DNA of 38,743 bases from Bacillota bacterium (GTDB taxonomy: Bacteria > Bacillota > Clostridia > CAKSNL01 > HGM11501). The DNA is taken from the NCBI GenBank assembly GCA_030705805.1, contig JAUZPY010000006.1, forward strand, positions 1-38,743, read 5' to 3'. This document shows positions 1 to 38,743 of the stretch, piece by piece; the stretch's first letter is position 1, and each line of letters opens with the position of its first letter. Both the position numbers and the translations under genes were made by a program. The notes under the pieces are model-generated. The model worked only from the letters and a program-made list of their open reading frames with translations. It was not told the DNA's origin and did not search any database.

Positions 1-1
1 C

Positions 2-133
2 TTGAAATATGGTGCAGGGATATTAAGATTGAAAGGGAGAGGTGTTAATAAAGGGAGTGTTAATGGGAGTGTTAATGGGAGTGTTAATGGGAGTGTTAAT
101 GGGAGTGTTAATGGGGACGTGCCTGAACAATGA
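2..133 (+). CDS. C-terminal end of an unidentified protein with a GSVN repeat tail (partial)
   Basis: An open frame enters from the left edge and ends at TGA 131-133. Its visible 43 residues begin LKYGAGILRLKGRG and then repeat the tetrapeptide G-S-V-N five times before ending GDVPEQ. The repeats are the translation of the 12-bp DNA tandem repeat at 53-112, which is a whole number of codons and so keeps the frame open whatever the copy number. A terminator hairpin follows 25 bp later, which fits a real gene end. I do not recognise the family. The frame could be fortuitous, since any 12-bp repeat without a stop stays open. Confidence 0.35.
   Translation: MKYGAGILRLKGRGVNKGSVNGSVNGSVNGSVNGSVNGDVPEQ
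53..112 (+). repeat. 12-bp tandem repeat, five copies
   Basis: The unit GGGAGTGTTAAT is repeated five times without a mismatch (53-64, 65-76, 77-88, 89-100, 101-112) and is followed by the related GGGGACGTGCC. Perfect identity suggests recent slippage expansion. Confidence 0.9.
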
Positions 134-157
134 TACAACCAAGTGACCAAACGTGCA

Positions 158-189
158 AAAAGGAAACAGACATCTATCTGTTTCCTTTT
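158..189. terminator. Bidirectional intrinsic terminator
   Basis: A 13-bp stem (AAAAGGAAACAGA at 158-170 with TCTGTTTCCTTTT at 177-189) encloses a 6-nt loop. A-rich and T-rich arm ends give U-tracts both ways, so it can end the left-edge ORF and the dpaA-dpaB transcript arriving from the right. Confidence 0.75.
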
Positions 190-216
190 ACTATTTTCTT
201 TTCAAGAATTTTTTAC

Positions 217-810
217 CTAAATATTTTTAACTGACAAAATAGGCTGTATCTGGCGGCCGCAGATAGCTGAGGTAAGTGTTTCTAAAAGCTTATCCATATC
301 CGCAACCAGAGAGCAAGGCTTGCCGGACGGATCATCTTGCCCGTAAGGTGCGAAATAAAAGTTTTTAGTATTTAATAAAAGACCAATATTTTTTGCACTG
401 GCAGAGAGCCCATCGTTAGTTGATACGGCTATAATTATCGGACGGTTGTTTCTAAGCGTTGCTTTAGCAGCCAAGGTTACAGTCGTATCGCTTATTCCGT
501 TTGCAAGCTTTGACAAGGTTGAGCCGGTACAATGGGCAATTATGAGAGCGTCAATAAGCTTTTTTGGACCAATTGATTCAACCTCAGTCTGCTTGGTCAG
601 CACGCTGCTGCCGGTAATGGCAGTAAGCTGCTCTTTAAAATCTTCCGCTTTGCCGAATCTGGTGTCTGTTGAAGACGCCTTTTCACTCATAATTGGTATT
701 ATATCAATTCCTGAAGCTATCAGTTTTTCTACTTGGGGAATAACCTTAGAAAAGGTACAAAAAGAGCCGGTCAAAGCAAAGCCTATTTTAAGTCTGTCGT
801 CATTTTCCAT
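217..810 (-). CDS. dpaB: Dipicolinate synthase subunit B
   Basis: This is a 197-aa flavoprotein-fold protein of the DpaB/SpoVFB family. With DpaA it makes dipicolinic acid from the lysine-pathway intermediate dihydrodipicolinate (or its hydroxylated form) in the mother cell, for loading into the spore core. The N-terminus (KIGFALTGSFCTF) and the segments IIAHCTGSTLSKLANG and RNNRPIIIAVSTND are typical of the family. The ATG at 810 is chosen because AAGGAGGTG lies 5-13 nt upstream; a longer frame to 906 runs into dpaA and has no ribosome site. Only 11 bp separate it from the dpaA stop, so the two are co-transcribed, and the hairpin at 158-189 ends the unit. Length is normal. Confidence 0.95.
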   Translation of the reverse strand: MENDDRLKIGFALTGSFCTFSKVIPQVEKLIASGIDIIPIMSEKASSTDTRFGKAEDFKEQLTAITGSSVLTKQTEVESIGPKKLIDALIIAHCTGSTLSKLANGISDTTVTLAAKATLRNNRPIIIAVSTNDGLSASAKNIGLLLNTKNFYFAPYGQDDPSGKPCSLVADMDKLLETLTSAICGRQIQPILSVKNI

Positions 811-821
811 AATGCACCTCC

Positions 822-1670
822 TTAATTGAGCATGTTGAGAATAGTATCTGAAATAATTCGACCGGCTGTCAGCGGCGCGCATTTGCCGGGAAGAGATAAG
901 GCCCAAATTACCTTAACTCCCAGCGCTTTTGCGCTGGCAAGGTCAACGCCGCCCGGCTTTGAAGCCAGATCAATAACTAAAGCACTTTTTTTAAGGCAGG
1001 ATAGTTCTTTCTCCGTTAGAATCTTAAAGGGAACCGTATTAAATATTACATCTGCTTCGGATAGTGCAGAGCACATATCGCCTGTATCAGCTGCATCCAA
1101 ACCGGCTGCTTTGATCCAGGCTCTTCCTTCGTGGCTTCGTGAAGTAGCGGTAACAATACTCCCCAGTGCCTCTAAATCGGGAGCTAACACTTTTCCAATT
1201 CTTCCGTACCCAATTACAAGACTTCTGCTGCCATGAAGAGTAATAGGCATTTCCCTCATTGCTATTTCAATAGCACCTTCCGCAGTGGGAATAGAATTAA
1301 GTATTTGTAGCTCTTCTCTTTTATAATAATCGAATATCTTTATACCCTTTGCATCCGCAAGGGAATATATTTCACTTCCAACCATACCTCCAAAGACATA
1401 AGAACTGGCAGGAATTTTATTAAAAAAGTCTTCTAACGACAAAAAGCGGCTGCTTAGTGGTGCATTAATAAAAACACCGTCAGTTGTCGCAGGTAATCCC
1501 AATATATAAAAGTCAGATTCAGGCAAAGTTCCTGCAGCAATGCAGCAAGGAAGGCAGGAGGCTTCCTCCAGTAAGAATGTGTCGGCATTGTATCCGGCAT
1601 TTATAAGGCTTTCTGCAGCAGCGCAGCTTCTTAAATCGCCGCCTATTACCGTGAATTTTTTATTTTTCAT
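822..1670 (-). CDS. dpaA: Dipicolinate synthase subunit A
   Basis: This 282-aa protein is DpaA/SpoVFA, the Rossmann-fold oxidoreductase subunit of dipicolinate synthase, active in the mother cell late in sporulation. An N-terminal nucleotide-fold segment (FTVIGGDLRS, residues 6-15) is followed by a central dinucleotide-binding motif GYGRIGK (154-160) and the conserved C-terminal segment LPGKCAPLTAG. The ATG at 1670 has GGAGG 8 nt upstream; the in-frame GTG at 1679 overlaps that ribosome site and was rejected. It leads a two-gene operon with dpaB. A sigma-K-like promoter lies just upstream (1702-1729), and sigK itself is 5 kb away. Many clostridia lack dpaAB and rely on an electron-transfer flavoprotein instead, so its presence is informative. 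Confidence 0.95.
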   Translation of the reverse strand: MKNKKFTVIGGDLRSCAAAESLINAGYNADTFLLEEASCLPCCIAAGTLPESDFYILGLPATTDGVFINAPLSSRFLSLEDFFNKIPASSYVFGGMVGSEIYSLADAKGIKIFDYYKREELQILNSIPTAEGAIEIAMREMPITLHGSRSLVIGYGRIGKVLAPDLEALGSIVTATSRSHEGRAWIKAAGLDAADTGDMCSALSEADVIFNTVPFKILTEKELSCLKKSALVIDLASKPGGVDLASAKALGVKVIWALSLPGKCAPLTAGRIISDTILNMLN

Positions 1671-1701
1671 AAAAAGCACCTCCAGTGGCTTTCGGATACT
1701 A

Positions 1702-1729
1702 TATATTATGAAAAAAAACCTATTTAGTG
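1702..1729 (-). promoter_or_regulatory. Candidate sigma-K promoter of dpaA-dpaB
   Basis: On the minus strand CATAATATA (1710 down to 1702) fits the sigma-K -10 consensus CATANNNTA, and CAC (1729 to 1727) lies 16 bp upstream, matching the AC-type -35. Position and spacing suit dpaA, which is sigma-K controlled in Bacillus subtilis. The assignment is by motif only. Confidence 0.5.
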
Positions 1730-1739
1730 AAAAAAATAG

Positions 1740-1768
1740 TTGACTTAATTAACTTAAAAGAATATAAT
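1740..1768 (+). promoter_or_regulatory. Sigma-A promoter of guaB
   Basis: TTGACT (1740-1745) and TATAAT (1763-1768) are separated by 17 bp. Transcription should start near 1775 and give a leader of about 27 nt containing AAAGGAG, too short for a riboswitch. Confidence 0.8.
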
Positions 1769-1801
1769 TAAAAAAATACCCAAACTGAAAGGAGTTTTAT
1801 T

Positions 1802-3307
1802 ATGGCATACTACTTTGAAGAGCCATCAAGAACCTTTAGTGAATATCTTTTAGTACCAGGTTACTCGTCGAAGCAATGCCTTCCCGCCAATGTTAGTCTT
1901 AAAACACCTTTGGTTAAATTTAAGAAAGGCGAGGAGCCGAAAATCAGTATTAATATACCTATGGTGTCCGCTATCATGCAGTCAGTTTCCAATGATACTT
2001 TGGCTATTGCACTTGCAAAAGAAGGGGGCATTTCGTTTATCTATGGGTCCCAGAGTGTAGAAGATGAGGCAGCTATGGTTCGTAAGGTTAAAAACCATAA
2101 GGCCGGTTTTGTTACAAGTGATTCCAATATAAAACCGGATCAAACCATGGCGGACGTTGTTGAATTAAAAGAAAAAACAGGGCACTCTACAGTAGCTGTA
2201 ACACATGACGGTACTGCTACCGGCAAGCTCATGGGAATAGTTACCAGCCGTGACTATAGGATTTCAAGGATGGACCCAAATACAAAAGTCAGGGATTTTA
2301 TGACTCCTTTTGAATCGTTGGTATATGCCTATGACGGTGTAAGCTTAAAAGAAGCCAATGATATCATATGGGATCACAAAGTAAATTCTCTGCCTATTAT
2401 AGATAAAGATGGAAACTTAGTTTGCATGGTGTTCAGGAAAGACTATGATTTCCACAAGGCTAATCCTTTAGAACTTCTAGACGATCATAAAAGGTTAATG
2501 GTTGGAGCAGGTATTAATACCAGAGACTTTGAGGAGCGTGTGCCGGCATTAGTAGAAGCCGGAGCTGATGTACTTTGTATAGATTCCTCAGAAGGATTTT
2601 CTGAATGGCAAAAGGAAACAATTGATTTTATAAGAGCAAAATATGGCGATGAAGTTAAAGTCGGAGCAGGAAATGTAATTGACCGTGAGGGCTTTTTGTA
2701 TCTTGCAAAGTCCGGTGCTGACTTTGTAAAGGTAGGTATCGGCGGCGGCTCTATTTGTATTACCAGAGAGCAAAAGGGAATAGGACGCGGACAGGCGTCT
2801 TCCGTTATTGAAGTTGCTAATGCAAGAAATGAATATTATGAAAAGACGGGTATTTATGTACCTATATGTTCTGACGGCGGCGTTGTACTTGATTATCATA
2901 TTACGTTAGCACTTGCAATGGGTGCAGACTTTACCATGATGGGCAGGTACTTTTCACGCTTTGATGAGAGCCCGACTCATAAAATCAGTATTGGCGGAAC
3001 ATATGTTAAAGAGTACTGGGGCGAAGGTTCCAACAGAGCTAGAAACTGGCAGCGTTACGATTTGGGCGGTGATAAGAAATTATCCTTTGAAGAAGGCGTT
3101 GATTCTTATGTACCTTATGCCGGCCGCTTAAAGGATAATGTTAGGAAGACTTTGTCAAAGGTGCGTTCCACTATGTGCAATTGCGGAGCTCTTGATATAC
3201 CTGAATTGCAGAAGGATGCTAAGTTGACTTTAGTATCGGCAACAAGTATTGTTGAGGGCGGAGCCCATGACGTAACCCTAAAAGAAGCAGGCATTTCATC
3301 AATATGA
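1802..3307 (+). CDS. guaB: IMP dehydrogenase, Tritrichomonas-like subtype
   Basis: This 501-aa enzyme oxidises IMP to XMP with NAD+, the committed step of guanine nucleotide synthesis in the cytoplasm. The TIM barrel is interrupted by two CBS modules (about residues 100-220). Active-site residues are visible: Asp358 in CSDGG, catalytic Cys319 and Thr321 in [13 protein letters not shown], and the Arg418-Tyr419 pair of the mobile flap in [11 protein letters not shown]. These numbers equal the ones I recall for Tritrichomonas foetus IMPDH, and the [14 protein letters not shown] loop replaces the usual bacterial SICTTR form. The ATG has AAGGAG 8 nt upstream and a sigma-A promoter 34 bp away. It appears monocistronic, with a long hairpin downstream. 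Length is normal. Confidence 0.96.
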
Positions 3308-3408
3308 AAATAAGGTCTATATTTCATTAATAGTTGAATTTTGATAAAGTGACTAAACGATCTTTATTTTCTGCTTTTCAAATTAAGAAATTGAAAATTT
3401 AATATTTC

Positions 3409-3516
3409 AAAAAAAAACATTCCCGTAATTGAAGCGAGTTGTAAGATAAGAGTAGACAGTGTCTATTTTTAGTAGAAAGTTCGCCTCAATTTATGAAAGG
3501 GAGTGTTTTTTTATTT
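3409..3516 (+). terminator. Long stem-loop downstream of guaB, probable terminator or MITE-like hairpin
   Basis: The outer arm AAAAACATTCCC (from about 3413) pairs with GGGAGTGTTTTT (ending near 3511), and an inner stretch containing AATTGA pairs with TCAATT around 3485-3492. The loop carries its own palindrome TAGACA-G-TGTCTA (3453-3465). A T-run follows. It could end guaB transcription, but its length of about 100 nt is large for a simple terminator. The rest of 3308-3550 is AT-rich and holds no gene; a TATAAT at 3523-3528 may be the -10 of the next gene, without a clear -35. Confidence 0.5.
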
Positions 3517-3550
3517 TTGGGATATAATAGTTTGAAAAGGAGGAATAATT

Positions 3551-4987
3551 ATGAGTTCAATTTGGGAAATTTCAACAAATTTACCAGAGCAAAAATCTTT
3601 GACAAAAGATATTGAAGCAGATGTCGCAGTCATAGGAGGAGGCCTTGCAGGCCTTTTAACAGCTTACAAGCTTAAAAAACGCGGAATAAATGCTGTAGTA
3701 TTAGAGGCTGAAAAGGTTGCTTGTGGACAGACAAAAAATACAACAGCTAAAATCACATCTCAGCATGGATTAATTTATAAAAGTATTATCGATAATGTTT
3801 CTCTTAAAGATGCAATACAGTATGCAAGAGCAAATCAAGATGCTATTAAATGCTACAAGGAGATCATTGAAGAAAATAATATCGATTGCGAATTTGAAGA
3901 AAAAAATGCATATCTTTATGCTTCGGTGGATGAAGCACCACTAAAAAAAGAATTAGAAGCAGCAAAAGAGTGTGGGATTGAAGCATACCTTACAAGAGAT
4001 ACCGGACTTCCTTTTAAAGTATTGAATGCTTTGTGTTATCCTAACCAGGCGCAATTTAATCCGCTGAAATTTATTCTTGGAATTTTGCCGGAGCTAGATG
4101 TTTACGAACATACTATGGTAACAGACATAGAAGAAGATAAAGTTATAACAAAAAACGGCATGGTCACCGCAAAGTGGATAGTGGTTGCAACACACTACCC
4201 CTTTATTAACACACCCGGATATTATTTTATGAGGATGCATCAGGAGCGCTCTTATGCAATTGCCCTGGAAAAAGCAGCGGATGTAAATGGAATGTACATT
4301 GGTATAGATGGTCAAATGCTATCATTTAGAAATTACCAAAATTATTTAATTTTGGGCGGAGGTGGCCACAGAGCAGGTGAAAATTCTGCCGGAGGACAAT
4401 ATGATTTATTAAAAAATGAAGCGATAAAATATTATCCTGATAGTAAAGTAATGACCCAATGGTCTGCTCAGGACTGTATGACCCTTGACAGTATTCCGTA
4501 TATAGGAAGATACAGTGATCAAACTCCAAACATGTTAGTGGCAACCGGTTTCAAAAAATGGGGAATGACAACTTCAATGGTATCGGCAAATATATTGTCA
4601 GATATGATAACGGAAAAAGAAAATAAGTATGCAGAGGTATTTTCGCCCGACCGATTCAATTTTTCAGCCTCAGCAAAAAGCCTTATGGACGAAGGACTTC
4701 ATGCAACTAAGGGCCTTGCAAAAAGCATCTTTTCAATACCGGATACAATAGCGGCAGATCTTCCTAATTCCCATGGAGGTGTTGTAAAATACGAAGGTGA
4801 AAAAGTAGGCGTTTATAAAGATGAAAATGGGAAGATTTTTATTATAGAACCAAAGTGCAGCCATTTGGGATGTTTATTATCTTGGAATCCCGACGAAAAA
4901 AGCTGGGATTGTCCGTGCCATGGCTCAAGATTTGATTATAAAGGTAACCTTATTGATAACCCGGCTATGAAAGATTTAAACGGGTAA
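3551..4987 (+). CDS. FAD-dependent oxidoreductase with C-terminal Rieske [2Fe-2S] domain
   Basis: This is a 478-aa two-domain protein. Residues 1 to about 380 form a D-amino-acid-oxidase-type flavoprotein with the dinucleotide motif VIGGGLAG (27-34). The last 80 residues are a Rieske domain with ligands Cys436-x-His438 and Cys454-x-x-His457. Homologues are annotated only as FAD-dependent oxidoreductase; the natural substrate is not established. No signal peptide is seen, so it should be cytoplasmic. The ATG follows AAAAGGAGG at 8-nt spacing. It stands alone between guaB and the trxB unit. The C-terminus ends soon after the second ligand pair, as in other members I know, so I do not call it truncated. 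The nearby thioredoxin genes suggest redox or oxygen-stress work, which is inference. Confidence 0.85.
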   Translation: MSSIWEISTNLPEQKSLTKDIEADVAVIGGGLAGLLTAYKLKKRGINAVVLEAEKVACGQTKNTTAKITSQHGLIYKSIIDNVSLKDAIQYARANQDAIKCYKEIIEENNIDCEFEEKNAYLYASVDEAPLKKELEAAKECGIEAYLTRDTGLPFKVLNALCYPNQAQFNPLKFILGILPELDVYEHTMVTDIEEDKVITKNGMVTAKWIVVATHYPFINTPGYYFMRMHQERSYAIALEKAADVNGMYIGIDGQMLSFRNYQNYLILGGGGHRAGENSAGGQYDLLKNEAIKYYPDSKVMTQWSAQDCMTLDSIPYIGRYSDQTPNMLVATGFKKWGMTTSMVSANILSDMITEKENKYAEVFSPDRFNFSASAKSLMDEGLHATKGLAKSIFSIPDTIAADLPNSHGGVVKYEGEKVGVYKDENGKIFIIEPKCSHLGCLLSWNPDEKSWDCPCHGSRFDYKGNLIDNPAMKDLNG

Positions 4988-5259
4988 ATATTTCATGGGT
5001 AATATAAGCGGTTAATACAAATACTTTAGGTGGCTGGTTTTGATTTAAAAATTATTTTTATCATAAGAAAGCAGCTCATCTGGCGCCAAGCAATGGCGGG
5101 CGACAAAAGATGCAAAAATAATGCGTCAGGGGCCTAAAGTGTGTTCGGTTCTCTTATGCTTAAGGAAAATTGTGACCGGCCAAACAAAAATTTCATAGGT
5201 TATTAATTTGAAAGTGACAGATAATAGCTTTGGCAGGGTGTAGAAGTGGTATTTAAAAA
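4988..5259. other. Non-coding interval with a degenerate MITE end
   Basis: No gene is supported between the Rieske protein and the next leader. CGCCA (5084-5088) and TGGCG (5094-5098) form a small hairpin. Positions 5141-5162 match the right end of the element at 8011-8032 in 19 of 22 bases (shared core TTCGG..T..CTTATGCTTA), and a weak left end (CATAAGA near 5061) may mark the other border. Confidence 0.55.
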
Positions 5260-5355
5260 CGCACATCTTGTGCGAATTTAGCCCTGTAAGGACAGAGAAA
5301 GCCTCTGTCCGGTCTACATAGTAAAATTCGGCCGGACAGAGGACAAATTAAGGAG
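5260..5355 (+). ncRNA. Leader with three mutually pairing segments before the 51-aa ORF
   Basis: After a small hairpin (CGCAC 5260-5264 with GTGCG 5270-5274) come three segments. CTCTGTCC (5303-5310) can pair either with GGACAGAG upstream (5290-5297, loop of 5) or, as CCTCTGTCCGG (5302-5312), with CCGGACAGAGG downstream (5332-5342). The two folds exclude each other, and the second ends 8 nt before the AAGGAG ribosome site. The design resembles a translational or antitermination switch. I recognise no known riboswitch class in it. Confidence 0.5.
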
Positions 5356-5362
5356 AAATATT

Positions 5363-5518
5363 ATGAAGAAAAATAAACCGGTAAATAAAATCAGTAATGA
5401 ATCTCTGGAAAATAACAAAAAAGATGCCGGAAATAATCAGTGGACAAGCAACAATTCAAAGTATTACGATGATAAGAGAGAACGCAAGGACGGGCCCGGC
5501 GGAGAAAATGGGAAGTAA
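5363..5518 (+). CDS. Small hydrophilic protein, 51 aa
   Basis: ATG 5363 follows AAGGAG at 7-nt spacing and opens a 51-codon frame ending at TAA 5516-5518. The product is very polar and rich in Asn, Lys and Asp, with no hydrophobic segment and no cysteine. It starts MKKNKPVNKISNESLEN and ends RKDGPGGENGK. Short basic/Asn-rich proteins with a DGPGG tail recur in clostridia in my memory, but I know no function. It lies 93 bp upstream of trxB and may share its transcript. The strong ribosome site and a structured leader argue that it is translated. Confidence 0.6.
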   Translation: MKKNKPVNKISNESLENNKKDAGNNQWTSNNSKYYDDKRERKDGPGGENGK

Positions 5519-5611
5519 AAAATTTTAAAGCCGGAAATGCAAGACACCAAAAAAATTACTCTTAAATGCCTGACAAAAGCGCATGGAAATTGCAGATTTA
5601 ATGGAGGCAGC

Positions 5612-6526
5612 ATGGACAATAAATATGACATTATTATAATAGGAGCCGGACCTGCCGGACTTACTGCGGCCATATATGCTTTACGTATGGGAAAGTCAGT
5701 TGCAGTTTTAGAGTCAGGATCAGAAGGCGGGCAAATCACATCCTCACCTAAAGTAGAAAATTATCCTGGGATACCTCAAATTGGAGGATTTGAACTATCT
5801 GAGCAAATGATAAATCAGGTACATTCCTTAGGAGGAGAAATTATCCACGAAGGGGCCGGGAAAATTGATATTAAAGAGAAAAAAGTAATATCGAGCCAGA
5901 ACAACTATTATTACAAAGCTTTGATTGTGGCAACGGGTAGCCGCCACAAAAAGCTTGGAGTTGACGGTGAGGAGCGTCTAACCGGTATGGGAGTAGGTTA
6001 CTGCGCTATTTGTGACGGAAACTTTTATGCCGACAAGGATGTAGCTGTAGTTGGCGGCGGAAATACAGCACTGACGGAAGCCTTGTATTTATCAGATATA
6101 TGTGATACGGTTTATCTCATTCACAGACGTAATGAATTCAGGGCAGAATCAAAGCTTGTACAAGAAATTGAAACTAAAGATAATATTGTGCTTCTTATGA
6201 ATGCAGTTGTTGATAAAATAAACGGCTTGGATTATGTGGAGAGTATTACCGTTAAAAATTCAGAAACAGGAAAAACTATAGATATAAATGTATCAGGTAT
6301 TTTTATATCAGTTGGCAGAACCCTTAACAATGAAATTTACGAAGGTGTGCTGATAGCAGATCAAGGATATATAGTAGCCGGCGAGGATTGCAAAACAAGT
6401 GTAGAAGGAATTTATGCCGCAGGAGATTGCCGCAAAAAGCCGGTGTATCAAATAACGACCGCGACAGCCGATGGAAGCATAGCGGCAATAATGGCTTTTG
6501 AGTATTTAAATAACATTAAAAAATAA
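5612..6526 (+). CDS. trxB: Thioredoxin-disulfide reductase (NADPH)
   Basis: This 304-aa flavoenzyme passes electrons from NADPH through FAD to the disulfide of thioredoxin. Visible parts in order are the FAD-binding GAGPAG (11-16), the redox-active Cys131-Ala-Ile-Cys134 (CAICDG), the NADPH-binding GGGNTA, the HRRNEFRA element that binds the 2'-phosphate of NADPH, and a second FAD motif YAAGDC near the C-terminus. The frame is open upstream to 5537, but ATG 5612 is the only start with a ribosome site (TGGAGG, about 4-5 nt) and matches the usual N-terminus. It converges with trxA on the opposite strand, with a shared terminator between them, so reductase and substrate are adjacent. Confidence 0.95.
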   Translation: MDNKYDIIIIGAGPAGLTAAIYALRMGKSVAVLESGSEGGQITSSPKVENYPGIPQIGGFELSEQMINQVHSLGGEIIHEGAGKIDIKEKKVISSQNNYYYKALIVATGSRHKKLGVDGEERLTGMGVGYCAICDGNFYADKDVAVVGGGNTALTEALYLSDICDTVYLIHRRNEFRAESKLVQEIETKDNIVLLMNAVVDKINGLDYVESITVKNSETGKTIDINVSGIFISVGRTLNNEIYEGVLIADQGYIVAGEDCKTSVEGIYAAGDCRKKPVYQITTATADGSIAAIMAFEYLNNIKK

Positions 6527-6550
6527 AAAGCAGGCATAACCTGCTTTTTT
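6527..6550. terminator. Bidirectional terminator between trxB and trxA
   Basis: AAAGCAGG (6527-6534) and CCTGCTTT (6540-6547) form the stem with a 5-nt loop. A and T runs on the flanks give U-tracts in both directions, ending the two convergent genes. Confidence 0.85.
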
Positions 6551-6858
6551 TATGATTGTATAAGGCCCATGATACTGTTTTTATCAGATGCACCGGCTGC
6601 ACGATTAACAATATCGCGACCATTAAAGACCACAAAAGTGGGAATACTCATTACCTGAAATCTGCTGGCAATGCCCGGCTCGTCATCCACATTAATCTTA
6701 CAGACTTTTATATGGCCTTCCTTTGCGATTTCATTTACTACAGGGTCCATTGCGCGGCAATGTCCGCACCAGGGAGCCCAGAAGTCAACTAAAACTTTAC
6801 CGGATTCATTAAGCACTTCTTTTTCAAAGGTGTCGCTTGTTACTTCTTTAATGTCCAT
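6550..6858 (-). CDS. trxA: Thioredoxin with WCGHC active site
   Basis: This 102-aa protein is a complete thioredoxin fold, the cytoplasmic dithiol donor reduced by TrxB. The redox motif is Trp30-Cys-Gly-His-Cys34. Classical thioredoxins have WCGPC; a histidine at this place is typical of protein disulfide isomerases and raises the redox potential of the pair. The cis-proline loop SIPTFVVF and the buried Asp in VDFWAPW are present. ATG 6858 is preceded by AAAGGAGC at 7-nt spacing. The convergent partner is trxB. The family is sure. Whether this is the main reducing thioredoxin or a more oxidising one is open. Confidence 0.93.
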   Translation of the reverse strand: MDIKEVTSDTFEKEVLNESGKVLVDFWAPWCGHCRAMDPVVNEIAKEGHIKVCKINVDDEPGIASRFQVMSIPTFVVFNGRDIVNRAAGASDKNSIMGLIQS

Positions 6859-6953
6859 TATAATGCTCCTTTCCGGTCTATATTAACCATTATTTTTAGG
6901 TTTTATGCATTTTGGAAAACCCTTCTGTCATATAAAATAGCGGGAGGGATTAT

Positions 6954-7640
6954 ATGTTTGAATTTTTAAGATTTATTGCCGAACAAATATTTATGCTTTC
7001 GCATATTTCAAGCGGCAGTTTTCCTAAGCCACTGGCAGAAAAACAGGAAGCAGAACTCATAGAAAAATTTGAAAAGGGGGATATAGAAGCAAAAAATCAG
7101 CTTATTGAACATAACTTAAGACTGGTAGCTCATATCGTTAAAAAATATGCTGTTACCCCGGCTGAAAACGATGACCTTCTTTCAATTGGTACTATAGGAT
7201 TAATAAAGGGAATAAGCACCTTTACCACCGAAAAAAATACAAAGCTGTCTACATATGTGGCAAGATGTATACACAATGAAATTCTTATGGTTATGAGAGC
7301 TAGAAAACACGGCATTTCTGAAATTTCCCTACAGGAAGCAATAGGCTGTGATAAGGAGGGAAACGAGGTTACACTCATGGACATAATTCCTTCAGATGAA
7401 GATGAAATTGCATTAAGCTACGAAAATAGAATACAAGTCAAAAAAATGTTTGATTCTATTAAAACAGTACTTACTAAAAGAGAAAGAACCATACTTGAGC
7501 TTAGGTATGGATTTAATGATGGTGTTGAGCTTACTCAGCGTGAAATAGCAAAAATGCTGGGTATTTCAAGAAGCTATGTATCAAGAATAGAAAAAAAGGC
7601 GGTAGGTAAAATTAAAGCAAATATGTCATTAGATAAATAA
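6954..7640 (+). CDS. sigK: Sporulation sigma factor SigK precursor
   Basis: This 228-aa protein is a sigma-70 family factor that directs late mother-cell transcription. Region 2 holds IEHNLRLVAHIVKKYA and DDLLSIGTIGLIKGI; region 4 holds RERTILELRYGF and the helix-turn-helix QREIAKMLGISRSYVSRIEK. The hydrophobic first 16 residues match the Bacillus subtilis pro-sequence, and alignment puts the SpoIVFB-type cleavage after Ser16, before HISSGSFPKPL. The gene is intact, not split by a skin-type element. ATG 6954 follows GGGAGG at about 6-nt spacing. CATATAAAAT at 6929-6938 is reminiscent of a sigma-E -10 but has no convincing -35. The dpaA-dpaB unit 5 kb away is a probable target. Confidence 0.93.
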   Translation: MFEFLRFIAEQIFMLSHISSGSFPKPLAEKQEAELIEKFEKGDIEAKNQLIEHNLRLVAHIVKKYAVTPAENDDLLSIGTIGLIKGISTFTTEKNTKLSTYVARCIHNEILMVMRARKHGISEISLQEAIGCDKEGNEVTLMDIIPSDEDEIALSYENRIQVKKMFDSIKTVLTKRERTILELRYGFNDGVELTQREIAKMLGISRSYVSRIEKKAVGKIKANMSLDK

Positions 7641-7752
7641 CCCTTTCTAGAAAATGCAAAATATGTAATATTGCAGAAGTAACCGGCATACTAATTGCAT
7701 AGAAATCTAAAATAAAAGAATTAAAAACGGGGCAAATGGAATAATAAAGATA

Positions 7753-8033
7753 CTTAGGCATAAGGGATTCGAACTCTATATGCCCTGCCCTTGTTAAATT
7801 TCCGTCCTTCTTATCTTGTGGATTTTGCAAGGCGTCAGGTGCTGCGATTCTTACGCACTGAAAAGACAAAAATTTTCCTAAGGGCGCACGTCGTAGAGTT
7901 TTTAAAGAGTAAATTTTTCGTAAGAAAAGGCAAAAGCACAGTGAATACGTATGTATTCACGAGCATTTTAACGCATTACTTTCGGGAAGTTTGCCTTTTA
8001 AAACCATATAGGGTTCGGCTCCCTTATGCTTAG
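7753..8033. mobile_element. MITE-like element with 29-bp terminal inverted repeats
   Basis: The left end 7753-7782 and right end 8005-8033 are inverted repeats matching at about 24 of 29 positions with one indel; the shared core is CATAAGGGA..CGAAC..CTATATG. The element is about 280 bp and lies between sigK and acpP. Its ends resemble a tRNA T-arm (GGGTTCGGCTCCC at 8011-8023). An 80-codon frame opening at a TTG (7791) spans the interior, but it has no good ribosome site and no family I recognise, so I do not call a gene. The interior also holds GTGAATACG-TATGTATTCAC. Related ends occur at 5141-5162 and 10293-10323. Confidence 0.6.
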
Positions 8034-8084
8034 CCTTGTAAAATACAAAGCATTATTTGTGGGGATAATATGATAAAAATATGC

Positions 8085-8113
8085 TTGATTTTTTTACCGG
8101 TATGGAATATACT
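8085..8113 (+). promoter_or_regulatory. Sigma-A promoter of the first acyl carrier protein gene
   Basis: TTGATT (8085-8090), 17 bp, TATACT (8108-8113). It lies 50 bp outside the MITE right end and about 55 bp before the start codon. No AGCAC-N5-GTGCT operator is present here, unlike the fab promoters. Confidence 0.6.
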
Positions 8114-8168
8114 ACTACTATAAAAAAATTGACATAAGTTCATAATAAACAGAAAGGGTTGGATGATA

Positions 8169-8390
8169 ATGGAATTTGAAAAGATCAGAGACATTATAGT
8201 AGAGCAGTTCGGAGTTGATGAAGATTCTGTAGCATTGGATACTGCATTCAAGGATTTAGGTGATTCTATGGACCTTATCGAATTGATTATGAGTCTGGAA
8301 GAAGAATTTGACCTTGAAATTGCGGACGAAGATGTTGATGAAATAAAGACAGTAAACGATGCGGTGGAATATATTAAATCTAATTCATAA
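8169..8390 (+). CDS. Acyl carrier protein with shortened phosphopantetheine motif
   Basis: This 73-aa acidic four-helix protein is an acyl carrier protein. The modified serine is in DLGDSMDLIELIM (Ser33). Standard carriers read LG-x-DSL; here one residue between Gly and Asp is missing and Met replaces Leu, so recognition by the pantetheine transferase or partner enzymes may differ. The AGAAAGGG site suits ATG 8169 (10 nt) or the in-frame ATG 8163 (4 nt). The gene has its own promoter and terminator and sits before rnc, the classic acpP-rnc arrangement. A second, canonical carrier gene is in the fab operon at 15304. It may serve lipid synthesis or a special acyl pathway. Confidence 0.88.
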   Translation: MEFEKIRDIIVEQFGVDEDSVALDTAFKDLGDSMDLIELIMSLEEEFDLEIADEDVDEIKTVNDAVEYIKSNS

Positions 8391-8440
8391 GCTGGCAAAA
8401 TAAAGCCTGGCCGTAATTTAATAATATATTTTGTTATTTT

Positions 8441-8478
8441 ATCCCGGTCAAAAAGCTTTTTGACCGGGATATTTTTTT
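8441..8478 (+). terminator. Strong intrinsic terminator after the first acyl carrier gene
   Basis: Positions 8441-8470 are a perfect 30-nt palindrome with arms ATCCCGGTCAAAAAG and CTTTTTGACCGGGAT, followed by seven or more T. Confidence 0.93.
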
Positions 8479-8491
8479 GGAATAACTAAAG

Positions 8492-8540
8492 GCCTGTATA
8501 TTTAATAATAGGAATAAAGTATATACTATTATTTACAGGC
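8492..8540 (+). ncRNA. Stem-loop in the rnc leader
   Basis: GCCTGTA (8492-8498) pairs with TACAGGC (8534-8540), and AATAATAG (8504-8511) with CTATTATT (8526-8533). A 5-nt bulge on the left arm separates the two helices and the loop is 14 nt. It lies 57 bp before the RNase III start codon. In several bacteria RNase III cleaves a hairpin in its own leader, and this one could play that part. Confidence 0.5.
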
Positions 8541-8596
8541 AACTATAGCCTTAAGCAAAAATATGGTTTAGGGCGGAATTATATAGGGGTGATGCC

Positions 8597-9265
8597 ATGG
8601 ACGGTTTTTATAAAGCCATAGGCTATGTTTTTAAAAACGAGAAACTTGCAAAAGAAGCACTTACACATAGTTCATATGCAAACGAGCAGGTGGTAAAAAG
8701 CTATGAACGTCTTGAATTTTTAGGGGATTCGGTTTTAAGTACAGTAATCAGTGAATATTTGTTTATAAAGTTTCCTAAGCTTACAGAAGGTGAACTGACA
8801 AAGCTTAGGGCATCTATTGTGTGTGAAAGAAGCCTTTCGGAAGTGGCAATTTCTCTTGGAATCGGTGAGTTTATCTATTTTAACAAGGGTGAAGAAGCTT
8901 CCGGAGGCAGAACAAGAATTTCTATTCTTGCAGATATAGTAGAGGCAATTATTGCCGGTATATTCATTGATTCCGGTATTGAAGAGTCGAAAAAGTGGGT
9001 TTTAAAAAATCTTGAAAGCGTGCTTGCTAAGGCAGAGGAAGGTAAAGCATTTCAAGATTATAAAACCGAGCTGCAGGAATATGTTCAGGGGAAAGGCATT
9101 GATGATTTAACTTATGTGATGACCGGGGAGGAAGGTCCTGCGCACAGAAGGCTATTTAGGTATCAGGTGAAAGTTAGTGATAAAGTGCTTGGGGAAGGCT
9201 TCGGTACCACTAAAAAAGAGGCAGAGCAGATGGCAGCGAAAGCCGCTCTGGGTCAATGTGAGTAA
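8597..9265 (+). CDS. rnc: Ribonuclease III
   Basis: This 222-aa endonuclease cuts double-stranded RNA in rRNA processing and mRNA turnover. The catalytic domain (about 1-145) has the signature YERLEFLGDSVL with the metal-binding Glu and Asp, and a second acidic cluster in LADIVEAIIAGIF. The double-stranded-RNA-binding domain occupies about 150-222 (DYKTELQEYVQGKG to KKEAEQMAAKAAL). ATG 8597 follows AGGGGTGA at about 5-nt spacing. The last codons overlap the GTG start of the next gene by 8 bp, so the two are translationally coupled. The smc and ftsY genes usually found further downstream in Firmicutes are absent here. Confidence 0.95.
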   Translation: MDGFYKAIGYVFKNEKLAKEALTHSSYANEQVVKSYERLEFLGDSVLSTVISEYLFIKFPKLTEGELTKLRASIVCERSLSEVAISLGIGEFIYFNKGEEASGGRTRISILADIVEAIIAGIFIDSGIEESKKWVLKNLESVLAKAEEGKAFQDYKTELQEYVQGKGIDDLTYVMTGEEGPAHRRLFRYQVKVSDKVLGEGFGTTKKEAEQMAAKAALGQCE

Positions 9266-10253
9266 GGCTAATATACCTATTTTTATAGCACACAGGGGGT
9301 GTCAAAATAACTGTGTGTTTTGTAACCAGAAGCGCATAACGGGTACTATTGATGATGTGACCCCTGAAAAGGCCAGACAGTTAATCCTTGAAGGCTTATC
9401 TTATATGAACAGAGATACCTTGGAAATTGCTTTTTTTGGGGGAAGCTTTACCGGCATACCGATAGACAGTCAGACAGCGCTTCTTTCGGCGGCAAAAGAA
9501 TTTGTTGATAATAATCATGTGACAGGCATACGTATTTCCACGCGGCCTGACTACATAAGTGATGAAATATTAGATAACCTAAAAAGGTATAGCGTAACTT
9601 CCATCGAATTAGGCGCTCAATCAATGGATGATTCAGTATTGGCTTTATCAAAACGCGGACATTCTTCAATTCATGTAGTAAATGCATCGGAAATGATAAA
9701 ATCGTATGGATTTGAACTGGGGCTTCAGATGATGACGGGGCTTCCCGGGTCAAGTGATGAAAAAGATTTGTATACTTGTAATGAATTTATAAAATTAAGG
9801 CCGAAAACAGTGAGAATTTATCCCACTTTGGTATTGAAAGACACATACTTAAATGAAATGTATGAAAACGGAGAGTATATTCCGGAGGACATTGAATCGG
9901 CAGTGATGCTTAGTGCCAAACTGTATGATAAATTTGACCGGGAGAATATTGATATCATAAGAGTGGGCCTTCAGCCTTCAAAAAGCCTGGAAGAATCCTT
10001 TGTGGCAGGGCCATATCATCCTTCATTTGGAGAAATGGCTCAAAGCAGAGTGATCTATAACAGGATCTTAGAAAAGATAAATAACTATAATCTTAAAGAA
10101 CCTATCATTACCTCCGAAAAACGTTTCATGAGCAAGCTAATCGGTCAAAAACGAGAGAACATGCTTAGATTTGAGAGAGAACTGGGCTATGTCCCTAAAA
10201 TTATTGAAGGCGGTTGTGGCATTCATTTAGACGAATATATCATCTGGAAATAA
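9258..10253 (+). CDS. Elp3-like radical SAM protein
   Basis: This 331-aa protein carries the radical SAM cluster motif Cys-x3-Cys-x2-Cys in HRGCQNNCVFCNQKRITG near the N-terminus, followed by IAFFGGSFTGIP, the usual glycine-rich SAM-binding strand. It belongs to the bacterial Elp3-like/MiaB-NifB group often encoded between rnc and smc in Firmicutes. Its substrate is unknown; it lacks the acetyltransferase domain of true Elp3. The GTG at 9258 overlaps the end of rnc and is preferred; an open frame to 9177 lies wholly inside rnc in another frame. It should be cytoplasmic and oxygen-sensitive. Confidence 0.85.
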   Translation: MSKANIPIFIAHRGCQNNCVFCNQKRITGTIDDVTPEKARQLILEGLSYMNRDTLEIAFFGGSFTGIPIDSQTALLSAAKEFVDNNHVTGIRISTRPDYISDEILDNLKRYSVTSIELGAQSMDDSVLALSKRGHSSIHVVNASEMIKSYGFELGLQMMTGLPGSSDEKDLYTCNEFIKLRPKTVRIYPTLVLKDTYLNEMYENGEYIPEDIESAVMLSAKLYDKFDRENIDIIRVGLQPSKSLEESFVAGPYHPSFGEMAQSRVIYNRILEKINNYNLKEPIITSEKRFMSKLIGQKRENMLRFERELGYVPKIIEGGCGIHLDEYIIWK

Positions 10254-10292
10254 AAAAGACTGCCGGGAAAACTGCCCGAAGGAAAAATAGTT

Positions 10293-10323
10293 AAGCATAA
10301 GGAAGTTAGACTCCCTTATGCTT
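10293..10323. repeat. Short inverted repeat sharing the MITE end sequence
   Basis: AAGCATAAGGAAG (10293-10305) and CTCCCTTATGCTT (10311-10323) form a 13-bp imperfect stem with a 5-nt loop. The arms equal the outer ends of the element at 7753-8033, so this may be a solo or collapsed copy. It could also act as a terminator for the radical SAM gene. Confidence 0.6.
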
Positions 10324-10335
10324 TTAACAAAAAAG

Positions 10336-10375
10336 GCGCTTTGATTAGGTATAAAAACCTTTTCAAGGCGCATTT
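10336..10375. terminator. Probable bidirectional terminator
   Basis: A 15-bp stem with two mismatches (left arm 10336-10350 starting GCGCTTTGA, right arm 10357-10371 ending TCAAGGCGC) has an A-run on its left and ATTTTAT on its right. It lies between the convergent radical SAM gene and the AEC permease gene. Confidence 0.7.
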
Positions 10376-10436
10376 TATATTTTAAAGTGATTTTTACTTG
10401 TACACTATTACAAATTCATTTTGCAAATAGCACCTT

Positions 10437-11399
10437 TTATATTATGGGTACAATGTAACCAAGGTAAGTAAGTAAAAATATCCACAGGAACAACGTGAGA
10501 ATTGCCAGGCTTGTTCCAAACACAACCAGCTGTCCCGCAAGCTCATAGTCACACCCCATTTGATGCGCCATGGTATATGAAGATACAGCAGTCGGGGAAG
10601 CAAACAGCGATAGCAAAATCGCAAGTTCTCTGTTCCTGAATCCTAATAAAATTGCAATCGTTAAAAAAACGGCAGGAACAATTACAAGCTTGCCAAGGAT
10701 GCCCCAAATTATTGGTGTAATATTGCCCCGTATGCTTTTGAAATTAAGCGAGGCACCTAAGGCGATTAAAGCAAGAGGTGTCGCAATTTGAGCAATTTCG
10801 CTGATGGTATTATCCAGTAATGAGGGAAGCTTGATTGAACTTAAAAGCAATAAAAAACCAAGCGAGGAACCTATGATAAGAGGATTGGTTACGATTCCTT
10901 TTAATATTTTTTTATAGCTAGGGCTGCCGCTTCGAAAGACCTCCAGCGCTACAACAGCAAGGACATTGAAAATAGGCACTATAATTGCTATAAGGATTGA
11001 TGCGGCTCCGTCTATGCTTCCGTCAGCATAAAGATTCTGTGCAAGGGGCAGGCCTAATATTAAAAAATTGCTTCTGAATATACCTTGTATTAATACACCA
11101 CGACGACAAGGTTCTTTCACAATTAAAGGTATGATTATAAATAAAATAATAAAGCTTAAAATTACCGATCCCGCAGCATAAGAAATAAGCTTTGCATCAA
11201 ATATATCGTTAATTTTAGAGTGGTATACGTTTATGCAAACCGATGTAGGAAGAAATATTTTAAATACCGAACTATTAAGCTTATTTACTGTGTTTTCATC
11301 AAATATTTTTGTTTGTCTTAACAAAAAGCCTAAAGCCAGAAGTACAAATAAGGGAAATACTATGGAAAAGGATAGAAATAGACTGGTCAACAAAAACAC
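10437..11399 (-). CDS. AEC-family (auxin efflux carrier type) permease
   Basis: This is a 320-aa integral membrane protein with about ten hydrophobic segments and the AEC/membrane-transport fold: an N-terminal half beginning SIVFPLFVLLALGFLLRQ, a polar linker around ISEIAQIATPLALIALGASLNF, and a C-terminal half with SPTAVSSYTMAHQMG. Bacterial members export organic acids or other small anions, and the substrate here cannot be told. The start is uncertain: GTG 11399 sits too close to AAAGGA, while the in-frame TTG at 11393 has about 7-nt spacing. It is transcribed away from the GH3 gene, whose promoter begins 50 bp upstream of it. It looks monocistronic. Confidence 0.88.
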   Translation of the reverse strand: MFLLTSLFLSFSIVFPLFVLLALGFLLRQTKIFDENTVNKLNSSVFKIFLPTSVCINVYHSKINDIFDAKLISYAAGSVILSFIILFIIIPLIVKEPCRRGVLIQGIFRSNFLILGLPLAQNLYADGSIDGAASILIAIIVPIFNVLAVVALEVFRSGSPSYKKILKGIVTNPLIIGSSLGFLLLLSSIKLPSLLDNTISEIAQIATPLALIALGASLNFKSIRGNITPIIWGILGKLVIVPAVFLTIAILLGFRNRELAILLSLFASPTAVSSYTMAHQMGCDYELAGQLVVFGTSLAILTLFLWIFLLTYLGYIVPII

Positions 11400-11449
11400 T
11401 TCCTTTGTTTCTTATCATAGCATATAATTTTTACTTATGCAATTTATTA

Positions 11450-11478
11450 TTGAAAGAAACTGGTCTAAGTGTTATAAT
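11450..11478 (+). promoter_or_regulatory. Sigma-A promoter of the GH3 gene
   Basis: TTGAAA (11450-11455), 17 bp, TATAAT (11473-11478). It is 31 bp before the start codon. Confidence 0.75.
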
Positions 11479-11508
11479 AAATATTATTGTGAAGTATGGA
11501 GGATCGAT

Positions 11509-12708
11509 ATGTGGAGAAGAGTGAAAGCAATACTACTTTTAATAGCCTTTTTAATAACTCTTGCGTACCTGACAATTATTGGATTGCCTGAATATCGGGA
11601 CTTGAAAAAACAAAATAATGATAATGCGAAAACTGGTGTATCTAAAGTAAGCGATATGGAGTCAAAAGCTAAAGATGTACTCAATGATATGACTTTGGAA
11701 GAAAAAGTTTATCAAATGTTTATGGTTACACCTGAAGCTGTTACAGGGCTCGGACAAGTTACCCAGGCAGGTGATACTACAAAAGAAGCTCTTAATAACT
11801 ATCCTGTGGGGGGGATTATTTATTTTGCCCAAAACTTTATTTCACCGGATCAGACTTCTTTGATGATAAAAAATACTCAAAAGTTTTCTAAAATTCCTCT
11901 TTTTATAGGAGTAGATGAAGAGGGCGGAAAGGTTGCCCGTCTCGGTAATAACGATAAAATGGGCGTAACCAAATATCCGCCTATGGCCCAGGTAGGTAAA
12001 ACCGGAGATGAAAATAAGGCGTATGACGTGGGAAAAACTCTGGGAAAGGAGCTATCGGATCTTGGATTTAACTTGGATTTTGCACCGGTTTCCGATATAG
12101 TAACAAATCCGGAAAATAAAGTCATTGGGGATCGTGCATTTTCTACCGATGCAAAGATGGACGCAAAAATGGTTTCGGCAGTTGTCAAAGGACTACAGGA
12201 AAATAAAGTATCTGCGTGTCTTAAACATTTCCCGGGGCATGGCAGCACCTCTGCTGATACACACAATGGCTATGCCCAGACAACTCGCACGGAAGATGAA
12301 CTGAAAGCTTTGGAGTTTATTCCTTTTGAAGCAGGAATAAAAGAAGGTTCGGATTTTGTTATGGTTTCTCATATAAGCGCTGTTAATATTGATTCATCAG
12401 GCGCTCCGGCAACCCTTTCTGAAAAAATTGTCGGGGGCCTACTTCGTGGGAATTTGGGCTTTAACGGAATCATAATTACTGATGCTATGAACATGGGCGC
12501 TATTGTTAAAAACTATTCACCGGAAGAAGCGGCAGCTTTATCTGTCTTGGCGGGATGTGATATTATCCTGATGCCGGAAGATTTAAAAAGAGCAGCAGAC
12601 GGCGTAATACAGGCAATTAACAGTGGAAAAATTACAGAGGCTAGGATTAATGAAAGCGTATTAAGAATTCTGACTTTAAAAGCCCAAAAAGGCATGTTAG
12701 ACAAATAA
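11509..12708 (+). CDS. Glycoside hydrolase family 3, NagZ-like beta-N-acetylhexosaminidase
   Basis: This 399-aa protein has one N-terminal membrane segment (about residues 7-25) and a single GH3 (beta/alpha)8 domain outside the cell. Family markers are KHFPGHGSTSADTHNG, which carries the Asp-His acid/base pair typical of NagZ enzymes, and IIITDAMNMGAI with the nucleophile Asp. Such enzymes remove beta-linked N-acetylglucosamine from peptidoglycan fragments or glycans. ATG 11509 has TGGAGG 6 nt upstream; the longer frame to 11437 covers the promoter and is rejected. The products would feed the nagA-nagB pathway at 33.4 kb. It stands alone. The second GH3 domain of plant-type enzymes is absent, as is normal for NagZ. 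Confidence 0.92.
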   Translation: MWRRVKAILLLIAFLITLAYLTIIGLPEYRDLKKQNNDNAKTGVSKVSDMESKAKDVLNDMTLEEKVYQMFMVTPEAVTGLGQVTQAGDTTKEALNNYPVGGIIYFAQNFISPDQTSLMIKNTQKFSKIPLFIGVDEEGGKVARLGNNDKMGVTKYPPMAQVGKTGDENKAYDVGKTLGKELSDLGFNLDFAPVSDIVTNPENKVIGDRAFSTDAKMDAKMVSAVVKGLQENKVSACLKHFPGHGSTSADTHNGYAQTTRTEDELKALEFIPFEAGIKEGSDFVMVSHISAVNIDSSGAPATLSEKIVGGLLRGNLGFNGIIITDAMNMGAIVKNYSPEEAAALSVLAGCDIILMPEDLKRAADGVIQAINSGKITEARINESVLRILTLKAQKGMLDK

Positions 12709-12963
12709 AACTCTAAAAGCTTTATAATAAAAATTTGCTAATAGGGAAGTTTGAAATGGTGGTTTGTAAATGGCTGATTTCCTGAAGATATAATCTTATA
12801 GGGTATTTTTAAACCTACAGATGAGTACAAGGGAAAATTCCCGACAATTGATAAGTGTGACTATTGGGAGACAGCCCAGTAGGAGATTAGTTGACTATCT
12901 GAACTTGCTCCGGAGAAGTCTATTTTATAAAAGGTAAATATTTGAAAATATTGGGCTAAACTA
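12709..12963 (+). other. Non-coding interval with hairpins, possible structured RNA
   Basis: There is no gene between the GH3 stop and the tetR promoter. Hairpins include GGGAA-aa-TTCCC (12831-12842), CTATTGGG with CCCAGTAG (12861-12868 / 12875-12882) and the palindrome CTCCGGAG near 12909. I could not match it to a riboswitch class I know. A TATAAT at 12723-12728 or 12789-12794 might start a short transcript, but neither has a good -35. Confidence 0.35.
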
Positions 12964-12992
12964 TTGACAAATGAAATGACTTATGGTAATAT
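12964..12992 (+). promoter_or_regulatory. Sigma-A promoter of the tetR gene
   Basis: TTGACA (12964-12969), 17 bp, TAATAT (12987-12992). The -35 matches the consensus exactly. The start site should fall within the operator that follows. Confidence 0.85.
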
Positions 12993-12994
12993 CA

Positions 12995-13017
12995 TTTCAG
13001 CACACAGCGTGCTGAAA
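12995..13017 (+). promoter_or_regulatory. Operator 1: perfect palindrome over the tetR transcription start
   Basis: TTTCAGCAC (12995-13003) and GTGCTGAAA (13009-13017) are perfect 9-bp arms around a 5-bp spacer, placed 2 bp after the -10 box. A repressor bound here would block its own promoter. The core AGCAC-N5-GTGCT recurs four more times before fabH. Confidence 0.85.
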
Positions 13018-13049
13018 CTTCTGTATTTGGTTTGAAAAGGGTGTTTTTT

Positions 13050-13631
13050 GTGGCATATTCAAAAGGAACAAAGCTTGAAGATGAAATTTCAGAAGAAATT
13101 ATTGCGGTTGCTACCCAAATAGCATACACGGATGGCGTCGGGCATATAAGTGTTAAAAGGATACTTTCTGAGCTTGGAGTTACCAACAGGGTATTTTATA
13201 ACCGTTTCAGGAACTTAGACGATGTGCTTGTAGTTGTGTATGACAGGATAATGAACCAAATGCGTGAGTGTATTTCGCAAGGCTATGACGAGAGCAAGGA
13301 TTATTTTGAATACTTGATAGATCTGGCCGTTACGGTTTTGCGTAAAACCTATGAGGATAAATTGCATTTCAGTCATTATATGTTTGAATACGACTCATAC
13401 AAGGACAGCAACAGAAATTGGTGGATTGACCATATGATACCGATTTTTGACTATGGCATTGAAAAAGGTTTATTAAGGAAAATGGACACGAGGCTACTCG
13501 GTTATTCCATCTGGTGCTTTTTGAGAGGCTTTAATGCAGACGCTGTGGGCGGAGGACTGACTTTTGAAGAGGCCTTAGATTCATTTAAGCTCGGTATTAA
13601 TTGCTTTTTAGAAGGTATGAAAAAAAGATAA
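13050..13631 (+). CDS. TetR-family regulator, predicted repressor of the fab operon
   Basis: This 193-aa protein has an N-terminal TetR helix-turn-helix (about residues 15-62: EEIIAVATQIAYTDGVGHIS, then ILSELGVTNRVFYNRFRN) and an all-helical ligand/dimer domain. GTG 13050 is chosen because AAAAGGG lies about 8 nt upstream; the in-frame TTG at 13032 precedes that site. Its promoter carries a perfect palindrome, and four copies of the same core lie between it and fabH, so autoregulation and control of fatty-acid synthesis are strongly suggested. The ligand is probably an acyl-CoA or acyl-ACP, by analogy with FabR and FadR-type TetR proteins; that is inference. FapR and FabT, the usual Gram-positive regulators, belong to other families. 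Confidence 0.88.
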   Translation: MAYSKGTKLEDEISEEIIAVATQIAYTDGVGHISVKRILSELGVTNRVFYNRFRNLDDVLVVVYDRIMNQMRECISQGYDESKDYFEYLIDLAVTVLRKTYEDKLHFSHYMFEYDSYKDSNRNWWIDHMIPIFDYGIEKGLLRKMDTRLLGYSIWCFLRGFNADAVGGGLTFEEALDSFKLGINCFLEGMKKR

Positions 13632-13648
13632 CAGAGGGTATAAATGAA

Positions 13649-13673
13649 AAGAGAGAGAAATCTCTTCTTTTTC
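13649..13673 (+). terminator. Intrinsic terminator of tetR
   Basis: AAGAGA (13649-13654), a 6-nt loop and TCTCTT (13661-13666) are followed by CTTTTTC. The stem is short, so read-through into the fab leader is possible. Confidence 0.55.
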
Positions 13674-13678
13674 TGTAG

Positions 13679-13693
13679 AGCACATGGCGTGCT
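13679..13693 (+). promoter_or_regulatory. Operator 2: AGCAC-N5-GTGCT
   Basis: AGCAC (13679-13683) and GTGCT (13689-13693) flank a spacer ATGGC. It lies directly after the tetR terminator, with no clear promoter beside it. Confidence 0.7.
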
Positions 13694-13864
13694 GAGGATG
13701 CGCATAGGTTTATTTATATTTGAAACACATCCACATAATGTGGCTTGGTGCTGATAAGTGGGTGGGGCAGCTGTGTTTCTGACAAATGCAGCTTTACTTT
13801 AAATCCTGCCTCTAATAAAACCTGATGCAAAAATCAGTAGGGAAGTAAAGCGTGAGCGGAGCAG
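13694..13864 (+). other. Structured, gene-free part of the fab leader
   Basis: GCTTTACTT (13791-13799) pairs with AAGTAAAGC (13843-13851) around an inner hairpin CTGAT/ATCAG (13822-13826 / 13833-13837). CCACAT-a-ATGTGG (13731-13743) is a further palindrome. No ORF with a ribosome site is present. It may be a small RNA or part of an upstream-initiated leader. Confidence 0.4.
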
Positions 13865-13938
13865 TTAAACTTAATTTGAATTATGACTATATTTACAGGG
13901 CAAATTCCTGTAAAAAAATATTGAGCACGAGGTGTGCT
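13865..13938 (+). promoter_or_regulatory. fab module A: promoter, TTTACAG hairpin, operator 3
   Basis: TTAAAC (13865-13870), 17 bp and TATATT (13888-13893) form a weak sigma-A promoter. It runs into the palindrome TTTACAGG-N7-CCTGTAAA (13892-13914), an A-tract, and AGCAC-GAGGT-GTGCT (13924-13938). The same order recurs in modules B and C. Confidence 0.6.
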
Positions 13939-13970
13939 AAAGGTAGATAGAGTTCAGCCGACTTTTTATT

Positions 13971-13999
13971 TTGTTTAAGTATGTTCTATAAGGTATACT
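13971..13999 (+). promoter_or_regulatory. Candidate sigma-A promoter in the fab leader
   Basis: TTGTTT (13971-13976), 17 bp, TATACT (13994-13999). It lies between operators 3 and 4, so repressor bound at operator 4 could still act as a roadblock. Confidence 0.5.
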
Positions 14000-14067
14000 G
14001 TTAAAAGCGGGGATAAGATTTAAATAAAACATTTTATCTTACGGGTAAAGAGAGTTATATAAGAAAG

Positions 14068-14141
14068 TTTAATTAAAATCTACATGGTTTTATATTTACA
14101 GGGAGTTACCCTGTAAAAAAATATTGAGCACGAGGTGTGCT
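14068..14141 (+). promoter_or_regulatory. fab module B: promoter, TTTACAG hairpin, operator 4
   Basis: TTTAAT (14068-14073), 17 bp and TATATT (14091-14096) precede TTTACAGGG-AGTTA-CCCTGTAAA (14095-14117), an A-tract and AGCAC-GAGGT-GTGCT (14127-14141). The stretch from the hairpin's right arm through the operator is nearly identical to module A. Confidence 0.6.
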
Positions 14142-14213
14142 AAGAAGTGGTCAGTTTATTTGCTGATATTTACAGGAAATTCGTTCTTTGAAAAATGTAA
14201 GTATGATAAACAT

Positions 14214-14290
14214 TTGGAAGGTTAAAATTAAATCTATATATTGTTGTAATTTACAGTATTGCTGTAAAAAATGAGAGCACTAAATGTGCT
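14214..14290 (+). promoter_or_regulatory. fab module C: promoter, TTTACAG hairpin, operator 5
   Basis: TTGGAA (14214-14219), 17 bp and TATATT (14237-14242) precede TTTACAG-TATTG-CTGTAAA (14250-14268) and AGCAC-TAAAT-GTGCT (14276-14290). The hairpin has lost two base pairs on both sides together, and the operator spacer differs while the arms do not, so both palindromes look conserved. It ends 22 bp before fabH and is the nearest promoter to the operon. Confidence 0.65.
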
Positions 14291-14312
14291 AAAAATAGCC
14301 AAGGAGTGTATT

Positions 14313-15266
14313 ATGAGTTTTAAAATTATAGGTACAGGAAGCTATGTACCGGAGCACATTGTGACAAATGACGACTTAGCTTCAATTGTTGATACTTCTG
14401 ACGAATGGATCACTCAGAGAGTCGGCGTTCATGAAAGAAGAGTGTCCGTAAATGAAACGGCAGCAGATTTAGCTTATAAAGCAGCGTTAAATGCACTTTC
14501 GGAAAGCGGCGTTAAACCTACAGAACTGGACCTTATTATTGCAGCTTCAATATCAGGAGAAACATTATGTCCCACAGTTGCAGGATTCGTTCAGAGCAAG
14601 CTTGGAGCAACCTGTCCTGCATTTGACATTAACTCAGCTTGCAGCGGATTTTTGTTTGCACTGGATGTAGCAGCAGGCTTTTATGCTCGGGGAAATGTTA
14701 AAAAAGCGCTTATAATAGGAGCTGAAAGACTTTCAAAAATTATCGACTGGAAGGACAGAAGTACCTGCGTAATATTCGGTGATGGTGCGGGAGCTGTTGT
14801 AACTGATGCGGGTGATAACTATTTATCATCTAAGATTTGTACAAAAGGCGGCAGCGATGTTATTGAGATTCCAAGCTTTAGCGGTTCGTCACCATTTTAT
14901 GAAAGTCCCGGTAAGAGCCCTTATATCTTTATGCAAGGGCAGGAAACATTTAAGTTTGCGGTTAATGCAATGACTGAAGACGTTAAAGAAGTTGTAAGCA
15001 AGGCAAATTTGAGCCTTGACGATATAAAATACTTTATTCCACATCAGGCAAACATCAGGATTATTCAGTTTGCAAGTAAAAAATTAGGTATTCCCATAGA
15101 TAAGTTTGTTGTAAATATAGAAAAATACGGCAACACATCTGCTGCAAGCGTTCCGATGGCGCTTGATCAGATAAATAAATCCGGCAATTTAAACAGAGGC
15201 GATTTATTGGCTTTATCAGCTTTCGGGGGCGGCCTTTCAAGTGCTGCTTCCATAATAAGATGGTAG
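14313..15266 (+). CDS. fabH: Beta-ketoacyl-ACP synthase III
   Basis: This 317-aa thiolase-fold enzyme starts fatty-acid synthesis by condensing a primer acyl-CoA with malonyl-ACP. The Cys-His-Asn triad is visible at Cys110 (DINSACSGF), His244 (FIPHQANIR) and Asn274 (KYGNTSAAS), close to the Escherichia coli numbering. ATG 14313 has AAGGAG at 7-nt spacing; a frame open to 14271 overlaps operator 5 and is rejected. It is the first gene of a nine-gene operon running to 21404 with gaps of at most about 40 bp. Control is predicted through the TetR operators upstream. Confidence 0.97.
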   Translation: MSFKIIGTGSYVPEHIVTNDDLASIVDTSDEWITQRVGVHERRVSVNETAADLAYKAALNALSESGVKPTELDLIIAASISGETLCPTVAGFVQSKLGATCPAFDINSACSGFLFALDVAAGFYARGNVKKALIIGAERLSKIIDWKDRSTCVIFGDGAGAVVTDAGDNYLSSKICTKGGSDVIEIPSFSGSSPFYESPGKSPYIFMQGQETFKFAVNAMTEDVKEVVSKANLSLDDIKYFIPHQANIRIIQFASKKLGIPIDKFVVNIEKYGNTSAASVPMALDQINKSGNLNRGDLLALSAFGGGLSSAASIIRW

Positions 15267-15303
15267 CCTATAATATAAATTAAAAATTTTGGAGGAAGCA
15301 ACA

Positions 15304-15525
15304 ATGATATTAGAAAAAGTAAAAAAATTATTAGCAGAACACCTTGATATGGATGAATCGGAAATTACCGAAGAAACTACCTTTGAAGATTTGGGTATTG
15401 ATTCACTGGATACCGTTGAAATTCTTATGGAACTGGAAGAAGAGTTCGGTATTGAATTCAAAATGGATGAAGGTAAAAAATCTGTAGGAGATCTTGTAAA
15501 GTATATAAGTTCAAAAAAGGAGTAA
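15304..15525 (+). CDS. acpP: Acyl carrier protein
   Basis: This 73-aa acidic carrier holds growing acyl chains on 4'-phosphopantetheine attached to Ser34 in the canonical motif DLGIDSLDTVEILM. ATG 15304 follows GGAGGAAG at suitable spacing; an in-frame TTG at 15289 lies in the ribosome site itself. It sits 37 bp after fabH and 5 bp before fabK. With its regular LG-x-DSL motif and location it is the probable main carrier for fatty-acid synthesis, while the carrier at 8169 is divergent. Confidence 0.96.
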   Translation: MILEKVKKLLAEHLDMDESEITEETTFEDLGIDSLDTVEILMELEEEFGIEFKMDEGKKSVGDLVKYISSKKE

Positions 15526-15530
15526 TAAAA

Positions 15531-16475
15531 ATGATCAGCACACCAATTTGCGATATGCTTGGTATTAAATATCCGATTTTTCAGGGCGGAATGGCGCATA
15601 TTGCCGATGGCAAATTAGCGGCAGCCGTTTCTAATGCCGGAGGAATTGGTATAATATCAGCAATGAATTGTGACAGTAAATATCTTAAGGAACAAATAAA
15701 TATTGCAAAAAGCTTAACGGATAAGCCTTTTGGTGTAAATGTAATGCTTATGAGCCCATATACAGAGGAGGTTGCGGCATTTTTGGCAGAGGAGAAGGTT
15801 GCCGTTATAACAACAGGTGCCGGAAATCCTTCAAGGTATATGGATATTTGGAATAGAGCAGGAATAAAGGTTATCCCTGTTGTACCGTCTGTAGCATTGG
15901 CAAAGCTTGTTGAAAGAGCAGGAGCCTGCGCAGTTATAGCAGAAGGCGGCGAATCCGGCGGCCATGTAGGAGATTTAACTACAATGGTTCTGGTACCGCA
16001 AGTATCGGATGCTGTAAAAATTCCTGTAATTGCAGCCGGAGGTATCGGGGATGGCAGAGGTGTTGCGGCAGCATTTATGCTTGGAGCAGTTGGAGTACAG
16101 CTTGGCACGAAATTTTTACTTGCTAAGGAATGCAGCGTTCATCAGAACTATAAAAATAAAGTTTTGAAAGCCACAGACATTTCAACAATTGTAACAGGTA
16201 AAAGATTAGGTCATCCTGTAAGGAGTCTTCGCACACCGTTTTCAAGAGAATATTCAAAGTTTGAGTACTCAAATATTTCAGATGAAGACCTTGAAAAGAT
16301 GGCAGTAGGCGCTTTAAGGCTTGCGGCAAAAGAAGGCGATGAGAAAAAAGGATGTTTCCTTGCAGGTCAGATTGCCGGAATGCTTAATAAAGAACAGACA
16401 TCAAAAGAAATAGTTGAAGAAATATTTGAGGAAGCAGAGACTATATTGAATGGAGCTAAAGTATGGGTAAAATAG
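15531..16475 (+). CDS. fabK: Enoyl-ACP reductase II (FMN-dependent)
   Basis: This 314-aa flavoprotein of the nitronate-monooxygenase/IMPDH-like TIM-barrel family reduces the enoyl-ACP double bond, the last step of each elongation cycle. Markers are the N-terminal YPIFQGGMAHIADGKLAAAV, the segment AEGGESGGHVG and VIAAGGIGDGRGVAAAF with the FMN phosphate-binding glycines. FabK is the triclosan-tolerant alternative to FabI; no fabI occurs in the window. The ATG has AAAGGAG upstream. The gene overlaps fabD by 13 bp, giving translational coupling. Confidence 0.96.
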   Translation: MISTPICDMLGIKYPIFQGGMAHIADGKLAAAVSNAGGIGIISAMNCDSKYLKEQINIAKSLTDKPFGVNVMLMSPYTEEVAAFLAEEKVAVITTGAGNPSRYMDIWNRAGIKVIPVVPSVALAKLVERAGACAVIAEGGESGGHVGDLTTMVLVPQVSDAVKIPVIAAGGIGDGRGVAAAFMLGAVGVQLGTKFLLAKECSVHQNYKNKVLKATDISTIVTGKRLGHPVRSLRTPFSREYSKFEYSNISDEDLEKMAVGALRLAAKEGDEKKGCFLAGQIAGMLNKEQTSKEIVEEIFEEAETILNGAKVWVK

Positions 16476-17383
16476 CATTTGTTTTTTCAGGGCAAGGCGC
16501 TCAGTACAGCGGAATGGGCAAATCTTTGTATGATATAAGCAGCGCATCAAAGAACCTCTACGATTATGCAGAATCCATAAGGCAAGGTACAATCGAGCAG
16601 TCATTTAAAGGTACTGATGAAGAGCTGAAACAGACAAAAAATACGCAGCCATGTTTATACTTAGTAGATTTGTCAGCTGCCCTTGCACTTAAAGAACAGG
16701 GCATAAATGCAGATGCAGTAGCAGGCTTTTCGTTAGGAGAAATAGCTGCACTTGCATTTGGCAATGCTTATTCTGCCGAGGATGGTTTTAAAATCGTTGT
16801 AAAAAGAGGCCAGTTTATGCAAGAGGCCTCCGGAAAGCATGATACAAAAATGGCAGCGGTTTTAAAGCTTGACAGCGAAACAATTGAAAAAGTCTGCAGT
16901 GAATTTGAAGATGTTTACCCTGTTAATTATAATTCGGCAGGCCAGACGGTTGTGGCAGGTAAAAGTGATGAACTTGAGCTTTTCAAGGAAAAAATGAAAG
17001 AATACCCTTGCAGGATTATTGATTTGGCTGTCAGCGGAGCATTTCATTCACCTTTTATGAAAGAGGCTTCGGACAAATTTTCTGAAACACTAAAGGAATT
17101 TAAGTTAAGTAAGCCCGAAATTCCTGTGTATGCAAATTTGACAGCCCTGCCCTACGGGGAGAATGTTGCAGAGATGCTGACAAAGCAGATTATAAGCCCT
17201 GTAAGGTGGCAAAAAACTATTGAAAATATGATAAATGACGGAGTAACAACCTTTATAGAGGTTGGTGCCGGAAAAACATTAAGCGGTCTTATTAAGAAAA
17301 TTTCAAGCGACGTTAAGGTTTATTCCGTTGAAGATGAAGGGTCGCTTTTGGAAACGGTTAAGGCGGTGAAGGAAAATGCTTAA
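16463..17383 (+). CDS. fabD: Malonyl-CoA:ACP transacylase
   Basis: This 306-aa alpha/beta-hydrolase-like enzyme moves malonyl groups from CoA to the carrier protein. The oxyanion-hole motif GQGAQ is at residues 10-14, the nucleophile Ser90 lies in AVAGFSLGE (Phe in place of the more common His or Leu before Ser), and the catalytic His is in GAFHSPFM. It overlaps fabK by 13 bp and fabG by 8 bp. Its malonyl-CoA comes from acetyl-CoA carboxylase, whose carboxyltransferase subunits are at the end of the operon. Confidence 0.96.
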   Translation: MGKIAFVFSGQGAQYSGMGKSLYDISSASKNLYDYAESIRQGTIEQSFKGTDEELKQTKNTQPCLYLVDLSAALALKEQGINADAVAGFSLGEIAALAFGNAYSAEDGFKIVVKRGQFMQEASGKHDTKMAAVLKLDSETIEKVCSEFEDVYPVNYNSAGQTVVAGKSDELELFKEKMKEYPCRIIDLAVSGAFHSPFMKEASDKFSETLKEFKLSKPEIPVYANLTALPYGENVAEMLTKQIISPVRWQKTIENMINDGVTTFIEVGAGKTLSGLIKKISSDVKVYSVEDEGSLLETVKAVKENA

Positions 17384-18110
17384 AGGCAAAACAGCTGTCA
17401 TAACAGGTGCATCAAGAGGAATCGGCAAAGCAATTGCGCTGAAGTTTGCTACTCAAAAAGCCAACGTTGCAATTATATATTGCGGAAACAAGGAAAAAGC
17501 AGATGAAGTGCTGAAAGAAGCATTATCCTTTGGAGTAAATGCCAAGGCTTATAAATGCAATGTAGCCGACTTATCTGAATGCGGTGATACAATAAAACAG
17601 ATTATTGCTGATTTCGGCGGCATTGACATACTTGTAAACAATGCCGGTATAACGAGAGATAAGCTTATGCTTCAGATGGATGAAAGCGATTTTTCCGACG
17701 TTATTGATACAAACCTTAAAGGCGCTTTTAATATGATAAAGTGCTGTTATAAGGAATTTATGAAAAAACGCTATGGTAAGATTATTAATATCAGCTCCGT
17801 AGCCGGTCTTTCGGGAAATGCAGGGCAGACTAACTATTCAGCATCAAAGTCAGGCATTATCGGCCTTTCAAAATCCGTAGCCAAAGAGCTTGCGGGCAGG
17901 AATGTATGCTGTAATGCTATAGCCCCCGGTTTTGTTGAAACTGATATGACTGAAAAATTTAAAGAACACGAAGAAATTTTAAATACAATTCCCCTGAAAA
18001 GAATGGGCAAACCGGAAGAAGTTGCTAATCTTGCAGCCTTTCTTGCGGACGATATATCTGATTACATTACAGGTGAAGTAATCCGCATTGACGGCGGACT
18101 TGCAATGTAG
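17376..18110 (+). CDS. fabG: 3-oxoacyl-ACP reductase
   Basis: This 244-aa short-chain dehydrogenase reduces beta-ketoacyl-ACP with NADPH. Visible elements are the cofactor motif TGASRGIG near residue 11, NNAGIT, the catalytic Ser in IINISSVAG, Tyr and Lys in YSASKSG, and the C-terminal IRIDGGLAM. Length is normal. It starts inside the last codons of fabD (8-bp overlap) and is followed after 12 bp by fabF, which has GGAGGAG as its ribosome site. Confidence 0.97.
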   Translation: MLKGKTAVITGASRGIGKAIALKFATQKANVAIIYCGNKEKADEVLKEALSFGVNAKAYKCNVADLSECGDTIKQIIADFGGIDILVNNAGITRDKLMLQMDESDFSDVIDTNLKGAFNMIKCCYKEFMKKRYGKIINISSVAGLSGNAGQTNYSASKSGIIGLSKSVAKELAGRNVCCNAIAPGFVETDMTEKFKEHEEILNTIPLKRMGKPEEVANLAAFLADDISDYITGEVIRIDGGLAM

Positions 18111-18122
18111 GGAGGAGAACTT

Positions 18123-19352
18123 ATGCGAAAAGTAGTAGTAACAGGAATGGGTGTAATTTCACCCATAGGAAATGATGTCCAAACATTTTGGAATAGCCTC
18201 ATAGAGGGAAAAAACGGTATAGATCAAATTACCCACTTTGATGCAAGCGAATTTAAATGCAAAATTGCAGCCGAAGTAAAGGACTTTGATCCAAGCCTTT
18301 ATATGGAGAAAAGCGATATAAGAAAAACTGACCTTTTTGTTCAGTATGCTTTAGCTGCAGCTTCCCAAGCTGTATCTGACAGTAAAATTCTCGGAGAAAT
18401 AGAACCTGAAAACTTTGGAGTTTATTTTGGCTCCGGTATCGGCGGATTTAACACATTCGCACAGGAACAAATCAACTTAACGGAAAAAGGTCCAAGGCGT
18501 GTTTCTCCTTTATTCATTCCTAAAATGATTTCAAATATTGCGGCAGGAAACATTGCCATTAATTTTAATGCGCAGGGTCCATGCCTGTCAATTACAACTG
18601 CCTGTGCAACAGGAACAAACTGTATCGGTGAGGCATACAGAACCATAAAACACGGTTATGCCGATGCTGTAATTACAGGTGGCTCGGAAGCATCTATAAC
18701 TCCCCTTGGAGTTGCAGGGTTTGTTAACTGTATGGCACTTACGGATTCCGAAGATAAAGACGCTGCATCTATACCCTTTGACAAACGCAGAAGCGGCTTT
18801 GTAATGGGCGAAGGTGCCGGTGCATTGATACTTGAAGAATATGAGCACGCAAAAAAGCGCGGTGCAAAAATATATTGTGAAATAGCAGGATATGGCAGCA
18901 CTTGTGATGCTTTTCATGTTACAGCACCCCATCCCGAAGCTATCGGAGGTGCAAGAGCAATTGCAGATGCAGTAAAAGAGTCCGGCATGGAAAATGAAGA
19001 AAATATCTATATTAACGCTCATGGAACAAGTACCACTTTAAACGATAAGACAGAAACCCTTGCAATTAAAAAAGCACTGGGGGATAAGGCTTATACCGTT
19101 GATATAAGTTCCACAAAATCAATGACAGGTCATATGCTTGGAGCGGCAGGTGCCGTTGAGGCAATCGTTTCGATTTTGACATTGAAAAATGGTATAATTC
19201 CGCCAACCATTAATCTTAAAGAGCCTGATGAAGAGTGCGATTTAAACTATACACCGTTAGTAAGCAAACAAAAGGAAATTAATCTTGCACTTTCGATTTC
19301 CCTTGGATTTGGCGGACATAATGCCTGCATTGCTTTAAAAAAGGAGCAATAA
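18123..19352 (+). CDS. fabF: Beta-ketoacyl-ACP synthase II
   Basis: This 409-aa thiolase-fold condensing enzyme elongates acyl-ACP with malonyl-ACP. The nucleophile Cys161 is in ITTACATGTNC; the two active-site histidines are in INAHGTST and MTGHMLGAAGA. Length is normal. In most Firmicutes accB follows fabF, but here fabZ starts one base after the fabF stop. GGAGGAG precedes the ATG at about 5-nt spacing. Confidence 0.97.
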   Translation: MRKVVVTGMGVISPIGNDVQTFWNSLIEGKNGIDQITHFDASEFKCKIAAEVKDFDPSLYMEKSDIRKTDLFVQYALAAASQAVSDSKILGEIEPENFGVYFGSGIGGFNTFAQEQINLTEKGPRRVSPLFIPKMISNIAAGNIAINFNAQGPCLSITTACATGTNCIGEAYRTIKHGYADAVITGGSEASITPLGVAGFVNCMALTDSEDKDAASIPFDKRRSGFVMGEGAGALILEEYEHAKKRGAKIYCEIAGYGSTCDAFHVTAPHPEAIGGARAIADAVKESGMENEENIYINAHGTSTTLNDKTETLAIKKALGDKAYTVDISSTKSMTGHMLGAAGAVEAIVSILTLKNGIIPPTINLKEPDEECDLNYTPLVSKQKEINLALSISLGFGGHNACIALKKEQ

Positions 19353-19353
19353 T

Positions 19354-19773
19354 ATGGACAGACAGGAAATAATGAAAGTTATTCCTCACAGAGATAATAT
19401 GCTTTTGCTTGATGAGGCATTGCTTCTTGATGGCATTGCTCACGGTAAGAAGAAAATTACCGGTGAAGAATGGTTTTTAAAGGGTCATTTTCCCGGCAAT
19501 CCCATTGTTCCCGGAGTAATACTCTGTGAAATTTTGGCACAGACAACTTGTGCCTGTCTTGCCGATTTAGATATAAAAAATAAAAATACCTTTTTTACGA
19601 GCCTTGATAAAGTAAGATTCAAAAAAAGCGTATTGCCCGGCGATTTATTTGAAACCGAGTGTGAAATAGTAAAAGTTCATGAACCTTTTTATTTTGCCAA
19701 GGGCATAGGAAAAGTAAATGGAGAGGTATGCGTAACAGCTGAATTTTCATTTGCATTAACTGATAAAGCTTAA
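19354..19773 (+). CDS. fabZ: 3-hydroxyacyl-ACP dehydratase
   Basis: This 139-aa hot-dog-fold dehydratase removes water from 3-hydroxyacyl-ACP. The catalytic His is in KGHFPGNPIVPGV and the Glu in LCEILAQT. Length is normal. The AAGGAG site lies in the last codons of fabF. Of the genes usually seen around fabZ in clostridial operons, accB before it and accC after it are both missing; accD follows after 21 bp. Confidence 0.96.
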   Translation: MDRQEIMKVIPHRDNMLLLDEALLLDGIAHGKKKITGEEWFLKGHFPGNPIVPGVILCEILAQTTCACLADLDIKNKNTFFTSLDKVRFKKSVLPGDLFETECEIVKVHEPFYFAKGIGKVNGEVCVTAEFSFALTDKA

Positions 19774-19794
19774 TGGAAGGAGTAACCTTTTAGT

Positions 19795-20616
19795 ATGTTG
19801 AAATTAAATAGTATATTTAACCTTCAAAAAGAAAAAAACGTTGAAGTAATGTTATGTAAAAAATGTAATAGTGAATACTCTTCTGATGAGCTTATGGAAA
19901 ATGACATGATATGCAAAAACTGCGGAACATATTTCAGAATGAATGCAAGGCAAAGAATAAAAAGCATTACAGATGAAGGCAGTTTTGAAGAAATGTTTAA
20001 TGACTTATCAAGCAGTAATTTTTTATCTTTTCCCAATTATACGGAAAAGCTTGAAGCGGCAAAAAAAACAAGCGGAGAAAGCGAAGCTGTTGTTTGTGGC
20101 ACGGCGAAAATAAACGGTATGAAAACAGCAATCTTTGTAATGGACTCAACGTTTATGATGGGAAGCATGGGTATTGTTGTGGGTGAAAAAATTACAAGGA
20201 TATTTGAATATGCAACAGAAGAAAAACTGCCGGTTTTAGGTTTTACAACTTCCGGCGGTGCAAGAATGCAGGAAGGCATATTCTCGCTTATGCAGATGGC
20301 AAAGGTAAGCGGAGCTGTAAAAAGACACAGCAATGAAGGCCTTTTGTATATTGCTGTATTAACCGACCCTACAACCGGAGGAGTAACCGCAAGCTTTGCT
20401 ATGGAAGGTGATATAACAATAGCGGAGCCTAATGCTTTGGTTGGATTTGCAGGGGCAAGGGTAATAGAGCAGACAACGGGACAAAAGTTGCCGGAAGGAT
20501 TTCAGCGTGCGGAATTTTTGATGAACCATGGGTTTGTAGATATGATTGAGAGCAGGAGAAAGCTAAGATATGTAATTTCTAAAATTCTGCTTATGCATGA
20601 CTTTAAAAGAAACTGA
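19795..20616 (+). CDS. accD: Acetyl-CoA carboxylase carboxyltransferase, beta subunit
   Basis: This 273-aa crotonase-fold subunit pairs with AccA to move CO2 from biotin to acetyl-CoA. A four-cysteine zinc ribbon is present at Cys21, Cys24, Cys40 and Cys43 (LCKKC and ICKNC). The oxyanion-hole segment [12 protein letters not shown] and [13 protein letters not shown] are typical. It is slightly shorter than the usual 285-300 aa, mostly at the C-terminus. The stop overlaps or nearly abuts accA. Confidence 0.95.
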
Positions 20617-20630
20617 TGGGATGTGATAAA

Positions 20631-21404
20631 ATGAAAGCTTATGAAAGAGTTTTAAACGCCAGAAAAAGCCAGCGTCCTATGGGCGGCTTCTATATAAAAA
20701 GATTAGTCAATAATTTTCTAGAGCTTCACGGAGATAAGAGATACGGTGACGATAGTGCCATAGTCGGAGGAATCGGCATGATTAATGACATTCCGGTTAC
20801 TGTTATTGCCATGGAGCGCGGCGACACAATTGAGGATCGTATCAAAAGAAATTTCGGATGTCCAAGCCCGGAAGGGTACAGAAAAGCCTTGCGCCTTATG
20901 AAACAAGCTGAAAAGTTTCATAGACCAATCATTTGCTTTATCGGAAGTTCGGGCGCTCACTGCGGAATTGAAGCTGAAGAGCGCGGGCAAGGAGAAGCAA
21001 TAGCAGAGAACTTAATGGAAATGATGGCACTAAAGACCCCCATTATATCAGTTGTTGTAGGCGAGGGGGGAAGCGGAGGTGCGCTTGCGCTGGGTGTTGC
21101 GGATACTGTTATGATGCTTGAAAATTCCGTTTATTCCGTAATTTCTCCCGAAGGCTGCGCAAGTATTTTGTGGAAGGATGCCGCTAAAGCTGATGAAGCA
21201 GCCGAAGCTTTAAAATTAACAGCCGAAGATTTATATAAATTCGGAGTTATTGAAAAAGTAATACCGGAGCGAGAAAAGAATTTTGATGAAATTTGTGACG
21301 ATTTAAAAACCGAAATATTAAATGAACTTAAAGAGAAAATGGAACTATCCCCGGAAAAGCTACTGGATAACAGATACCAAAGATTCAGAAAAATAGGAGC
21401 GTAA
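20631..21404 (+). CDS. accA: Acetyl-CoA carboxylase carboxyltransferase, alpha subunit
   Basis: This 257-aa subunit has the family segments LHGDKRYGDD, FGCPSPEGYRKALRLMKQAE and SVVGEGGSGGALALG. It lacks the N-terminal coiled extension of about 50 residues found in Bacillus AccA, as do other clostridial forms. I prefer ATG 20631, preceded by GGGATGTGA; the in-frame ATG 20616 overlaps the accD stop (TGATG) and would add MGCDK. It ends the operon, with a strong terminator 37 bp on. No accB or accC is in the window, so the biotin half of the enzyme must be encoded elsewhere. Confidence 0.94.
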   Translation: MKAYERVLNARKSQRPMGGFYIKRLVNNFLELHGDKRYGDDSAIVGGIGMINDIPVTVIAMERGDTIEDRIKRNFGCPSPEGYRKALRLMKQAEKFHRPIICFIGSSGAHCGIEAEERGQGEAIAENLMEMMALKTPIISVVVGEGGSGGALALGVADTVMMLENSVYSVISPEGCASILWKDAAKADEAAEALKLTAEDLYKFGVIEKVIPEREKNFDEICDDLKTEILNELKEKMELSPEKLLDNRYQRFRKIGA

Positions 21405-21441
21405 ATAAAATAAGGACTACTCTTATGAATTTATATATAAT

Positions 21442-21492
21442 AGAGAAAAGATGCACTTCTCCTATAGACGAAGTGCATCTTTTCTCTTTCTC
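21442..21492 (+). terminator. Strong terminator of the fab operon
   Basis: A perfect 18-bp stem (21442-21459 with 21470-21487; arms contain AAGATGCACTTC and GAAGTGCATCTT) with a 10-nt loop. The arm ends themselves supply the T-rich tail TTTTCTCTTTCTC. Confidence 0.88.
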
Positions 21493-21542
21493 ATTTTTGG
21501 GAACTTTAAAATACTGCTTACTTTGCTTTTATAATTACTAAA

Positions 21543-21580
21543 AAAATAAATCTGACATCTTAAAATGTCAGATTTATTTT
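21543..21580 (-). terminator. Terminator of the APC permease gene
   Basis: A perfect 16-bp stem (AAAATAAATCTGACAT at 21543-21558, ATGTCAGATTTATTTT at 21565-21580) lies 11 bp beyond the permease stop; on the minus strand it ends in ATTTTTT. Confidence 0.85.
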
Positions 21581-21591
21581 ATATGAAACTG

Positions 21592-22962
21592 TTACTTTAC
21601 CTGTGATGCCTTTTTGTAATTTGACAAGTAATATATTACAGCAAGAGCAAGAACAGCTATGCATATAAGTAAATAATATTTAAAGTTTGGATTAGAAAGG
21701 TTACCGTATAGAATTACAGCAGAGCCTAAGGTTGCAAAAATAGGACAAACTAAACCCCGGAAAAAGTCGGCCTCTTTCTTAAAGAACATCATAATTACTT
21801 TAACATAAAGAACAACATAAAGAACATAAGAAAGGGCTATTGATATATCTGTGACATCCCCGGATCCAAGCAATCCTTTTTTCTGGGTCCAATAGTGAAG
21901 GAATCCCCAGATAGCGGTAACAACGAAGGCAAACAAAGCTGAATTGATAGGCATATCAACTTTCTTATTTAATTTAGATAAACTCTTTGAAAATGGCATC
22001 ATTCCCTGGCGCAGTGAAAGAGAATAGGGCATTCTAAGCAGTCCGAGAACAACACCGTTTACCGTTCCCATAACAGATATAATAACAAATACAGTAAGTA
22101 TATTTGCAACTATCGGGCTAAATAAACTTGCAGCAACTGTAGTTGGAGCCTTATCTCCAAGAGCCATAACCTGCTGCGGACCTAAATAATGGGTAATACC
22201 AAGGAAATATAAAAGATACATTACAAGAACAAATAAAGGACCTGCAATCAGTGCGATTGGCATATTTCTCTTGGAATTTCTGACTTCATGGCATATTGAT
22301 GTTGATACGATCCAGCCGTCATAGCTGAAAGCTATAGGAGCAATGCCGGCAAGCCATGCTGTACCTGTACCGGCAGCAACAGCTGCAGTATTTGCGTTTT
22401 CCAGGCCCTGATTAGCATCACCGAATATAATTCCGCAAACAGCAAGAACAATTAAAGGTATAAGCTTAATAATTGTTGTAGCATCCTGGAAAAAGCCACC
22501 AAACTTTGGTGAAAGTGTGTTATAAATAAAGCATATAATTAAAAACGCATAACCGATTAAAAGCTGAGTTTCCAAAGTGTTGCCAAGCTGAGGAAACAAT
22601 ACGCAAGTATATATGCCTACTACCCATGCAACTACTATAGAAAGTGAAGGCATATAAATAAAAGTTAAAAACCAGCCTGCCGCACAAGATGCTGGCTTTC
22701 CGACAAATTTTTCCGCATATGTAACCAATCCACCGGGTTCATTTGTCTTAGCTGCCAAAAATGCTATCGTTAGTCCCCCAAATATAACTGCGATAGCACC
22801 CAGTATAAATAATAGAACACCAAGTCCAACATTACCGCCAGTAAAACTAAGGACATTGTCTGATTTAAAAAAGATACCTGAACCGATACAGATACCTACA
22901 ATCATTGTTATGGCTGTAAACAAGCCATACTTTTCTTTTTGCTTTTCCATGTTTTTTTGCAT
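21592..22962 (-). CDS. APC-family amino acid permease
   Basis: This 456-aa membrane protein has about twelve transmembrane segments. The first carries the APC signature GICIGSGIFFKSDNVL, and the third is followed by TNEPGGLVTYAEKFVG, as in LAT/YfnA-type amino acid transporters. The substrate is not readable from sequence. An in-frame stop lies just upstream, so ATG 22962 is the first possible start; GGAGGAG is 13-15 nt away, somewhat long. It is monocistronic. Its upstream region holds the 79-bp tandem repeats, each with a -10-like TGTTATAAT pointing toward this gene, so expression is probably set there. Confidence 0.92.
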   Translation of the reverse strand: MQKNMEKQKEKYGLFTAITMIVGICIGSGIFFKSDNVLSFTGGNVGLGVLLFILGAIAVIFGGLTIAFLAAKTNEPGGLVTYAEKFVGKPASCAAGWFLTFIYMPSLSIVVAWVVGIYTCVLFPQLGNTLETQLLIGYAFLIICFIYNTLSPKFGGFFQDATTIIKLIPLIVLAVCGIIFGDANQGLENANTAAVAAGTGTAWLAGIAPIAFSYDGWIVSTSICHEVRNSKRNMPIALIAGPLFVLVMYLLYFLGITHYLGPQQVMALGDKAPTTVAASLFSPIVANILTVFVIISVMGTVNGVVLGLLRMPYSLSLRQGMMPFSKSLSKLNKKVDMPINSALFAFVVTAIWGFLHYWTQKKGLLGSGDVTDISIALSYVLYVVLYVKVIMMFFKKEADFFRGLVCPIFATLGSAVILYGNLSNPNFKYYLLICIAVLALAVIYYLSNYKKASQVK

Positions 22963-23004
22963 TGCTTACGCAATACTCCTCCTCTCTCATATTAAGGTTA
23001 ATCT

Positions 23005-23330
23005 ATTATAACATAAATTACTCCGTAATTTACTTTTTAACATAGGAAATAACTTTCCGCGTCGCTCTGCTTGCGATAAAGTTATTATAACATAAATTAC
23101 TCCATAATTTACTTTTTAAAAATAGGAAATAACTTTCCGCGTCGCTCTGCCTGCGGTAAAGTTATTATAACATAAATTACTCCGTAATTTACTTTTTAAC
23201 ATAGGAAATAACTTTCCGCGTCGCTCTGCCTACGGTAAAGTTATTATAACATAAATTACTCCGTAATTTACTTTTTGGCATAGGAAATAACTTTCCGCGT
23301 CGCTCTGCTCGCGGTAAAGTTATTATAACA
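23005..23330 (-). repeat. 79-bp tandem repeats, four full copies plus a partial, upstream of the APC permease
   Basis: ATTATAACA recurs at 23005, 23084, 23164, 23243 and 23322, a period of 79-80 bp. Each unit holds two palindromes: AAATTAC-TCC-GTAATTT (23015-23031 in copy 1) and a longer hairpin whose arms begin AACTTTCCGC and end TAAAGTT (23051-23083). On the minus strand ATTATAACA reads TGTTATAAT, an extended -10 box, so the array may be five promoter-like boxes in a row facing the permease. Copies differ at a few bases, mostly in loops. The remaining stretch to 23473 is AT-rich with no gene. Confidence 0.9.
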
Positions 23331-23473
23331 TAAAAATTGCAATATTACAATAAAGATTATTCCAAAACTTTACTAATAGAACAAAAAAAGTAATTTTTTG
23401 TCTATTAATTGAATTATTATTTTATTTTTACATTAAATACTATTATATGACAATTTATTTTCTGTAAAACTGA

Positions 23474-23510
23474 AAAAATGCACTATACAAAATTTGTATA
23501 GTGCATTTTT
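23474..23510 (-). terminator. Terminator of the small membrane protein gene
   Basis: AAAAATGCACTATACA (23474-23489) pairs perfectly with TGTATAGTGCATTTTT (23495-23510), directly abutting the minus-strand stop codon. Confidence 0.85.
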
Positions 23511-23947
23511 CAAACAACTTTTGATAGTGCTAAGACCAGCACAGATAATATTCCGAAGAATAAAAATCCGGTTAAAAGAATACAGCAATTTTTAATAAAA
23601 GTTAATAACTCAGTCTGGCGTTTTACGGCTTCTTCTTGTTTCTTTAAGGAATCTTTTATATTATTAAGCTGTTCGCCTTGACGAAGTATTTCAAAAAACT
23701 GTTTAGATAAAAGGTATGCCTGAATTTCAGAATCTTTTAGGCCGGAATCTTTTATACGAAAAAAAGAAGTTGGAATAAGCCCCGGACTACAATCTGATTT
23801 TACATCTTCCGGGAGAGACTTGCCATTATGCAAATATTGAGAAAAAGACAAGTTTTCTTCATGGCTGCATGGCTGTTTTTCCAGAAATCCCAGCCGCAAT
23901 TTATAATCTGTAATTTTTTTCTTAAAGTCTTTTGTGTCTTTACTCAT
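23510..23947 (-). CDS. Small tail-anchored membrane protein of unknown function
   Basis: I do not recognise this 145-aa protein. The N-terminal 110 residues are polar, with a lysine-rich start (MSKDTKDFKKKITDYKL) and a likely coiled coil around LRQGEQLNNIKDSLKKQEEA. One hydrophobic segment (about 122-143, ILLTGFLFFGILSVLVLAL) ends the protein, suggesting a tail anchor with the bulk in the cytoplasm. Three cysteines are present, two adjacent to the membrane. GGGGG precedes two tandem ATG codons; the second (23947) has the better spacing, the first is 23950. It is monocistronic, with its own terminator. Confidence 0.6.
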   Translation of the reverse strand: MSKDTKDFKKKITDYKLRLGFLEKQPCSHEENLSFSQYLHNGKSLPEDVKSDCSPGLIPTSFFRIKDSGLKDSEIQAYLLSKQFFEILRQGEQLNNIKDSLKKQEEAVKRQTELLTFIKNCCILLTGFLFFGILSVLVLALSKVV

Positions 23948-24050
23948 CATATTCCCCCATAAAATTAATGTTTTCTACATTATACCCTAATATGATTGTT
24001 TTTTCAAGCATTTTGTTGCTGCAAAAATTAGGTAAAATATAATATATTAA

Positions 24051-24824
24051 TTATCTTTTTTTAAGCTCACTTGGGGAAAAGCCCGTGTGTTGTCTGAAAG
24101 CTTTTGAAAAAGCAGATGGGCTGCTATAACCTGTTTCCTCTGCCGCCGCAGATACAGCCATTCCTGATTCCAACATATATATTGCCATGTTAAGCCTAAG
24201 GCTTTTTATATAGTTATAAGGAGAAACTCCGGTAATTTTTTTGAATAGCCGAATAAAATAATTAAGCTCTAAGTGAAATTGCTTTGATAAATTTACAACA
24301 GAAAGCTCCTCATTATAATGATTTTGAATATATAAAAGGACGTCGGAAATTCTCTTGTCCTTTATTCTGGGCAAAGAAATTTCTTCATCTATAAGCTTTA
24401 AAAGACCATATAAATAAAGCTTTGCAAGCTCAGTATAATCATTGCTTTCTCCATTATTAATCAGAGTAAAAGGGTGGCTTTTTATATATTCGGAAAATGC
24501 TAAAGCAGCTGCTTTTACAGTTGGATATTTTTCGGCATTGATGGAAGCCGGACCAAAAAAATCAAAAGGCGGCCACAAAGAAAAATCTACGTAGCTATGA
24601 TCGAGTGGGTTTGACATATCCTGCCTTGGCGAAAAACTGAAATTTTCCGGAAAAATATATACATAGCCGGGAATAAGCTTTAAATCTGTTCCGTTTTCAA
24701 GTTTCACATAAGCGGTGCCGGAATGTATATAGTAAAGGCGGTTTACTCTCAAGGATTTGTTGATATCCCAATGTTCTCCCGGTATTGATCTTCCGTAAAC
24801 ATAAAATTTAAATGTATCATTCAT
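24051..24824 (-). CDS. AraC-family regulator, divergent from the fucosidase gene
   Basis: This 257-aa protein has an N-terminal cupin-like sugar-sensing domain (about 1-140, with GYVYIFPENFSFSPRQ) and a C-terminal pair of helix-turn-helix motifs (about 155-257: LSVVNLSKQFHLELNYFIRL, then SAAAEETGYSSPSAFSKAFR). ATG 24824 follows GAGGTGAT at 4-nt spacing. It is transcribed away from the alpha-L-fucosidase gene across 146 bp that hold two 18-bp direct repeats, so it is probably the local activator, responding to fucose or a fucosylated sugar. The ligand is inference. Confidence 0.88.
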   Translation of the reverse strand: MNDTFKFYVYGRSIPGEHWDINKSLRVNRLYYIHSGTAYVKLENGTDLKLIPGYVYIFPENFSFSPRQDMSNPLDHSYVDFSLWPPFDFFGPASINAEKYPTVKAAALAFSEYIKSHPFTLINNGESNDYTELAKLYLYGLLKLIDEEISLPRIKDKRISDVLLYIQNHYNEELSVVNLSKQFHLELNYFIRLFKKITGVSPYNYIKSLRLNMAIYMLESGMAVSAAAEETGYSSPSAFSKAFRQHTGFSPSELKKR

Positions 24825-24901
24825 TTTATCACCTCAAAAGCTTATTTAAGACAAGTTTTAGTTTATTTGGGAAATTGACTTGATTCCTTTTTATGATACT
24901 A

Positions 24902-24937
24902 TAATTATAGCATATATTTTAATTATAACATATACTT
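24902..24937 (+). promoter_or_regulatory. Two 18-bp direct repeats before the fucosidase gene
   Basis: TAATTATAGCATATATTT (24902-24919) and TAATTATAACATATACTT (24920-24937) match at 16 of 18 positions and are head to tail. AraC proteins commonly bind direct repeats beside the -35. TTGACT (24875-24880) with TATAAT (24900-24905) would be a 19-bp-spaced promoter overlapping the first repeat. The AT-rich composition makes chance matches easier. Confidence 0.45.
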
Positions 24938-24970
24938 TTTTGTAAAAAAAGTAATTATTGGAGGTTTATT

Positions 24971-25945
24971 ATGGCAACGCTTGAGGGAAATAAAAAATGG
25001 TTTAAAGAAGCAAAGTTTGGCATGATGATTCATTGGGGCTTATATGCACTGCCTGCCGGTGAATGGAAGGGCAAGAGAATGGACTATATAGGAGAATGGT
25101 TACAGTCCAAATACCGTATACCGATAAATGAATACAGCAAACTTGCAGATGGTTTTAATCCCATTTTTTTTGATGCTGAAGAATGGGTTAAGCTTGCCAA
25201 GGATGCAGGAATGAAATACATAGTGGCAACCAGCAAGCATCACGACGGCTTTGCTATGTACCATTCTGAAGTTGACAAGTATAACGTTTATGATGCAACT
25301 TCCTGGAAAAGGGACTTTATAGAGGAACTTTCAGAGGCCTGCAAGCGGCATGATATGAAAATGGGCATTTATTATTCCCAAGCCCTTGACTGGCATGACC
25401 CTGATGGAGGGGGATATGGGGCAAGTAAACTAAATTATGACATGAGCTGGACTAATGACTGGGATTTTCAGAATGTGGAAGAAAAAAATTATACTCGCTG
25501 TTTTGAAAGGAAAATAAAACCCCAACTGAAAGAAATATTGACAAAGTATGGAGAGCTGTGTCTTATATGGTTTGATACCCCGCACACTATTTCACCTTCT
25601 CAGAGCTTGGAACTCTACGATATGGTGAGAAAGTATCAGCCCGGATGTTTGGTTAATTCAAGAATAGGCAATGGAATCGGAGATTATAAAAGTATGGGTG
25701 ACAACCAGATAGCCAGGGAGAGTTTCATTGAAGAACTGGCTGAAACTCCGGCTACCTTAAATGATACTTGGGGATACAAGTCTTTTGATAACAATTGGAA
25801 GGAGGCAGAAAAGATAGCAGAGATAAAAAAGTATTTAAATGAACGGGGAGTAAATTATCTTCTTAACGTAGGGCCTGACTATCTGGGACGAATACCTGCA
25901 CCCAGCTGCGATATTTTAAGAGAAGTAGGAAATATAACAAAATAA
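24971..25945 (+). CDS. Alpha-L-fucosidase, glycoside hydrolase family 29
   Basis: This 324-aa enzyme is a GH29 catalytic barrel that releases alpha-linked L-fucose. It begins FKEAKFGMMIHWGLYALPAGEW, shows TSKHHDGFAMYHS (residues 88-99), and has the predicted nucleophile Asp202 in CLIWFDTP; other GH29 enzymes usually read WFDG. It has no signal peptide, so it should act in the cytoplasm on imported fucosylated oligosaccharides. Only the catalytic domain is present; the C-terminal beta-sandwich of larger members is missing. The ATG follows TTGGAGG at about 8 nt. It is controlled with the divergent AraC gene and ends at a hairpin. Confidence 0.92.
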   Translation: MATLEGNKKWFKEAKFGMMIHWGLYALPAGEWKGKRMDYIGEWLQSKYRIPINEYSKLADGFNPIFFDAEEWVKLAKDAGMKYIVATSKHHDGFAMYHSEVDKYNVYDATSWKRDFIEELSEACKRHDMKMGIYYSQALDWHDPDGGGYGASKLNYDMSWTNDWDFQNVEEKNYTRCFERKIKPQLKEILTKYGELCLIWFDTPHTISPSQSLELYDMVRKYQPGCLVNSRIGNGIGDYKSMGDNQIARESFIEELAETPATLNDTWGYKSFDNNWKEAEKIAEIKKYLNERGVNYLLNVGPDYLGRIPAPSCDILREVGNITK

Positions 25946-25950
25946 ATATT

Positions 25951-25980
25951 AGGTACAGCAATTTTGCTGTACCTTTAATA
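25951..25980 (+). terminator. Terminator of the fucosidase gene
   Basis: AGGTACAGCA (25951-25960), loop ATTT, TGCTGTACCT (25965-25974), then TTAATATT: a perfect 10-bp stem with a weak U-tract. Confidence 0.7.
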
Positions 25981-26078
25981 TTGACATAAGAATGAAGAAA
26001 GGTTATAATTTTAATTAAGCCGATTATGTTTTCCTCTTATAAAGCAATTGTAAAAATAAATAGTATCTTTGCAAAGTG

Positions 26079-26107
26079 TTGACAAAAATTTTTTATTGGT
26101 ATATAAT
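26079..26107 (+). promoter_or_regulatory. Consensus sigma-A promoter of the mgtC transcript
   Basis: TTGACA (26079-26084), 17 bp, TATAAT (26102-26107): both boxes match the consensus exactly. The expected start is near 26114, giving a leader of about 105 nt. Confidence 0.88.
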
Positions 26108-26145
26108 TATATCATATAAATATATTTTTAGTGCAGAGAAGATAG

Positions 26146-26187
26146 TCGCACAGCAGAGGAATTTCCTATTGCGTGCGATTTTTTATT
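26146..26187 (+). promoter_or_regulatory. Terminator-like hairpin in the mgtC leader (candidate attenuator)
   Basis: TCGCAC (26146-26151) pairs with GTGCGA (26173-26178), continued by GCA/TGC and AGGA/TCCT, and is followed directly by TTTTTTATTTTA. This is an intrinsic terminator placed between a consensus promoter and the gene. GTGC at 26131-26134 could pair with GCAC inside the left arm and open it. The leader is too short for the Mg2+ M-box, and I recognise no known class. Confidence 0.6.
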
Positions 26188-26217
26188 TTACTTAATTGCT
26201 ATTAGGAGGTGTTTTTA

Positions 26218-26883
26218 ATGGGCATAATGGATATTTTAATTGCAGCAATGAAACTGGTTTTAGCTGTAGTATTAAGCGGTTTAATCGGATTGGAAAGAGA
26301 ACATAAGCATCGTCCGGCAGGTTTTAAAACTCATATTCTCGTTTGCGTCGGAGCAACCTTAACTATGATGATATCGCTTTATATGCGAGAAAAAGGAATT
26401 GAAACGGACGGTTCAAGACTGGGAGCACAAGTTATTTCCGGTATTGGCTTTTTGGGAGCCGGTACAATAATAAGGGAAGGCGCTAATGTTAGGGGGCTTA
26501 CTACCGCAGCAACATTATGGGCAGTTGCCTGCATTGGTCTTGCGGTGGGTATTGGATATTACATAGGAGCAATATTTGCTTCACTTATAATTTTTGCCGT
26601 TTTAAAGATTTTGGGAATTATCGGAAGCAAGTTAAATGAACAATCTGCGAATTTAATTATTCATATTACAGCTAAAAACAGCCCTGAAATCATTGGGCAA
26701 ATATGCCGCGTCCTAGGCAAGTTCAAAGCAACGGTTAAAAATATGGAGTTTATATCCGATGAGGAGACGGAAGAGGATAAGGTCATGTTGTGCTTTACCT
26801 TAATTCTGATCCATAGGACTCCGCACACAGAAATATTTTCCGCCATATCAGCAATAGATGGCGTATATAAAGTAGAGGAATAA
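26218..26883 (+). CDS. MgtC/SapB-family membrane protein
   Basis: This 221-aa protein has four or five transmembrane segments with the family signature GLIGLEREHKHRPAGFKTHI and QVISGIGFLGAGTII, followed by RGLTTAATLWAVACIGLAVG. A soluble C-terminal domain of about 75 residues is ACT-like. MgtC proteins help cells cope with low magnesium and, in pathogens, modulate ATP synthase; in Gram-positive commensals the role is less clear. ATG 26218 has AGGAGG at 8-nt spacing; the GTG at 26209 lies in that site. It is joined to pgeF with a 1-bp gap. Leader attenuation is likely. Confidence 0.9.
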   Translation: MGIMDILIAAMKLVLAVVLSGLIGLEREHKHRPAGFKTHILVCVGATLTMMISLYMREKGIETDGSRLGAQVISGIGFLGAGTIIREGANVRGLTTAATLWAVACIGLAVGIGYYIGAIFASLIIFAVLKILGIIGSKLNEQSANLIIHITAKNSPEIIGQICRVLGKFKATVKNMEFISDEETEEDKVMLCFTLILIHRTPHTEIFSAISAIDGVYKVEE

Positions 26884-26884
26884 T

Positions 26885-27685
26885 ATGAATATAGGATTTA
26901 TTCATCACAATATAGAAGGATTTTGTTACCTTACCGCGCCAAGCCTTGACGAATGTGGAGTGCGTCATTGCTTCACTACCAGGTTAGGAGGGGTATCTAA
27001 GGCTCATTTGTCAGAGCTGAACCTTGGTTTTGGCAGAGGTGACGATGAATTTGCACTTAAGGAAAATTATCGCCGCGTGTTTGATTGTTTAGGCTTTACA
27101 GGAGAAAATTTGTCTACTACTATGCAAATACATAAAACTAATGTAGCCTACGTTGAAAAGCCGATATTAAGATCTGAGAATTGTGATGCCCTTATCACAG
27201 ACAAACCGAAGATTCCACTGATGAGTTACTGTGCTGATTGCGTACCGATTCTTATTTACGACCGCAGAAAAAACTGTGCGGCAACGTGTCATAGCGGCTG
27301 GAGGGGAACTGCTTCAAAAATTGCATTAGTTACAGTCCAAAGAATGAAATCGTTATTTGGAAGTGATCCGGAGGATCTTTTGTGCGCAATTGGCCCATCT
27401 ATAGGGAAGTGCTGCTTTGAGGTTATGGATGATGTTGTGGATATATTTAAAGAATCTTTTAACGAATTTTCGCAGGAGCTTATAAAAGAAGATGATGATG
27501 GAATTCATTACCGCATAAATTTGCAGAAGGCAGTTGCCTTGGCGCTTTATGAAGCAGGAATACCCGATGAAAATTTGAGTATGGCTGATGAATGTACACT
27601 GTGTCATAACGACTTGTATTTTTCGTCAAGAGGCGGGAAAAAGCTTTTTGGAGCAATGGGTGCTTTTATAGAACTGAAAGGATAA
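26885..27685 (+). CDS. pgeF: PgeF/YfiH-family multicopper-oxidase-like (LACC1-type) protein
   Basis: This 266-aa protein is of the YfiH/PgeF family, once called polyphenol oxidases. Family members have been shown to act on purine nucleosides (phosphorolysis, adenosine deamination) and, in E. coli, to edit peptidoglycan precursors by removing L-Ser misincorporated in place of L-Ala. The metal site residues are visible in TMQIHKTNV, SYCADCVPI and CHSGWRGT. Length is normal. AGAGGAA in the end of mgtC serves as its ribosome site. It is followed after 3 bp by the binding lipoprotein, so the three probably share a transcript. Confidence 0.9.
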   Translation: MNIGFIHHNIEGFCYLTAPSLDECGVRHCFTTRLGGVSKAHLSELNLGFGRGDDEFALKENYRRVFDCLGFTGENLSTTMQIHKTNVAYVEKPILRSENCDALITDKPKIPLMSYCADCVPILIYDRRKNCAATCHSGWRGTASKIALVTVQRMKSLFGSDPEDLLCAIGPSIGKCCFEVMDDVVDIFKESFNEFSQELIKEDDDGIHYRINLQKAVALALYEAGIPDENLSMADECTLCHNDLYFSSRGGKKLFGAMGAFIELKG

Positions 27686-27688
27686 AAT

Positions 27689-29215
27689 ATGAAAAAATTA
27701 CTTGTGGTGCTGCTTATACTTTCACTGCTTTTTACAGGCTGCACAAAGAGCAGCAAAAAAGAAACGGAGACTGTGTCTGCGCCGATTCCTGTTTCCGGAG
27801 GAACAGTAAATGTCGGAATTAGGCGCCCTGACACTTTTAATCCACTTACAACTCAATATAGCAGCTGCCGGGAAGTATTTAATCTTTTATATGACAGTCT
27901 GATAAATCTTAGCAGCAATTTTGTACCTACAGGTAATCTGGCCGCCAAATGTATTTATAAAGATGATGGAAAAACGTTGGAAGTTGATCTCAGGGATGGT
28001 GTAAAATGGTCAGACGGTTCTTCGTTTACCTCTGCAGATGTTTTGTATACTGTTAATTTCATAAAAGAGCATGATACAAGCTATAATGCTTGCCTGGATA
28101 ATGTTGTAAAGACATATTCCAGTTCCGGAAATTCAGTAATATTTGAGTTGCAGCAGCCGGACTACGGCTTTGCATCCATGCTTGTTTTTCCTATTATAAA
28201 AAGCGGCTTTGGCGATTATGAAGCTGCTCCTGTCGGAACAGGGGGGTTCATCTTATCTAATGAAGGAATAAAGGAAAGCGGGTTTGCGCTTACTTATAAT
28301 CAGAATTATCATTTGGGAAGACCATACATTGAGCATGTTAATGTAAAATACTTAAATACTGATCTTAAAATGGAAAGTGCCTTTTCATCCGGTGATATTG
28401 ATTTCCTGTGGGATGGGGATTTATCTTCCTTCTCAGAAAAAAAGGGGATTGATGAATGGGTACAAAACCGTAGCTGTTATGAATTTTTAGGATTCAACTA
28501 TAATTGCCAGATCTTTTCTGATGACGTTGTGCGCCAAGCAATTTCTAAGGCTATCAACAGAGAAGAATTAAAGAATCTTACAGCAGATGTTGTAATTACT
28601 CCTACTAATGCGCCTATCCATCCATCCTCTGCTATTTATGATAAGCAATTGGATGAAGAAGAATATACGCAAGGAAGCGCAACCGAGCTGCTGATTAATG
28701 ACGGATATACGCTTAGTGCTTCTAATGTATTTACAAAGGGCGGTGCTAATTTATCCTTTGAAATAATAGTAAATAATGATAATGAGTTAAGGGTGCGTGT
28801 TGCTACGGCCGTTTCGGAAGCTTTGTCCAGAAACGGTATTTCCACTAAGGTTGTCTGCCTCAGTAATGAGGAGTATAAAAGACGAATTGAAGCGGGAGAA
28901 TATCAAATCTTTATAGGCGGAACAATAATCGGAAACATGAAGAATCATACATTCCTATTAGGAAGCAGCGGAAAAAGTAACTATTTTGGATATTCCGGCG
29001 GAGTAATGGACCTTAGAATTGAAGCTTTGATGTCAGCAAAAGAGTCGGAGGAAAAAGCAGAGGGCAGAAAGTTTTTGAGAAGCTTTACTCAGAGTCAGCC
29101 TTTGGTGGGTCTGTATTTTTCGGACAGAAAGGTACTTTCAAAAACAGGCATTTATGTTGCAGCTTTAAGTCCATCCGGAATATTTAAATACTTTTACTCT
29201 TGGTACCGGTATTAG
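27689..29215 (+). CDS. Family 5 extracellular solute-binding lipoprotein (peptide/nickel type)
   Basis: This 508-aa lipoprotein starts with a type II signal peptide and lipobox LLFTGC, placing it on the outer face of the membrane. The mature part is an SBP family 5 domain (DSLINLSSNFVPTGNLA, VKWSDGSSFTSADVLYTV), as in oligopeptide or nickel ABC importers. No permease or ATPase gene is next to it, so it is an orphan receptor. AAAGGAT lies 6 nt before the ATG. It follows pgeF after 3 bp. The binding specificity cannot be read. Confidence 0.9.
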   Translation: MKKLLVVLLILSLLFTGCTKSSKKETETVSAPIPVSGGTVNVGIRRPDTFNPLTTQYSSCREVFNLLYDSLINLSSNFVPTGNLAAKCIYKDDGKTLEVDLRDGVKWSDGSSFTSADVLYTVNFIKEHDTSYNACLDNVVKTYSSSGNSVIFELQQPDYGFASMLVFPIIKSGFGDYEAAPVGTGGFILSNEGIKESGFALTYNQNYHLGRPYIEHVNVKYLNTDLKMESAFSSGDIDFLWDGDLSSFSEKKGIDEWVQNRSCYEFLGFNYNCQIFSDDVVRQAISKAINREELKNLTADVVITPTNAPIHPSSAIYDKQLDEEEYTQGSATELLINDGYTLSASNVFTKGGANLSFEIIVNNDNELRVRVATAVSEALSRNGISTKVVCLSNEEYKRRIEAGEYQIFIGGTIIGNMKNHTFLLGSSGKSNYFGYSGGVMDLRIEALMSAKESEEKAEGRKFLRSFTQSQPLVGLYFSDRKVLSKTGIYVAALSPSGIFKYFYSWYRY

Positions 29216-29306
29216 GATATGGGAAAAAGGGAATAATTAACAAAATAGAGGAATTAAGATTTTTTTGAAGAATATTAAAGATATAAGACATTAAGGAGGA
29301 ATTACT

Positions 29307-29867
29307 ATGATACTTAATCCTGTTTTGAACGGTGAGGTAAAGCCGGATATATATTCTAAGCTTTTAGAGGAACGTAAGATTTTGTTGTTTAACGAAGTTG
29401 ACGATGACCTTGCCTGCTCTGTTATTGCACAGCTTTTATATCTGGAATCCGTTGATCCGGAAAAAGATATTTATCTCTACATTAATTCGCCCGGTGGCAG
29501 CGTTTCAGCCGGATTTGGAATTTATGATACAATGCACAGTATAAAGTGTAATGTTGTTACAGTTTGTGTTGGCATTGCTGCTTCAATGGGTGCTGTCCTT
29601 CTTTCCGGCGGCACAAAAGGAAAAAGATTTGTTACAAAGAATTCAGAGGTTATGATTCATCAGGTTCTTGGGGGAGTTACAGGACAGGCTACAAATATGG
29701 AGCTTTCATCTAAACATCTGCTCAGAACAAAAGATAGATTAAATCAAATTCTTGCCGAAAATTCCGGTCAGCCTCTTTCGATTATTGAAAAAGATACGGA
29801 CCGTGACAATTGGATGAGCGCAGAAGAAGCAATTGCTTATGGCATTGCAGATAAGATAGAAGAGTAA
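29307..29867 (+). CDS. clpP: ClpP-family serine protease
   Basis: This 186-aa protein has the ClpP catalytic triad: Ser93 in GIAASMGAVLL, His118 in VMIHQVLGG, and Asp in DTDRDNWMSAEEA. It forms a barrel peptidase that degrades proteins fed by a Clp ATPase. No clpX, clpC or clpA is adjacent, and the N-terminus (MILNPVLNGEVKPDIYSKLL) lacks the usual start with VPxVxEQT that forms the axial gate. It may be a second ClpP isoform or a relocated main copy. AAGGAGG precedes the ATG at about 8 nt. It appears monocistronic, with its own terminator. Confidence 0.9.
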   Translation: MILNPVLNGEVKPDIYSKLLEERKILLFNEVDDDLACSVIAQLLYLESVDPEKDIYLYINSPGGSVSAGFGIYDTMHSIKCNVVTVCVGIAASMGAVLLSGGTKGKRFVTKNSEVMIHQVLGGVTGQATNMELSSKHLLRTKDRLNQILAENSGQPLSIIEKDTDRDNWMSAEEAIAYGIADKIEE

Positions 29868-29893
29868 AGGAAGGCGTAGCCTTCCTTTTTTAT
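29867..29893 (+). terminator. Terminator of clpP
   Basis: AAGGAAGGC (29867-29875), loop GTA, GCCTTCCTT (29879-29887), then TTTTA. The stem begins directly at the stop codon. Confidence 0.85.
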
Positions 29894-30186
29894 GTGAAAT
29901 AGGCAGATTGCGAGCTTTAGGACTAACTCTATGCTGCGCCTCAACTGATAAATATTCTCGTTTTTTTCCACCTGCCATTTTGTCGCCATTAAGGCATTAA
30001 GCCTGCTTAGTCCTCCACCTTGCAGGATAGAAAAAGTCCTTGAGAAGATGCAAAAATTGTATAACACAATAAACTTTATTTTACGACAGAAAAACTCAAA
30101 TCTTGATAATATAAACAGCAAAGAGTATTTTAATCTTTTTTGCTATTTAAAGGTGAAATAAATCCGGAATATGGATTTTTTGCTAC
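29894..30186. other. Non-coding interval
   Basis: I see no gene here. Open frames on the minus strand run through it into clpP antisense, but they have no ribosome site and no family I recognise. CCTGC (30001-30005) with GCAGG (30021-30025) is a weak hairpin. The first 140 bp are less AT-rich than the rest, which may mark a decayed gene or repeat. Confidence 0.4.
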
Positions 30187-30215
30187 TTGAACTTATATGA
30201 TTTTTATAGTAAAAT
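30187..30215 (+). promoter_or_regulatory. Sigma-A promoter of the Nudix-MATE unit
   Basis: TTGAAC (30187-30192), 17 bp, TAAAAT (30210-30215). The start codon follows after 29 bp, with AAAGGAG between. Confidence 0.7.
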
Positions 30216-30244
30216 AATAGTATTATGTCAAAGGAGCAAAAAAC

Positions 30245-30802
30245 ATGGAACAATTAATGATATTAAATGAAGACGGTACACCTTCAGGCAGTATTGCTGA
30301 CCGCAGCATCGCCCATAGGGAAGGACTTTTACATGGTACCAGTCAAATATTTATATATAGAATAAGAAGCGGCGAGCTTGAAATTTTACTTCAGCGCAGA
30401 AGTGAACATAAAGATAGTTTTCCCGGCTTGCTTGATATTTCCTGTGCAGGACATGTGCCTCTTGGGGAAAGCTATGAAAGCAATGCTTTAAAAGAACTCT
30501 CTGAAGAGCTTGGTATCAAGGCTAAAAGTTCAGATTTAACCTTTGTAGGCTATTTTCGTTCATCTAAAATTAATGAATTTTACGGACAAGTATTTAATGA
30601 CAGGCAAATTAGTGCTGTTTACATAATGCATCTTGATGTTCCCTCAGAGAAAATTGTTTTTCAAGAAGAAGAGATTTCAGAAGTCTTTTGGATGAAGGAT
30701 AAGGACATATCAAAAAGATTGCTTGTTTCTGATGAGGAATTTTGCATAAATGCAAAGCGGTATTTTAAAGTAGTAAGTATTATTAAGGAGGCGATTAATT
30801 GA
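30245..30802 (+). CDS. Nudix hydrolase, isopentenyl-diphosphate-isomerase-like / YfcD type
   Basis: This 185-aa protein has a Nudix box G-x5-E-x7-KELSEELG (GHVPLGESYESNALKELSEELGI), where Lys takes the place usually held by Arg. The N-terminus (ILNEDGTPSGSIADRSIAHR) and LLQRRSEHKDSFPGLLDIS are of the YfcD/IDI-like group, whose substrates are mostly unknown nucleoside or prenyl diphosphates. ATG 30245 follows AAAGGAG at about 9 nt. Its stop overlaps the TTG start of the MATE gene, so they are translated together. That pairing suggests, without proof, detoxification. Confidence 0.9.
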   Translation: MEQLMILNEDGTPSGSIADRSIAHREGLLHGTSQIFIYRIRSGELEILLQRRSEHKDSFPGLLDISCAGHVPLGESYESNALKELSEELGIKAKSSDLTFVGYFRSSKINEFYGQVFNDRQISAVYIMHLDVPSEKIVFQEEEISEVFWMKDKDISKRLLVSDEEFCINAKRYFKVVSIIKEAIN

Positions 30803-32211
30803 TATCGAAATATTTGGGAGATAAGGCCTTCTGGAAGAGAACGTTAGTAATTGCGCTTCCTATTGCTTTTCAAAATTTATTGATAAGCTCGTTTTCCTTA
30901 GTAGATACTTTGATGGTAGGCTGGCTTGGAAGCACGGAGCTGTCGGCAGCCGGCATGGCCGGACAATGGAGTTGGTTTTTAAATATAGTTCTTTTTGGTA
31001 TATGCTCCGGTGCATCAGTGTTTTTTGCTCAATATTGGGGCGCTAACAATATAAAAGGTATCCATAAAAGTTATGGCATTGCTTTGACCTCTTCGTTTAT
31101 AGTGTCAATGGTCTTTTTTTATTTTGCCTTTTTTAATCCGGCAGGAGTTATGCAAATTTTTAATAAGGAACCAAAAGTTATAGAGCTGGGGAGCGCTTAC
31201 TTATCTGCAGTCAGCTTTTCCTATCCTGCGACGGCTATCATGACCGTTATGAATACGGTGCTTCGCTCAACTGAAAGAGTTAAACTGCCAATGTATTCTT
31301 CGCTTATTACAACATTATTAAATATAATTCTTAATTACTGCCTTATATTCGGAAAATTCGGCTTTCCCTATATGGGAATAAAGGGAGCGGCAGTGGCCAC
31401 ATCTATTTCAACATGGGTAGGACCCTTTATTATTCTTATAGTTTCTAAAATAGAAAAAAATGTACTGGTTGCTCCGTTAAGAGAGATTTTCACCTTTAGT
31501 ACCAATAGGGTGAAGGAATTTTATGGGAAGGCGGCGCCGGTTATTTTAAACGAAGGCTTATGGGGTCTTGGAACAGTCTTGTTTAATGTTATATATTCTA
31601 ATCTGGGTTCTATGGAATATGCGGCTGTAACCATTTTAAAGACTTTTGAAAACATTTCATTTGTATTTTTTGTAGGTCTTTGCAGCGCCTGCTGTGTAAT
31701 AGTCGGAAAGTATATAGGCTCAGGTGAAATAAAGCAAGCTATAGATGATGCCAGAAGATATACTGTTATATTGCCGATAGTAAGCATTGTTGTCGGAGCG
31801 CTCATTATTATATTCAGGGAACAGCTTATTTTCATTTTTAATTTATCCGGTAATATATCTGAAACTACACTTAAGACAGCAAAAATTCTTATGTTAATTT
31901 ACGCTCTGGAAATTCCTATAAGAAATATTCCATATATTCAGATCGTAGGCATATTCAGGAGCGGGGGAGATACGATTACAGCCATTAAATATGATCTTTC
32001 CAGTGAGTGGCTTATGGCTCTTCCCGCAACCTTTATTGCAGCTTATATACTTAAACTTCCCTTTGTATGGGTCTATGTTATAATGTATATTTTTGAAGAT
32101 TATTTAAAGAGCATACTCTGCATAAAACATTATTTGTCTAAGAAATGGATAAAACCCGTAACCGAGCAGGGCGTTGAAGGGTATGAAAAATATAAAGCTG
32201 AAACCGCATAG
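30799..32211 (+). CDS. MATE-family efflux transporter
   Basis: This 470-aa membrane protein has twelve predicted transmembrane segments in two related halves, the MATE fold, which exports cationic drugs or metabolites using a Na+ or H+ gradient. Typical segments are LIISSFSLVDTLMVGWLG-like (residues about 27-45) and AVATSISTWVGPFIILI. The start is TTG 30799, set inside the Nudix stop (TTGA), with AAGGAGG 8 nt upstream; no ATG near has a site. A stem-loop with a T-run follows the stop. Confidence 0.92.
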   Translation: MISKYLGDKAFWKRTLVIALPIAFQNLLISSFSLVDTLMVGWLGSTELSAAGMAGQWSWFLNIVLFGICSGASVFFAQYWGANNIKGIHKSYGIALTSSFIVSMVFFYFAFFNPAGVMQIFNKEPKVIELGSAYLSAVSFSYPATAIMTVMNTVLRSTERVKLPMYSSLITTLLNIILNYCLIFGKFGFPYMGIKGAAVATSISTWVGPFIILIVSKIEKNVLVAPLREIFTFSTNRVKEFYGKAAPVILNEGLWGLGTVLFNVIYSNLGSMEYAAVTILKTFENISFVFFVGLCSACCVIVGKYIGSGEIKQAIDDARRYTVILPIVSIVVGALIIIFREQLIFIFNLSGNISETTLKTAKILMLIYALEIPIRNIPYIQIVGIFRSGGDTITAIKYDLSSEWLMALPATFIAAYILKLPFVWVYVIMYIFEDYLKSILCIKHYLSKKWIKPVTEQGVEGYEKYKAETA

Positions 32212-32247
32212 AAAAGGATCTATTGCACAATAAGCTAGGAAACAGGG

Positions 32248-32297
32248 AAATACGCCTTGAAACAGCTCAAAAAGCCAATTCAAGACGTATTTTTTTC
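32248..32297 (+). terminator. Terminator of the Nudix-MATE unit
   Basis: AAATACGCCTTGAA (32248-32261) pairs with TTCAAGACGTATTT (32279-32292) with one mismatch, followed by further T residues. Confidence 0.75.
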
Positions 32298-32360
32298 ATG
32301 CATTATTTTTGAAGAGGCCGTTTTGCTTTCACCCATTCTTCTAGGTCTCCTTATTCTAAA

Positions 32361-32400
32361 ATAAGTAAAAGGCAGACCGTGTGTCTGCCTTTAGCTTATT
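32361..32400 (-). terminator. Terminator of the AraC gene
   Basis: AAAGGCAGA (32368-32376) and TCTGCCTTT (32384-32392) form a perfect stem, extended outward by AATAAG and CTTATT after a short asymmetry. It lies 20-50 bp beyond the minus-strand stop. Confidence 0.7.
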
Positions 32401-32418
32401 GTTTGACTTAGCTGATGG

Positions 32419-33255
32419 TTATGATTTATTCTTTGAGAATATGATTCTGTATTCGGTTGGGGTAATGCTGCTGTGCTTTTTAAAAAAGCGTGAAAAGTAT
32501 GCGGTATCTTTTATTCCCAGATCTTTTGATATTTGTTCAATAGGCAGTGAGGTTGAACAGAGAAGATGCATTGCTCTGTATACTTTCAAGCGTCCAAAGT
32601 ATTTAAGGGGAGACAGTCCGAAGGCTTCCTTGAATTTCTTTATAAAATACGTGGGTTGCATATAAACAAGCGATGCCAAATCGTTAATATTAACATTACC
32701 GGCTATGTTTTCGGACATATATTTTAGTATGGGACTAAAAAGCTCGTCAGATTTACTCATCTTAGAGCGCTGTTCAATATAAATCTTCACAATATTTAAT
32801 ATGTTGGCACACCATATGATATCATATGTCACACTTTTATAATATTCATAATGCATAGATTTTTCAAAGAATTGGGATACAATGTTTGGGCTCTCCGTAT
32901 CTACCACGTAATTGCCGTCAGTAAGGCCCAGCAGCTCGAACAAGTCATTCCCGTTGGCTTCGACGGAAAACCAAATCTCATACATGGCGAAATAATTTGA
33001 CATATGAGTATATGCTCTTCTTTTGCCTTTTGGCAAAAAGGCCAGTTGTCCGGGCTTAACAATGTAATATTTATCCTCTATAGTAAGGTAGCACTCTCCT
33101 GAAACTACAAAGAAAAAAACGTCATTCATTCCTACATGGCCGACAGGGTCACCTTTCCAGGTCATAGGCGGGATATAGAATTGAATGTTTTTTGGGGATA
33201 CACTTATGCTGTCTAATTTTATTTCCGGGGAAATGAATTCAGAAATGTTTTCCAT
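32419..33255 (-). CDS. AraC-family regulator, divergent from nagA-nagB
   Basis: This 278-aa protein has an N-terminal cupin domain (about 25-110, DVFFFVVSGECYLTIEDKYY and KPGQLAFLPKGKRR) and a C-terminal double helix-turn-helix (about 178-278: VNINDLASLVYMQPTYFIKK; IEQISKDLGIKDTAYFSRFF). ATG 33255 follows GGGAGGA at 5-nt spacing. The gene points away from nagA over a 200-bp region with the nagA promoter, so it probably controls amino-sugar use and may sense N-acetylglucosamine or its phosphate. The usual Gram-positive nag regulator is the GntR-type NagR, so an AraC protein here would be an alternative. Confidence 0.88.
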   Translation of the reverse strand: MENISEFISPEIKLDSISVSPKNIQFYIPPMTWKGDPVGHVGMNDVFFFVVSGECYLTIEDKYYIVKPGQLAFLPKGKRRAYTHMSNYFAMYEIWFSVEANGNDLFELLGLTDGNYVVDTESPNIVSQFFEKSMHYEYYKSVTYDIIWCANILNIVKIYIEQRSKMSKSDELFSPILKYMSENIAGNVNINDLASLVYMQPTYFIKKFKEAFGLSPLKYFGRLKVYRAMHLLCSTSLPIEQISKDLGIKDTAYFSRFFKKHSSITPTEYRIIFSKNKS

Positions 33256-33388
33256 TAGTCCTCCCGTTTTACAAAATAGTTATACTATAGATAATTTTGT
33301 CCTAATAATGCAAATAAACCCCTTCGTAATAACTAAGTGTATTTTAATGTAGATTATAATTTTGTCATAAAAAACACAATAATGTTTA

Positions 33389-33417
33389 TTTACACAACAA
33401 TTTTATCGCTATATAAT
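33389..33417 (+). promoter_or_regulatory. Sigma-A promoter of nagA-nagB
   Basis: TTTACA (33389-33394), 17 bp, TATAAT (33412-33417), 38 bp before the nagA start codon. Confidence 0.75.
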
Positions 33418-33455
33418 GATTATGTCAATAATAATTTTAAAGAAAGGGTCATTAA

Positions 33456-34643
33456 ATGTTAAGAATAAAGAACTGTAAAATCATTTCCGGCAATTCAGTT
33501 TTAGAAAAATATCTTTACATAAAAAACGGCATAATATTTGCCATAACAAATGAAGAGTTGCCTTTCGATAGTGAAATAGACGGGGAAGGTCTTTACGCCT
33601 CTCCGGGTTTTATTGATATTCACAGCCATGGCGGAGGCGGATATGATTTTATGGATGGAGGCTTTAAGCCAATCGAAAGAGCGGCCAAAGCTCATTTTGT
33701 GCATGGAACAACCACAATATATCCGACGGGTCTTACAGCAAGCAATCAATGTTTAAAGAATTTTATAAATGATGTAAAGAAAGTAATGTCATTAGATGGT
33801 ATACCTCATATTCCGGGGTTGCATTTAGAAGGCCCGTATTTCAGCTATGAGCAGAGGGGGGCACAAAACCCCAGATATTTAAGAAATCCGGATAAAAAGG
33901 AATATGCTGAGCTTATCAACATGGCTGACGGAGCTATAAAGCGTATAAGCTATGCACCGGAACTTCCGGGAGCAGAAGAATTGACAGATTATCTTTCTGA
34001 GAAAGGAATTGTAGCGGCACTGGGACACACAGAAGCGTTTTATGATGATATATTAAAGGTATATAATAAAGGCTGCCATTTAGCAACACATCTTTATTCG
34101 GGTATGTCGGGAGTTAAAAGAGTAGGCGGCTTTAGAAAACTGGGAGCAGTTGAAAGCTCTCTTTTACTGGACGATATGTATGTTGAAGTTATAGCGGACG
34201 GACTTCATCTTCCGCCTGAGCTTTTAAAACTTATATATAAGGTAAAGGGATCAGGCAAAACTATACTTGTAACCGATTCTATGAGAGGTGCGGGAATGGC
34301 GGAAGGCCCTTCGACTCTTGGCCCCAAAGAAGAAGGCATTGAATGCATAATTGAAAATGGAATTGCATGGATGACGGACAGAACCGGTTTCGCCGGAAGT
34401 GTTGCAACATCTGACCGTCTTGTTAGAACTATGTATAAGCTGGTTGGAATAGACATTGTAAACAGTATAAAAATGATAACTGAAACACCTGCAAAAATTA
34501 TGGGTCTTAAAAATACAGGAAGTCTAATAGAAGGTTTTGACGCAGACATAGTAATTTTTGACGATGATATAAATGTAAAGTATATTATAAAGAAGGAGAA
34601 GAAAGCATGGAAATCAGAATCTGTGAGAATTCACAAAAATTAG
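33456..34643 (+). CDS. nagA: N-acetylglucosamine-6-phosphate deacetylase
   Basis: This 395-aa amidohydrolase converts GlcNAc-6-phosphate to glucosamine-6-phosphate in the cytoplasm. Metal-site features are His56-x-His58 in GFIDIHSHGG, the Glu in GLHLEGPYFS, the histidines in ALGHTEAF and ATHLYSG, and the catalytic Asp in LVTDSMRG. AAAGGG lies before the ATG. The 3' end overlaps nagB by 37 bp, longer than usual, and the nagB ribosome site GGAGAAG lies inside nagA, so the genes are tightly coupled. Confidence 0.95.
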   Translation: MLRIKNCKIISGNSVLEKYLYIKNGIIFAITNEELPFDSEIDGEGLYASPGFIDIHSHGGGGYDFMDGGFKPIERAAKAHFVHGTTTIYPTGLTASNQCLKNFINDVKKVMSLDGIPHIPGLHLEGPYFSYEQRGAQNPRYLRNPDKKEYAELINMADGAIKRISYAPELPGAEELTDYLSEKGIVAALGHTEAFYDDILKVYNKGCHLATHLYSGMSGVKRVGGFRKLGAVESSLLLDDMYVEVIADGLHLPPELLKLIYKVKGSGKTILVTDSMRGAGMAEGPSTLGPKEEGIECIIENGIAWMTDRTGFAGSVATSDRLVRTMYKLVGIDIVNSIKMITETPAKIMGLKNTGSLIEGFDADIVIFDDDINVKYIIKKEKKAWKSESVRIHKN

Positions 34644-35338
34644 GAGAAAGTGCTGCAAAACACGTAGCCGAATCTTTAAGAAAGGCAATTGCCGAAAAAG
34701 GTTTTGCAAGAATAGTATTATCTACAGGAGCTTCTCAGTTTGATACAATATCTGCACTTGTAAAAGAGGACGTTGCTTGGGAAAAGGTTGAAATGTTCCA
34801 CTTGGATGAATATGTAGGCTTACCCATTACACACAAGGCAAGTTTTAGAAAATACTTGCAGGAAAGGTTTGTAGACAAAGTAGGAAAACTTAAATCCGTA
34901 AACTTTGTTGATGGAACAAAAGAAGGAATAGCTACTCTGACTAAAGAACTCAGAAAATCACCTGTTGACATCGGGTTGATCGGAATCGGTGAAAACGGAC
35001 ATATCGCTTTTAATGACCCTCCGGCTGACTTTGATACAAAGGAAGCATATATTATTGTAAATCTTGACGATAATTGCAAGAAACAGCAAATGGGGGAAGG
35101 CTGGTTCCCCACTATAGATGACGTTCCTAAAGGGGCGGTATCTATGACCGTTTATCAGATAATGGAGTGCAAGGAAATAGTATCGTGCGTTCCCTATGCA
35201 GTTAAGGCCTCTGCCATAGAAAAGACACTTACATCAAAAGAAGTTACAAACTTAGTACCTGCCACAAAACTTAGAGAGCATCCAAACTGTACGATTTATG
35301 TTGATATGGATTCGGCAAAAAATGTTATTAAATTTTAA
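34607..35338 (+). CDS. nagB: Glucosamine-6-phosphate deaminase
   Basis: This 243-aa enzyme isomerises and deaminates glucosamine-6-phosphate to fructose-6-phosphate and ammonia, feeding glycolysis. The general base Asp is in FHLDEYVGL and the catalytic His in GIGENGHIAFNDPP. The sequence resembles the shorter Gram-positive NagB forms without the allosteric C-terminal extension. It is coupled to nagA by a 37-bp overlap and closed by a strong terminator. The GH3 enzyme at 11.5 kb could supply the substrate. Confidence 0.95.
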   Translation: MEIRICENSQKLGESAAKHVAESLRKAIAEKGFARIVLSTGASQFDTISALVKEDVAWEKVEMFHLDEYVGLPITHKASFRKYLQERFVDKVGKLKSVNFVDGTKEGIATLTKELRKSPVDIGLIGIGENGHIAFNDPPADFDTKEAYIIVNLDDNCKKQQMGEGWFPTIDDVPKGAVSMTVYQIMECKEIVSCVPYAVKASAIEKTLTSKEVTNLVPATKLREHPNCTIYVDMDSAKNVIKF

Positions 35339-35344
35339 AATATC

Positions 35345-35380
35345 AGCGCTTCCGGTAAAAAAACCGGAAGCGCTTTTTCT
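35345..35380 (+). terminator. Strong terminator of nagA-nagB
   Basis: AGCGCTTCCGGT (35345-35356), six A, ACCGGAAGCGCT (35363-35374), then TTTTCT. Confidence 0.92.
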
Positions 35381-35388
35381 AAGGCTTC

Positions 35389-35417
35389 TTGACGAATTTG
35401 GTTTTATCCGTTATAAT
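35389..35417 (+). promoter_or_regulatory. Sigma-A promoter of the DeoR-family regulator
   Basis: TTGACG (35389-35394), 17 bp, TATAAT (35412-35417), 64 bp before the start codon. Confidence 0.82.
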
Positions 35418-35441
35418 GGGCTAGGCAGGATGGGTTTTTTA

Positions 35442-35463
35442 TAGGAGCTATAGCGCGCTCCTA
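35442..35463 (+). promoter_or_regulatory. Inverted repeat in the DeoR leader, possible operator
   Basis: TAGGAGC (35442-35448), 8 nt, GCTCCTA (35457-35463), about 18 nt after the expected start site. It could be an autoregulatory operator or an RNA hairpin. No other copy was seen in the window. Confidence 0.45.
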
Positions 35464-35481
35464 ACCAAAGGGGGAAAAATT

Positions 35482-36249
35482 GTGGCTGAAATAACGGTAC
35501 AGGAAAGAAGAAATAAAATATTGGAGCTTCTACATAGAGACGGAAAGGTAAGAGTAAACGATTTAAGCAAAACTTTTGAGGTTTCTGAGGTAAGTATCAG
35601 AGCTGATCTTGCAGAACTTGAAGAAAAAGAGCTTTTATCAAGAGTACATGGAGGAGCGGTAAGCAGCTACAAGGCGTATTATAATATGAGCCTTGCCCAG
35701 CGCTCTGCTGAAAATGCAAAAGAAAAATATGAGATAGCTGCAAAAACTGCCGAAATGATTCACGATGATGAAACCCTTATTATGAACGCCGGAACAACTC
35801 CTATTTTTGTAATGCGCGCAATAAGTCAGAAAAAGCTTACCATTGTTACAAATTCTATTGCTTTGGCTCTGGAAGGAGCTAAGCATTCAAACTTGAAAAT
35901 AATACTTTTAGGTGGAGATGTTGACGCAGAATATCAGTTTACTTACGGCACATCAGTCTTAAAAATGCTTTCGGAATACCATGCGGACAAGCTGATTTTA
36001 TCTGTCGACGGTATAGACAAAGAAAAGGGAATATCAACTTTCTACTATCAGGAGGCTGAAATTTGCTCGAAAATGATTGAACAAGCTAAGATGACTATCG
36101 TTGCAGCTGACTACACAAAAATAGGCAGAGTTGCTTTTTCCGAAATTGACGGCCTTAATGTAATGGATGCCATGGTGACAAATTCTAAAGCGCCAAAAGA
36201 AGAAATAAAAGGCATTAGCAAAACAGGAGTTAAAATAATTTTAGCTTAA
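35482..36249 (+). CDS. DeoR/GlpR-family sugar-phosphate regulator
   Basis: This 255-aa repressor has an N-terminal winged helix-turn-helix (about 6-58, NKILELLHRDGKVRVNDLSK to VSIRADLAELEE) with the DeoR signature, and a C-terminal phosphosugar-binding domain (about 75-240) containing LIMNAGTTPIFVMRA and LSVDGIDKEKGIST. Such proteins release DNA when a phosphorylated sugar binds. GTG 35482 follows GGGGGAAA at suitable spacing. It has its own promoter and terminator and sits directly before the TIM-YjbQ-MFS unit, its likely target. Confidence 0.9.
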   Translation: MAEITVQERRNKILELLHRDGKVRVNDLSKTFEVSEVSIRADLAELEEKELLSRVHGGAVSSYKAYYNMSLAQRSAENAKEKYEIAAKTAEMIHDDETLIMNAGTTPIFVMRAISQKKLTIVTNSIALALEGAKHSNLKIILLGGDVDAEYQFTYGTSVLKMLSEYHADKLILSVDGIDKEKGISTFYYQEAEICSKMIEQAKMTIVAADYTKIGRVAFSEIDGLNVMDAMVTNSKAPKEEIKGISKTGVKIILA

Positions 36250-36253
36250 TTTT

Positions 36254-36292
36254 AAAAAGTGTTGAATTTTTAAATAATTCAACACTTTTTTA
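36254..36292 (+). terminator. Terminator after the DeoR gene
   Basis: AAAAAGTGTTGAATT (36254-36268) and AATTCAACACTTTTT (36276-36290) form a perfect 15-bp stem with a T-run. The next promoter begins within 3 bp. Confidence 0.88.
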
Positions 36293-36321
36293 TTGACAAA
36301 GACAAGGTAAGGATTTATAAT
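36293..36321 (+). promoter_or_regulatory. Consensus sigma-A promoter of the TIM-YjbQ unit
   Basis: TTGACA (36293-36298), 17 bp, TATAAT (36316-36321): both boxes perfect. Just downstream (36330-36362) GAAA recurs four times at irregular spacing (ACGAAAGATGAAAAGAAAC and further), which might be a DeoR-type operator. Confidence 0.85.
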
Positions 36322-36377
36322 ATAAGAAAGCAAACGAAAGATGAAAAGAAACATAATGAAAGTGTGACTAATTATGA

Positions 36378-36558
36378 AACAGCAAAGAAAGCGATCCGCT
36401 TGGATTAATGGCAACTTCAAGTTATGTTACAATTGATAGCTGTTTTTGATGCTCTGCTTGCGGCAATAATAGAGGAAACCGGATATACATCGGCACAGTT
36501 TGGACTTATAAATCCGGGTGGAGCGGTTGGAGAACTGTTAAATAGGGAGGCTAAATAA
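36378..36558 (+). pseudogene. Decayed C-terminus of a SIS-domain phosphosugar isomerase
   Basis: Two frames joined by one extra base near 36435 give 59 residues of a SIS-domain C-terminus. The first frame (36378-36434) holds DPLGLMATSSYVTI after an in-frame TGA. The second (36436-36558) holds IAVFDALLAAIIEETGY and FGLINPGGAVGELLNREAK and ends at TAA 36556-36558. The NPGGAVG and ATSS segments are typical of KpsF/GutQ-like sugar-phosphate isomerases. The other roughly 150 N-terminal residues are gone, apparently by a deletion that placed the promoter next to the remnant. The old stop still overlaps the next start (TAATG), so the gene was once coupled to it. Function is lost here. Confidence 0.75.
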
Positions 36559-37259
36559 TGTATAAAGGGTTAAAAATAAAGGCACCATTCTTTGAGATTG
36601 GCCCAAAAGCGTATTTATACGGGGAGGAAATGCTTAAGCTTGCCAAAGTAATTGATAAGACAGCTTTAAAGTATGATGTTGACATCATAGTAACACCTCA
36701 GTATACAGATATTAAGCTTTTATCTGATAATACAGAGCGGATTTTGGTGTTTGCTCAACACATGGATTATTTACCCATCGGAAGAGGTCTTGGAAGTGTT
36801 TTGCCTGAAGCTGTCAAGGCAGCGGGAGCGGTTGGCGTAATGCTGAATCATGCCGAAAAGCCTTTGGCAATGGAGGAAATTGACAAAACAATAAAGCGTG
36901 CTGATGAAGTAGGATTAGGGACAATAGTATGTGCCGATACGATAGAAGACGTAAAACAGATTGCCGGTATGTCACCTAATTTAATTGTAGCAGAACCGAC
37001 AGACCTTATAGGTACAGGTAAGACCAGTGACACAAACTACGTCCTTGAAACAATAAAAACTGTAAGAGACATAAACCCTGATATTATGGTTTTACAGGGT
37101 GCCGGTATTTCTAACGGCACGGATGTTTACAATACCATTAAGTTAGGGGCGATGGCAACGGGCTCGACGAGCGGAGTAATTAAAGCAAAAGACCCCTATG
37201 CAATGGTAGAAGAGATGATTTATTCTCTGCGTAAAGCTTGGGATGAACTACATAAATAA
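36558..37259 (+). CDS. Triose-phosphate-isomerase-like TIM-barrel protein (archaeal TPI relative)
   Basis: This 233-aa protein resembles the short archaeal triose-phosphate isomerases: FAQHMDYLPIGRGLGSVLPE, then VGVMLNHAEKPL with the catalytic His98, CADTIEDVKQI, and VAEPTDLIGTG with the catalytic Glu146, and a phosphate-loop stretch GAGISNGTDV. The N-terminal Asn-x-Lys pair of true TPI is absent; the equivalent stretch reads LKIKAPFFEIGPKAYLYG, so Lys8 or Lys17 might substitute. It is therefore probably an isomerase of another phosphosugar. AGGGAGG lies 8 nt before the ATG, inside the SIS remnant. It is followed by the YjbQ gene after 24 bp. The product assignment by family is firm; the reaction is not. 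Confidence 0.8.
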   Translation: MYKGLKIKAPFFEIGPKAYLYGEEMLKLAKVIDKTALKYDVDIIVTPQYTDIKLLSDNTERILVFAQHMDYLPIGRGLGSVLPEAVKAAGAVGVMLNHAEKPLAMEEIDKTIKRADEVGLGTIVCADTIEDVKQIAGMSPNLIVAEPTDLIGTGKTSDTNYVLETIKTVRDINPDIMVLQGAGISNGTDVYNTIKLGAMATGSTSGVIKAKDPYAMVEEMIYSLRKAWDELHK

Positions 37260-37283
37260 TTAAATATTTAGGGAGGTACGCTA

Positions 37284-37784
37284 ATGTCAGTTTATCTTGG
37301 TAAGATTAAAGTTCAGTCAAAGGACCATATGCCCTGCTTCCATAATGTAACCGAAGAAGTTAAAAAAATAGTAGCAGAGAGCGGAATTAAGAACGGTCTT
37401 ATAACAGTCTACTCCCATCATACAACTTGTTCTGTTATAACACAGGAATGTTCTCATGACTTAAACTATTTTGGCAGAGAATATATGCAGGTTGACCTTA
37501 TGGAAATCATGGAAAAGTTAATACCTACGTGCCGCAGTGAGGGACAGTATCATCATCCGGGTCCTAAGCATATAGAATTTGCACTTACATTCCCGGATGA
37601 AGAGCCTAAGGGCAGTCTTAATACAGATGCGCATCTTCGTAGTTGCTTCTTTGGCAGAAGCGAAAACATTGTTCTTGAGAATGGTGTAATTTCACTCGGC
37701 GATTTTGGATTCATATATTTCATTGACTGGGATCAGGTCAGAGAGCGTGAAAGAGTCGTTGAAGTATTGATAATGGGTGAGTAA
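37284..37784 (+). CDS. YjbQ/UPF0047-family protein
   Basis: This 166-aa protein belongs to the UPF0047/YjbQ group, annotated as secondary thiamine-phosphate synthase from weak activity. The signature YSHHTTCSVITQ and later YHHPGPKHIEF carry the conserved histidines. It is longer than the usual 130-140 aa: the segment after GSLNTDAHLRS and the C-terminus (GFIYFIDWDQVRERERVVEV) differ from common YjbQ. GGGAGGT precedes the ATG at 7-nt spacing. Its place in a sugar-phosphate operon, not a thiamine one, argues for a role in carbohydrate metabolism. A hairpin 10 bp after the stop may separate it from the transporter. Confidence 0.85.
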   Translation: MSVYLGKIKVQSKDHMPCFHNVTEEVKKIVAESGIKNGLITVYSHHTTCSVITQECSHDLNYFGREYMQVDLMEIMEKLIPTCRSEGQYHHPGPKHIEFALTFPDEEPKGSLNTDAHLRSCFFGRSENIVLENGVISLGDFGFIYFIDWDQVRERERVVEVLIMGE

Positions 37785-37793
37785 TAATAGCTG

Positions 37794-37834
37794 GGCTTTG
37801 GGGGTTTTACCCTCAAAGCCGTTTTGCGTTTTAA
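37794..37834 (+). terminator. Hairpin between the YjbQ and MFS genes, partial terminator
   Basis: GGCTTTGGGGG (37794-37804), loop TTTTA, CCCTCAAAGCC (37810-37820) with one G-T pair, then GTTTTGCGTTTT. The U-tract is interrupted, so some read-through is likely. Confidence 0.65.
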
Positions 37835-37853
37835 AAGGTGGGGAATTTAGACC

Positions 37854-38743
37854 TTGAAAGGCTACTTAAAAGATAAAAATGTTAGTATGATGCTATTCAT
37901 AGCTTGCTGGGTTTTATATACTGTTTCGGTTCTTGGCAGATATACTTTTACAGATGCTATGGTAAAGATGATATCGGAAAAAATCTTTACGGAATCCCAA
38001 GCGGGGTTTATTTCCGGTGCCTTTTATATTTTTTATGCGATTAGCCAGATAATAAGCGGACGTCTTGGAGATAAATATTCACCTTTCGCATTAATGGGAC
38101 TTGGAGTGCTGATATCAGCATTTTCTAACCTCTTAATATCTTTTTTGAGTTCCTATCACGATATACTTATACTATGGTGTGTTAACGGCTTTTTTCAAGG
38201 AATGATTTGGGCTCCGCTAATTAAGCTTTTGTCCTCTGTGCTATGTAAAGAACACAGAGGTTTAGCGCTTTTTTACATATCAACAACATTTTATGCCGGG
38301 GGTCTTTGTACTAAAGCAATTGCAATATATAATTTTAGTCAGGGCAGCTTTCGGCCTATTTTTAAAACCTCTGCTTTGATACTTTTTATATTCTTTGCCA
38401 TTTGGGTAATAGTCAGCATTATTTCAACAAAAAAACTGGTTTATGATGGAAAACAAGTGCAGGCAGAATCCAAAGGCGGGGGTAAATTTAAAAATAAGGA
38501 TTTTAAAAAAGCAATTATTTCAAGCGGATTTCTATTAATGATTGTACCTTCTCTTGTAAAATCGATGGGAGATGTAGGACTTAAAAGCTGGGGCGCAACA
38601 ATGATAAAAAGCACTTATGGCTTGACGGAATCCTTTGCTACGCTGATGTCTTTAATTGTTGTGCTAGCAGGATTTTCAGTTCCTTTTGTTACTCGGCTAA
38701 TTTATAAAGTCACCAAGAGTGACGAAGTAAAGACTTCTTTATA
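37854..38743 (+). CDS. MFS transporter of the sugar-phosphate (GlpT/UhpT-like) type, partial
   Basis: The frame runs from TTG 37854 to the window edge (296 codons) without a stop. The visible part has the first eight or so membrane segments of a major facilitator: CWVLYTVSVLGRYTFTDAMV, then GFISGAFYIFYAISQIISGR with the loop motif GRLGDKYSP, and GFFQGMIWAPLIKLLSS, which recalls organophosphate:phosphate antiporters. A stop lies directly upstream in frame and AAGGTGGGG is about 12 nt before the TTG; the ATG pair at 37887 is the alternative. It is the fourth member of the DeoR-controlled cluster and probably imports its sugar phosphate. Confidence 0.82.
   Translation, partial: MKGYLKDKNVSMMLFIACWVLYTVSVLGRYTFTDAMVKMISEKIFTESQAGFISGAFYIFYAISQIISGRLGDKYSPFALMGLGVLISAFSNLLISFLSSYHDILILWCVNGFFQGMIWAPLIKLLSSVLCKEHRGLALFYISTTFYAGGLCTKAIAIYNFSQGSFRPIFKTSALILFIFFAIWVIVSIISTKKLVYDGKQVQAESKGGGKFKNKDFKKAIISSGFLLMIVPSLVKSMGDVGLKSWGATMIKSTYGLTESFATLMSLIVVLAGFSVPFVTRLIYKVTKSDEVKTSL

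Follow-up and report, generated by a model that had tools for sequence, protein, structure and literature searches.

FabR of Escherichia coli and DesT of Pseudomonas are TetR-type proteins that repress lipid genes through a palindromic operator. In this they resemble the TetR protein described here, but they differ from it in controlling unsaturated-chain genes. FasR of Corynebacterium glutamicum is a TetR-type fatty-acid regulator. TetR proteins are usually dimers. In Firmicutes such as Bacillus and Staphylococcus the whole type II fatty-acid and phospholipid set is repressed by FapR, whose gene lies near fabH; FapR belongs to another protein family than the TetR studied here, recognizes another operator and senses malonyl-CoA (PMC3536700, PMC5052256). 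FabT of streptococci and enterococci is encoded within the fab operon and controls an operon of the FabK type, but it has a MarR fold, another operator and acyl-ACP as corepressor (PMC9083066). FasR of Mycobacterium and Corynebacterium is of TetR type, acts on fatty-acid synthesis in Gram-positives and responds to acyl-CoA (PMC5541348), but its targets are the type I fas gene and acpS, and in mycobacteria it is an activator. FasR (SPV_0647) of Streptococcus pneumoniae, also of TetR type, affects fabM and fakB3; it was set apart from the present protein by its description, being encoded outside the fab operon, having a positive effect and no binding site found (PMC12647141).

Since TetR regulators of fatty-acid genes are already known, the kind is not new. 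A sequence-only reading of the DNA analysed here held that the fab regulators known in Gram-positives do not belong to the TetR type; it passes over mycobacterial FasR (PMC5541348), the pneumococcal FasR (PMC12647141) and also FasR of Corynebacterium glutamicum. In the open-licence literature we found no case in Clostridia of a TetR autoregulator heading a complete type II operon of the FabH-FabK kind, nor its operator or an exclusion of FapR (such absence is weak evidence). Searches of the same literature for the operator sequence, and for the control of membrane-lipid synthesis in gut Clostridia that belong to neither the FapR nor the FabT group, were also negative.

The tetR-fab locus

The window is the whole stretch of DNA that was analysed (38,743 nucleotides). 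It carries a TetR-type repressor gene, tetR (13050..13631, + strand), which encodes 193 aa and has a GTG start; in several homologues a MAYS-like start is found at the same place. The gene is preceded by a promoter (12964..12992, + strand) consisting of the -35 box TTGACA (12964-12969), a 17-bp spacer and the -10 box TAATAT (12987-12992), and matching the consensus at 10 of 12 positions. The fab operon begins 682 bp after tetR with fabH (ketoacyl-ACP synthase III, 14313..15266) and acpP (acyl carrier protein, 15304..15525), both identified by family matches. These are followed by fabK (enoyl-ACP reductase II, 15531..16475; TIGR03151, 451.7 bits at a cut-off of 453.1), fabD (malonyl-CoA:ACP transacylase, 16463..17383; family match), fabG (ketoacyl-ACP reductase, 17376..18110; assigned from its translation and operon position), fabF (ketoacyl-ACP synthase II, 18123..19352; family match), fabZ (hydroxyacyl-ACP dehydratase, 19354..19773; NF000582, 112.2 bits at a cut-off of 113) and accD (carboxyltransferase beta, 19795..20616; family match). 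An accA-like gene (carboxyltransferase alpha, 20616..21404), assigned from translation and position, ends the run. All these genes are on the + strand.

The window TetR alone scored 19.2 bits with Pfam TetR_N, under the cut-off of 24; among 46 homologues, 43 matched this helix-turn-helix (PF00440, best 2.5e-7), and the recognition segment NRVFYNRF showed no variation. The predicted structure of the window protein (mean pLDDT 86.1) has eight helices in the all-helical, two-domain TetR fold. The best Foldseek matches of the model were generic TetR proteins, among them EthR and SaFadR in complex with lauroyl-CoA, and these neighbours of the predicted structure hint at a hydrophobic ligand. In a family library search no named TetR subfamily reached its cut-off with the window protein: the Bacillus FadR model (NF053878) gave 21 bits at a cut-off of 200. 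The mycobacterial FasR model (NF053731) matched three of the 46 homologues weakly (best 4.4e-5) and the FabR model (NF008402) one (5.4e-5), none above cut-off. A MarR-type winged helix, the mark of FabT, was not detected in the window protein.

The operator

The palindrome AGCAC-N5-GTGCT had been reported at 12999, 13679, 13924, 14127 and 14276 and nowhere else in the window. All five were verified as exact copies, the four at 13679-14276 do lie between tetR and fabH, and the window holds no sixth. A scan of the 2,016,278-base assembly returned the same five sites and no others; the motif read backwards, used as a control, occurred once. When two mismatches to a 17-bp form of the operator were allowed, 64 places were found in the genome, mostly with poor cores, against 12 for the control.

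On the basis of 161 sites of other genomes the operator was refined to TTCAGCACAC-N-GTGTGCTGAA, with T as the central base of the consensus. A weight matrix built from these sites was then scored on the window. It gave 31.1 for O1 (TTCAGCACACAGCGTGCTGAA, 12996..13016), 19.6 for O2 (AGCACATGGCGTGCT, 13679..13693), 19.8 for O3 (AGCACGAGGTGTGCT, 13924..13938), 18.7 for O4 (AGCACGAGGTGTGCT, 14127..14141) and 12.5 for O5 (AGCACTAAATGTGCT, 14276..14290), the weakest, which is separated from the start codon of fabH by 22 bp; the next best position of the window scored 2.9. O1 is at the 73rd percentile of the family sites; O2-O5 are weak members (bottom 1-4%). The A at position 6, found in approximately 97% of family sites, is absent in the three sites nearest fabH (O3-O5), which is why their scores fall in the bottom few per cent, and because of this departure from the consensus their occupancy is uncertain. 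Moreover, the sites at 13924 and 14127 are not independent, since both are included in a 53-bp repeat (89% identical) between tetR and fabH.

Two features of the palindrome described earlier required modification. The first copy had been placed on the start of tetR: it begins 7 bp after the -10 box and covers the probable transcription start, but not the translation start, as it ends 36 bp before the GTG at 13050. The arms, said to be constant around a varying spacer, are exact at all five sites; the spacer is, however, constrained to AC-N-GT across the family. A palindromic operator over its own promoter is a trait of the TetR family, and O1 is placed as this trait would predict.

The operator travels with the TetR protein

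Homologous loci were collected by protein and not by motif. This TetR was found in 28 of 391 genomes of the class. A larger collection yielded 176 loci with homologues, of which the best 80 were taken; after removal of duplicates the comparison set comprised 87 loci, the window's own included, chosen by their similarity to the window TetR. Nearly all are from uncultured genomes, and their promoters and hairpins were assigned by computation. The homologues are approximately 40-53% identical, and the hosts are gut Clostridia and Elusimicrobiaceae. When 399 genomes of the phylum were searched, no further member was added at E <= 1e-25.

The motif, whose definition had been fixed on the window alone, was then tested at the other loci. 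An exact site was present in 66 of the 87 loci, and 80 had a site within one mismatch. Within 300 bp of tetR there were 61 exact sites upstream and 61 downstream (about 2.3-2.4 per kb); elsewhere in the same loci five were found in 804 kb (0.006 per kb), an enrichment of approximately 370-fold in the tetR flanks. Seven loci were without a site at up to one mismatch. One of these is at a contig end (L028), one has a form with a 4-bp spacer (L032) and one a form with two mismatches (L034); in L053, L084, L091 and L107 an operator was looked for and none was seen. Around fabH of 18 genomes without this TetR, 69 kb of sequence contained no exact site, indicating that the site follows the protein and not fabH. 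The sequence-only reading had proposed scanning the genome and its relatives, and held that a motif frequent in the genome and unrelated to lipid genes would speak against the circuit. The scan did not turn out this way: the copies in this genome are confined to the tetR-fab locus, and elsewhere the motif adjoins homologues of the same TetR. The notion that the repeated sites are leftovers of a small mobile or low-complexity repeat agrees with the 53-bp duplication that includes 13924 and 14127, but the genome has no further copy, and dozens of genomes carry the same site at the promoter of tetR within flanks that are unrelated; we give this explanation practically no weight.

A promoter of the type TTGACA-N16-18-TATAAT was found at tetR in all 79 loci scored, with 10-12 of 12 positions matching. 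The operator starts 0-16 bp past the -10 box in 78 of the 79, most commonly at 6 bp, on the predicted transcription start. At a few loci (L098, L099, L105, L079) an operator is located in the spacer between the -35 and -10 boxes (offset -20), either replacing the one at the start site or in addition to it; in L105 it is the sole site. As far as can be judged from sequence, the layout of the tetR promoter is that of a self-controlling repressor of initiation.

Some Ruminococcus-type loci, several of them with two, have two to four head-to-tail sites with a 15-bp period at the tetR promoter; in one locus (L063:5866-5930) four such operators, one-mismatch forms included, follow just past the -10 box. 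This arrangement suggests that several dimers are bound side by side. In L016 and L065 an in-frame TAA is found at the start of the tetR match, probably upstream of the true start codon.

Genes downstream of tetR and the relation to FapR

The commonest downstream unit (41 of the 87 loci) was the operon fabH-acpP-fabK-fabD-fabG-fabF-fabZ-accD. Otherwise tetR was followed by a gene for an AMP-binding acyl ligase (20/87), a DegV/FakB-type protein (4/87), a 4HBT thioesterase (4/87) or an Aas-like acyltransferase-ligase fusion (3/87), the last two in Elusimicrobiaceae. Rarer neighbours were an old-yellow-enzyme-type oxidoreductase, an iron alcohol dehydrogenase, an endonuclease-type gene and recA. 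The proposal of an autoregulated repressor acting on a whole type II operon is thus supported by the comparison as to the operator at its own promoter and the complete fab operon, in many genera; fatty-acid synthesis as the target fits about half of the loci. At the locus with recA (L068:402-2187), TetR and operator stand ahead of a gene that one would hardly expect beside a regulator of lipid genes. In Elusimicrobiaceae, which belong to a different phylum, TetR and operator precede the thioesterase or the fusion gene (L031, L034-L037, L039, L044), and the protein was likely acquired there by horizontal transfer among gut or rumen bacteria.

In a quick TetR tree with an arbitrary root, fab-linked proteins branched deeply on either side; the link with fab is therefore either old or repeatedly formed. 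When 16 genomes were scanned with a tighter pattern, nearly all sites adjoined tetR, and the regulon is therefore local; the exceptions were three AGCACAGCCTGTGCT-type palindromes in G012 and one site within the operon of G053. FabH proteins encoded next to this TetR are approximately 56-72% identical to the window FabH, those of genomes without this TetR 40-47% (56% in G003). The fab operon may have been inherited along with its regulator. In one genome of the same family as the window's genome (G001, 97% complete), neither a FabH relative at E <= 1e-40 nor such a TetR was found; this organism may be without de novo synthesis or may use a different initiation enzyme.

FapR was scored with the NCBIfam model NF003359, and matches of at least 75 bits were taken as real (the next best score was 33 bits). 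Real FapR was found in 129 of the 391 genomes sampled and in none of the 28 that have this TetR, where an overlap of 9.2 was expected (P = 8e-6, relatedness ignored). The best match to the FapR model in the window's genome (G000) had E = 1.1e-4 and does not count as FapR. Four families (f10, f14, f17, f29) each include genera with FapR and genera with this TetR. We read this as functional replacement of FapR by the TetR.

The gene neighbourhood also bears on the possibility that the TetR controls itself alone or an efflux-type function, and that it adjoins fab by chance or shared inheritance. The weak library matches of the protein do include the efflux regulator MtrR, and the fab-linked members show some clustering in the tree. 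However, tetR directly precedes fabH in 41 of 87 loci across deep branches, its other neighbours are mostly lipid genes and seldom transporters (L053 has a single EamA gene, encoded on the opposite strand), and the protein was never found together with FapR. This explanation is very unlikely.

The sites between tetR and fabH

The sites downstream of tetR differ from that at its promoter. Among the 87 loci 63 exact sites lie between tetR and the next gene (at most 700 bp), and promoter scores before them resembled those of random positions, unlike the nearly perfect tetR promoters of the same genomes; the scan employed a TTGACA/TATAAT-type consensus, and a fabH promoter of another sigma class is outside its reach. 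As O2-O5 are without a recognisable fabH promoter, they are probably elongation or auxiliary sites. We think it unlikely that they are ordinary operators on an unrecognised fabH promoter repressed by TetR. A weak TTTACA-N16-AAAAAT (9/12) right before O3 and O4 would fit such a promoter, but besides the random-like scores at the 63 sites and the contrast with tetR, its TTTACA is one arm of a hairpin that has a different sequence at every other locus.

Hairpins are the second feature of these sites and had been overlooked in the sequence-only reading. In the window each of O2-O5 is preceded by one (all + strand): H2 (13646..13672), terminator-like with a T-rich tail (-9.3 kcal/mol, z -1.4, weak); H3 (13892..13914), TTTACAGG...CCTGTAAA (-9.1 kcal/mol, z -3.6); H4 (14095..14117), with the same arms TTTACAGG...CCTGTAAA (-11.8 kcal/mol, z -2.8), belonging with O4 to the 53-bp duplication that it shares with H3-O3; and H5 (14250..14268), TTTACAGtattgCTGTAAA (-6.4 kcal/mol, z -2.1). 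The approximately 190 bp between O2 and H3 (13700-13890) have a terminator-like hairpin at 13769-13793 as their only assigned feature. An Rfam search over 12600-14400 gave only chance-level matches, hence no known riboswitch or leader is indicated. The palindrome TTTACAG...CTGTAAA has three copies in the genome, all at this locus, and occurs in no relative with that sequence. It was considered as the site of a second regulator and reclassified as structure, the downstream operators of relatives having hairpins of other sequence.

Folding of the 37 bases before the 63 downstream sites gave a median z of -3.6, with 68% below -2; before the tetR sites the median was +0.14. By a simple energy rule a hairpin was present at 53 of the 63 sites and in 32 of 36 loci. 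The hairpins end mostly 7-14 nt before the operator, and A makes up 51% of the linker and T 31%. The sequence of the hairpins varies from locus to locus and among the tandem units of a single locus, with the pairing preserved: L045 has CGGACTG...CAGTCCG where its relative L047, with the same flanks, has CGGCGG...CCGCCG. Three small effects were seen. G-T outnumbered C-A mismatches 4 to 1, GNRA loops occurred four times on the + strand and not at all on the other, and the folding energy of the + strand was slightly lower (P = 0.02). This suggests, from sequence comparison, that selection acts on the coding-strand RNA. In fab-linked loci an exact downstream site was always present when the gap between tetR and fabH was at least 66 bp and never when it was 64 bp or less; the window gap of 682 bp is the longest among them.

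Processing that separates an unstable from a stable mRNA is known from cggR-gapA of Bacillus. O2-O5 could similarly be mainly RNA elements, the hairpin, the A/U-rich linker and the palindrome as a second hairpin forming a processing site at which cleavage in the linker yields separate mRNAs, unstable for tetR and stable for fab. We consider this somewhat improbable. The frequency and stability of the predicted hairpins (53/63; median z -3.6, compared with 0.14 upstream of tetR), the composition of the linker, the G-U pairs, the + strand-only GNRA loops (4 to 0) with the lower + strand energy, and the different hairpins of tandem units at one locus all agree with it. The palindrome, however, conserves its exact sequence besides its pairing, is the same site as the operator at the promoter, and in some cases (offsets -20 and 0-3) precedes the start of tetR transcription in part or completely; it is therefore not an RNA element alone. 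It may be both RNA element and operator.

A proposed model of regulation

The explanation that we regard as very likely as a whole is that a TetR repressor acts through the palindrome in two ways, by blocking initiation at tetR and by a roadblock downstream. A TetR-type repressor, presumably as a dimer, would bind TTCAGCACAC-N-GTGTGCTGAA. At O1 (12996-13016) it would block initiation of tetR; of all steps in the model this has the strongest support. No second promoter could be recognised, so tetR and the fab operon are probably transcribed as one unit, and O1 would therefore also govern fabH-accA. With no promoter at O2-O5, elongation control or RNA processing remain as their roles. Repressor bound there probably obstructs polymerase arriving from tetR, the roadblock adding tightness. 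Roadblocking is established for the repressors PurR, GalR, CodY and LacI (PMC10310618, PMC4132739), and the placement of O2-O5, downstream of the promoter, fits it. DNA looping from O1 to O2-O5 was considered and set aside, TetR proteins being usually dimers. Where members of the family have other targets, these are genes for acyl ligases, FakB-type proteins and thioesterases, and for this reason the signal would most likely be a fatty acyl thioester or fatty acid, acting as end-product feedback.

For the hairpins, candidate roles are pausing, help in releasing a stalled polymerase, and processing between the tetR and fab mRNAs. The nearest analogue may be the Pol I terminators (Reb1/TTF1), which similarly combine an RNA hairpin, a stretch of low G+C and a sequence-specific protein roadblock, both hairpin and roadblock being needed for termination; polymerase halts 15 bp before the protein site and the hairpin lies 20 nt further back (PMC12366685). 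Their hairpin is thus about 35 bp before the protein site, whereas in the units described here the distance is mostly 7-14, with a mostly A-rich linker. Exact Pol I-type termination was rejected: a polymerase halted approximately 15 bp before the operator would not have completed the hairpin. Since the hairpin could form only after polymerase has entered the operator, it may act after departure of the repressor, or in RNA processing. Hairpin, A/T-rich linker and operator might together be a new regulatory module, single or up to four in a row, at which a ligand-controlled repressor stops or releases polymerase in mid-operon and so sets enzyme output apart from regulator output. This we put forward as a tentative possibility; a hairpin-operator composite was described nowhere in the open-licence literature searched.

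If they work as proposed, the hairpin-operator units would be a natural bacterial pairing of RNA structure with a protein roadblock. The TetR case offers a protein family with clear bounds, an exactly specified operator and, with respect to FapR, an apparent either-or relation, and judging from its arrangement the pair of repressor and operator looks like an off-switch for membrane-lipid synthesis.
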